From assembly GCA_027604705.1 (NCBI GenBank), contig JADHYV010000102.1:1-53468 (forward strand): DNA of 53,468 nt. The letters run 5' to 3'. This DNA comes from Allomyces arbusculus (Eukaryota; Blastocladiomycota; Blastocladiomycetes; Blastocladiales; Blastocladiaceae). Below the pieces are notes generated by a model. The model did not search any database. It was not told where the DNA came from and saw only the letters and a program-made list of their open reading frames with translations. Shown here in pieces: positions 1 through 53,468 of this stretch. How positions within the stretch are numbered: position 1 is the first letter of the stretch; the number at the start of each line of letters is the position of its first letter. The translations under genes were made by a program, and so were the position numbers.

Positions 1-474
1 CGATAGTTTAGATGGAAATGGGTCTCGCAAAACTGTTTAGCTTTTCGGCCATCGCCCGTGGCCCGTTGGGTGTCCTTGGGAAGTCGCAGTTCTTCACGGA
101 AAAACGCGAAAAGGAACTGCCCATCGCAGAGTCGTTTTCGCGTTTTTGCGAGGTGGACGGAAGTGGGACGTCACACCATGACTACCGGTAGTGCCCACCG
201 CGAAAATGACGAGGGGCCAACGCGCGAAGGTTGAGAGGCGTGCGCCCTCGTTTTCGCGCTTATTCGTGGAGAACTGAGAGCGGACTGGGAAGTCCAGCTT
301 TGAAACCCCCTGTCGACTCACTGGATCTGTGCTTCTCCGCAAGAGCACGCTGTGCATGTTCTTCCAACGAGGGAATGACCTTCCAAGACCATTTGTACAA
401 TCTTCAAAACCAACTCCACCTTACTCTCCCCACTCCCGCGTGATCTCGCCCGGCCCGCGCGCACACGTGTGTGC

Positions 475-2734
475 TCACTTGGGCAGCCCGCACATCTCAC
501 AGTCGGCTGCACTCGGCGGGTTACTGAACGTGCAGTGGCGGCAATTCCACGCGCGCGTACTGGCACCCGCGGCCGGATGCGCTGGCTGCTCCATACCCCC
601 ATAATCGCCCCACGGCGCACTCGCTGCGGTCGGCGACGCGAGCGACCCGCCGGACCCTCCCGGCGCCGGCAGAATCGCGCGCAGTGTCATCCACGCCGGG
701 TTCCCATCCAGGCTGGCATCACGCTGCACAAGCCCCTGCGCGAGGTCACGGAACTGGGTCGCGTCCAGCACGCCCGTCGCGTGCAAGTGCACGAGGAAAT
801 GGAAGTCTGGGTCGGGCCGTGCGCTGCCGTGCACGTACGCGGCCAAGTCGCGGTCCGACTGCGCGCGCATCGCCGGCCGGTTCTCGATCGGGTACTGACC
901 CGCGGCAAACATAGGTGAGGCGGTCGACGGGAACCCGTGCGTCACGTTCACAAGCAGGTACTCGACAGGGAACGCCGGGTCGGCGCGGTGCTGCACGGTG
1001 GCCCCGTATTCGTTCTTGTCCTGGTACATTACGTCGGGAACGTAGAGCGTACTCGTCGATGGTTTCACGAGCATCTGGGCCGGGGACAAAGACGGTTCGA
1101 CAATCCCGGCATCGACCATGGCCACGCCCGACTCGGACACTTGGAATGCGTCCACTTCAATCCCGCCGTCGGCGTTGCCCGAGACAATGCACGTCACAAA
1201 CCGCGACCCAAACACGCCCGTTGCTGAGTACTTGGACGCGGTCGGGTGGTGCCGCTGCATGTGTGCAGCCAGCACCGTCTCGAGAGAACTCATGAAAAAG
1301 GACTTGTCGTGCCGCTTCTGCTGGACCTTGCCTGTGCCAGACCCGTCGTCGGTCAAGTCGCTGAAAATCATGCCGACGCGCACGAGTCCACATGCCGCGG
1401 CCGCTGCGTCGGCGTGCGCAACGTGCTGCTTGGCAGACTCGTCCCCACCTTCCACCCCTTCAACGTAATCAAGCTTGAGTCCGTCCGACGCGTTACTCTG
1501 CATGGGCTCGTACAGCGCCTCGACCACGGCCTTGATTCCGAGCGGGACCGCGTCGTAAACTTCGTACCGGCCGTAGAGGAACGCGAACCGCTGGCAACCC
1601 GACTGCCGCCAAAAACCCAGCAACGACTCGATCATATCGGCCGACGCAAACTCGACGTGGTCGACCATGCGGAACGGCTGTCTCTGCAGCGAAATGGCCG
1701 AGGGTTGGCATTTCGAGCAAATGCCCTCGGGCCACGATGGGTGCCCACCGAGACACGGGACCTTGACCTTGTAGTTGGGTGCATCGAGCGGGTGCAGGAA
1801 CGGGTTCGAGCTCGCGCCAGCGCCCTTTTTGTTGGCGCCGATCAGCTTGCGTAGGTAGGCGTGAAACGACAGGTGCTTGATCTTGTGCTCGTCCATGTAC
1901 TTGGCGTCAAAAGGCTGTTTGTTGAAGTTGGGCAGATGAGTGGTTGGTGCAACAGTGTGTCAGTCGCGACCGGCGCGAAATGAACAAACCTCGAGCGGGC
2001 TGCAGTACTCGCACATGCCCTTCTCGCCGTGGCGGCAGCTACAACAAGGGACCGTTCGCGTCACTTTTCAGCACACGGAACCTCTGGAAGCGAGGAAAAC
2101 ACGGTAACGCGTACAAACGTGGGTCACGCGACCGCTTGATCAGGCCGTCCCGTGCCTCGAGCTCCTTGTCCACCGGTTCCTCGACGACCTTCACGGCAGA
2201 CGCGCCAGCGGCTGGCGCTGCCGTTTCGGCTGGCGGTGCTGGTGGTGCGGGTTGGTAATCGACCATCAAAATGTCGCCGTGCCTACATCAACATCAAGCA
2301 CGCGTCAGCAGCCAATCGATCCTCGCTAAAACCAGGATCACGGCGTACCGGAGCCCCAGCGACCCGATCGTGCCGGTCCACGGCATTACGTTCCGCTGCG
2401 CGTCGAGAATCGCAAACTCGTTGCGCGGCTTCTTGATCATTTCCGCAACCTACATGACCCCGTGTCTCAGTTTCTTTCCTGGCGCAGTTGGCGCAGCACT
2501 GGTCGGCACAGCTTCGAAGCACTGCGCACCTGGTTCCAAAACTGGTCGGCGGTCAAGTCCGGCGCGACTTGGCACCGGAGCATGCCGTCGCGCGTGCGCA
2601 GACGCAAGACAAGTGTCGACTACGTTGAAAGACGTCCGCGTGAGCGTCTTGTTCAGAGATACGCGGTTTGGTACCGATCCGACGCGCGTCGGTGGATCGG
2701 CGTGCGGGAGTGTTGCTGGGGTCGGCATTACCAT
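475..2734 (-). CDS. NPL4: Npl4, ubiquitin-binding Cdc48/p97 cofactor
   Basis: Npl4 pairs with Ufd1 to recruit polyubiquitinated proteins to the Cdc48/p97 unfoldase (known for the family). The model has six exons: 2732-2734, 2530-2619, 2349-2449, 2115-2282, 1990-2038 and 475-1914, giving 616 aa against about 600 usual for the family. The N-terminus is a UBX-like fold that starts MSTLVLRLRTRDG and ends GLRHGDILMVDY. The Npl4 zinc motif CRHGEKGMCEYCSPLE lies near residues 122-137 and is followed by the long MPN-like Npl4 core. The C-terminus (about 593-616) is an NZF/RanBP2-type finger with WNCRHC and CEMC. All junctions are in phase and restore family motifs. The first exon is only the ATG, so the start depends on one predicted intron right after the start codon. 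Function is confident; the 3-nt exon is inferred. Confidence 0.93.
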
Positions 2735-3595
2735 AGTTGCTGCCGCGTTAAATTTTGCTGCTGGTTGGACGGCGTGACGAGAAGCGATTCGCCCTCGCGC
2801 GGGGTCGTTGACGAGCTGCGAGCGGCTTGTTGGCCAACCGGGTTGGCCAAGGAGCGGAGAAAGCTGAGCGACCATGACGCGTGTTGGGATGGGTGTGGCA
2901 TTGCAATGCGTCACTTTCATTTCTACTTTTTCCGGCTGCTTGCTGCTGCTTGCTGATATCTTGCTGATGTCTTGCCGATGTCTTGCCGATGTCTTGTTGG
3001 TCTTGTTGGTCTTGTTGGCGTCTTGTTGGCGACTTTGGCGACTTGTTCTCTTCCGCTGCTACGAACAGCTTCTTTCGGATAGTTTGCACACGTTGCACAG
3101 CGGAAAGAGAAAGATGGGCATTAATTTTGTTTTCCACACCAATAATCAAAAATGAACGTGGTCATCCAACGGTTCTTCAGGGCAAAAAAGAAAGAGCAAG
3201 AGAGTGAAGACGTGAAATGTGAGAATTGGCCGCCCAAGTGGTGGTCATGCAAAAAATGATTGTTCACAAGACGAAAGGCAAAAATGTTGCGTGGACGCCG
3301 AGCGAGACCGACCGTTTGGCGACGTCGTCGCCGTCGCTGTCGTAATAAAGTGGGTCAAGCGTCGAGCACGAGCGTTGCCACAGCAACAGCGGCGCAGAAG
3401 GCGGCGCGCAGCGCCGGGTCTGCTTGACCGGGGCGCGAGGTGGGCCTAGGTCCCTTGATCCTTGCCGAGCGACACGATGGCGGATGCGACGGTCATGGTC
3501 GTGGCGATAGCCGATCGCGTCGTCGCGCGCTGACGCGACCAGCCACGGCACTTCCACACACAGGAAGGCCCAGGCGGCGCACCGAGGCTGCGAAC
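2735..3595. other. Intergenic region with TTG-rich simple repeat
   Basis: This lies upstream of NPL4 and downstream of the RGS gene, both on the minus strand, so it should hold the NPL4 promoter and the RGS-gene 3' flank. I see no ORF with convincing composition. The only structure is an imperfect TTGCTGATGTC/TTGTTGGTC repeat near 2936-3044. Confidence 0.6.
2936..3044. repeat. Imperfect TTG(C/T)TG-type tandem repeat
   Basis: The stretch runs through CTTGCTG, CTTGCCGATGT (twice) and TCTTGTTGG (three times) units, about 100 bases of decaying short tandem repeats. It lies in the 5' flank of NPL4, outside any coding exon I could build. Confidence 0.75.
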
Positions 3596-5019
3596 CTACC
3601 CGCGCCGCTTGCCCCACCCGCCAAACAACGACTTCAAGATCGACCCCTTGCCGTGCATCTTGTGTTCCTTGTTCATGAGCATGGCCAGCACCTCGTCGGG
3701 CATCATTTCATGCTCGTACAAGTGCCGCCGCACAAACGCGACCGTCTTTGCCCTTGTGAGCACATCCGGGTCGCCAATCACGCCCGACGCGTCCTCGCTC
3801 GACCCGCCCGTCGACATATACAGCGCCTTTGGCACTTTGTCAGGCTTATCGCCGTTTCGGATCGGGTACCGCTTGTTGAGCGTGAGCACCAGGTGCCGCA
3901 CGGCGCGGTCGCGGTCGGCGACCGAGTACGAGTGTTTCGTGTAGGCGCAAAGTGATGTCCATTCAGTTGTTTTCTTGAACGCGTTCCAGGTCGTTTCGAG
4001 CATCGGCATCACACCGCGCTGCACGGCCTCAAAGCACCCGACTGGGTCGGACGCCGACCAGGCCTCGAGCGCGCGGAGCCGGACGGGGTCCGGGATGTTG
4101 AGCTCGAACGGCGCGCCCATGGCCAGGTAGGTGTCGAAGATCTTGCCCGGGTGCGTGTGGAAAATGATCACGTCGATGACAAAGAACTAGCGGGTGGAGA
4201 AGATGAGGAGCGGGTCAGAGACGCGTTCAGAGCGGAAAAGCAGCCATGGCGCCCCGTGCGTACCAGGTTCTCGGGCGCAAACGTGTCGATATGGTGCGCG
4301 AGGAAGTAGGCAAGCGGAATGCGCGAGATTAAGAGCTTTTGCAGGCCGTATTTGTGGCACATGACCAGCGGCACGTCAGGGTACTCTTCGCCTGGCGGGA
4401 TCCCGGGCGACACGGCCGGTAGCGAGGGTACCAGCGGTGACGGCAACCCCTGAAACGACTTGCGCCGTGGCCCGTCGCCGCGGTTCGACGCCCCTGGCGC
4501 CAAGAACCCACCAGACGTCGAGAAAGCGCGTCCCCGTGCCGGCGGTGACTCTGGAATCGGCGGGATCGGAATATCGTCGTAGGGGTTCGTGCCCGAGGGC
4601 GTGCGCGGATACGTCGTGATGACGCGCGGCGCGCGGTCGTGGTCGGGCATATCGTCGTCGTCATCATCGGCGTTCGATCCGTTGGTTTCGAGCGGCGGGA
4701 GCGTCAGGGACGACGGTTTTGGCTTCTTGCGCAGCTTGGCGACGCGCGGCAGCGGCTGGCCCGTGACCGGGTCCATGGGCACCATCAGCGGCGACCCGTT
4801 CGGCGTCAAAAGCGAACTGCTTGTTGCCGTTGACGACGACGAGTCGCGCCGCGAGTCGCTGTCGGCCCTGTCGAGCTCTGCGGCCAGTTGGTCCATGGCC
4901 GAGTGCAGCGCCGACGGCGCCGATGCGGGGGACGAGGACCGCGTGCGCAGTGGCGGTGGCGATAGAGAGCCGACCGGCAGAGAGTGCGCCTCGTCCGTGA
5001 CAAGTGGGGCAGGCGGCAT
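3596..5019 (-). CDS. RGS-domain protein (regulator of G-protein signalling)
   Basis: RGS domains speed GTP hydrolysis by heterotrimeric G-alpha subunits. Two exons, 4264-5019 and 3596-4186, give 448 aa. The intron at 4187-4263 joins FAPENL to FFVIDVIIFH, restoring the RGS helix pattern (F..ENL.F...), followed by IFDTYLAMGAPFELNIP and a helix ending NAFKKTTEW, all typical of the fold. The RGS domain spans roughly residues 220-345. The first 200 or so residues are Ser/Pro-rich and look disordered, with an acidic DDDDDD run. The C-terminus is basic (KSLFGGWGKRRG). The start at 5019 (MPPAPLV) was chosen because upstream Met codons lie in poorer coding sequence; an earlier in-frame Met exists at 5124. 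No DEP or other partner domain is visible. Confidence 0.82.
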
Positions 5020-7093
5020 GTTTTTTTTGGGCAGTGAGCGGCAGCGAGAAATCAAATGCGCGCGAGCTGCAACGTGATGGGCGACGAGACGCGTCAAGGC
5101 ACCAAGCGCTGCGCGGGTCGCCAAAGTCGATCGGGAACAACGTCAGAAGCGGGTCCGACGCGGTCTGCTCCAACAAGCGCTCGATGATGCACGATCAAGC
5201 CGGCTTGGCAGATGAGAGACCGGGACCGCGCGTTCGGGTGGAAATTGGCAGCGTCCGGGCCGTGGCGGGTCTACTGAATGGATCAATTGCAATTTACAGG
5301 TCAGTGCCGTGGCCATCACACCATCCGAGCATCAATAACGGTCATTCCCGGTCGTGCTCTTCCCATGACACCGACCACCACGGTCATGACTTAGAGCATG
5401 GCGACCGGCCGTTGGGCATCTGGCCTTCACTATCCGTCACGCTCGTCGACCCAAGGTGCAGGGCAGCCATTGGCGGGCAAGGATCACGGACTCCGCCACG
5501 CAAGCACGTACGGTCGGGATTGGCGTAGGGACGTTGATCGCTTGGTCCACGTTCACCCGAGGAACAGATCCGGGTCCAGGTTCGGCTTCACAGCGGGTCG
5601 CGAGCGGATCGGGCTCGTTGATCTTCAAACTCCGGCAGCTCGTTGTCAGTCGTGCAGGAGGAGCGTCGTACAAGAAGCGGGGAGAGTGGAGGAGAGAGGA
5701 ACGCTCCCGGCGCAGCGGATGGAGGAGACGCTGAACCGGCCACGCAAGACCCGGCGCAAGGGTCGGCCGCCGAGCAGGACCCGCTCGTGCAAGCCCCCCG
5801 ACAAGTCATTTGTGGTACAGCAGCGCGCGGTGATTGGTTGGTGCCGGTGGCTGCAGCATGTTGCTGATCCATTCACGACGGAAACGTTGAAGGCAAATGC
5901 ACAGCACGGCTGGCAAGTGGATTTCCCTCAGGCGGGCCGGCATGGGATGTCAACCTGCACGCCCTCACCTGGCGCCTCCAACGCCGATCGCTGCCAGGGA
6001 GGGTTTCGAACAAGAACGCAACGGTGGCTGATGGATCGCGGACGGATATCTGGCTGGGTTGGGCCAGGCGCAACGCATGCCTGTTGTCGTGCTTTGGTGT
6101 TGTGTTTTGGAGGTTGCAAAGAAAAAAAACGAAACGGAAAAATAAGGTTTGATGAAGGCCTTGCTTGATTAAAACAAGCTCACAAATCACGAAACTGTGA
6201 ACACCGTTTTGCCTTCAGGCTTGTCAGCAATGCTCGCGTGGATATGTGCGTTCCAGAAAAGTCTTTGCGACGTGGTTGCGACGCACGCGTGTGGCTCAAG
6301 GATGGCCGAGTTGAGAGAGAAGGGACAAATATGAATGGACACGCCACGGGGTCGGGGATGGAGGGTTGGAGATGCTGGCCGGCAAGGCTGTGCTACCAAG
6401 ACCAACGGCATGAAGTGTGCCAGCGACGGCGTAGACGCGACTAGGATGCGCGAATGGAGCATGGCCAACACAACGAAAGTTTCTAATGACGGAGCAGGAC
6501 GACGACGAAAAAAAACTGGCGGCGAGCGGGTCGACAGATGTGGGCCAGCGAGGCGGGGAAAAAAGACGAAGAGGCCGCCGGGGAACGAGGGAAACAGGAA
6601 AAGAAAATTAAGAAACCGGGAAACAGCAAGGGAACGGACGCGCCCGGTCGAGCCGAGTCCAGTACGAGCGGGACGGGCACGGTCTCGACCAAGAGGTGCT
6701 ATTCCGCAAACCAAATAATCAGCACAGACAAGGAGGGGGGGGGGGGGGGAGGGAGGGAGGGAGGGAGGGCGGGAAAGAACTGTGGGGAAGAGAGGCCCGC
6801 ACCACTGGACGAGCGCGACCGTCAGCGCCAAGTCGGGCCGGCATGCGAGCGACCAGGTTGCAGTGGGCCCTTTCCAACGGAGAAAATGCAACGCCAACAG
6901 AAGCACCAAAAAAAAAAAACCACGAGGACAAGGGAGGGCTAGCTATTGAACGAAAACCACAATGGTCGCGCGCAGCGCAGCGGGTGCGCGTGCGAGCGCA
7001 CAGTCGAGTTTAACGACGACGGGCCCACGCCGCAGGCCCCCCGGCAGTGCGCCCGCGGAGACGGTATCGAGCGAGCGAGAGCAGCACAGTGCC
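5020..7093. other. 2.1-kb intergenic region
   Basis: This lies between the RGS gene start and the Ras gene stop, so it should hold the RGS-gene promoter and the Ras 3' UTR. Open frames at 5398-6168 (+) and 6187-6909 (-) lack recognisable domains and sensible composition, and I do not regard them as genes. A G-rich tract is at 6731-6775. Confidence 0.55.
6731..6775 (+). repeat. Poly-G plus (GGGA)n tract
   Basis: A run of about 13-14 G is followed by several GGGA repeats on the plus strand (C-rich on the Ras sense strand). It has four or more G3 runs with 1-nt spacers, the pattern expected of a G-quadruplex. It lies a few hundred bases past the Ras stop codon. Confidence 0.85.
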
Positions 7094-7996
7094 TTACATG
7101 ACAATGCACTTCCACTTTTCCTTGCGGTCCTTCTTCCCCCTTCCGCCGGCGTTGGACGTGGGCCGCGCGCCTGTGGTTGGGTCCGGCGTGTCGGTAAACC
7201 GGCGGATTTCGCGCACGAGGTTGTAGAAAGCCTCTTCGACGTTGACGCGCTGCTTGGCCGAGGTTTCAATAAACTTGCACTGGAACCGGCGCGCCAGGTC
7301 GCGGCCCTCCTGCTGCGAGACGGCACGCTCATGCTCCAAATCGCACTTGTTGCCAATCAGGATCATCGGGAAGTAGTCGCGGTCCTTGACGCGCAGGATT
7401 TGTTGCTGGAACGTTGCAATCTCCTCGAATGTGTTGCGGGACGTGATGCTGTAAACGAGCAGGAAACCCTCGCCGGTGCGCATGTACTGCTCGCGCATGG
7501 CGCTGAATTCACGCACAATCAAGGAAGCAAAAGGCGGGGTGAGCGGTGGGCGAATCAAACGAGACACGGTCGCGAGGAGCAAATGGCAAAGCACGTACGA
7601 GTATTCTTCTTGACCCGCCGTGTCGAGCACGTCGAGCAGTGCCACCTCGTCGTCAATGACGCAGTGCTTGCGGTACGAGTCTGTCGTGGTCGCGTTGCGC
7701 TGCGTTAGCGACCACAAAACGCAAAATATGGGCAACCGACGAGCCGCAAGAGAACCGCACCTTCAATCGTCGGGTCGTACTCGTCGACGAAATGAGACTG
7801 GATAAATTGGATGGTCAAGGCCGACTTGCCGACACCTACGCGTCAGGTGTCAAACAAAACAAGCACAACGTCAGCGGTCCCCTTCTTGGCGAATCAGTGG
7901 TCGCACAAAAGGCACAAACAGCCGAGATGGGCTCCGCGCACCTCCTCCGCCAACAACAACGAGCTTGTACTCGCGCAGGTAATTGGTCTTGCTCAT
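7094..7996 (-). CDS. RAS1: Ras-family small GTPase with CaaX box
   Basis: A membrane-anchored GTP switch; fungal Ras acts upstream of adenylyl cyclase and/or MAP kinase cascades. Four exons, 7942-7996, 7761-7835, 7680-7599 and 7502-7094, give 206 aa. All G motifs are present: P-loop GGGGVGKS, effector loop [21 protein letters not shown] and ETSAK. The tail is basic and ends KWKCIVM, a CaaX box expected to be farnesylated. Splices restore TIE|DSYRKH and [11 protein letters not shown] exactly, so the model is strong. The effector loop and [18 protein letters not shown] point to Ras proper rather than Rap, Rheb or Rho. It is divergent from cyclin L, with a 1.2-kb shared upstream region. The position matching human Ala11 is Gly. 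Confidence 0.95.
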
Positions 7997-9229
7997 GGCG
8001 ATGGTAATGGGCGCGAGCGGGGCAGACGGCGCCAAGCAGGAGCGGGAACGCGGTCAAGAGTGAAAAGTCACCAAAGGAACGGCGGGGCCGAGGGCAGTCG
8101 AGGGGCCCAAGGTCGCAGGGTCGCAGAGCGGTGGTGTTGAGAGCAAGAGCAACCTGGAGAAAGGGAGAACGACAATGGGTTAGCGTTCGATAGTCGTAGG
8201 CGCGGACGGGCCAGCGACAAGGTGCGTGCGCGCTTGCACGGGGCGATTGCGACGGCAGCCCGGGCCTGGGCCAGCGTGTTGGTACTGGAGTTTTGGACCG
8301 ACCAGACGCCCCCGCTCCGACGGGGAGCGAGCGCGTGCGAGCCTGCAGCGACGGTGATGTCGCTGGCGCTCCCGCGTGCGTGGCCAGAACGAGCACAGGG
8401 GGCCAACGGGTCGCAGTGCAGCAGCCAGCGCGGTGTTCACCGAGCCCCGGCATGGCTGGGCCCCGCGCGCGGCAGGTGGGCGGCGCGTCAAAGGGCAGTC
8501 GACGGGACTGCAGCTGGCACACGCGAGGTTCGACTGGCTCGGGTCGCCACGTGCGTGCATCGGCCAGCTGCCGCGTGGCCGCTGCGAGCCGAGGCCGCAC
8601 ATGGTGCAGCTGGCGGCGCCCTGACCGTGCCGAGGGCCGAGTGCGCAGGAGCGGCAGGTCGCTGCTGGGGCCCGGGCAGTCGGTGCACATCAAGAGTTGG
8701 CGGCGACATACACCAGATCGCAGCGTGAGCGGGAGCGGTGCGGGCGTTGGAGTTGGGGTCCGGCGCGAACGAGCGCGCGGCGGTGGCGGCGGGGTCTGAG
8801 ACGCGCGCGGAGAAGGACCAGAGACGCGCGGCTGCAGCAGCTTGCAGGCGGCGGGCGGGGACGACGGTGCGTTGCGGCCGTGGACGGTTGCGCTGACGAG
8901 CTGGCGGAGCGGCGGGCGGGCGGGTCGGCTGGCAGGATGGCGGCGGCGGCGGCGGCGGCGCGGCAGTGTGCGTGCGTTGGCCCGCGTTTGGCCTCAAAGT
9001 CGGTGAAAGAAACGGCGGCACAGAGGGGCCAAACGCCAAAAGATGCGAAAATGACGGCGCGCAACCCGGTGCCGTCCCTGGCGGTGCGCCGCGTGCGCCC
9101 AGCTGACCTCGACGCGACCACGATCGGCGCCGCCGCGGCCGCTCGACGACCTTGCGCCGTGACCGCAACGACGTCGACAACGGCGGCGGCGACACCCGCA
9201 CTTGGCGCAGCCGCCACCTGCCGCACACC
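7997..9229. other. Divergent promoter region, Ras / cyclin L
   Basis: This is 1.2 kb of very GC-rich sequence between two divergently transcribed genes. Open frames on both strands have no recognisable domains and look like by-products of GC content. An in-frame ATG at 9152 could extend cyclin L by 26 residues. No TATA-like element stands out. Confidence 0.5.
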
Positions 9230-10713
9230 ATGATCGACGATCTCCGCGATGGACTGAACACGGTCGCCCCGCCCGCGGCGCTCGACCGCACGCCGTCCAT
9301 GGACAACGAGATCGACCCGCAACTCGAGCTGCGCCTGCGCATCCTCGCCTGTGACCTGATCCAGCGCGCCGGACGTGCTCTGTCCATGTATTCTGCTCTG
9401 GCAACACAAGCAGACCAATTTGAGAGCGCCCGCTCATAATCGACAGCCCATGAATATCGGTAGCCCGCAATTCTCGGTCGGAACCGCGCAGGTGCTGCTG
9501 CACCGCTTCTACTTTGCCGCCTCGCTCAAGAAGTTTGGGATCCGGGTATGCACGATGTACCATTCTGGTCGAATCAGCATAGCGCTTCTCCGTGCTGACC
9601 ACGGCCTCTCCCTTGTGCAAGCTAGGACATGGTTCTAGGTGCCCTATTCCTCGCCACCAAGCTCGAAGAGACGCCGCGGCGCATGCGAGACATCATCAAC
9701 GTCGTGCATCACGCCGTCCTCTTGCAGCAGGGCCACCCGGACCCGCCCATGCTCGACGTGCACGGCATGGTGCGTTCCCTCCCTCTTAGCCCCTCCCACT
9801 CTCCTCGCCCACACACCTGACACACCCTCCCATTCGACAGGAATACGCTGACCTCGAGCGCGCCATGATGCGCGCCGAAATGTACCTGCTCAAGTACCTT
9901 GCGTTCCACGTGCACGTTGCGCACCCGCACATGTGGCTCGTCAACTACCTGCAGGCCATGCACCTCGTCCGCCCGCCGCTCGCACAGACCGCCTGGAACT
10001 ACATCAACGACTCGTACCGGCTCCCGCTGCTCTGCATGGTCCAGCCGCACGTTGTCGCATGCGCCGCGATCCAACTCGCTGCCGACGACCACACCGTCGG
10101 GCTCCCGGACAGGTGGGCCGCCTTACTCGACGTGCGACCCGCCGACTTGGAGTACGTGACCGCGCAAATTCGGGGAATGGCGACGATTCCGCCGCTCCGG
10201 TGGGACTTGCCTGTCACGGCCGACGCACTCGCGCGTGACTGGATGGGGCCGGCCGTCGCGCACCGGCTCAGCTACGAGGGGTGGAAAGAGTCGCTCACGA
10301 CGCGCGGGCAAATCGCTGTCGTGACTCCGGCTCCGCCACCACCCCCGCCGGAACCCGCCGCCGCGACCCTAGCACCTGCACCGACGACAACGACGAGCAC
10401 GACCGACTCGGCATTGCAGGCGGCGATCCAACTCGCGGCACAGCGCGCGCAGGCGCTCAAGGCGCGTGCGGCGGTGGGAGGCGCGACGCAGTCGCCGGCC
10501 GGGTCGCGCGATCCGGCGAGGGACGGAGAACGGAGCCGAGACCGGGATCGGGACCGGGATCGGGATCGACCGAGGGACCGCGACCGTGACCGAAATCGCG
10601 AGTCGCGGCCGGACAGTCGCATGTCGGATCGGTCTGACCGTGATAGGCATCGGGATCGACACCGCGACCGCGACCGCAACCGCGAGAGGGATCGTGACCG
10701 ACGCCGGTATTGA
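9230..10713 (+). CDS. Cyclin L-type cyclin with RD/RS-like tail
   Basis: Cyclin L partners CDK10/11-type kinases and couples transcription to pre-mRNA splicing (family knowledge). Four exons, 9230-9387, 9464-9545, 9626-9769 and 9841-10713, give 418 aa. The N-terminal cyclin box opens TPSMDNEID and LRILACDLIQRAG, then PQFSVGTAQVLLHRFYF, ATKLEETPRRMRDIINV and FHVHVAHPHMWLVNYLQ, all close to cyclin L. A second cyclin fold follows. The last 70 or so residues are Arg/Asp/Ser dipeptide repeats (RDRDRDRD), the SR-like tail that separates cyclin L from cyclins T and K. Exon 1 could end at other GT sites; position 9387 restores the family spacing before PQ. An upstream in-frame ATG at 9152 is an alternative start. 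Confidence 0.9.
10541..10710 (+). repeat. Coding GGGATCGGGACC-type repeat
   Basis: Degenerate 6-nt repeats (CGGGAC/CGGGAT) encode the alternating Arg-Asp tail of the cyclin L gene. They are in frame and part of the coding exon. Confidence 0.8.
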
Positions 10714-10968
10714 GAAATACACAGTTTTGGACATAGGCCTTGCATTGTCCGGTACTTGCGAAATGAACATGAACAGAGCCAAGCAAGCATTCGAAGCACC
10801 ATGGTCCATTCATTTTACGTACAAGCCAAAGGACACGAACACAACCAGGTGTCGAGAGAAGCGACACTCGAAACCACAATCCAAACAACACGAAATAAAA
10901 GCGAAAACCAAACGCAAGCCCAACAAAACCGAAGAAACCAAACAGATAACGTGCAGAGGCGAACGAGG

Positions 10969-10974
10969 AATAAA
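10969..10974 (+). other. Candidate polyadenylation signal (AATAAA)
   Basis: An AATAAA on the plus strand lies about 255 bases past the cyclin L stop codon in the convergent 3' region. It is a plausible cleavage signal for cyclin L; without transcript data it remains a motif match. Confidence 0.35.
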
Positions 10975-10997
10975 AATAGAGATAGAGAGCAACGCGT

Positions 10998-13095
10998 CTA
11001 ACGACGGTCGGACGTGCCCAACCCGCGCTTGCCCGTGAACAAGTGCTTGGGCTTCTTGATGTGAATGTGGCGATCCGACTCACCGGCCTTGGCCATGATC
11101 CCGAGCTGCTTCTCGGCGCGCTTCTTGATCGCCTCGGCCTCGGTGCGTTGCCGCTTGGTCGACATACCGAGGTTGGTGCGGTCGCGCGTCGCCGAGTGCG
11201 CGCGCGGCTTGCTCGAGCTGGCGACACCGCCCGACATTTCCACGTCGCCGTCGGCATCCATCTCGGCCGGCGCCGACCGCCGGCGCTTCTGCCCGGCCAT
11301 GCGTCCACGAATCGACTGCACGTCCGGGTCCATGTCGACCTCGCGCAGCGACGACTGCAAGTCAACAAACGTCTTGGACCGTGCCTGCACGCCGAGCGGG
11401 ACGGCGGGCCGGTTCTTGCCCTTCTTGATCTGCGCCGCCTGCTGAATCAGCGCACGCTTGACGCGCAGTCCCTCAGCGGCTTCCTTGAGATCCTCCATGT
11501 CCGAGTCCTCGTCCTCCTCGGGCGCCGAGTCGTAGAAGCCCTCGGCGGCCAGGCGCTCCTCCTCGAGCTCGAGCGCGGCCAGCCGTTCCTCGATCTCGGG
11601 ATCGACAAAGTCGGCCACGTTCTTGCCGTCCATGATTTCCGGAATCGCATCGTACATCCAGTCCGGGTTGGCGAGCAGGTACTTCTTCTTGAGGTCCACC
11701 GAGTAGACGCCGGGCCCGCCCTGCTCGATCTCGAGATCGCGCTCGAGCTTGGGCCGGTTCGGGTCGGCGGCGTCGTACTTGACGCGGTTCTTGGCCTTTT
11801 CGGGAATGAACGCCGGGCGGGCCTTGTCGTCGCGCGCCTGCGGCTGCGCGACGTTCAACCGCGAGAGCACGTCGTTGAGCTTGTTGCTGCGCATCTTGAC
11901 CTCGACGCGCATTTGCAACAGCTTTTGGCACGCCGTGTTGCGCACGGCCATGACGCCGTCGTCGTTCCAGCAACTCTGCTGCACGAGCGTGACCGAGTCG
12001 GTCAGGCACGAGTCGACGAGCTGCTTCTCGTCGCCGTGCAGGTCCTCGTACCGGCGCACGTCAATCTTGTTGACAACGAGCAGGACCGGCTTGTTGGCAA
12101 ACAGCGGGCGGATCGAGTGGAACAGCGAGACCTGTTCCTTGATCGAGTACCCACACTGTTCCGAGAGATCGATAAAGTAGAGAATCGCCGCCTTCAAGTG
12201 CGCGAGCGCCGTGATCGACTGCATTTCAATCGTGTTGCGGTCCTCGAGCGGGTGGTCGAGAATGCCGGGCGTGTCGATCACTTGCCACCGCACGTACTCG
12301 TAGTCCATGTGACCCACAAACAGCGACTTGGTCGTGAACGCGTAGGGCTGCACTTCCACGTCGGCGCGCGTCAGCTTGTTCATAAACGACGACTTGCCCA
12401 CGTTCGGGTAACCACAGACGAGCAAAGTGCGCGTGTTCGGGTCGATCGACGGCAGGCGCGCCAAGTGCTGCCGCACCTGCTCGAGGTAGGCGAGCGAGTC
12501 CTTGAGGCCCTTGATGAGCGTCGCCATGCTGTTGTTACGTCACCAGTGAAGCGGTCAGCATTATGGACCGTACTGGGAACGAACGCGCAATTTGGGGCCA
12601 CTAGGACACGTACCGACCCAGCGCGGCGCGCTTGAGCTGCTTGCAGCGGTAGAGCGAGTCGCCAAACTTGAGAAGGCGGACATAGTCCTTGGCAATCTGC
12701 TCGACGAGGTGGCGCGCCGTGTTGAGCTGGCCGAGCGCGAGCTTGTAGTGGTCCTTGTCGTAGAGCACGTTCATCAGGTCCGAGTAGAACGGATGAATGT
12801 CCTAGAGTAGAGTTGTTGTGCGAGCGTAGTCAGTCGCGCTGTCTAGTCGACCCCCCATTCTGAATGGTGCACGCACATCGAGCTTCGGGAACGCCTGCAG
12901 CAGCGCCTGGAACTTTTCGTTGAAGGCCTCTTGCGCAAACTTGACCTTGCGCATGTAGAATTGGCGAATGCGGCCAATCGAGTAGTTTGGGTGTACGACG
13001 GTCGGCGTCTTGCGCTGCGTCTTCGACAGGATAATGTCGACGAAGTCGTTGGCGCTCGGGACCACTTGGATCCGCTTGAAGTTGTAGTACGACAT
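10998..13095 (-). CDS. NOG1: Nog1, nucleolar GTPase of 60S ribosome assembly
   Basis: Nog1 is a GTPase of pre-60S ribosomal particles in nucleolus and cytoplasm. Three exons, 12877-13095, 12614-12801 and 10998-12528, give 645 aa, the usual length. It starts [18 protein letters not shown] with the Nog1 N-terminal helical bundle ([20 protein letters not shown]). The OBG-type G domain follows: [29 protein letters not shown] and VVNKIDV. The C-terminal half carries the basic, partly acidic Nog1 extension that wraps around the particle. Splice junctions at LD|DIHPFY and ALGR|MATLIK recover the conserved sequence. It is divergent from the NDR kinase, with 634 bases between starts. A 530-aa open frame on the opposite strand is a codon-bias shadow. 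Confidence 0.95.
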
Positions 13096-13729
13096 GGCGG
13101 CGGCGGGAATCGTCCGTGACGGGGTCGGTTCGGCGGGCAGGAAGGGGGTCGGGCGCACGCGGGCGCAATGGGGGTGGGTCGGTGGAGGGGCCGCAGGGGG
13201 TGGGCGATGCGGTCGCTTCGGCGCGGGATCTGGTAACCAAAGAGGCTGCAATTCGCAGTTCCCGTCAAGTCGTCGAGGGAGGGCTCGCCGCTGGTCGGGT
13301 CGAGCGTGGTGTGGGCGACTCGAGGCGGTTGGACGCAAACCGAACGAGCGGCTGGCAGCGCGCCTGGTGCAACCGCCGTGCGTCCCGGTCATGCCGAGTC
13401 AGGTGATCTGTTGCGGAGGGGTGAGACGCGTTTTGAACTCGGTTCTGTAACGTCCAAGTTGATGCTCCCATTGCCAGTGCAGCCGCCATTTCCGACCTGT
13501 TTTAGCCCCGGCCAAAACGATTACTGCTCCTCGCATTTGTTCCCAACATACGACGCTCCGACGCGCCAGTCGCGCTGGACCGCCGAGACTTTGGATCAAC
13601 TTGAACAGGCCCGACCGTCAGTCTGCTCGCTTGACTTGCAAATCCGCTGCTTTGCGTCTCGGCCACCAACTCGTGCTGCTGCCGCTAGCAGCAATCACGG
13701 AAGATCGTTTTGCCCACGGTTCCGTCAAG
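13096..13729. other. Divergent promoter region, NOG1 / NDR kinase
   Basis: This is 634 bases between two start codons. It must contain the promoters of both genes. I see no additional ORF or repeat I can support. Confidence 0.5.
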
Positions 13730-15926
13730 ATGTCGGACGGTAAAACTCCTGCACGCTCACGTACCGTCCACCCATGTTCCAAACACTAACTACGACTATC
13801 TCGGCCCGCAGCCATCCGCACGCTCGCCAACAAATTTGGCAGCAATCCACGCAAATTCTCCTCGGCCAAGATCCCCGCGGCCGACTCGTCCGAAGACCCG
13901 CGCGAACGGTTCAAGGCGCTTATTTCGGAGCCAAAGGAGTTTCGGCATCTCGCGCACTCGTCCAATGCAAACGAGGCCGCCGGCGTGCTCTCGGAGCTGT
14001 GGAAAACGGGAGAGAAGCTGTCGCGGTGCCAGGAAGACTCGCGGCCGACGTCGTTGGCCGAGTCGAGCGGTACGCATTCGCGAACCGGCAGGAGGTGGGC
14101 GTGGCTGCTCTGTTACTGATGATCTTCCTTGATGATAGTGCATGCCGCGCAGGGCTCTTCGCCTACCACGCCGAGTGCGTCGCGAGCCAGCAAGCCGTTT
14201 AGCACCGTCACGGTCGAGAAGACGGTCTGTTCTCATTGATACCTGGGGCACGCGATACACTCTGACCACCTCTCCCTCTCGCCACCTTGTGCCTCCAGGT
14301 CGCGACCAAGATCTACTTCGAGGCCTACTTTGACCGACTCATGTCAACGACCACGACCGGTCGCAACAAGCGTCGCTTGCAGCTCGAGGCCGACCTCGAG
14401 GCGCTCAACGTGGCTGAGGACGAGAAGCGCACGATCCGGCGGCAATGGCTGCAAAAGGAGACCGAGTACATTCGCAGTCTGCGGTCGCGCGTGACCTTGA
14501 ACGACTTTGACCTATTGAAACCTCTCGGCCGCGGTGCGTTTGGCATGATCCGACTCGCGCGCGACAAGAACACGGGCAACTTGGTCGCGCTCAAGACGCT
14601 CGACAAGGCGACGATGCTGCGTCGCGGGCAGGAGGGCCACGTGCGCGCCGAACGCGATTTGCTGTGCCAGGCGAGCGACTCGTGCAACTTTATCGTGAAG
14701 CTCTTCTACTCGTTTCAAGATGAACACAACCTCTACTTGGGGCTCGAATACATGCCGGGTATGCGCGTTTCTTATATTTCCTTTGATTGCCAGAATCGGT
14801 CCTGACCATTGTGTTGTTAGGTGGTGACCTGCTCTCGCTCTTGATCAAGTGCGACATTTTCCCGGAATGGATGGCGCGCTTCTACGCGGCCGAGATGCTG
14901 CTGGCTATCGAGGAGGCTCATTCTCTCGGGTACCATTCGTCGTTCGCGCCTGCTTTGGACTCTTCTCCTCACCGACGAACCACTGCTTTTGCCGTTCTTC
15001 GCACCACCACTGCCAGTTACGTTCACCGCGACATCAAGGCCGACAACTTGCTCATTTCCGAGTCGGGCCATCTCAAGCTCGGCGACTTTGGGCTCTCCAC
15101 CGACTTTCACTGTTGGTACTCGCTGACGGCGATCAGACCTTTCAACGACCTCCTCCTCATTGTGTGGCCCAACCTAGGGACCCACGACGCCGAATACTAC
15201 GACGCGCAGCGCCGCATGCTCGAGACAGTGCGCGGCCGGGACGGTGTGACCGGTACCCCGCTCAGTGGCACTGGTGACGCTCTCCCTGCCGACGATGACG
15301 ACAACTTCACGATCACGCCCGAGCTTTTCGCGGCCTTCAAGTCGCAGCGTCGCGCCCAGGCCTTTTCGATTGTTGGCACGACCAACTACATGGCGCCGGA
15401 AGTCCTGGACGGGTCCGGCCACGATTTCAAGTGCGACCTGTGGAGTTTTGCCACGATTCTCTTCGAAATGCTCTTTGGGTACCCGCCATTCCACCACTCG
15501 TCCCCGTCCGTCACGCGCCAAAAGATCCTGCGGTGCCACTACGTCTTCCCGGCACACGCCGCATCCGTCTCGCCCGAGGCGCGCGACCTGATGGCGCAAC
15601 TGCTCGTACGTGATCCGGCGACGCGGCCCGGGTTGAAGGAGGTCATGGCGCACCCGTGGTTCCGGGTTCCGATCGATGGGCAGACGGTGGACTGGGAGGC
15701 AATGCGCGACGGGGTCGTACCGCCGCCGTGGGTCCCGCAGCTCAAGAATGAGCTGGACACGAGCTGTTTTGAAGATGCGGCGGCAGTGGCCGGGGAGGGG
15801 GTCGGGGTACCGCCGGGACCTCCGGCTGCGGGGGAGGCGCGGATGCCGGGCGAGTCGGACGAGGCTCTGGATTTGCGCAAGCGGATGGCGTTCAAGGGGT
15901 TCACATTCAAGACGTTCCAGCCGTGA
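13730..15926 (+). CDS. NDR/LATS-family AGC kinase (Cbk1/Orb6-like)
   Basis: NDR kinases bind Mob coactivators and control polarity and morphogenesis in fungi. Seven exons, 13730-13739, 13812-14069, 14139-14224, 14299-14758, 14821-14929, 15017-15111 and 15178-15926, give 588 aa. After a 118-residue Ser-rich leader comes the Mob-binding N-terminal regulatory helix region (ATKIYFEAYFDRL, NKRRLQLEADL). The kinase domain has GRGAFG (near 195), VALK (Lys about 217), VHRDIKADN, GDFGLS, an activation segment SIVGTTNYMAPE and the NDR-type insert starting THDAEYYDAQ. The tail ends in the hydrophobic motif FKGFTF, whose Thr is the expected activating phosphosite. Exon 1 encodes only three codons plus one base. 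Two introns (14930-15016, 15112-15177) are stop-free and divisible by three, so unspliced forms stay in frame. Confidence 0.88.
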
Positions 15927-16013
15927 TGCGAGGCGGAGACTGCGACCGGTCTTGTTTGGACTAATTCGTCTGTGATGGGAAGGGGGGAAGCACGTAACAT
16001 GGATTTATTGGCC

Positions 16014-16019
16014 AGTCGA
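16014..16019 (-). other. Candidate polyadenylation signal (AATAAA)
   Basis: Read on the minus strand this is AATAAA, 44 bases beyond the stop codon of the Nudix hydrolase gene, a good distance for a 3' cleavage signal. Confidence 0.45.
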
Positions 16020-16062
16020 CCAAAACTGACTGCTTTCGCGAGGCACAACGGCAAAACCAAAT

Positions 16063-17144
16063 TCACGACGAACTATCATCGGTATCCGTCAAAAATCCGC
16101 TCAGATTCATGCCAATGGCCAGATGCATCAGACGCGCATCTACGGCGAGTCCTTCCTGTTGGAACGCTAGAAAGCGACCTGCAAGTCAGTTTGATCGCGC
16201 GACTGGAAGAGAATTGCATTCAAAGACCAGCACACACCTTCGAGTTTGGCGAGCAGCTCACGAACGGGCACGAGTCGGCGGTCAATAAACTCGCCGTCCT
16301 CGGGTGTTGCGACCGGGTGCTGGTTCTCGAGTAGACTACGATCGACGTCCAGGATGCACAGTTTCATGTTCGCGTTGGTCAAGCCTACAGATGACCAAAG
16401 TCGCATCATGAGCTCGATGACATGGGCAGGATGCGAATAGCCACGACGAATTCGAACCTGGGTCATTGAACTGAATCCCCGTAGTGCGCACCACGTTGCC
16501 GCGGTACCCCGTCTCTTCCTGTGAACGACATATTCATCGCGTCAGCGACATTGCTCGATGGAAACAGAGTTGGTGGCAGGCACACCTTCAGCTCGCGAAC
16601 AGCCGCTTCCTCAGCCGTTTCGCCCTTGTCGATCAACCCGGCCGGAAGTCTATGGAGGACGTGCACATCCGTCAGAAGAACGTCCTCCGCCCTAATTCGG
16701 TCGCAAATTCAACGTACTCGACGCACAGCTTGTCGACAGGCGGCCTGTACTGGAGCGTCAGGACCGTTTCCGTCGGCTTGGATCCACCCTTAAGTAGCGC
16801 AAGTATGGCGACAGCTAAACAAGCAACGGTGAGAAGACCAAACACCTCTTTCGTGCAAAAGAATGGTGCGTGCGAGCCGCCAAACAGTCGAGCAAATAAT
16901 TTTTACCGTCGCAATCACCAGATCGCGTCGTGCGCTCTGCCGTTTCCCAAGACCGTGTTACGCCGCGCGGATCCACCCACTCGATCTTCTTGAGCGAGAC
17001 CCTATGCTTTCAGGTCAATGCTCCGAGCACGACGAGCGGTCCGGTTCATGTCGACGAGGTTCGCTACCAATTGGCGCTGGCAATGACCGACTTGCGCAAA
17101 ATGTGCGGTTCTTGCAGCTCGGGCGCGGGAACCTCTGTGCTCAT
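16063..17144 (-). CDS. NUDT5-like Nudix hydrolase (ADP-sugar pyrophosphatase)
   Basis: Family members cleave ADP-ribose and related ADP-sugars to AMP and a sugar phosphate. Seven small exons (17068-17144, 16907-17001, 16718-16814, 16586-16649, 16458-16518, 16238-16384, 16063-16178) give 218 aa, essentially the length of human NUDT5. Motifs in order are ANWVSLKKIEWVDPRG, ETVLTLQYRPP, the Nudix box G(5x)E(7x)REL(x)EE(x)GY in LPAGLIDKGETAEEAAVREL plus KEETGY, then DPGLTNANM and EDGEFIDRRLVP, and a C-terminal AVDARLMHLAIG helix. The exon 2 donor at 16907 was preferred to one eight bases or so upstream because it restores the spacing before AVAILALL. No targeting signal is evident, so it is probably cytosolic or nuclear. 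Confidence 0.9.
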
Positions 17145-17595
17145 TGCTCGATGTATTTTGGTCGGGACGAAGGGCCGGAACGAAACGTTGATGGCGGGTG
17201 AGGCCGTGGCGTGGAGCGGACAGCTTGCAGCTGGTTGCCGGCCGTTACGAGCACCAAAAGTCGACCAGGTGCGGGCAAGCGTGGGCGGGCGCGGCCAAAG
17301 TCGATGCATCGAGTGGGCGCCGGCACGCGGGCGACGGGGAACAGGCTGGGAACGAGGCGCGTCGAGGACGAGCGGTGCGAGCAACTGCGACTTGCAGCAG
17401 CGACTGGCAAGCTCAGGCGCGTGGCGGCCGAGACAAGTGCGCGACAGCAACGAAGCAAGCCGGCATGCCAATGAGTCCCGTGATGGCGCATGACCACATC
17501 AACAGGATCACTGCAACGCAGCGCATCGCTTCTCGGCTTGCACCACGGCCTGGAGACGAGCACGCGCCGCGATTGCACCAGCATCACCACCAACC
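17145..17595. other. Divergent promoter region, Nudix / NOC2
   Basis: About 450 bases separate the two divergent start codons. No further coding sequence is supported. Confidence 0.5.
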
Positions 17596-20023
17596 ATGGC
17601 ACCGCGCAATAAATTCAACAAGAAGAGCGCGCCCGCTACGGCCGCACCGGCAAGGAAACCGGCGGCCCCCACGGGCATGTCGGGCAAGCCAGGCAAGAAG
17701 CCCGCCGCCGCTGTCGCACCTGCCAAGAAGCCGGCCATGTCGGCCAAGAAGCAGGAGGCGATTCAGAACATGAACCTCGAGGACTTTCTCAACGCCGGCG
17801 ACGTGTCCGACGAGGGCGACGACGACGATGTGCCCATGGCTGATGGCGACGATGAGAGCGAGTCCGACTACGACCTGCCGAGCGATCTCGACGAGGACGG
17901 CGACGCCATGGACGAGGACAACGACGTGTCCGACGACGACGAGCTGCTGACAGAGGGTGCCAAGCACCAGCGCGATCTCGAAAAGCTCAAGCAGTCGCAG
18001 CCCGAGTTCTACCAATTTTTGCTTGAAAACGACAAGGAGCTGCTCGAGTTTGACGGGTCCGACAGCGAGCCGGGATCCGACGACGAGGCCGAGGCCGGCG
18101 AGCTCGCACAGGAGTCGGCACCAACAAAGGCCACGCTCACGCGCGAGATGATCGCCGAGTGGGAGACGCAGTTAGCGCAAGTATGCCCGTTTTGCGGTTC
18201 AGTGTGCCGATGCGTTGCACAGGAGCTGACCCAGCGTTGCTCACCTAGAACGAGTCGGTGTCCGGTATCAAGCGGTTAGTGGTCGCGTTCCGATCGGTCG
18301 TCATGGGCGACGAGGACTCGGAATCGGTTGGCTATTCGATCCCGAGCGCGTCGTTGCACAAGCGCGTCATCATTGCCACGTTCAAACACGTCCCGAGTTT
18401 CCTAAACAAGCACGTCGGCGATACCCCAAAGTGCGTCTTTGGTTTCTTTGCGATGGGTCGATTTGCAACCATCGACTGACAATTGATTCTGTCCACCCCT
18501 GAAGTCCGTCGTCGTCGGGCAAGTGGAAGCGCGTCGCACCCATGACCAAGGTCTTTGTGACCAACGCGATCAAGCTGCTCAAGGACCTGACGGAGCCCGG
18601 GATGATCGAGTACGTGATCCAGGAGCTCTACGCGTGCGTCAAGTTCATTGCTGTCTTCCCAAAAGCCTCCAAGGACTACTTCAAGATGCTCTTGTCGTTG
18701 TGGGGTACCGCCAAGGAGGAGACGTTGCGCATCAAGGCGTTTGCGAACCTGCGGCACATGGCCGTGACCTTTCCCAAGAAATTCCTGGCGCCGGCGCTCA
18801 AGGGCGTGTATATGATGTTTGTCAAGTCGTCGCGGCACACGAACGTGCACACGCTGCCGATGATCACGCTCATGACGCGCTGCGCCGTGGAAATCTACGG
18901 TCTCGTGCCCGACGAGAGCTACCAGTACGCGTTCATCTACGTGCGGCAGCTCGCGATCCACCTGCGCAACGCCATGGCCATGAAGACCAAAGAATCGTTC
19001 AAGCTCGTCTACCACTGGCAGTACATTCACTCGCTGCGGTTCTGGGCCAACGTGCTGTTGACGCACGCGCCGAAAGGATCGACCTCGCCGCTCGCCGCAC
19101 TCGTCTACCCAGTCGTGCAGGTCATGTGCGGCGTGATTCGGCTCGTGCCGACGGTCCAGTTCCACCCACTGCACCTGCACGTGCTCGCGTCCCTTACCGA
19201 TCTCGTGCGCGTGTGCGGCACCTACGTCCCGCTCGTGCCCTTCTATCTGAGCATTCTCGACTCGTGCGCACAGACCAAGAGCAAGCCATCGACGCTCAAG
19301 CCCATGTACCTGCCGGCCTTCCTCAAGTGCCCGAAACAGTACCTCGGCACGCGCGTCTACCTGGCCGGCGTGCGCAACGCCGTGCACCTCGGCCTTCTGC
19401 GGTACCTAGCGGCGCTCGCCAGTCACGTGGCGTTCCCGGAACTCGCGATTCCGGCAGTCCTCGGGCTCAAGGCCGATCTCAAGGCGACGAAAAAGGACCC
19501 GAACTGGACCAAGTCGGTGCAGTCGCTACTCGACAAGATCGAGGAGAACCGCAAGTTTATGATGGCCAAGCGGTCGGCCGCGGACGTTGCCCCGTGCGAT
19601 GCTTCGGCGGTCGCGCAGTTCATGGCCCAGATTGATCCGGCCGAGACGCCGCTCGGTAAGTACTGGGCGGGGGTCGAGAAGGCTGAGCAGCGTCGGATGG
19701 ACGCGATTCGGGGTAGTTTCGAGGGGGATGCCGAGGCAATTGGCGATGCGCACAAGGCCAAGGGCAAGGCCGCGCACCGCCGTGAAGTCGACGTGTCGGA
19801 CGAGGATGACGACGAGGATGATGATATGGACGTGTCTGAGGCCGACGAGGATAGCGACGCGGAGGTGGACGAGGCCCCGGCACCACCCAAGAAGAAGGCG
19901 GCAAAGAAGCAGAAGAAGGCGCGGCGACCGGCGGTCGAGGACGATGACGGCCATGATTTCCTGGCCGAGCTCAAGGGCATGTCGGTGGTCATGGACGACG
20001 GCATGGACGAGGATTCGGATTAG
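17596..20023 (+). CDS. NOC2: Noc2, nucleolar complex protein for 60S export
   Basis: Noc2 pairs with Noc1 and then Noc3 to carry pre-60S particles through the nucleolus and nucleoplasm. Three exons, 17596-18180, 18249-18430 and 18505-20023, give 761 aa. The N-terminal 190 residues are Lys/Ala-rich then strongly acidic, and include HQRDLEKLKQSQPEFYQFL, a Noc2 signature. The alpha-solenoid core contains KDYFKMLLSLW, AFANLRHMAVTFPKKFL, VYMMFVKSSRHTNVHTLP and YVRQLAIHLRNAM. The C-terminus is a second acidic block and a Lys-rich patch (PKKKAAKKQKKARR), likely a nuclear/nucleolar signal. Splices restore QLAQ|NESVSGIKRL and TPN|PSSSGKWKRV. The gene is convergent with the arrestin gene. Confidence 0.94.
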
Positions 20024-20096
20024 AGAGTGGAGTGGATTGCGAGTGGGGGGTGCGTGCGTTTCGAAAAATAGTACAATACGTTTTTTTGTTTCCATA

Positions 20097-20102
20097 TTTA
20101 TT
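20097..20102 (-). other. Candidate polyadenylation signal (AATAAA)
   Basis: On the minus strand this reads AATAAA, about 200 bases past the alpha-arrestin stop codon, within the convergent gap next to NOC2. If used, the arrestin transcript would end close to the NOC2 3' end. Confidence 0.35.
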
Positions 20103-20302
20103 GAATTGATCGTCGACCAGGCTTCTTCCGCTTTCACATCGTTCATTTCTCCTTCCGTCTTGTTTTCGGGTTCATGGTTAGACAGATAATTGAGGACGAG
20201 CCGCGCCCTCTCCTAGGTACTCGTCTTGCGAGCGAGAGTACAAAAAACGAATCCTTGCACATCATCTCCATCATCAAGTCGTTCGCAAAACCAACAAAGG
20301 CT

Positions 20303-22363
20303 TCACGCGCAAACGTGCCGCAAAATGTCGGCACGCGTCGTGCTGTTCCCGTCATCAATCGTGACGGGAATGCGCACATCTACTGAATGTTTCCCAACCG
20401 TGCCCGTGACCACCAGCTCGTGCCGAATGCGCACCTCCATCTGCTCAGCGTCGGGCACTCTTGGCTCGTCAGCGAGGTACGACGTCGGCTGTGGCACATC
20501 GAGCTCGTGGTAGCTGGGCGGTGGCCGGCCATGTGGTGATGGTGGCGGGACCAGGTCGTCTGCGGGCACCGGCCACCGCGCCGGCTCGATCCCGGACAGA
20601 AGCGTTGGCATCGTTGGAACATGGGGAGCGTGAGTATCGGCCCACGACGACGACGCGCGCGGCGGCGGCGCGACCAAGTCAATTGCCGAGTCGTCGTGCG
20701 GGCTCGACCGCAACGACTCGGTCGCCAATGCTCCCGGCGGCGCCGGTGGCGCACGCGTCGGAATCCCGATTGGCCGCGACGTGGCGAGCGGCGAGGTCGC
20801 CGCCGACCTCGGTGCCATAGCGAGTGGCGAGATGGGCAGTAACCGCGGCGACTCTCCCGGGGAGACGGGCGCCGACACGGATGTGATCGACGGTGCGCGG
20901 GAACTGGATGCCGATCCGCTCAGTGACGCGAGGGCCTTGCGCAGGCCCTCGGGCATGAACTTGGTCCCGGCAGTGCTGCCCGTATGCGGCCGTGGCGGGA
21001 TGGGCAACTCGCCCTCGGAATCGTACGACGACCGCGGCGTCGAGGTGCCAGAATCGTTGCCCAACGGAGAATCGAGCATGTGCTCGTCGAGCTCGTCGTG
21101 TGCGAAACCCGGCCGCTGGGCCCACGGGGTCAGGTCGAGCCGGAGGTGCATGCTCGGGTAGAGCGCCTGGTAGTACGAGTGGTTGGCTACGGCGGTCGCG
21201 GGCATGGGCAATTGCAGCATAATCGTCTTGTTCCACAAGTCGCCGACGACACGGTCGGGTGACTTGTCGACGGTCTCGAGAACCGTCGAATAGTGCCGCC
21301 GGTCGGTAGTGCTCTGGCCGCCACCACCGCGCCACGACGAGATAATGATCACTTGCTCGAGCCGGAACGCGACGCTTGGCTCAAGATTTTTTGCGCGTAC
21401 GGGCACGGCCGACCCATTTCCACCGAGGGACACGCTCGCGACACCGCGCGCGAGCTCGTCGTGGTCGAAATTGGGCGCGAGCCGGACCGTCACGGGCACA
21501 AACGAGTACGGCACGAGAATGCGGTTCGGGACCGACACTTCAAACGCGATCGGCGCGTCGGGCGCACTGCGCACGCGCATCGGCGCCTCGCGCAGGTACG
21601 AGTCGAGGTCATTGTACCGGCGCACCCGGAAGGGCACGTCGACGCGCTCGACGTGGTACTTTTGGAACCACGAGTAGGGGAACACGCGCTGAGGCACATG
21701 TAGCCGCGCCGTGAGCGTGTGCGAAATGGAAAAGTAGGCCGTGTCGAGTGTTGGCGGCAGGTCCGGCATGGGGCACGAAAAGTAGAAGAGGTGCGTGCCG
21801 CGGGCGAGAACGTGGTTGGCCGCCGGATAGGTGCGTACTGGGTAGAGCGACGGTTTTTCGTTGATCACGTCAACGTGCATGCGCAGCCGTTCGTCAGCAC
21901 GGTCGAGCTGCGCGCGCAGTTCCTCGTCGAGGTCCTGCCGGGCTGCATAGACGGCTTTGGGCGACACGTATCGCACGTCGAAATCATGCGCTTCTTGCTC
22001 GGCCTCGGACGCGGGTTGGCCGTCGCGCCAGAGTGTCCATGACCGCTGGTACGTGCGCCGCTTGAGCGGGAACTTGACGGGCCTTGCCGGGGCGGAGTCT
22101 GTAGAGGATCGCGCTGATCCGGCTGCGGTGGCCACCTTGGTACTCAACGACGTGGATGGCGCACAACCGTTGTTGGCGCGGATCGTTGTCTTGAGCGTCA
22201 GGTCGAGCGCGTGCGCGGGCGTGTCTGCAAGCAGGCTCAGGTAGACGATGCACACGATGGATGCCGGGAACGAAGGCGAGAGACCCGGGTAGCCCGAGTA
22301 GAGCCGCGGGCGGTGTGCGGGCGACGATAGGATCAGGAGCTCGGCAATGTTGCTGCCGGACAT
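20303..22363 (-). CDS. Alpha-arrestin-like protein with PPxY motif
   Basis: Alpha-arrestins link membrane receptors and transporters to Nedd4/Rsp5-type ubiquitin ligases for endocytosis. This single-exon gene encodes 686 aa. The N-terminal arrestin fold is broken up by charged inserts, but RTYQRSWTLWRDG, GTHLFYFSCPMPDLPPTLD and AYFSISHTLTARL match the family (F.F...P..LP.S...... I.Y.L.A). The C-terminal fold starts about VSVPNRILVPYSFVPVTV. A Ser/Pro-rich segment follows, and near the end RPPPSYHELDVP supplies a PPxY motif for WW-domain ligases. The C-terminal 50 residues return to beta-like sequence (VRIRHELVVTGTVG). The extreme N-terminus has a hydrophobic stretch, SIVCIVYLSLL, probably a core beta strand. 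The family call is good; the cargo is unknown. Confidence 0.78.
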   Translation of the reverse strand: MSGSNIAELLILSSPAHRPRLYSGYPGLSPSFPASIVCIVYLSLLADTPAHALDLTLKTTIRANNGCAPSTSLSTKVATAAGSARSSTDSAPARPVKFPLKRRTYQRSWTLWRDGQPASEAEQEAHDFDVRYVSPKAVYAARQDLDEELRAQLDRADERLRMHVDVINEKPSLYPVRTYPAANHVLARGTHLFYFSCPMPDLPPTLDTAYFSISHTLTARLHVPQRVFPYSWFQKYHVERVDVPFRVRRYNDLDSYLREAPMRVRSAPDAPIAFEVSVPNRILVPYSFVPVTVRLAPNFDHDELARGVASVSLGGNGSAVPVRAKNLEPSVAFRLEQVIIISSWRGGGGQSTTDRRHYSTVLETVDKSPDRVVGDLWNKTIMLQLPMPATAVANHSYYQALYPSMHLRLDLTPWAQRPGFAHDELDEHMLDSPLGNDSGTSTPRSSYDSEGELPIPPRPHTGSTAGTKFMPEGLRKALASLSGSASSSRAPSITSVSAPVSPGESPRLLPISPLAMAPRSAATSPLATSRPIGIPTRAPPAPPGALATESLRSSPHDDSAIDLVAPPPRASSSWADTHAPHVPTMPTLLSGIEPARWPVPADDLVPPPSPHGRPPPSYHELDVPQPTSYLADEPRVPDAEQMEVRIRHELVVTGTVGKHSVDVRIPVTIDDGNSTTRADILRHVCA

Positions 22364-23444
22364 GATTGGAACTGGTGGTTGATGGTGGTGGTCGTTGGTC
22401 GACAGTCGACTGGCGGTTGGCCGGGTGCTGGGCAGAGCCGCGCGCTCCCACGATTATCAATGGCCAGCCGATGGCTGTACTGTACGACAGTTCGGGCGTG
22501 GTTTGCAGACGAGAGAACAAGCGGCCATCGACCCCAGCGCCGCTCGTGTTCTCGGTCATCGATGGACCGTCGGCAAGTCGACCACGATGGAAACCCGTGT
22601 CACCTCAGCCCGACGGCCGGGTCAACCACCGCGGAGGTGACGGTCATCAACGCTCCTTTGCTCGACTCACACTGACGGGCTCATCGGCGAGCATCCCGAC
22701 CGGCGCGCCGGGACCGGCCGGGTGAGCAAAGCGATACGGCGATCCAAGTGTGCGGCGCGCGTGGGCTGCGGTTCTGGCATGGCACGCCGAGGGGCTGCGG
22801 CCAGGCTGCGGCAGGCTGATCAGCACGATGGATTTGACAGGAGAGACGTAGCCGAGCGGCACTTGGGCTGAAACCGGTCACTGCCTGGGCCGGGACCCCA
22901 CATCACACACAAGCACGCGATGAAACACCCTGGCTGCGTGGCGTAACTGCTGACCCCCAGGTTTACCCCGGCCCTGCTTTGGCTGCGGTCGCTGCTGGGG
23001 CAGCTTGGTCAAAAGCGTGCCGCGTGCCCAATCCTCAAATTGCAATTTTCAGAACCGACAACAACGCGCGCGGGCGCGCAAATGGACAGGTTCCCGACCT
23101 ACACGGACACGCGCTTCGCGATTGTTCGGTTTGTCAGCGTGCGAGGGACGCGTTGCGAATTGCGACGCGCTGCGGCCCATCCGTGAGTCGCGTCGGTCAG
23201 GCGACCACCAAAGTGACTCGAGGTCATGAATGCCCTCAGTGGACTACCATGTTGCACTTGTTCGATGCCGTTCGAAGGACGGTGCATCGTTGCGCGGTGT
23301 TCGTGAGGACCGTGAAGTGCCGCTGATGCTGCGGCAGGGCAAATGTGCTCCTGGTCCAAAGTCGAATTCGGGCACAAGCGCCCAACCGCTGGTATGGCTG
23401 GTATGTTCAGTGCAATTGCAAGTCTCTCCAACCCGCCCGCCCGC
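22364..23444. other. 1.1-kb intergenic region
   Basis: This lies between two minus-strand genes, upstream of the arrestin gene. Open frames on the plus strand here are short, without domains or coherent composition. I see no RNA gene or repeat. Confidence 0.5.
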
Positions 23445-25005
23445 CTACATGCCCATCTCCTGGCCAAATAGCGTCTCGGCAAACTCGCTCAGCACCGCAT
23501 CGACCTCCCTGACGACCGTCTTGAGCATCGACGCCATGATCGACTCGGACAACCTACAGAGATGGAACCGTCAAGTCGCGTTTGGAAAAGGTCGCGTCCA
23601 ATCTCAGTGATCCGTACCGGTCCACTGCGCTGACCATCGACTGCGGCGACATGCCGTGCGTTTCAACAAAAGATGACCAGTGCGCGCCGCGCGCGTTCGC
23701 GATTCGGTCAGCCATGGGCACAGGGAGTCGCAAACGGGATGTTGGCGGCGCGTCGGACGAAATGGGGGTGATGTCGAGGGCACCAGGGCGAGAGCTGGAG
23801 GGGCAGTTCGGCTTGAGTCGCGGCGCGGCACGGATTTGCAGCCACGACGGAGGGAGGAGAGAAATCGGCGCGCGTGGTCGCGGCGGGAACGGCGTTACAG
23901 CGGATATTGCAGCGGGTGTGGCTGCACTCTCGATCGCGCGCAGTGGTTGGCGCGGAGCCAGCGGGGTGGGGGTGGAGGATGTGGAAGTCGCAACTGCTTG
24001 GCGAGAACGCGGTGTTGGTTGCGTAGATTCCGTAAATGTCGTGGTGGTGCGGGAGCCGTGCTGGATGCGAGAATGATCCGGTCCGACGGAAAGCGACGGT
24101 TCTTCGTCGCCGGAGCGACACGGCGGGTCGGGAGATGCACGTCGCGGGAGAGCATCCCGCCACGAGTTCGTCGGTGGAATGAAGATCATGTCGCTCGAGA
24201 ACACGGCTGGCTCAGCGAGCGTTGGCACGGAACGCCGCAGCGAGCGCGTCGAATGAGTCGTCCCGTCGCTGGGGCCAGGAACACGTTCGGGTGGTGGGGA
24301 ATTGCAAGAGAACCCACCCGGCCACTGGTGGTCGTGGTCGGCGCCGTGTTCGCTGGTCGCCTCCTCATGGTCTAGAAGCGTCAGGTGCGCGGGGAGATGG
24401 ACGGGGCCACCCAAATTGAAATCATCACTGCCATTGTGCGCAGGAAACGAGCGCGACGCAGGTCTGTCCCTGCGAGGCGGAAAATCGTTAACGGGCAAGG
24501 CACGAATCGAGTCTCGAGCGCGAGCAGCAACCGCTTGCATTTGGGCGAGCTTCCTCGCGCGCAACGCCTCGAGCAATTGCGGCAACGGTGGTGGTGCCCT
24601 CCTGCCGCGACGGGCGTCGGTGGCCAAGATCGTGTCTGGAGTGTCAGGCCAAGCGCTGGTATCGTGGAAATTTCCCACGTCAACATGGCCCTGGGGTGCT
24701 GTGCCGCGTCGTGATGATGGTGGCGCCGTGACCACGATAACAGCAGGCGTCGCGTTCCGTCGGTCAGCTGGCGGTGGTCGCCTGGCGCTCAAAATCGCCG
24801 TGTTCTTGCCTTTACCGCGTCCACGTTGCTGGGCAAGAGACTGCATAAGGCGTTCATGGCGGCGGCGAAGGCGTGCATCATATTCGGCGAGCACTTCTTC
24901 GGATCCAATGAGGTTGAGCGGTTCGTCTGGGTCGCCTGTGGCCATTCCGGCTGCGTGCGCGGGCAAGGTCGGGCGGAGGCCCGTCCGCGTGCGGAGGGTC
25001 GACAT
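23445..25005 (-). CDS. Unknown Pro/Ser/Arg-rich, mostly disordered protein
   Basis: I do not recognise this family. Two exons, 23618-25005 and 23445-23553, give 498 aa. A continuous frame ends at 23554, but splicing at 23554-23617 (GTACGG...CTGTAG) gives a more protein-like end: VSAVDR|LSESIMASMLKTVV followed by EVDAVLSEFAETLFGQEMGM, an amphipathic helix. The N-terminal 70 residues include a charged helix (VLAEYDARLRRRHERLMQSL). The middle is Pro, Thr, Ser and Arg-rich with no visible domain, and a short conserved-looking block (RIANARGAHWSSFVETHGM) lies near the end. Two in-frame Met codons (1 and 21) could start it. Short helical ends flanking a disordered middle suggest an adaptor, which is speculation. 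Moderately sure it is a gene. Confidence 0.55.
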
Positions 25006-26535
25006 GCTCGACGAACTGCAGCAAGTTCTTGCAGTTGTCGGTGCCGCTGGCAGTCAGTTTACCTGTTGCCAACGACGACATCGACGACGCAGGCAACGAA
25101 CAAGTTGGATGATCCTCATGCACGTGCGAGTGACGCAAACTCGCAAGTACAGGGCAAAATCTGATGTAGTATATTACTAATCAAACCATGGCTATCTTTC
25201 CTCTGCGGCCGGCGAGACACGTCTGTCCATTGCCGCGAGACAGCGGGACAGCGTTCGTCACGTGTAACACGTGACTTGACTCAACCTGTTGCAGTCACTT
25301 TGCCGCTGCCATTCACCTCGGCTAATCAAAACTGACTGCCCGCACAACACTGCCGCGGGGGCGGTTTGGCGACGAAGCCGTGGCGCGGCTGTTGGCGGCC
25401 AGCAGGGCCGCATGGGTGGGCCGGGTTGGCAGCCGGCAGGTCGCGTGGGTGGTTCTGGTGGTGATGGTGGGCATCCTGCGCGCCGTCGTCGTGAGCACCG
25501 CCCGGGTTTCACCCTGCAAGCGCACGCGACCGGAGGTACGGACGGTGGGTGTCACGCCAGTGGGAGACGGGAGACGTGAGCGGTGTGACTATCACGTTTT
25601 GAGCACATGCGAGTCTCTCTTCTGCATTTTTTCGGCGCGCCGCCGCTTCGACGCTCGATTTGTCTTGATTTGCGCCGTGACGCGCGTTCGCCTGCTTGTG
25701 GTTTTTCGACCGCCTGCTTGAAGAGAACGCTGAACCGTGTGCCAGTGGCGTTTCCACCTCGCCCCACCGCCGTGGCGACGCCGCCCACGATCCGCTCTCC
25801 CTCCGTCAAGTCGACGACGCCGGCCCGCTCCCCTCTCCTGCTCGCTCCGTTGCCCTCGCCTGCCCTGCCGTTGCCGCTGCCCTGCCGCTCCCAGCCCTCC
25901 ACGTCCCACTCCCCCCCCCCCCCCAGGCCCGATCCTGCGTCTGGCGCTCGCCCGTCTGCCCGCCCGTCTCTCTGCCGGCCGCCCCCCTTTTTACTCGTCT
26001 GTGCACGCGCGCGCCCCCGACCGCCCGCTGCATCCTCTCCGCGCCCTTGCTCATCCGCCGCGCGGCCGCTCTGGACCGGATCCGTGCTCGTGCCGCCCGC
26101 TTGCCCTCCCGCCCATCTGTTGCCCGAGTTGAACTCGCTCAAGCGCGCGTCAACCGGTACTTGTCGCGCTCTCTCCGCTCTAGCACCAGCCGGCTCTTGC
26201 CGCAGTCGCATCGCGCCGACCCAAGCAATTCGCGGTCGGTGCATGATGGCGCCCAATCGCGCCGTGTCGTGCCGTCGGCCGGTCATTGCCGTTGTGACAC
26301 GACACCGCCACTGCGGTCCGCCGAGTTGCTGACGGCAGCGTGTGATCGTCAGGACCCTCATCTCGCGCGTTCGTGGTCGCTGACCTCCTCCGTCTCCTTG
26401 AATCCACAGAGCCGTGATCGTCGTTGCCGTCCTCTCGCCGCTGCCACCGTCGTTGTCGTCTGCGCCGACGTCGCGCCGTGTGCCCCGTCTCCCACCACCA
26501 CCTCGGCCGTCCCCACTCCTCACCACCTCGCCACC
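25006..26535. other. Divergent upstream region and 5' leader of G-gamma gene
   Basis: This is 1.5 kb between the disordered-protein gene (-) and the G-gamma gene (+). The 3' 800 bases are strongly pyrimidine-rich, including a C run at 25910-25924. The frame of the G-gamma gene stays open back to 25696, but that extension is Pro/Arg/Ser low complexity and I treat it as a leader. Confidence 0.5.
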
Positions 26536-26754
26536 ATGTCGGAACTCAAGCTCAAGAAGCTCTTGGAGCTCAACAACCGTCTCAAGGAGCAGCTCGACAT
26601 GCCGCGGCTGACCGTCTCGGACGCGTCGCAGGCACTCATCAAATACGTCAAGACGACCAAGGACTACCTCGTGCCGTCGGTCTGGGGCACGGTTGACAAG
26701 AAGGAGGACCCGTACGGGCCCGTGGGAGGACCTTGCGCGTGTACGATCGCGTAA
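26536..26754 (+). CDS. Heterotrimeric G-protein gamma subunit
   Basis: G-gamma dimerises with G-beta and anchors it to the membrane. One exon encodes 72 aa, the usual size. The GGL helix is [20 protein letters not shown], then [21 protein letters not shown] with the fungal G-gamma signature PSVWG. The end is GPCACTIA: a CaaX box (CTIA) for prenylation, with an adjacent Cys that fungal G-gammas often palmitoylate. The start codon sits in a good context (CCACCATGTC). The gene is the first of three consecutive plus-strand signalling genes. No RGS or DEP fusion is present, so it is a free gamma subunit rather than an R7-type protein. Confidence 0.93.
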
Positions 26755-28768
26755 TCCGGGCCAGCGTGGGGGGCGTACTGGCGTGGCGTGTCGCGACGCG
26801 CCGCGGTGCAGTGCGGTGCAGCTCGTTGGACGTGTGTGCGCGCATGCGTCGCCCCGCTGGCCGGATCGGTCGTTTGGATGCCGTTTTTTTTTTTCGTTCA
26901 TTCTATCATTGTCGTTGCCGTCGGTCGGTCGGCCGGTTGCTGCCGCCGCCACGGCGCCCGTGTTCATTTTGTTTTCCGACTTTGATGGATTGATTCGCTG
27001 TGCTTATTTCTCGTTCCGTTCTCAACCGTTTTCTCTTCGATCCCCTCCCCTCTCCTCTCCTCCCCTCCGCGTTCGTCGTCGGCCATTGCGCGTGTGAGAC
27101 CCACCCTGATCGGCTCGCGTCCTCTCGTCCCTTCTCTCCTCTCCCTCCCCCTCCTCTCCCTCGATGTCGGTCCTTGACTCGCGATTATAGACTCTCTGGG
27201 TGCCATGATCTTGGATGATTGGACTTGAGTCTCGTCGGCGCGAGCGAGCGCGCGAGATTTGTGATCCATTCAGGCGAGAGCCTCGGCCAAACTGCTTCGC
27301 ACACGCACGTTTTTGCTCCTCCAACTTCAGCAAGAGTCTCAAATCTCAATCGCCACTTCGCGCAGCTCGTGCACCTCTTCGGAAAAATTTCAAGTTGCCA
27401 CCTACACCATCGCCGTCGTCTACTTGTCTCGATCTTCGCGTGCAACACCGCCACAGCTTTGGCCAACAAATGAACGATGCCGACATCGTCGCCGCTCAAT
27501 GACTTTCTGTAGCCGCCATGACGGCGCGCATCCGGTTGATGCTCAACAGATCCGAGCTTCGGCGATGCAAGGTCGACTGCGACTTCACACTGTCGCGGCT
27601 CAACAAGCATCCTCGATAATCGGCTCGCGAACCCGTGCCGTCTTGGTCTGCTCCACGACGTCCAGCTATCCGGGCGCCAGCGCGCGCGCGTCCCTCTTGC
27701 TTTCGTCAGTGTGGCGTCGGCGCGACAATTTACTTATTTGGCTGCATTTGGCTGGGCGTGTGGCGAGATCCCGCACTCGCTGCAGGTTCGAACCATGCCC
27801 AGCCCTCTCGCTTTTCCTTTTCGATCCGTGCGTCCGAAGACGTCGTCCAAACCCTTGCCAGACCAAGGACGAATCGTTTCTGGACGATCCAGGGCTCCCC
27901 CTGCGCCGGGCATCACTGGTGCCGGCGGGACATCATTGGCGCCGCCCGCTCGGTCCCCGCGACCCGACGCTATCGGCGCGTCGTGCGCCTTCTCTTCGGT
28001 AAGCAAAAACCCGGGCCGCGTCGTCACTGACGTCGTACGACCAGCCCCGAACCCAGCGCGCTTGCGCGGCGGCGGGCGTTCATCAAGTGTGTGCCAGCTT
28101 GGCGAGCTCGCAGTCGCGGCGGATCATTTGATCTGACTGCGCAATCGACGTGTGACCCTCGCACAATGGCCGACGCTTGCCTTTAGCGGCGGCGGCGTGC
28201 GTGCTGGACGTGGCGACGCCGTACGCTGAGTGGGTTGTGGCGAGGGCAATGGTTCATCCATAAAAAACCGCGCGCACTCAGCGGGCGAGAGAGCTGCGCG
28301 TGCGCCAGTTCTTCAGGCTGCTGGGCTTGGATCACTGACCCGTGGTTCTCTTCATTTGGTTCAGGGAGGTGAAGCGCGTGCTCTTTTTTTCTTGACTTTG
28401 GCTGCCGCCCGCCCCGCCCGCGCGGTTCCCGCTCGTCGTCGTTTCGTTTGAGCTCTGCAGGCTCTGCAAGTGGCCTGCAGATCAAGTCGGCCCGGTTTGC
28501 GCCCACACCGCGCGCGCAAGGTTCAAGAACGGTGGGTACGTTTGTACTTATTTGGTGTTCACGCGCCGTGTGGGAGGGGAGGTGACCACGCACCGTGGGC
28601 GTTTTGCGGTGTGGCGGTGGCTCTGTGTTGTTGCTGCTTGGACTGATCCGCTCTTGATCCAATGTAGTTTACCAGACGAGGAACACGCACCCAACGCTTC
28701 CCATCGCTTCGCGGTCGCGGTGACGGACAGCGCAGGCGCTGTCCCCGCATCTGGCTCTCGCGACCATC
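26755..28768. other. 2-kb intergenic region
   Basis: This holds the G-gamma 3' flank and the GPCR promoter. A T run (about 26886-26894) and pyrimidine-rich stretches near 27050-27160 are visible. None of the open frames has a recognisable domain. A palindromic B-box-like GGTTCGAACC at 27785-27794 is not accompanied by a foldable tRNA. Confidence 0.5.
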
Positions 28769-31700
28769 ATGATCACGCTGGTTCGCGTCGTGCTGTTAGC
28801 CCTGCTCGCGGTCGCGCTCGCAGCGCCACCAACGCACGCCAACGACCCTGTTCCTGTCCACCATGTCGCGCGCGGCTCGCCCGCTCCCGTCGCGTCGACT
28901 GGCGTCCCCGCCGTGCTTCACGGCGCGCGCCTGCTCGACCCTGCCCCTGCCCCACCATTGCCCGACTTCCCGGTCCCCGCCGGCGCGCATAACGCTTCAT
29001 CTTTGATCAAGATCGGCGTGCTACTGCCGCTCTCCTCGCCCGACGCGACGTACCGCAACATGTCGATCGCGGCGCTCAATGCGATCCGCCTCGCGGTGCA
29101 GCGATTTCAAACGGACCGAACGGAAGCACCGCTGCGCGCGTCGATGCGGAAAGCCGACGCGGCGATCCAGTTGGTCGTCGCTGACGAGTACGCGCCGGAC
29201 CGGCTCGATCTCGGGCGCGTGAATACTTCGATGAAGGTCCGGATCGGCGAGGCCGAGGTGGTGCCCGAGACCTGGGCCGCCCAGGCAATCCTATCGACGA
29301 TGGACCTGATTGTGAACCAGAAGGTGGCCGCGGTCGTGGGCGAGATGACGAGTCCGGTGACGCGGAACCAGGCGCTGATCACGTCAAGGTTCGAGATCTT
29401 GCAGTGCAGTTTCAGCGCGTCGCATCCGGACTTGTCGAACAAGAAGATGGTGCGTGGAGCGCGGCGGGGCGGCGACGAAGGGCGACGTGGTCAGGTGGAG
29501 AAGACTGATCATGACCGTGGGATTCATTCAGTACCCGTATTTTTTGCGCGCCATCGGGAGCGCTAAACTCTACGCGGAAGCAGTCGTGTCGCTCATCCAC
29601 CGGCTCGGCGTGTCGCACTATACAGTCCTAACCTCGACTGACGACTTTTCCACCGAGTGTGCGTGGTTTGACGAGCTAAAACCAATTTTCCGACAGAGTT
29701 GCTGATCATTTGCTTCGTATTATAGACACCCGAACAATGGAAAACGTCAAGGACATCGGCGTCGGCCCGGACCGCACGCTCCCGACAATCCAGAAACGGT
29801 TTTGGTTCACGTCGAACAAGGTGCGGGACAACATTGACGATACCCTCAACAAACTGACGGCCGATGCGACCGCGCCCCGGACCGTCTTTGTCTCGGCCAT
29901 CGACCAGCCCCAGACTGCATTGATCACCAAACTCAAGAGCCGCGGCCTGTTCAACAAGCAGTGGACGTGGATCCTGCTCAACAACATTACCGACACGTTC
30001 ATATCCGTCTACAAGGACCAGGCCGTGATTACCGGTAAAGACTCACCGCTGCTCGGCATCTTCATGGTCACGCCGCAGTCGGGCAACACGACCATCTACT
30101 TTGACGAGTTTGCGACCACGCTCGCGCGCGCGACCGGCCAGGAAATGTGGTACAATGAACCGCAGGCCTACACGTGTGCCGGCGTCTTGCTTCGCGCGCT
30201 GTTGCGGTACGTGGATGGCGATGCAAATGTTGCCAAGGAACTTGCGCAGGGCCAGTTCCCCAAGGGCCCAATCACGCTGCAGGCCGTGAACCAGACTGGC
30301 TGGCACTCGCCGATCGGGCTCGCGCAGTTTGATACCGAGGGCAGTTTCTTTGCAGGCGCCGACGTGCTCAATTGGCGGCCAATCACGGATAATACGGAGG
30401 ATAAATCGACGATCATGGGCCCGGTGGTCGTGTTGCGCAAGCCGTACGCGGGTGCGCCAATGGGGTTGCCGCCGGGCGGGACCGTGGGGCCGATGATGCC
30501 GGACGGGTCGCGGCCCGTGAACGATTACGATGGTAGTTTACGAGGTGTGTGACCAGATTTTTCGCCTGTGTTTTTGTGAACGCGACTGATCATAGATTTG
30601 CGCCCGACGTAGACATTACAATTTCGATTGCGAGCGGGTCGCTGATCGCCACGTTCCTTCTCGTGCTCATCAGCATCGGCACGCTCTCGGCCATCACGAT
30701 CCTTGGCGTGATTTTCTTCTGGCGGGACGCACCCGAAGTGCGCGCCATCTCGCCCGTTTTCTGTTACCAGATTCTGATCGGGATCATTTCCATGTACGTG
30801 AGCCTCACGTTCGAAGTCCTGCCGCGGCCCAGCGGACCCTCTGGCGACCTTTACTGCAACGTCTCGGCCGTGTCTGGCGTGCTCGCCGTGGGCCTCGTCG
30901 TCGGCAACATTGTCGCCAAGAACCACCGCATCTGGCAGCTCTTCGGCAGCCCGTTCCTGTTCCGGCAAGGTCTGCCGGATAGCAAGATTCTGCAAATCTC
31001 CGTCGTGCTCGTGGCCATGGACGTGGCGCTTGCCGCGTCGTGGGTGTTTGAGAGCCCATTCCGCATCATTCACGTCAAGGACGATGCCGCCAACGTGAAG
31101 TACGACATGTGCATTGCCGGGTTACCCGTTGACGTCACATCGATTACCAGCGCGGCCGAAATCCCAAGCATGTACGAGAATTGGGTATTTTGGGCGATTT
31201 GCGTGTATAATTTCGGCCTGATCGTCTACGGGTGCGTGCTCGCGTGGAAAACGCGCCGGATCCCGGTCGCGGGGTACTCGGAGTCGAGCGCGATTGCGAT
31301 TTCCGTGTATAATATCGCGCTCGGTGGCACAATTTTGCTGCCGACCTATTTTTCGTACGTGCCTCGTCTGGTCTCGCGCCCGTATAGATTCCAGTGCTGA
31401 CGATATTGGAGACCTGATCAGGCCGCTCAACCGCATGTACCTCGTCTCTTTCTCGCTGCAGCTGCTCGTCATCTACTTTTGCACAACGTTCGCCATGCTC
31501 GCCTTTTTTGTCCCGCCGCTCTACTCGCTCTGGCTGCGGCGCGCGCAGGCCGATCTCGGCGACCTCAACCTCGTGCAGGCCGAGATATTCAAGAACGCGA
31601 CGACGACGACAACAGGCGGCGCCGCGACAGCTTCGAGCGGGAACCACGGGTCCACGTCGGCGTCGGCCGCTGGGTCGCGCTCATCCATGCTCTGGCCGAG

Positions 31701-32742
31701 TCTCGACCGCACGCAGGTCGATTTCGGCGGCGGAGCCGGTCCGACCAACGAGACGCGGTACAACCCGTTCCAGCCGGTCGAGCCGACGACAACGACGACG
31801 GGCAGTAACAGCGCCGTGGTCACCGAGTCGGGCGAGGTCCGGCGGCCATCAATCCGACAACGGCGCGGCGTACGCACGATTCCGCGACCGATCACGACCA
31901 CGTCGTCGGTCCTGACCACCTGGCCCGACGTCAGTGCCGAGGCCGTGACGGGCACGCTGGTCGTCAAGAAATCGCACCGGCTCGGTGCCTGGCTCGGTAA
32001 GCTCGCTGCGTTCTGGGACCGATGGCAGGTTGTGCACGTCGTGCTCGTTCCGCACCAACGGCTCCTGGTCCTGCGCCCCGTCGACACCAAGGACGAGCGT
32101 GCGGTGCCGAGTTACGACACGTTCACTGTCCAGGCGGTCCTCGGGCCCGACGACGTCGCGCGCCGCCGGTGCCGCGCCAAGCAGAACGCGCTCGCCACGC
32201 ATATTCTACCGGAACGGACGTGGTACGTGCCGCGACGCGCCGGGTCGGGGAAGAGCACGACGTCATCGCCACGGACCCCCGCGGACGTGGGGGCGGCGCG
32301 GACCAAGTCGGAGATCAACGCGCGCATATCGGCCGGGCAGGCGATCGAGCTCTCGCCGGTGGTTCCGTCGCCGCCGCCACCAACGTACCGCAAGAACTCG
32401 CCGCGGTCGCCACACGGGACGATCGCCAGTGCGGGCACGCCCGTGCGGTGTGACTGTGTGTCACGCACGCCCGTGGATCCGGAAATCGCAGCGGACACGA
32501 ACGCGCCCGTGGTTGTGGTCGACTGGCGCCAGTTTGAGGTGCTGTCGGCCTACCACAACTACGTGTTCCAGACGGAGACCGAGGAACAGACCGAGTTGTG
32601 GGTCAAGGTCTTGCGGCAAGCGCTGGCAGGGGTGCCCTGCGCGTCGGCGGGACGAAGGCCGCTGTCGCTCGCGACGCCAGCGACAGGGACGACGCCGCGG
32701 GCGGGGGAGAGCGGAGAGTCGGTGCCAACGCGAGATATGTGA
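28769..32742 (+). CDS. Class C (GABA-B-like) GPCR with PH-like cytoplasmic tail
   Basis: Predicted plasma-membrane receptor signalling to heterotrimeric G proteins. Five exons, 28769-29449, 29532-29658, 29726-30548, 30596-31354 and 31422-32742, give 1236 aa. Residues 1-24 are a signal peptide. A periplasmic-binding/ANF-type ligand domain follows (IKIGVLLPLSSPD; VAAVVGEMTSPVT; YPYFLRAIGS), to about 540. Seven hydrophobic helices span about 553-832, beginning ISIASGSLIATFLLVLIS and ending LQLLVIYFCTTFAMLAFF. The 400-residue tail is Ser/Thr-rich, then contains a PH-like fold: TGTLVVKK, WQVVHVVLVPHQRLLVL, a long insert, and VFQTETEEQTELWVKVLRQA with the invariant Trp. The donor at 30549 (GTGACC) is the weakest junction. 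No Cys-rich domain lies before TM1, as in GABA-B receptors. The ligand is unknown. Confidence 0.85.
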
Positions 32743-33646
32743 TTTCGAGGGTGGAGGGGTGGAGGAACGGAGGAGGAGGAGCGTGTGGTCCGCGCCATGA
32801 GTTTTGCTGGTTTGTCCCCAATTTTGAAGAAGTTGAATACCACGCTCTGTATTAAGCTTTCATATCTCTCAACCGATGCATGGTAGGTGCGGCTGTCACG
32901 ACGAGCGGGACGGAGTTGCACTGCAGGCCACAAGGCTGGCACGAAATGGCAGGGATCATCGCGGTCACGTGATCATAAATTGCTGACTTGTGCCGATTGA
33001 GCTTCAGCATGCCTCCCACTTGTTGCTGTTTGCTTCACCAACGCGCCGACTGCTGCACCGCCGCGAACGACGCGACCGCCGCTTCAACCGCACCGTGCTC
33101 CCCCACCACTGCCTGCATTCGGCGCGCCGACCGCGCTTCTCCTCCGTCCTCGCCATCCGCCAGCACCTGCTCGCGCTTCGGCCCTCGGCGCACTCCTGCA
33201 CGAGTCACTCTTCGTGTGTTGTGATCGTATCAAGCGCGCCCCGGCTCCCTCTTTCGTACTTCCCCCCGCGTGCACCCCTGGCACGGCACGCTTCCGTGAT
33301 CGAAGGACTCCGCCGCTCCCTCGTCGACGCACGCTCGCCCTCTTCTGCTTCGATTGCCCATCCTTGGCGAACGCCGACCACGTCGCCGCCCCCGGTTCTC
33401 GACCCCCACTTCTCTTCAGCACTTTTGCCACCACGGCCGCCGTCTGGAACTGAGCGGGTACACGCCGTCTGTCCCCGGCCTGTTGCCCCTTCGCGCGGTT
33501 GGTCCGACGGTCGTGCCCCGACCGGAGGTCGCCGTTGACGGGTCCCGTGAGCATTGATCCGACTCGCGACTGACCCCGTCGATTACGCAGACCGTATCCA
33601 TTCCCCGATTTCCACCCCCACTCTCCGCGCCGCGCAGCTCTCCACG
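32743..33646. other. GPCR to cyclase intergenic region
   Basis: This is 904 bases between two codirectional genes, the GPCR 3' flank and cyclase promoter/leader. The second half is C-rich on the plus strand. No separate gene is supported. Confidence 0.5.
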
Positions 33647-36600
33647 ATGCAGACCACCAAGTCCCCCAACCGGCTCAAGAAGGTCGTGAGCTTGAGGTCC
33701 GCCACCCCCCCCCCCTCCCCCTCCCATCCATCACACCTCCAAGGATTCTCTCTGACCGCACTCGCCCCACCTGACAGGACGTCCTACAGCGGCGACACCT
33801 CGCGCGGCGCCTCGTCCGACGCGCTCAACGTGACCGGGTCGATGGACAGTGTCACGATGCCGGCCCCGCCCGAGATTTCGTTGACGGGGCCCGACACGGT
33901 CCCGTCCACGCCCACGACCGCTGCGGCGGCCGCACCGGCACCGGCGGTCCCGGTGCCGGTGCTGGCGGCACCGCAGGAGGACGCACCGGACCCCGTGCGC
34001 AACACCGACGCGACCAAAGAGTTCCGGCGCGAGTTGAATGCGGGCGTGCACGGGATCTTTGAGGCGTTTCGCGTGGACTTAGGCAAAATGGAACTGCGCA
34101 TCAAGGCTGCGAATATTAGTTCGCTGGAAAAGGTGCGGCCACGGCATGCGCGGTGGTGGGGATGGCGGTCACTAACGTGTCGTCGGGTGGTTGTTAGGAT
34201 GAGCTCTCGTTTTTTGACAAGCAGGACGAAAAGGAACTGCAGCGGCTCAAGGACCGGCAGGCGCAGGAGCTCGAGCGCGTGAAGCGCGCGTTTGCAACGA
34301 CGCTCGAGTCGCGCAACTTGCGCAAGCGCGGTAAAGTCCTGCAGGCGTCAACCAACTTCACGGCCAAGAACCGCGACATTATCATTCAGTGCGCTGCTTT
34401 CCTATCCCGCGTCGTCGCCACCGATCAGTTTCCTGATCTCTCTTTCGCCGCACGAACAGGGAGCAGGACAAGGCGCAGAGCGTCACGGCCGAGGTCAAGA
34501 CCATGCTCGACGACCACCGCACGGCGTTTGAGGAACTGCTCGAGCAGACGGAATTGCGGCACACCAAGACGCGCAAGCAATTATCGGCCTCGCAGGAACG
34601 CAAGATTCAGGACAAGCGCACGCTGATCGAGCTCGAGACGGCGCACATGACGCACGAAATGCGCCAGGACCGGCTCAAGGACTTCCAGTTCAAGATGAAC
34701 CACCAGAAGTCGCTGGTACGGATCGGGACCGAGGTGGAGATGCACCGCGTGGGTCTCGGTTGGCTCACGCGTTTCTTTTGCGCTCGGGGATGATGTAGGA
34801 TAAGAAAATGGCCGAGCACTTGCGCGATGCCCAAGCGCTCGAGATTCGCCAGATGAAGGAGATGTTTGACCTCGAAATCAAGTCGCTCGAGGAAACGTAC
34901 GTGTAGACACGGATCTCCCTCTCCACTGTCTCTGGCCGAACTAACGCTCATCCCCCCGCCCTCCCACGCTCCGCACCCGTATAGCCACAACCTCAAGGCC
35001 GCCAAGGCGCGCGACCTCGTGGAACTGCAGGAAACGCACCGGCGCGACGTGCAAAAAGCCAAGGACGTGATTCGCGACGTCGAGTTTCTCGTGCGCACGA
35101 CCGACGTGACCTTGCGGCACGAGGCCAACCTGCACGCGTTGCAGGCATTGCACGCCGAAGAAATCAAGATGGTCGTGGCGCGGCAGGACCAGTTGCGCGC
35201 CGGCCGGATGCGCAAGTGGCGCGAGATTCTGCGGTCCGAGACAGGGCTCTCGGGCGACTTCGCCGCGGAACAGGATGCCGGGCTCGCGCTCGCGTCGCTC
35301 TTCATGGACCCGGAGACGACGATCACCAAACGCGCGGCCGCGAACGCGGTGGGCGACGGGGAGGATCCCGCGGCGGCGGCGGCGGCGGCGGCCACGACCA
35401 GTACGGACTCGGCGCTCGAGGCGGCGCTTGCGTCGCTCAAACTGAGCGTCATGGACGCTGAGGCCGCGGTGAATGGCAAGATTCTCGACCTGGGCAGCGC
35501 CCTGGTCAATGACGGCACCGCGGCGCCGGGTGCGGCCGAGAGCAGTGCGGCGGTCCATGGCACGCACGCGCAGCGCGACGAGCGCGAACGGTTGCAGCAG
35601 AAACTGGAGCGGATTCGCGAGGAGTTGCGGCAATTGCGTGACAGGCATAAGGCGCAGTTGCGCGACCTGGTCAAGAAGCAGCAAGAGGAGGTGGCCGTCT
35701 ACGAGACGACGATCAAGCGGCGCATCACTGACTTGACGGCACAGCACAAGCGGCGCACGGCGCAGTTGCTCGAGCAGCAGCGCATGGAACTCGAGAGTCT
35801 GCACGCGACGCAGGCCAAGGAGTCGGCCATGGAAGAGTCGGTGCGGTCGGCCGAACACAAGATGCTCATGGAGCGCAAGACGCTTAACTCGGTGCTGGTG
35901 CGTGATCCATGGGGTGATTTGTTGGTTGATTGCTTTCGTCCCCGAAAACTCACGGTCGACCCTTTTCTCGATCCAATAGGAGGTGACCGTGGACGGTATC
36001 ATCAGCATCACGCCGCTGGGCATCATCACGCGGTTCAATGCCGCGGCCGAGGCCATTTTCGGGTACTCGGCCGGCGAAGTACTGGGCCGCAACATCAAGA
36101 TCTTGCAGCCCGAGGAAATCGCGGTCGTGCACGACGACCTGCTCAAGAACTACCTCGAGACGGGCGTGCGGCGCGTGATTGGGATTGGCCGTGTCGCCCA
36201 GGGCCGGCGCCGCGACGGCAGTCTGTTCCCTCTGCACCTGTCGATTTCCGAGGTCAAGGAAAACGACATGCATCTGTTTACGGGGATCGTGCGCGACTTG
36301 ACGGCCGAAGTGGCTGCGCAAGAGGCCGACCGCCGCGAGACGGAGCGCAAGCGCACGCAAATGGAGCTCTTGATTCAGCAGTTGGCGCGCGAACGGTCCA
36401 AGTCGGCCGACTTGATTCATTCGATGCTGCCGGCGTCGATTGTCACGCGCATGCTGCAGGGCGACATTGTTCCGCCCGAGAGCTTTGATGACGCGACGGT
36501 GCTGTTTACCGAGATTGATGGGTTCTCGGAACTGTGCTCGCGGTACACGGCGCTCGATGTCGTCGATTTGCTCGATACGCTCTACTGCGTGTTTGACGAG

Positions 36601-37631
36601 TGGGTTCTTCTTGTTTCTCGCCCACACTTGCGGAACTGATTGGATGAACTGACCTTGCCCGACCTCTAGGATCCTGCTCAACTACAAGGTCTACAAAGTG
36701 GAGACGATCCAGGACTCGCTTGTGGTCGTGGGCGGTGTGCCCGAGCCCGACGAGGACCATGCGAGCGAGATTGCCAAGTTGGCGCTGCACTTCACCAAGG
36801 CCATGACCAAGATCCGCATGCGCAACAACCCGGACGTCGAGCTCAAGCTCAAGATTGGCATTCACTCGGGCGCGGTCGTCGCAGGCGTTGTCGGCAAAAA
36901 GTGCTCGCGGTACTGCCTGTTTGGCGACACGGTCAACACGGCGTCGCGTAGTACGTTTCTCTTTCACTCGCTATCCCCGATCCCCCGCCGCGTCCCTCTG
37001 ACGCCGCCCCATTGCTGTGTAGTGAAATCCACCTCGGAACCCTCATGCATCCAACTCTCCACCGCCGCGCAAAAGCGGCTCGCCGCGCGTAAGGAGCCGT
37101 TCCAGATGCAGCGCCGCGGCGAAGTGTCGGTCAAGGGCAAGGGGACCATGGAGACCTTCTGGCTCACGGGGCTCGAAGGATTCGAGCCAGACTTGGGCGT
37201 CGTCGACCGCATGATGGTCTCGCAGCGGTCGCTAGCGTCGTTTGCGACCACGTCCTTCTCGGAACTGCAGAGCGCGCAGTCGACCAAGGCGGCAGGGTCG
37301 GCGGCCGCCGCAGCAGCAGCAGCGGCAGCGCAGAATGGGTTTCCAAACCCGGCGCTCCGGCGGCCGGCGAGTCCGGGGCGCGCGTAGGCCGCCGCGCACG
37401 CCAAAGGCTGCGGAGGCGTGTGCGGTCGTGGCTGTTGTGGATGAGAAACCGGGGCCGGGGCTCGCGAGGACGGCAACGCCGGTTGGGAACGTGGTCGTGC
37501 GTCGTCAGCCCGCGTGGGAGGACTGGCACGGGTGGCGTGGCGTCGTTGTGAAGGGACTCGTTTACTGGGCGTCGATTCTCGTGGTGGTGTCAGCGGTGCT
37601 GTTTGCGTGGGTGCCGCGCCGGCGGAAATGA
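33647..37631 (+). CDS. Coiled-coil/PAS/class III guanylyl cyclase with C-terminal membrane anchor
   Basis: Predicted to make cGMP from GTP. Ten exons (33647-33696, 33778-34132, 34198-34388, 34460-34715, 34799-34896, 34985-35897, 35980-36599, 36670-36950, 37023-37338, 37388-37631) give 1107 aa. Residues about 110-620 are long charged coiled coil (ELQRLKDRQAQELERVKRAF). A PAS domain spans 622-731 (DGIISITPLGIITRFN; NIKILQPEEIAVVHDD), then a dimerisation helix ending LIHSMLPASIVTRML. The cyclase domain covers about 790-960: FTEIDGF, YKVETIQDSLVVVGGVP, CLFGDTVNTASRM. Glu839 and Cys910 are the guanine-selecting pair, Asp843 binds metal and Asn917/Arg921 are the transition-state pair. The first metal position is Glu799 instead of Asp. 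The last exon adds GLVYWASILVVVSAVLFAW and a basic end, a tail anchor. Without the 49-nt intron at 37339 the frame stops at 37387. Confidence 0.85.
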
Positions 37632-37995
37632 TAGCTTACTTTTCTCTTCATCTGAAGTTCGGTTGGAGGGGTTGTCCACCAGGTGCCGCGCAGCGATCGT
37701 GTGGTATGGGGCGGAGGGGGCACACATTGGTGGAAGAGGATTTGGGGTCGTGTCGAGTCGCGCAAGAGCACGTTCGCCTTGGCAAGTGATAGCTCTGGGC
37801 ACAAGCACGGAACGGACACGACAGTCGCCTCACCTTGATCCTCCACGGGATCTTGGATTAACGGCGATTCGATGAGCGCGACGATGAGCAAGAACGTTTA
37901 CATTGGCTGCCGGTTCTTCACAAACACGCCCTGCTTCCATCGCGCCGCTCTCCACCCTCTTCACTCTCGCTCTACCCGCCCAACGAAACCACGCG
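37632..37995. other. Convergent 3' region, cyclase / Cys-cluster gene
   Basis: This is 364 bases between two stop codons on opposite strands. It should contain both 3' UTRs. No coding sequence is supported. Confidence 0.5.
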
Positions 37996-39395
37996 CTATA
38001 TGTACTTCAACGCGCTGGCCGCCGGCTTCCCGCTAGGCCGCGACCCGACCAAGAACTCGCCCGGCCGCGCTGAATACGTTTTGGCAATATACTCGTGCGG
38101 CGGGAGCCGGTCCAGATCCTCGTCCACGTCCTCCCCATCCCCGTGCGCGTCGACGGGCGGTACGGGCGGCGCCGAGGGGGACGGCTGCCACCGCGGCGGG
38201 ATCGTGACGGGCACCGACGACGCGTAGAGCGCCATCGCAGGCGGTGCAGTTGCGCCACCGCCATTGGTCGGTGCAGGGCCCACCTCCTCTTCTTCATCCT
38301 CGTCGTCAGAGACGGCAATATCCGCAACGGCCGCGGCGAGCGACGACGGAGTCGGTCGGCGCGGAGACACCGCTGCGTCTTCGTCGAGGAGGAACAGGTC
38401 GTCGTCGGCATCATCAACGATCGGAATCGGCACGGGCGCATCAGCGGCGGTCGTGGTCGTCGGGGGTGTGGGCGTGCGCGGGGCCTTGGCAGCGCGCGGT
38501 GGCTTTGGCGGCGTCCGCGTCGTTGTTGGAATCACCAACGCGTCGGTCCACGTCGCGCTCAGCACCTGGTCGCGGTCCGGCACGTTCGATCCGGGCACCA
38601 AGCTGGTCGCGAGGAACCCCGGGCGCACGGCGCCCGCTACAAACCCGGTGGGGTCGCGCACGATCGGCAATGGCGGGAGGCCGTCGGTGTGCCCGTTTTC
38701 AGTAATGCTGTGCTTGGCGCGGTAGACGGCAGCAAACAGGCAGTCGCGTTCGTTCGCGACTTGCGCGTCGAGCGTGCGCAACTTGGCCTCTTCCTGCGCG
38801 CGAATCTGCGCGAGTCGTGCCTCCATGTCGGCGTGCTGCCGCGCCATAAAGTCGGAGTAGGTCACGTCGAGACTGGCGAGAATGGCCTGCAGGTCCTTGG
38901 TCAGTTCGGCGCCGGGTAAGTTGGCGCCAAAGGACCGGTCCGGGGCGATGACGACCTGGTAGAGGGACGAGTAGTGCGGCGAGGCCTTGAGTAGCTCGAC
39001 GTCGCGGCCGTACTGTTGGGAATAGAGTCCACGCGTCAGCGATTGGCCGTGCATCGCCGAAAAGCCGAACGGGATATGGCAGTCATACGAACCAGGACGT
39101 GCTTGGTTACGGCCAACCGGTGGTCGAGCGGCGTGAGCACGGGCAAGGCCTGCTCGTCGTCGTCCTCGACGCCATACACTTCGACCTTGCAATTCTGGCA
39201 GTAGAGCCACTTCATGCGACATTGGTCCAAGTCGCGCACTTGCACGAGCGCCGCGTACTCGACCTTGATCGAGTGCGGCAGGCACGTGGCCATGTAGCCC
39301 TCGGACGGGCCATCTTGCACCAGGAACGCTGTATCGGGCGCGGCAGCGAGCTGGAAGGAGACGTTCAGGCACGGGCACGACGCGAGCTGCGCCAT
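37996..39395 (-). CDS. Unknown protein with N-terminal Cys cluster and coiled coil
   Basis: I do not recognise this family with confidence. Two exons, 39093-39395 and 37996-39012, give 439 aa; the intron 39013-39092 (GTTCGT...CAACAG) is needed to connect frames. Residues 1-100 form a compact domain: MAQLASCPCLNVSFQL, KVEYAALVQVRDLDQCRMKW, LYCQNCKVEVYGVED. The Cys pairs CPC and CQNC look like a metal site, distantly recalling CENP-V/Gfa-type folds, a weak resemblance. A conserved-looking segment (YGRDVELLKASPHYSSLYQV) follows, then a coiled coil (FMARQHADMEARLAQIRAQE). The second half is Pro-rich and acidic (EDEEEEVGP) and ends SGKPAASALKYI. The gene is divergent from the small coiled-coil gene, 420 bases start to start. 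Confidence 0.7.
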
Positions 39396-39815
39396 GGCGG
39401 CGGGGCGGTGCGGTGGGCGGGGGGGCGCACGGGCCGACGGGTGGGCGGGCGGGCGGGCAGTTGCAGCGGCTGGACGGTGGACCGGCACGGATGGAGCGAC
39501 CCGAGTGGATGCACTTGGTCGTGAACGGCGTCGTGCTCGACCGAGTTGGCGTCGGCGGTGGTGGCCGCCGTGCGGGCGTCGTTCGCAGCAAGGACGTCGC
39601 CATCGCGACCCACGGTGGGCGCAAACCTGCAGAGACGCGGGGAGCGCCCGGCCCGCGCGCCACCCACGTGCGCTGCACGCGACCGCGTTGCCCCGGCGCG
39701 AGACACGCCGCGAGACATGCGTCTTCTCCTTCGCGGTCTCTTTGCACCGGCCGCGCGCTCACAACGCGCTCTCTGTACCCCGCGGTCCCCCTCGACCCAC
39801 CCCGCGCCCGACGCC
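39396..39815. other. Divergent promoter region
   Basis: This is 420 bases of GC-rich sequence between divergent start codons. No extra coding sequence is supported. Confidence 0.45.
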
Positions 39816-40635
39816 ATGGACGCTGCCGCTCCGCCCGCATGGGACCCGCTCACCGTCCTCGCGGGCGTCGACGCCACGACCGACCCGGAAACCGCCGAGG
39901 TCGTGCACCTGATGCAGGTCAAGCACAGGCGCCGGCTCGCCGAGATCGCGCAGATGGCCGTGAGCAGGCACCGCCGCGCGATCGACGCGAGCCTCGTCCA
40001 GTCGTCCGCCGCCATGGAGAGTGCGGTCGACCGGATTGCACAGGTACGACCTGGCACGGCCGCGTCAAGTTCCAAGACACTCGCGCTGACTCCCGGCGCC
40101 GTGCCAGGACCAGCACGCGTGGACCGCGCACGCGCGCGAGGCCGCGGCTCGAGTCGCCGCGGTGCGCGACGAGGCGCGCCAGCGCGGTGACGGCCTGGCG
40201 GTACGGTTTAGCCAGGAATAGCCATCGCGATTTTCGGCCGTTCGAACTTACCGTCTCCGAGCCAAGACCGCGGTCGCGTCCCTGCTCGCCCAGCTCGACG
40301 ACCAAGCCGCGCAATCAGCCAAGGCGCGCGACGACATGGTCGCGGCCGTGCACCGGCGAGGCACGTTACGTTGGTCTCATCTTAATCTCCTCTCCGGCGC
40401 GGTCTCACCTACGCGCCGCTCGGCAGCCGTGCGCACCAAGGACGCACACGCGCAGCTCGCGCGCGAGCTCACCGAGCACGACCGCACGACGCACGACCGG
40501 CTCGCCGAGCACCTCGCGTCGGTCCCGGATATCAATGCCGTACTCGCGGCTCCGGCAGGGGGTAAGCTCAAGACGCCTCCACCACCGCCACAGGCGGCGG
40601 GCGGGGACCCGATGCAAGGGGTCGAGCGCACCTGA
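39816..40635 (+). CDS. Small coiled-coil protein of unknown function
   Basis: Not recognised. Four exons, 39816-40043, 40108-40186, 40262-40369 and 40427-40635, give 207 aa. Apart from a short leader (MDAAAPPAWDPLTVLAG) and a Pro-rich end (KTPPPPPQAAGG), it is helical throughout, with heptad-like Ala/Leu/Arg/Glu segments such as LAEIAQMAVSRHRRAID, AREAAARVAAVRDEARQR and AHAQLARELTEHDRTTHDRL. The first two junctions are needed to stay open. The last intron (57 nt, 40370-40426) is stop-free and divisible by three, so a version with 19 extra residues is possible. Such small coiled-coil proteins often sit in kinetochore, BLOC or vesicle-tethering complexes; nothing here picks one. A heptad/homology search would be needed. 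Confidence 0.6.
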
Positions 40636-40759
40636 TACCTGTAGATCAGCAATGCGATCAGCAGGCACAAAAGAAATGGCTGCACCTTCCCGTTTGTGTA
40701 TATTGGTCAATTCAAAGAGAATCGGCGCCCGCCAAACGAAACGAGCGGTGGACAGTTGA

Positions 40760-40773
40760 GGGGGGGGGGGGGG
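40760..40773 (+). repeat. Poly-G run
   Basis: About 13-14 consecutive G in the convergent 3' region between the small coiled-coil gene and the BCKDK-like kinase gene. Confidence 0.9.
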
Positions 40774-40962
40774 TAAATGAGCCTCAGGCGGGCGAAAGAG
40801 CAATTATGTACAAGAGGTGGGGTGAGGGGAACGAGGCCGAGCACGCCGCACGCAGAAACGGACGACTGCGACGCGCCCGTGATCGCGGCCCCTCATCGAC
40901 GAATCTAAGACCAGTCCAACAAAAAACAATGCAAACCCATCCTAGACCAGGACCGCCTCTGC

Positions 40963-42789
40963 TTACTTGGCATCGACGGCAATCGCCGCCTGCACGTTCA
41001 CGTTCTCCGTCGCCGTCCCGAGCCTCCCCACGCGGAGATATGCGTCGGTCCCGTACCCGTCCATCGCATACACGTCGAGCGACCCGCCCCAGTACTCGGC
41101 ATAGACCTTCGACAGCGGACAGCCCAGCCCCAGTCGGCCGACGGGCAACGGCGTCCTCGTCGAAAACTCGAGCGGCCTTGCGCGGCGCACCTGTTCCTGG
41201 ACGGTCCCCGTGAAGTACTTGGTGGCCGCCAGTTGCTGTCGCGCGGCGGGCGCGCGGTGCGCAAACGAGAACAGGTATGGCAAGACGTGGCGCGGCACGC
41301 CGCCGCCCATATCCGAGATGCGGAACAGCACGTCCGCGGGGCCTTCGCAAATGGTCACGGTGATCGGGCGCGCCGCGAGTTGTGCGGCGGTCGGCGTAGC
41401 CCCACCGTTCTCGTCGGCGACGCGCGCGAGGGTCGCGGCCATGGCGTTCTTGAGCAGTTCGAGCAGGACGTACTCGAGGTGGTCGGCGACGTACGGCAAG
41501 GTCGCGGAGGTCGCGCCGACGACGGCCACGTGCGGGACGGGCGCGTGCACGTCGCCCGCAGCACGGACGACGGCCGCGGCGGCGGTCGCCGCGCGCTCGA
41601 CGCACTGCTTCGCCGAAAGGTCGGTGCGCACTATCCCGATCGCGTCGTCCTGTGGGTCCGGCATGGTCGCGATGTTCGGGTGCGCGCGGTGGTGCCGCGT
41701 GAACGCGTCCGACAGCGACAGGTGCTGTTGCGCGAGCACGCGCCGGCCAATGCGCGACCTTAGCATTTCGCCCATGAACGAGTCGACTTGCGCGGCCGAG
41801 ACGATGCCGCGGTGCTCGCACTCGAGCAGACCGAGCGCGAGCCGCGGGATCACGGTGCGGTGTTCGCGCAACCGGCTGCGCAGCAAGTCGCAGAACGCGC
41901 GGTTCTCGGCCATGGTCTCAATGGGCTTGATCGCGCGAAACGCATTGAAGGCCGACCAGTAGTCGGCGTAGATGGCGGCTAAGTGCGGATTGGCCACGGC
42001 AATGTAGGGCAGCGACGTCTGCAAGTCGCGCAGACGGTGCGCGAGCCGCACGGGCAATTCGGTACGCAAGTAGTTGGCCGATTTCAACAGCTTGTGCTCG
42101 CTCATATGTCGGCCGAAGTAGACGAGTTGCCGCAACGTCACGCGCGTGGGCTCTTGCCGCGCGTACTGTTCGAGGACACGCGACGCGTAAAAGTGGTCGT
42201 GCGGGTCGAGTGGGGTGCCGCGGAACGCGTCGTCGGCGGTCACGGGCACGTCAGCGTCGTGCGTGACGTGCGTGTCGACGGACCACGGGAAAATGTCGTG
42301 CGTTGCGAGCGGGGGTGCGTGCAGAGCGGCGGCAGCGGCGTCGTGCGAGTAGGGGGTCGCTTGCCACGACGGGGCAGCGGCATTCGCGGCATTCGCGGCA
42401 TTCGCGGCCTTGGCGGACGTGGCGTGGTGGTGCCGATGGTGGTGCCCGTGGTGGTGGTGCCTTGGGGGCGACGGCGCGCGGATCGAGCGCAACGGCGCGG
42501 CTGCAGTCGCGGGCGACGCGGCGAGCCCGCGGTCACTCGGGATCGTGCCGGGCATGCCCGTCGCGGCAATCGACGGTGCTGGTGCGGACGGTTTGGCGGA
42601 TGGCGGTGGAGGTGGGACAGTGTACCGCGTGGCAGTCGCAGCAACGGGCCCCGGCCGCGCTGACTTGCCAGTGGCGGTGACGGGCCTTGGCGTCGGGACG
42701 TGCGTGGCGAGCGAGCGGCCGCGCTGGACGGCGATAGCGAGGGCAGTGGCGGGCAAGCGCGCCGTCGACGGTCGGTGCAGCAGCATCAT
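40963..42789 (-). CDS. Mitochondrial BCKDK/PDK-type dehydrogenase kinase
   Basis: These GHKL-fold Ser kinases inhibit branched-chain ketoacid or pyruvate dehydrogenase in the mitochondrial matrix. One exon gives 608 aa, longer than the usual 400-430 because of a 200-residue low-complexity N-terminus. It starts MMLLHRPSTARLPATALAIA, a typical presequence. A His-rich run (HHHHGHHHRHHH) and an Ala/Asn repeat follow. The kinase part begins YASRVLEQYARQEPTRVTLR, with ELPVRLAHRLRDLQ, LPYIAVANPHL, N-box ELLKNAM (from 444), G1 DMGGGVP (about 493) and G2 GLGCPLSKVYAEYWGGSL (from about 554). LPYI.. and YADYWSAF are closer to BCKDK than PDK, but I cannot settle it. The C-terminal DW motif of PDKs is absent. 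Met at 42789 or 42786 could start it. Confidence 0.87.
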   Translation of the reverse strand: MMLLHRPSTARLPATALAIAVQRGRSLATHVPTPRPVTATGKSARPGPVAATATRYTVPPPPPSAKPSAPAPSIAATGMPGTIPSDRGLAASPATAAAPLRSIRAPSPPRHHHHGHHHRHHHATSAKAANAANAANAAAPSWQATPYSHDAAAAALHAPPLATHDIFPWSVDTHVTHDADVPVTADDAFRGTPLDPHDHFYASRVLEQYARQEPTRVTLRQLVYFGRHMSEHKLLKSANYLRTELPVRLAHRLRDLQTSLPYIAVANPHLAAIYADYWSAFNAFRAIKPIETMAENRAFCDLLRSRLREHRTVIPRLALGLLECEHRGIVSAAQVDSFMGEMLRSRIGRRVLAQQHLSLSDAFTRHHRAHPNIATMPDPQDDAIGIVRTDLSAKQCVERAATAAAAVVRAAGDVHAPVPHVAVVGATSATLPYVADHLEYVLLELLKNAMAATLARVADENGGATPTAAQLAARPITVTICEGPADVLFRISDMGGGVPRHVLPYLFSFAHRAPAARQQLAATKYFTGTVQEQVRRARPLEFSTRTPLPVGRLGLGCPLSKVYAEYWGGSLDVYAMDGYGTDAYLRVGRLGTATENVNVQAAIAVDAK

Positions 42790-44513
42790 GGTGAATGGAG
42801 AGTGGAGCGTGGTGGTGTCGTGCGGTGTGTGGGGGGGAGGGCAGGCCGCGCGACACGGCGGGCGTCCGGTCTTATAGGGGGCCCAGGCGAGCGCGATCAG
42901 AGTGCAGCCGCACCTCGGCGGCGGTGGAGTGGAGCAGCAGCAGCAGTCAGAGGAAGGCGAAGTCGAAAGCGGGCGGGGGCGCGGGGTCGGCCGGCGGGGA
43001 CGTCTGATGTGCGTCAAGCGCGCCAGCCGCGCCGTGGTCGGTGTTTACTTCCACGTGCCTCTCTACGCAGAACGCCCCTGCATCGTCTGCACGCGCGCGT
43101 GACTCGGCATCCAAGCCCGGCCGAATCGAGCGAATCACAACTTTTCCTTGTGCCGATTTTCGGTTTGGGAAGGCTTGGGAAGGCTTGGGAAGGCTGCGGG
43201 CAAACGATCCCGGATCGAACCCCTTGAAACGCCGCCTGAAACCCATCGCTCGCCGGTGCTCGCCACAAAAACCACGCGAAAGATGCAAGGTGAACAGCGC
43301 CCCGGCCCCAGGAAGCGTTGAGCACGCGCGCCGCCACGACGCGCTCAAGTCGCAAGCATGAGACGATGCGCGGGGGCAAAACGACTCAACGCGCACTCAT
43401 TGCAACGCGGATGGGCGGGTCCTAGCACCCAACGGACGCGCATCGACGAGCGCCGGCACAGTTTTACCGACTTGCACTGCAACAGTATTGGCGGTGCCGG
43501 CCACGAACCCACGGCCGAGTACGTGCCCATTCCGGCCCCAGGGGGCGGTAACACGTAAAAGAAACGGCGCCGACCGGAATCACAACCGTGCACGGACCAA
43601 CAGCGCGACGAAGCGGTCGCCTCTGTCGCGACGAGGTGCGCAGTTTGCTGCCGACAAATCAACGCTGAATGAGGGATGGGGGCGGTCAGAGCGCCTCCGC
43701 CGCGCGCCCCCCGTGCCCGGTCCGGCCCTGGCCGGCTCGGCCGGCTCGGCAAACCGCCATCGCTGGACGTGCAGACATGATTCATGCCCAGCGCACCGCT
43801 CGAGTCTCGTGCCCGTTAATTCTTGACGGATCCCCTCGCTTCAACGTCATGGAGCGAGTTGCGGCGTGCGAGTGTTCGCTTCTCTCCTCAGAGACGCGAT
43901 GACGAGTTTCCCACTCGTGGGGCAAGAGAAACAGCATACAGTCGCAACGCAACAACGGCGAAGAAGCGTCCGGCGCGAGCTCGCCCTGTTGAGCTGCATG
44001 ACTTGCACAAGGTCGACCACGTCGAGTGTCGAGCCCAAGACGATTTGCGTTCACAATGATGGGCCGCTGATGCTCGCCGTGCTCGCAGCCGCCACGAGCC
44101 GACTTGCGTCTGGGACGCGAGCTGGCAGTCGCGCTCGCCGTCCGGGTACCCATGCACGCAAATTTAAACGTTAATGTCCAGGGCGCTGTTGCAAGAATCA
44201 GCGTCGGCGATGGACGCGACGTGTCGCAGCTCGCGCTCGACGTGGCACGCGGTCATGTGACGCTGATCAATGATTTGGCAAAGTGGGGCCCCGGTCGACC
44301 AGTGGTCAACCGGCCCCAGTCGTGCAATCGCTGCTCATCCGCTCGGCACCACCGACGACGGCGACTGCACCGCATCCAGCGGCCGCAAGTACCAGCACTG
44401 CTGCAGTCTCCGTGCTCGCGCGCACCGTCAGCTGTCGCCGCCGATCGATCGACCGACACGCTCCCGCAGTTCAGCAACCCAGGTCCGGCTCCGATCAACA
44501 ATCACTAACAACC
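42790..44513. other. 1.7-kb divergent intergenic region
   Basis: This lies between the mitochondrial kinase gene (-) and the MAPEG gene (+). It contains a short tandem repeat at 43164-43196. Open frames are short or lack domains. I see no RNA gene that I can support. Confidence 0.5.
43164..43196. repeat. 10-bp tandem repeat, about three copies
   Basis: The unit TTGGGAAGGC is repeated head to tail three times within the divergent region upstream of the MAPEG and BCKDK-like genes. Confidence 0.85.
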
Positions 44514-45325
44514 ATGAGCGCACTCGTCAAGATCGTCTCGTCGGTGGCCATGATGACCACGGGGTTTGCCCTGTCGTCGGCGCTCGCGCAGTCCAAGTTC
44601 ATTGACCACCTTTCCCGCGATGTGGTCGCGTGGACCGGTCAGTTCATTCCTTTCCCGGCCAAGATGCCAATGCTGCCTGCCGAGCAAGAGCCCTGATCGC
44701 GCATTCTTGTACTCCAACAGGTATTGACCGGCCGGCGATCCCGTTTGCCGTGCTGCTCGTCACGATCCTGTTTGGCCACTGGATCTCGAGCAACCTGGCC
44801 TACCTGATCCAAGCCGTCACGAACAGCGACATCGAGCTGAACGTACGTGCCGGTAACCTCGTGTATTTCGCCCGCCGCACCCCAACGCACCTGGTTCACT
44901 TTTGACTGCCACAGGACCCGCGCGCCGCCCGCGCCCGCCTGGCCCCCAACAGTCTTGCATCGCGCGCGTTTGCTGCGCACCAGAACGCCATGGAAATCAT
45001 CCCGAGTATCACGGCCGCTGTGATTGTCGCGCACGCGCGCAAGGTGGACCTGCACCACCGCGTCGCCCTGTCGCTCGTATTTGTACTCGCCCGCGTCGCG
45101 CACTGGGTCTCGTACGTGACCGACGTGCCGCCGCTGCGCACGCTCACGTTTGCCATGGGGATCGGGTGCATTGTCGCCCTGTTTGGGCTCGCGATTCATC
45201 CAGATTTTGCCGCGGTTTACTGGGGCATGGGGCTCGCGTTTGGCGGGAACGTGGCCGGCGTGCAGGACCGGATTCGCGGGTGGTTCCAGGCGGGAGCGAA
45301 GACGCATGGGCGGTACGAGTTTTGA
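44514..45325 (+). CDS. MAPEG-domain membrane protein
   Basis: MAPEG proteins are four-helix membrane enzymes including microsomal glutathione transferases and eicosanoid synthases; many microbial members are uncharacterised. Three exons, 44514-44637, 44721-44842 and 44915-45325, give 218 aa. The MAPEG core starts RPAIPFAVLLVTILFGHWIS, continues DPRAARARLAPNSLASRAFA and the signature AAHQNAMEIIPSITAAV, then HHRVALSLVFVLARVAHWVSY, and ends with another helix pair. The N-terminal 40 residues add an extra hydrophobic helix (VKIVSSVAMMTTGFALSSAL) not standard in the family. The donor GTCAGT at 44638 restores VAWTG|IDRPAIPF in phase. AHQNA plus ARVAHWVSY groups it with the MAPEG branch common in bacteria and fungi; its substrate cannot be predicted. 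Confidence 0.83.
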
Positions 45326-46166
45326 AGGAGCGAGTCAAAATACATGGCACTGATGTTGGAGCGTACTTCGGGCGAGTTACATCACCAGAGGGGCCGCGTA
45401 CATGGCGCGCAGGAACCGGTCATCCAGGGGGTCGGTCGTCCAGGGCGACGTTGTCCACCAGAACAGCTTGTCTGCGCAGTTGGCCGTGCGTGACCGACCA
45501 GAACCCTCGGAAACGCGAATCCGCGTGCTCCTGGACCCGACAAGACGGCCCCGAGTCGGGTCCGGCTTTGATGAGGTCCGCGCGCGTGGATGAGGGCGCC
45601 TTCAAAGCGGCCCCCCGTCTCGCCGGACGGGGGCAAAGGCTCTGATCGACCGACCCGACCAGCCGGCGGTGGGAGACGCGCCGCGACGCTCTCAAAGCGG
45701 CCTGCTCGCGTGGTGGGCGCGCGGTGGGTGCGGTGAGCGCGCGAGAACAAGGCGCGGTGGGCCTCCACGTGTCGCTCACGACACGCGTCTCGCAACCTGT
45801 CTCGCAAAGCAAAGGTGGCCCGTCTGTTTGGTGGAGGCCGACCGGCACTCCTGCTGGTCGCGCGCGCGCATCGGCCTCCGTCCGGCCCCGTCTCCGCTGC
45901 CCGAAACGCAGTGGATACTCGCGAGACGCGCCCCCAACTTGCCGCAATCGAACGGCCAGCGCAGCCGCTCCATTTCGACCCGACTCGCCGCGCCAGAAGC
46001 CGAGGTTCGACCCACAGCGGCGGACTGCACACGCCCACGCACGCAGCTGGTCAACACACGCCAGCCAACCACAGCAGCAACGCCCAAGCCCAGCAACCCC
46101 TCGACTATTCTCGGATCACCACCAAGCGGACAAGCACGATACAACCGCGATACAACCACGATCACC
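45326..46166. other. MAPEG to ATG14 intergenic region
   Basis: About 840 bases between codirectional genes. The last 200 bases are A/C-rich and look like an unstructured 5' leader of the downstream gene. No coding sequence is supported. Confidence 0.5.
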
Positions 46167-48793
46167 ATGGACTGCCGCGTGTGCCAGGGCTTCTCGCACG
46201 CCGTCGTGTGTGGCCCATGTGTTGCCAACACGTACGCGCACACCTGTCCTCGGCCACTCCGAAATACCGACCACATCACCTCACATCCGTCTACTACTCC
46301 TCGCGTAGCCGCGCCCGGCACCAGGCGCGCCATCTCCACCTGACGACCGAACTGCACGACGCGCGCGCGCGTGCCACCGCGGCGGTCCTCGACCCGACCC
46401 GCACGACGACGACCACGGCCGCCGCCGCGCGTGCGGCCGCGCAAGTGCGCATCGAAGCACTGGCCGCGCAACTCGCGGCGCGAACGGCGCGAATCGCGGC
46501 GCGTGTGTGTTTCCTCCCCCACTCCCGCCGCGCGCGCTGCGAACCCACGTCGGAACTGACCCCCCCCCCCCCCCCCCGCGCGCAGTGCAATCGCAGGTGG
46601 CCACGGACCGCGCGAATCTCCAGGCGCGTCGTGCAGCACTGAACAAGCGACAGGCGGATCTCGCGGCGGCGCGAGCGAAAGTGCCGGCCAGGTTGAAGCA
46701 CGCTATTGAGCGCGCCAAGCGGCACCTGAGGGCGGTCGAGGCGCCCGCGGCGAACGCGCACCATGTCTTGGTCCAGGAACTCGTGCGCGTGTTCCGGTTC
46801 CGATGTGATGAGGGCAAGGAGCCGACGATTTTGGGAGTGCCGCTTGCCGCGAGTGGCGATGTCATGGCCGGTACGATACTTTCGTCTTCCTTGGTTCCTG
46901 GCGGGATGCTCACGGCGTTCGTTGGTGCCAGTGATTTCGCACACCGACGCCGACAACAAGACGCACGATGCCGAGCGGCTCAACGCGGCGCTCGCGCACA
47001 CCGCGCAGCTGGTCAACCTGATGGCCATGTACCTGAACGTGCACTTGCCGTTTGACCTCGACGCTGTCCCGAGCCGTGCTGTCGCGCGCGTGCACTACCA
47101 CCCACCGCCGTCCACCTCGTCCACCACCTCCGCTAACAAGAAACCGGCCATTTCCCCGACCTCGACCGTCTCGGCGTCGATGCTCGGGTTCTCCAACTTC
47201 CTGCAGGCCAGCACCGTCGTCGACCCGCTCGGCACCGCCCGCTCGTCAACGACCACCGACGCGGCACCCATCTATTTCTCCCCCGCGTCCGGCGCCGAAG
47301 AGTTTGCCGTCGGGCTCGCGATGCTCAACTACCAGGTCCTGCACCTCTGTGCGGCCGTGGGCGTGCCCGTGCGCCGGAGACAGATCGCGCATACGTTGGC
47401 CAACCTGAGTGCCGCCATCGACGCCGTGCGCCGGAACCGCGCGGGAGGGACGCCGGGAGAACCAACGAAACGCGTCAAGGTCGTGCCGTTCCGCACGGTC
47501 CTGAACGTGGTCACGAAACGGATCCAGAAACATGAGGCTGAGTTGGGGTTCCGGTTCGTGCGTCGCGTGAGTGGAGGGAGCAATGCGCGTGCTGGCGGGA
47601 CGACAAGGGCAGCCGCTGCGGCCGATGTGGATACGGGGGATGAAGCCACGGTGGCGCGCAGGGTGAGCGGTGGTGGTGCCGCGACGGGGTTACCGGGGCC
47701 GGCATCGGCGACGGTGGGGAAGAGCGAAGTACGCCCGAGCGACTTGGATACGGTGTTCACGGTCGTGTTCCCGCTCGATATGGACTCGGACGACGAGTCC
47801 TCGGACGAGGACGACGAGGAGGACGAGGACGATGACGAGACCGACGACCCCGCATCCGACGATGACGTCGACAACGACGACGTCGACGACTGCGCGACTG
47901 AAGTCGGCACGCGCGAGCCCGCCGCCGGGACGAGCTCCCCCGCATCTGTATCGCTCCCGCGTGCACGAAGCTCGACCGCGTCCGATACCCCCGTCGTCCC
48001 ACCGGACCGACTTGCCAACGACGCGCGCGCGTCCCCACCGACCCCCACCGCACCACTCCGCCCACCCGAGAACGACAACGACGACGACTGGGAACTCGAT
48101 CTCGACACACACGTCCCGACCGACGTGAACGCGGGCCAGGACGCGGTGACCCCCGCACGGCTCGCGGCCGCCGCGCGCGCCGTCTGGGAAGAAGGCCGGC
48201 GGTCGCTCTCGCGGTCGCCCGCGCCGCACTCCGTATCGCGCCGGCACCAGCGGCTCGCGCGCGACCCGTTCGACCTGCTTGATTCGGCCGCGCCAGACAT
48301 GGCCGCGTCGGTGACCGCCGCCGATCTGTTATCGCCAGTGAGGGGGCGGAGTCGCAGCCGGACGCGGCGCGCCGCTGGTGCCGCCCTACCTGCACCACTT
48401 CCACCGCCACCGCCGCCGCCGCCCGCGGCCGATGCGTCCCCGTCGCCGTCGCCAACGGACACGATGGGCGTGCTTTCAGGCATCCTCACGTGGGGCGGAT
48501 ACGTTGTGCGCAAGTCGCTCGGCGGGGCCGCGGCGGCTGCAGCGGTCGCGAGTTTCGGGCCGGATGACCGCGATGACGAGGCCGAGAAGCGCGCGTTCTT
48601 GACGGGGTCGAGCCTCGCCAAGGGAGCGCCGGCGGGGGTCCCGATTCCGGCGCCGGCGGCGAGGCGGAGGTATGCGCCCCCACTACCGCAGTCGGCGGGA
48701 GGGGTGGACGCGGGTGTTGGTGCGCGCGGGAGGCCAGGGGGCAGGTCTGCCGCGACGGCGGGGACTAGTGGGTATCCACGGCTGCCGAACTGA
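46167..48793 (+). CDS. ATG14: Atg14/UVRAG-like subunit of class III PI3-kinase complex
   Basis: Atg14 directs the Vps34-Vps15-Atg6 lipid kinase complex to autophagosome formation; Vps38/UVRAG does so at endosomes. Four exons, 46167-46231, 46309-46502, 46586-46870 and 46932-48793, give 801 aa. It begins with paired Cys motifs CRVCQGFSHAVVCGPC, as in Atg14. A coiled coil follows (AALNKRQADLAAARAK), then the conserved domain ELVRVFRFR, TILGVPLAAS and TAQLVNLMAMYLNVHLPFDLD, and YQVLHLCAAVGVPV. The C-terminal half is long, acidic and disordered (SDDESSDEDDEEDEDDDETD), with a late amphipathic segment (GILTWGGYVVRKSLGG) that might act like a membrane sensor. The intron before exon 3 has a 17-C tract. 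The N-terminal Cys pairs favour Atg14 over UVRAG. Confidence 0.83.
46561..46577 (+). repeat. Poly-C run in an intron
   Basis: Seventeen or so C residues directly precede the CAG acceptor at 46585 in the ATG14-like gene, an extreme polypyrimidine tract. Confidence 0.9.
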
Positions 48794-49141
48794 ATCGGCG
48801 CCGCGTCGGGGACCAGGATTGTCGCGTCCATTTTGCTCGGATTGCAATGCCGTGTCGGCCGTGTTCGGTCGTATTTATGGGCACGAGGAGGAGCGGACGG
48901 GTGTTTGTCAACAGGTCGTACGTGGTCGGTAATGGAGGGAGCGCGTTGATTGGGATCGGTTGGCGAGCGAGGCAATGTGACCACCGCGTTCTGAGACATG
49001 GCGCGCACGCAAAGGCAGGAGTTGAACACAAGAACAGGGCAAACTTGTTTTATCTACACGAGCGGCCCTCGGCGGCCGCAACGATCAGCCACGACGGACA
49101 GCGCGGCTCTCCTCTCCTCCTCCTCCCCCACAGTGATCGAC
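48794..49141. other. Convergent 3' region, ATG14 / SGT1
   Basis: About 350 bases between opposing stop codons. No coding sequence is supported. Confidence 0.5.
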
Positions 49142-49819
49142 TTAGCGGTTGTAGGGCAGCGCGACCATGCCCTCCGGGGGCTTGGTCTCGACGGTGCCCT
49201 TGGACACTTCCTCCCAGTTGGTCGAGAGACAGGTGCCGTTCGATTCTGTGTAGGACTTGATCATGGCGCGCTTCGTGTCCTCGTTGGCGCCCGCGAAAAT
49301 CTGCTGAAAAAGCGCATTCAGCGCGTCCGGCTTATCCTCTTCTTTTGCCGCCTCCTTGCCGAGCTTATCCCAGTCCTTGGGCCCGTGCCGCGACGATGAC
49401 GGGTAACTGAGCGCGGCCTTGACCTCGGCCGCCGCGGCCAGCGTGGTCGCCGGCGCCGTGTCCTCGCCCTCGAGCACGGCCCACTTGAGCCCTTGCTCGA
49501 CCTTGTGCAGTGTGATCTCGATCTTGGTCGAGAGCACCTCGTACTTGGAGGTCTTTGGGTCAACGGCGTGCGCGAGGTCCAGCTCGAGCGTGTACTCGGA
49601 CCCCGTCGGCAGTTGGACACCGACCGACAGCGTGCGCTCGGTGATGTCGACGCGCACGGAACCGGACTTGGCGTTCTTGATGAACACGGAGACGACAACG
49701 GCCGCGTCGGTCTGGTACCACTCGTGCCGCACGCGCGCCTGTGGGGTCGCGATCGGCTGCGCGGCGGTCGTCGCGGCGGCGGCGGCGGGGGGCGCGGCGG
49801 GCGCGGCGGCGGTCGTCAT
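49142..49819 (-). CDS. SGT1: SGT1, CS- and SGS-domain co-chaperone
   Basis: SGT1 bridges Hsp90 and Skp1/SCF or kinetochore clients. One exon gives 225 aa. After an Ala/Pro-rich leader the CS domain runs from about residue 28 to 120: VRHEWYQTDAAVVVSVFIK, VDITERTLSVGVQLP and EITLHKVEQGLKWAVLEG. The SGS domain follows: KDWDKLGKEAAKEEDKPDAL, LFQQIFAGANEDTKRAMIKS, ending STNWEEVSKGTVETKPPEG, which is highly characteristic. The N-terminal TPR domain of yeast and plant SGT1 is missing; its length and layout match the TPR-less forms known in some animals. The start at 49819 was chosen because upstream sequence lacks TPR-like helices and looks like leader; the frame remains open to 49978. Confidence 0.92.
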   Translation of the reverse strand: MTTAAAPAAPPAAAAATTAAQPIATPQARVRHEWYQTDAAVVVSVFIKNAKSGSVRVDITERTLSVGVQLPTGSEYTLELDLAHAVDPKTSKYEVLSTKIEITLHKVEQGLKWAVLEGEDTAPATTLAAAAEVKAALSYPSSSRHGPKDWDKLGKEAAKEEDKPDALNALFQQIFAGANEDTKRAMIKSYTESNGTCLSTNWEEVSKGTVETKPPEGMVALPYNR

Positions 49820-50600
49820 CTTGGTTGGTTGCTGGTGCGTGCGGTTGATTGGAGATTCCAGGTGCGCGCGCGAGCGGCGATGGGGAGCGAGGGCGGGCCC
49901 GATGGGGCGAGTCGCAGTCAAGAAGTGCCGTCGATTCCAACCGTGGCCGACAACGCGAGCCAACTTGGAAGCGTCCACGTCAGTGACTCGATGGGTCTGG
50001 CAGGCGCGCTTCCGTCAAGTTCGCGTGGCTCGTGCCGGTCAGCTGCTTTCCACGTTTTGATGCGGCGATCCGCGAGACGTGTGAGGCAGCCACCTCAAGG
50101 AGACCCAACAGGCCCCCGCCGCCGCGTCGCGCCAGCTTTGTCGTTGTCGTGTCAAAGGTGCGCACAATTGGGACAATGATCGATGTTCAGATCAAGACGG
50201 GGACCCATTCCGGAAGGTGCCCTTGCGTCCCAAGCCGGCGCAAGCGGCACGGTGACGGTTGTGCACGCTGCACAAGGCACCGCAGTCCAGCAGGACCACC
50301 AAGGCTGGGGGCAAGAGCAAATGAAGAGAAGAGAAAACAGGCAAGGAAGGCGATGCAATCACAAGTGAGCCGTCCAGCCAAATGCACCAATGCAAAAGCA
50401 AAGAGAGAATGAACGAAGGAGCGAACGCAACAAACGCGGAATAAATACGAGGCAATAAACACCGAGGGGTTTGGGCGCGCGCGCGCGCGCGGCACACTGG
50501 TCGTTGGTCGTTCGGGTATCTTGAGGGCGGCGCGCGCGCACCTCCACGTCTCCATCTCTCATTCACTTTCGTTCATCTTTCAGTCACATCCACACCGTAA
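49820..50600. other. SGT1 upstream / CDH1 downstream region
   Basis: About 780 bases between two minus-strand genes. A (GC)n alternation lies at about 50475-50491. Two AATAAA matches on the plus strand near 50441-50460 have no plus-strand gene to serve. No coding sequence is supported. Confidence 0.5.
50475..50491. repeat. (GC)n dinucleotide repeat
   Basis: Eight or so alternating GC units, a possible Z-DNA-forming tract, in non-coding sequence upstream of SGT1. Confidence 0.85.
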
Positions 50601-53251
50601 TCACCGCAACTGCGCCCACGGCGTATGCATCCCGACACCCTGCTTGGCCGCGGCCGTCGCGGGCGCTGGCGGGAACACGTTCCAGAACCGCAAAGTCTCG
50701 TCACCGGCACCCGTGCAAATACTCTGCCCGTCTGGCGCGACCGACAGGTAGAGCACGCGTTGCGAGTGGCCCGTGAGAGTCGCAACGGGCGTCATCGACG
50801 CGCACGACCAGACAACCACTTGGTGTTGCGAGTACCCGTGCGTCGAGACGAGTTCGTCGGTCGTCGGCGACCACGCGAGGTTGCACACTTGCGACTGCGT
50901 GTCGACAGCCAGGACCGCCGCGGTACTTGCCGCATGCGTGTTCCAGAACCGAATGTGCCGGTCGGCGGTGCCACCACCACTCGCGAGTAACCCGGCCTGG
51001 TGCGGCGACCACGCAAGGGCCTTGACGGCGGCCGTGTGTTCCGTGTACTTGATCATGGGGTCGGCGAGCTTGCGCGCGTCGTAGAGGTAGAGCTTGTTGT
51101 CGTTGCCGCCAGAGGCCAGCGCCGTGCCGTCGGGCGACCACCGCAGACCACACACTTCCTGCCGGTGCGCTTGCAGTCGGGCCAGGGGCGTATCGCTCGG
51201 CCGCCGCATGTCCCAGTGCGCGACAGTGCGGTCGCGCGATCCGGTCGTCACGGCGCCGTGCGTCCAGTGAATCGCGCCAAGTCGTGCCGTGTGCGCGTCG
51301 GTCGTGCACACCAGCGATTGCTTGACCACGTCCCACTGCTGCAGCTTGCCGCGGTGCGTGCCAATCGAAAGCATATTGCCCTAAAAGGTTCAAGAATCAG
51401 CACCCTGTTCCACGAGGAGGGGTGAGGAAACAACAGGAGAGACATACCCTTGGGTTCCACTGCACGGCCGTCACCGAATCGGCCGGCGCCAAGTCGCACA
51501 GCTTGCTCACCGACGCCGTATCGGCGTTCCACAGGTACACGCACGACCCGAGCCCGACCGCCAGAATGTTTTGCTGGCCCCAGTCGAGCAGGTTCAGGTA
51601 AAAATCGTCCTACACAGCACCGTTGCGTCAGCTCCCATTCCCACCCCACCCCCGCAATCAAATTAGATCACGCGTACCGCAAGGTCCGGCGCATCCAGCA
51701 CCTTATATGGCAACGCCGGGACGACGCGCCGCTCCGTACGCGGCTGCATGATCATTTCGCGCCCCGCGCGACTCAGCGGACAGGTGCTATGGAAAGGGTT
51801 CTCAAACAAGGCCGTGACCAGACTCGACCGCCGTGCCGCGGGCCGCGCGAGCGCCTGCATCGCCTGGAGCGGGTTCGTCACGGCGCCCGTCGCCGGGAAC
51901 GTGAACGCCGACGGCGATGGCGGGACTGCCGGGACCACCTCTGCGGGTGCGGGCGGATCGCTCGATGATGACGCGGGTGTCAGGGGCGGAGGTGGTGGTG
52001 GTGCAAGTGCCAAAGCGGACCGCCGCCGTGGGGTACCGCCCATGAAGAGCGCGCGGCGAGTCGTGTCGGTAGGTGTTGGCGGGAGCAGCTCGTCCTTGAG
52101 GATCGATTCGTACACGGACGCTACAGCCAACAATGGAACCGGGTCAGGCGGTGTAACCATCGACAGGGCAAGGTGAACAAAACCGTGCACGAACCGTCAT
52201 CGCCCAAACTTCGGCGTCTCCTCTTATGGTGCGACGGCGAACTGGGGTCCTGCTCGAGCAACGAGAGCCGGTACCGCATTGCGCCCATGTCGCGCGCGAC
52301 GCGCGGTGTCGAGGGCCTAGAAACCGCAACGAGGCAGCGTTAGTTTCCGTTGCAATGGACAAGACATGACAACCGCCCAACGCACCCGTCCGCGCCAGCC
52401 ACCCAGCGCGACTCGGCCGCTACGCGCCTGAGCGGCGGCGGGTACGGCGGCACCGCCGGCATCCTACGCGCCTCAGGCGTGTGCGGCAATTCACTGTCGG
52501 AACTCGCGCGCGGCCTCGTGTCTGCCAGCACTCGCGTCGCCGCTGGTGCCGTGACCAATCTCGACGGCCCGTGCTCGGCCGCAACTGCCGCCACGGGCGT
52601 CACGCCACCGACCGACGCCGATTCGGCGGACACCGTCGACGCGAGCGATCCGGCCGCCGACGCCGGGCGCGAAGCAGCTGGTGCCGCCACCGTCGCGTGG
52701 CCGACAGTCGGCGTCGAGCTGCGCGACGAGCTGCGCGACGACGCGGCCGATGACGGCGCCGTCGACGCGGCCGACGCGGCACGTTCCCCGAGCGGCGGCG
52801 TACGTTGCCGTCTCGTCCCCGCGGCCGTCCGCCGGCTCGGTGCGGGCGGCGCGTCGGTGATCGCTTCCACGCCAATCACGGGCCCCTTACCACGGCGTCT
52901 GCTTGCCGCTGGCCGGTCAGTTGCTGCTGCTGCTGCCGCCGTCGTACGCGGTTTCCGACGCACGCGCTTCGCGGGCCCGGCAGCGACTGCGAGCACGGGC
53001 GCCGTCTGTGCGTCGAGTGCGACAGCGGCAGCTGCGGCCGCGGCCTCAGCGAGTTTCCGCGCACAGGCGCGCGTGTAAGGCCGGTCGAGGATCATGGGGG
53101 AGAGGACCAAGTGGTCGTGGACGTGGTTGGTCATGTTGGCGAGGGTCGTTCTCGTCGCGAACGGAACAGCAGCGGGTTCGGCGGGCGGAACAGGAGAACG
53201 GTTCAGGCGGCTCGACCGGCGCAAGCTGGGCGGGACCAGGTGCACGCGCAT
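50601..53251 (-). CDS. CDH1: Cdh1/Fizzy-related activator of the APC/C
   Basis: Cdh1 recruits substrates to the anaphase-promoting complex in late mitosis and G1. Five exons, 52386-53251, 52195-52316, 51678-52120, 51448-51609 and 50601-51380, give up to 790 aa. SVYESILKDELLPPTPT and PYKVLDAPDLA|DDFYLNLLDW are Cdh1 signatures, followed by WD40 repeats (QEVCGLRWSPDGTALASGGN; VCNLAWSPTTDELVSTHGYS; GHSQRVLYLSVAPDG; GAGDETLRFWNVF). It ends AQLR, in place of the usual Ile-Arg tail. The 290-residue first exon is Ala/Ser/Pro low complexity. The C-box (DR[YF]IPxR) expected before SVYES is not visible in the spliced model. The start is uncertain: Met codons at 53251 and 53134, and another open frame from 53465 at the window edge. 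Confidence 0.85.
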
Positions 53252-53309
53252 TCAGGGTCAGGCGCGCCGAAGACGGGAGGTGGAGGAGGGGAGAACGGGG
53301 AGGAAGGAC

Positions 53310-53323
53310 GGGGGGGGGGGGGG
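53310..53323 (+). repeat. Poly-G run
   Basis: About 14 G in the 5' region of the CDH1 gene (poly-C on its sense strand). Length may be unreliable. Confidence 0.85.
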
Positions 53324-53352
53324 CGTGCACGGGGATCGACGCGTCCGCAAAC

Positions 53353-53356
<4 letters not shown>

Positions 53357-53383
<27 letters not shown>
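53357..53383 (+). repeat. Long poly-G run (about 27)
   Basis: About 27 consecutive G, encoding a poly-Pro stretch in the minus-strand open frame that starts at 53465. Homopolymers this long are often miscounted in assemblies, so reading frame across it cannot be trusted. Confidence 0.9.
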
Positions 53384-53468
53384 CGGCCGCCGCAGACGCG
53401 CGTGTCTGGGTGGAGGTCATGGTGAGCGGCGGAGATTCACCTTCGGTCGCGACTGCGGAGGCCATGGT

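Follow-up and report, generated by a model that had tools for sequence, protein, structure and literature searches.

The gene W of Allomyces arbusculus is proposed to encode a soluble guanylyl cyclase subunit bearing a FixL-type haem-PAS domain. This subunit would form a heterodimer with the product of one of two paralogues, C9 or C16, in which it takes the beta-like part; this reading is held with slightly more confidence than doubt. A broader proposal, advanced tentatively and with somewhat less than even confidence, is that such a heterodimer would be a eukaryotic O2 receptor that makes cGMP. It would be active only as an obligate pair, with a convergent split of the active site like that of animal sGC, and would serve as a gas-to-cGMP switch of zoosporic fungi without H-NOX.

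Gene model and paralogues

The window, i.e., the whole stretch of DNA analysed, is a complete contig (C102) of 53,468 nucleotides, from a genome of 25.9 Mb in 197 contigs. The guanylyl cyclase under study, labelled W, lies on its forward strand (Table 1). Its gene model is real: the spliced frame runs unbroken from the ATG at 33647 to the TAG at 37385-37387 through eight GT-AG introns of 65-88 nt. The encoded protein has a disordered start, followed by a charged helical region, a PAS domain, a signalling helix, and a class III cyclase domain. The presence of a guanylyl cyclase and a PAS sensor in a single spliced product, claimed in a first-pass annotation of this DNA, is confirmed by the splice model and by the Pfam matches to both domains.

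Table 1. Features of W and of the sequence that follows it, in window positions.
Feature	Position	Strand	Remarks
W coding region	33647..37387	+	nine exons, 1042 residues; GT-AG splice model, end-to-end paralogue alignment
W exons 1-5	33647-33696, 33778-34132, 34198-34388, 34460-34715, 34799-34896	+	
W exons 6-9	34985-35897, 35980-36599, 36670-36950, 37023-37387	+	
First charged helical stretch	34010..35249 (introns included)	+	residues ~95-405; 38% charged, no proline; 306 gap-free columns with both paralogues
Second charged helical stretch	35583..35879	+	residues ~517-615, adjoins PAS; 42% charged, no proline
FixL-like PAS domain	35980..36306	+	phmmer vs PDB, NCBIfam, AlphaFold, Foldseek; Pfam PAS within residues 619-730, E 1.3e-11 and 3.5e-10
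His672 codon	36130..36132	+	aligned with haem-ligand His200 of BjFixL; present in C9, C16
Arg692 codon	36190..36192	+	aligned with ligand-contacting Arg220 of BjFixL; present in C9, C16
Signalling-helix linker, PAS to cyclase	36307..36474	+	no gaps across three paralogues
Class III cyclase domain	36475..37177 (introns included)	+	Pfam Guanylate_cyc (PF00211), residues 786-970, E 7.6e-57
Glu799 codon, replaces first metal-binding Asp	36511..36513	+	
Base-selecting Glu839 to second metal Asp843	36701..36715	+	Glu839 36701-36703; Asp843 36713-36715
Cys910 (base-selecting), Asn917 and Arg921 (catalytic)	36914..36949	+	Cys910 36914-36916; Asn917 36935-36937; Arg921 36947-36949
Proposed tail-anchor frame	37389..37631	+	beyond W stop; most likely 3' untranslated sequence

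When the PAS-cyclase part of W was compared with its own genome, the two strongest matches outside W were C9 and C16, and these were also the only matches outside W of its helical part. Their spliced products comprise 1040 residues in six exons (C9) and 1015 residues in nine exons (C16), and align with W over the whole length at 41% and 40% identity, respectively. By parts, both are 35-38% identical to W in the helical region, 65-69% in the PAS domain, and 48-51% in the cyclase domain, and they are 72% identical to each other. Past the cyclase domain, C9 and C16 hold 58 residues each and W holds 70, all three tails being unconserved and polar or low-complexity.

Complementary active sites

The cyclase domain of W, whose best PDB match is NPR1 (E 6e-53), was compared with those of NPR1, GC-C, CYG12, and human sGC at six active-site positions. 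In the strings below, these are the first metal Asp, the base-selecting Glu, the second metal Asp, the base-selecting Cys, and the catalytic Asn and Arg, in that order. The string D-E-D-C-N-R is found in NPR1, GC-C, CYG12, both rhodopsin cyclases, and a further cyclase gene of this genome, C36_177. W reads E-E-D-C-N-R, and C9 and C16 both read D-E-D-T-T-K; the sGC subunits read D-E-D-C-T-K (alpha-1) and G-E-D-C-N-R (beta-1). The guanine-selecting Glu and Cys that the first-pass annotation had placed in the class III domain are indeed present (Glu839 and Cys910), and by these residues W is of the guanine-type. Its single chain does not hold two metal Asps, since Glu799 stands at the first site and Asp843 at the second, and an additional Asp (Asp801) lies two residues past Glu799.

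In this residue table, W and C9/C16 divide the catalytic residues in an alpha/beta-type manner. Judged by the aligned positions, W is the half that is missing from C9 and C16, and vice versa, and the latter carry the same Thr and Lys as sGC alpha. We infer that W may pair with one of them. One feature of C9 and C16 counts against this main reading, namely that they have also lost the base-selecting Cys (Thr instead), whereas sGC alpha-1 retains it. The degenerate and complementary nature of these catalytic sites had been missed in the first-pass annotation.

It is unlikely that W instead works as a homodimeric haem-PAS guanylyl cyclase, with Glu799, perhaps together with Asp801, at the metal site, and with C9 and C16 as separate proteins, inactive or regulatory. 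The replacement of Asp by Glu is conservative and Asp801 is close by, so W may bind metal alone, a point that also counts against the heterodimer, and the remaining catalytic residues are all present in W. However, C9 and C16 have exactly what W lost and have lost what W has, and both are intact full-length genes of the same layout.

A tree of 13 cyclase domains gave no resolved placement for W or for either sGC subunit, so the choice between common descent and convergence with sGC is not settled by the tree; this unsettled position of W counts against the main reading as well. The helical region and the PAS domain common to W, C9, and C16 mark them as one family, and on this ground the split of the active site likely originated independently of sGC. 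By their active-site residues, two other cyclase genes, C36_132 (D-E-D-A-G-L) and C46 (D-E-D-A-A-Q), look alpha-like too and would make up a second such set, for which C36_177 is a possible partner. No Pfam match to PAS was found in the scanned open frames, which represent partial genes, of C36_177, C36_132, and C46.

A FixL-like PAS domain

In a phmmer search against all PDB sequences, the top 13 matches of the W PAS domain were the haem-PAS proteins FixL (E 5e-26 to 7.5e-25) and DosP (E 1e-13 to 1e-11), followed in position 14 by a LOV protein (E 6e-7). The best partial match in NCBIfam was likewise FixL, at a score far under the full-length cut-off, only the PAS being common to both. Structure prediction, proposed in the first-pass annotation as a check, was carried out on the PAS domain with AlphaFold, using an alignment of W and 57 of 80 bacterial relatives, and yielded a FixL-like fold with a pLDDT of 87 (a run without alignment reached a pLDDT of 49 and was discarded). 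In Foldseek, FixL haem domains occupied ranks 1-20 for this model (best TM 0.94, 0.8 A), with DosP after FixL and the first LOV domain at a TM of 0.73.

According to the account of FixL in PMC10765370, His200 binds the haem and Arg220 contacts the ligand, whereas Arg206 has a role in signalling and binds one of the haem propionates. The residues corresponding to the first two, His672 and Arg692 in W, are retained in 3/3 paralogues, and the distal FixL residues Ile215, Leu236, and Ile238 correspond to Val, Leu, and Ile in W. Bacterial relatives were fetched by patterns that omit the His and Arg positions under test, and among 80 of at least 490 confirmed, the His is present in 78, the Arg in 77, and both in 75. 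The position of BjFixL Arg206 is occupied by Asn in W, C9, and C16, which counts against the main reading; in the same bacterial sample (80 of at least 490 confirmed), 30 relatives carry Asn there and 19 carry Arg.

By its sequence, predicted fold, proximal His, and distal Arg, and with the exception of Arg206, the W PAS domain is FixL-type. These marks suggest that it would bind haem and, with it, a gas, and make it likely that the domain is a ligand sensor, as the first-pass annotation had supposed; the FixL-like haem pocket as such had escaped that annotation. In the linker that follows, residues 739-778 give a weak, sub-cut-off match to HNOBA (Pfam, E 0.0039).

The PAS domain of sGC is a dimerisation and signal-relay module, and the FixL-like domain of W could be haem-free and have just such a function, or bind another ligand. 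Likeness in sequence is no proof of a cofactor, and the replacement of Arg206 points in the same direction. Nevertheless, this explanation is quite improbable in view of the retention of His672 and Arg692 in all three paralogues and of a match to FixL far better than those to LOV PAS domains.

The N-terminal helical region

W likely carries a long helical region, composed of two charged stretches devoid of proline and separated by an Ala-rich low-complexity stretch (residues 405-517, 28% Ala). Of the 500-residue coiled coil described in the first-pass annotation, the two charged stretches are borne out, but a single unbroken coil is not. The heptad signal is clear only in the second stretch, where the heptad-like a/d pattern reaches a z of 3.4 against shuffles; in the first one, z is 1.2 (2.5 and 1.6 in the paralogues). 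Across W, C9, and C16, the helical region aligns over 306 columns with zero gaps, which fits the requirement of an in-register pairing among these proteins. No relatives of the W helical region were found in a scan of viral contigs.

The proposed tail anchor

The first-pass annotation had ended the protein in a C-terminal hydrophobic helix and had made this membrane anchor the defining novelty of W, neither of which is borne out. The helix, with a 19-residue Kyte-Doolittle mean of 2.35 and a basic end, is encoded at 37389-37628, past the stop at 37387 and in another frame; the highest 19-residue mean inside the W model is 1.60. Means of at least 2.3 near the end occur in 3/1056 open stretches (at least 80 codons, in 140 kb of the genome), the tail included, so that it can hardly be put down to trivial chance. 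The codon score of the tail is -0.16 per codon, the best among its three frames. For comparison, the 5% point and the median are 0.06 and 0.59 in a coding set made up in part of W, C9, and C16 together with three stretches of the window judged coding by eye, and the median and the 95% point are -0.52 and -0.20 in a noncoding set of three stretches presumed noncoding.

From donors at 37180-37387, 169 GT/GC-AG joins lead into the tail frame. Splice matrices built from 21 family introns of 65-91 nt (donor median 6.6, range 1.5-10.7; acceptor median 4.8) served to score those with a GT donor. Among the 12 best-scoring joins, two are of family intron length: the better one, 37297-37387 (91 nt; donor AGG/GTCGGC 1.9, acceptor 3.7), and 37252-37333 (donor 2.9, acceptor 0.3). 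Relatives lacking the helix had been named in the first-pass annotation itself as evidence against the anchor, and it is lacking in 2/2 close paralogues and 3/3 further cyclase genes (C9, C16, C36_177, C36_132, and C46: 0/5, in open frames up to 300 nt past the stop, with maxima of 1.1-1.6).

As C9 and C16 end at a comparable place, the tail anchor is set aside as a part of W. The stretch most likely belongs to the 3' untranslated sequence, although a rare isoform may include it. A tail-anchored cyclase produced by way of an additional splice past the 37387 stop is very improbable: the rarity of the helix, the rank of its frame in codon use, and the existence of joins with normal-length introns speak for it, and the stop position of the paralogues, a codon score below the coding range, the low donor and acceptor scores of the 37297-37387 join relative to the family medians, the absence of a second copy of the helix in the genome, and that of a similar one in the other cyclase genes speak against it.

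Rhodopsin, H-NOX, and NO synthase in the genome

Two matches to rhodopsin (PF01036) were found in the genome, on C7 and C15, both adjoining cyclase matches. W itself has no rhodopsin domain (Pfam), and the distinction drawn in the first-pass annotation between W and the rhodopsin-cyclase fusion is correct. In its cyclase domain, the C7 gene product shares 153/176 and 151/176 identical positions with the solved rhodopsin-cyclase chains 6ao9 and 6sir, a closeness that indicates a blastocladiomycete. The latter is from Catenaria anguillulae, and the chytrid proteins RGC1 and RGC2 are described as ~60% identical to such cyclases (PMC8815786).

No H-NOX (HNOB) was found in W by Pfam, or in the genome by an exon-by-exon search whose control matched 1/14 genomes; likewise, no NO synthase oxygenase domain (PF02898) was found in the genome by an exon-by-exon search whose control matched 2/14. 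Both searches read single exons, and domains split by introns could escape them. A class C GPCR neighbouring W was also considered as a partner and rejected: in the genome, its ectodomain matches itself and C13 only, and not the receptor beside C16. Since these ectodomains do not match, the occurrence of a GPCR near W and of a receptor near C16 looks like a chance neighbourhood.

Proposed mechanism

In the proposed heterodimer, in-register helices would join W to C9 or C16, and each PAS domain would carry a haem, held in W by His672. The haem of W would bind O2 (possibly NO or CO), with Arg692 touching the ligand, and the change in ligand would travel via the signalling helix to open or close the single complete site. 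This composite site would take its two metal Asps from C9 or C16 and its Glu, Cys, Asn, and Arg from W. The resulting cGMP would act downstream, perhaps in the zoospore, and no membrane anchor is expected on W.

O2 is probably the ligand of W, being favoured over NO because of the FixL-like pocket and because neither NO synthase nor H-NOX was matched in the exon-by-exon searches of the genome. The lack of an NO synthase match leaves NO without support as the native ligand, although it may yet have that role. As the FixL kinase is reported to be inhibited by O2 (PMC10765370), our guess by analogy is that cGMP would rise as O2 falls; the direction of the response, like the role of W in the cell, is something we infer.

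As for its context, the rhodopsin cyclases link cGMP signalling in zoosporic fungi to light (PMC4046227), and Blastocladiella is reported to have a Ca2+-NO-cGMP pathway (PMC10889981, citing Vieira 2009). Despite the latter, the genome gave neither an H-NOX nor an NO synthase oxygenase match. If the proposed reading is true, W would be a concrete and readily testable candidate gas receptor, in which a bacterial-style oxygen sensor is coupled to eukaryotic cGMP, and would show asymmetry arising in a cyclase dimer in what seems to be an independent instance. It could also become an oxygen-gated cGMP tool. Among the open-access titles and abstracts listed, none describes a guanylyl cyclase with a haem-PAS domain from a fungus.

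Comparison with known systems

The PAS domain of W resembles those of FixL (BjFixL 1dp6/1drm, SmFixL 1d06) in sequence (E 5e-26 to 1e-25) and predicted fold (TM 0.94), as well as in the haem-ligand His and the ligand-contacting Arg. However, FixL drives a histidine kinase, whereas the PAS domain of W precedes a class III guanylyl cyclase, and Arg206 of FixL is Asn in W. FixL-like haem proteins occur in Chlamydomonas, and PAS-bearing guanylyl cyclases occur in algae. E. coli DosP also joins a haem-PAS domain, similar to that of W (E 1e-13), to a nucleotide second-messenger enzyme, which is described as a cyclic-di-GMP phosphodiesterase and not a cyclase (PMC4263535).

W would share with the rhodopsin guanylyl cyclases of blastocladiomycetes and chytrids (BeGC1, CaRhGC, and NeoR/RGC) the production of cGMP in zoosporic fungi, but differs from them in having no rhodopsin domain. 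Some fungal rhodopsin guanylyl cyclases are described as working as heterodimers, and RGC1 and RGC2 are reported to retain all catalytic residues, unlike the family of W, C9, and C16 (PMC8815786).

The animal sGC alpha-1/beta-1 pair shows the same active-site split, with alpha-like partners bearing identical replacements of Asn by Thr and of Arg by Lys, and the same order of PAS, helix, and cyclase. In contrast, W holds a long N-terminal helical region and no H-NOX, none having been found in the genome, and its PAS domain itself looks haem-bearing by sequence. Without an H-NOX, W is not an sGC, yet it may well resemble sGC in its way of working.

Additional cyclase genes and neighboring receptors

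Besides the set proposed for the window's predicted PAS guanylyl cyclase (W) and its full-length paralogues C9 and C16, where the active-site residues would be divided between partners, a second split cyclase set, formed by C36_132 and C46 together with C36_177, is possible from their catalytic residues. C36_177 and C36_132 share a contig, at a distance of 45 kb.

Cyclase and receptor loci (contig:positions).
Feature	Location	Strand	Remarks
Cyclase C36_177 (L038)	C36:173000-182500		All six catalytic residues present
Cyclase C36_132 (L039)	C36:128000-137500		Without Asn and Arg
Cyclase C46 (L040)	C46:68500-78000		Without Asn and Arg
Long cyclase frame (L041)	C45:20500-30400		Three separate cyclase-domain stretches
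Rhodopsin-guanylyl cyclase (L042)	C15:366500-376000		Catalytic residues complete
Rhodopsin-guanylyl cyclase (L043)	C7:511500-521000		Catalytic residues complete
Cyclase with PP2C phosphatase domain (L044)	C9:338500-348000		
Class C GPCR, seven-helix domain (7tm_3)	Window 28724-32742	+	Directly upstream of W

The receptor gene next to W holds its 7tm_3 domain in the frame 30537-31400 (E 3e-31), and another 7tm_3 match lies directly downstream of paralogue C16 (C16:318732-319397); the ectodomains of these two GPCRs, when compared, showed no match to each other. Across the whole genome, 88 exon-wise 7tm_3 matches (E <= 0.001), many of them clustered, on contigs C50, C88, and C98, suggest a great expansion of the class C GPCR family.

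Resemblance to adenylyl cyclases

In L044, the PP2C domain precedes the cyclase domain, both in one frame, an arrangement resembling that of the fungal Cyr1-type adenylyl cyclases. L041, with its three cyclase-domain stretches and numerous hydrophobic segments (the latter judged by eye), resembles a two-part membrane adenylyl cyclase.
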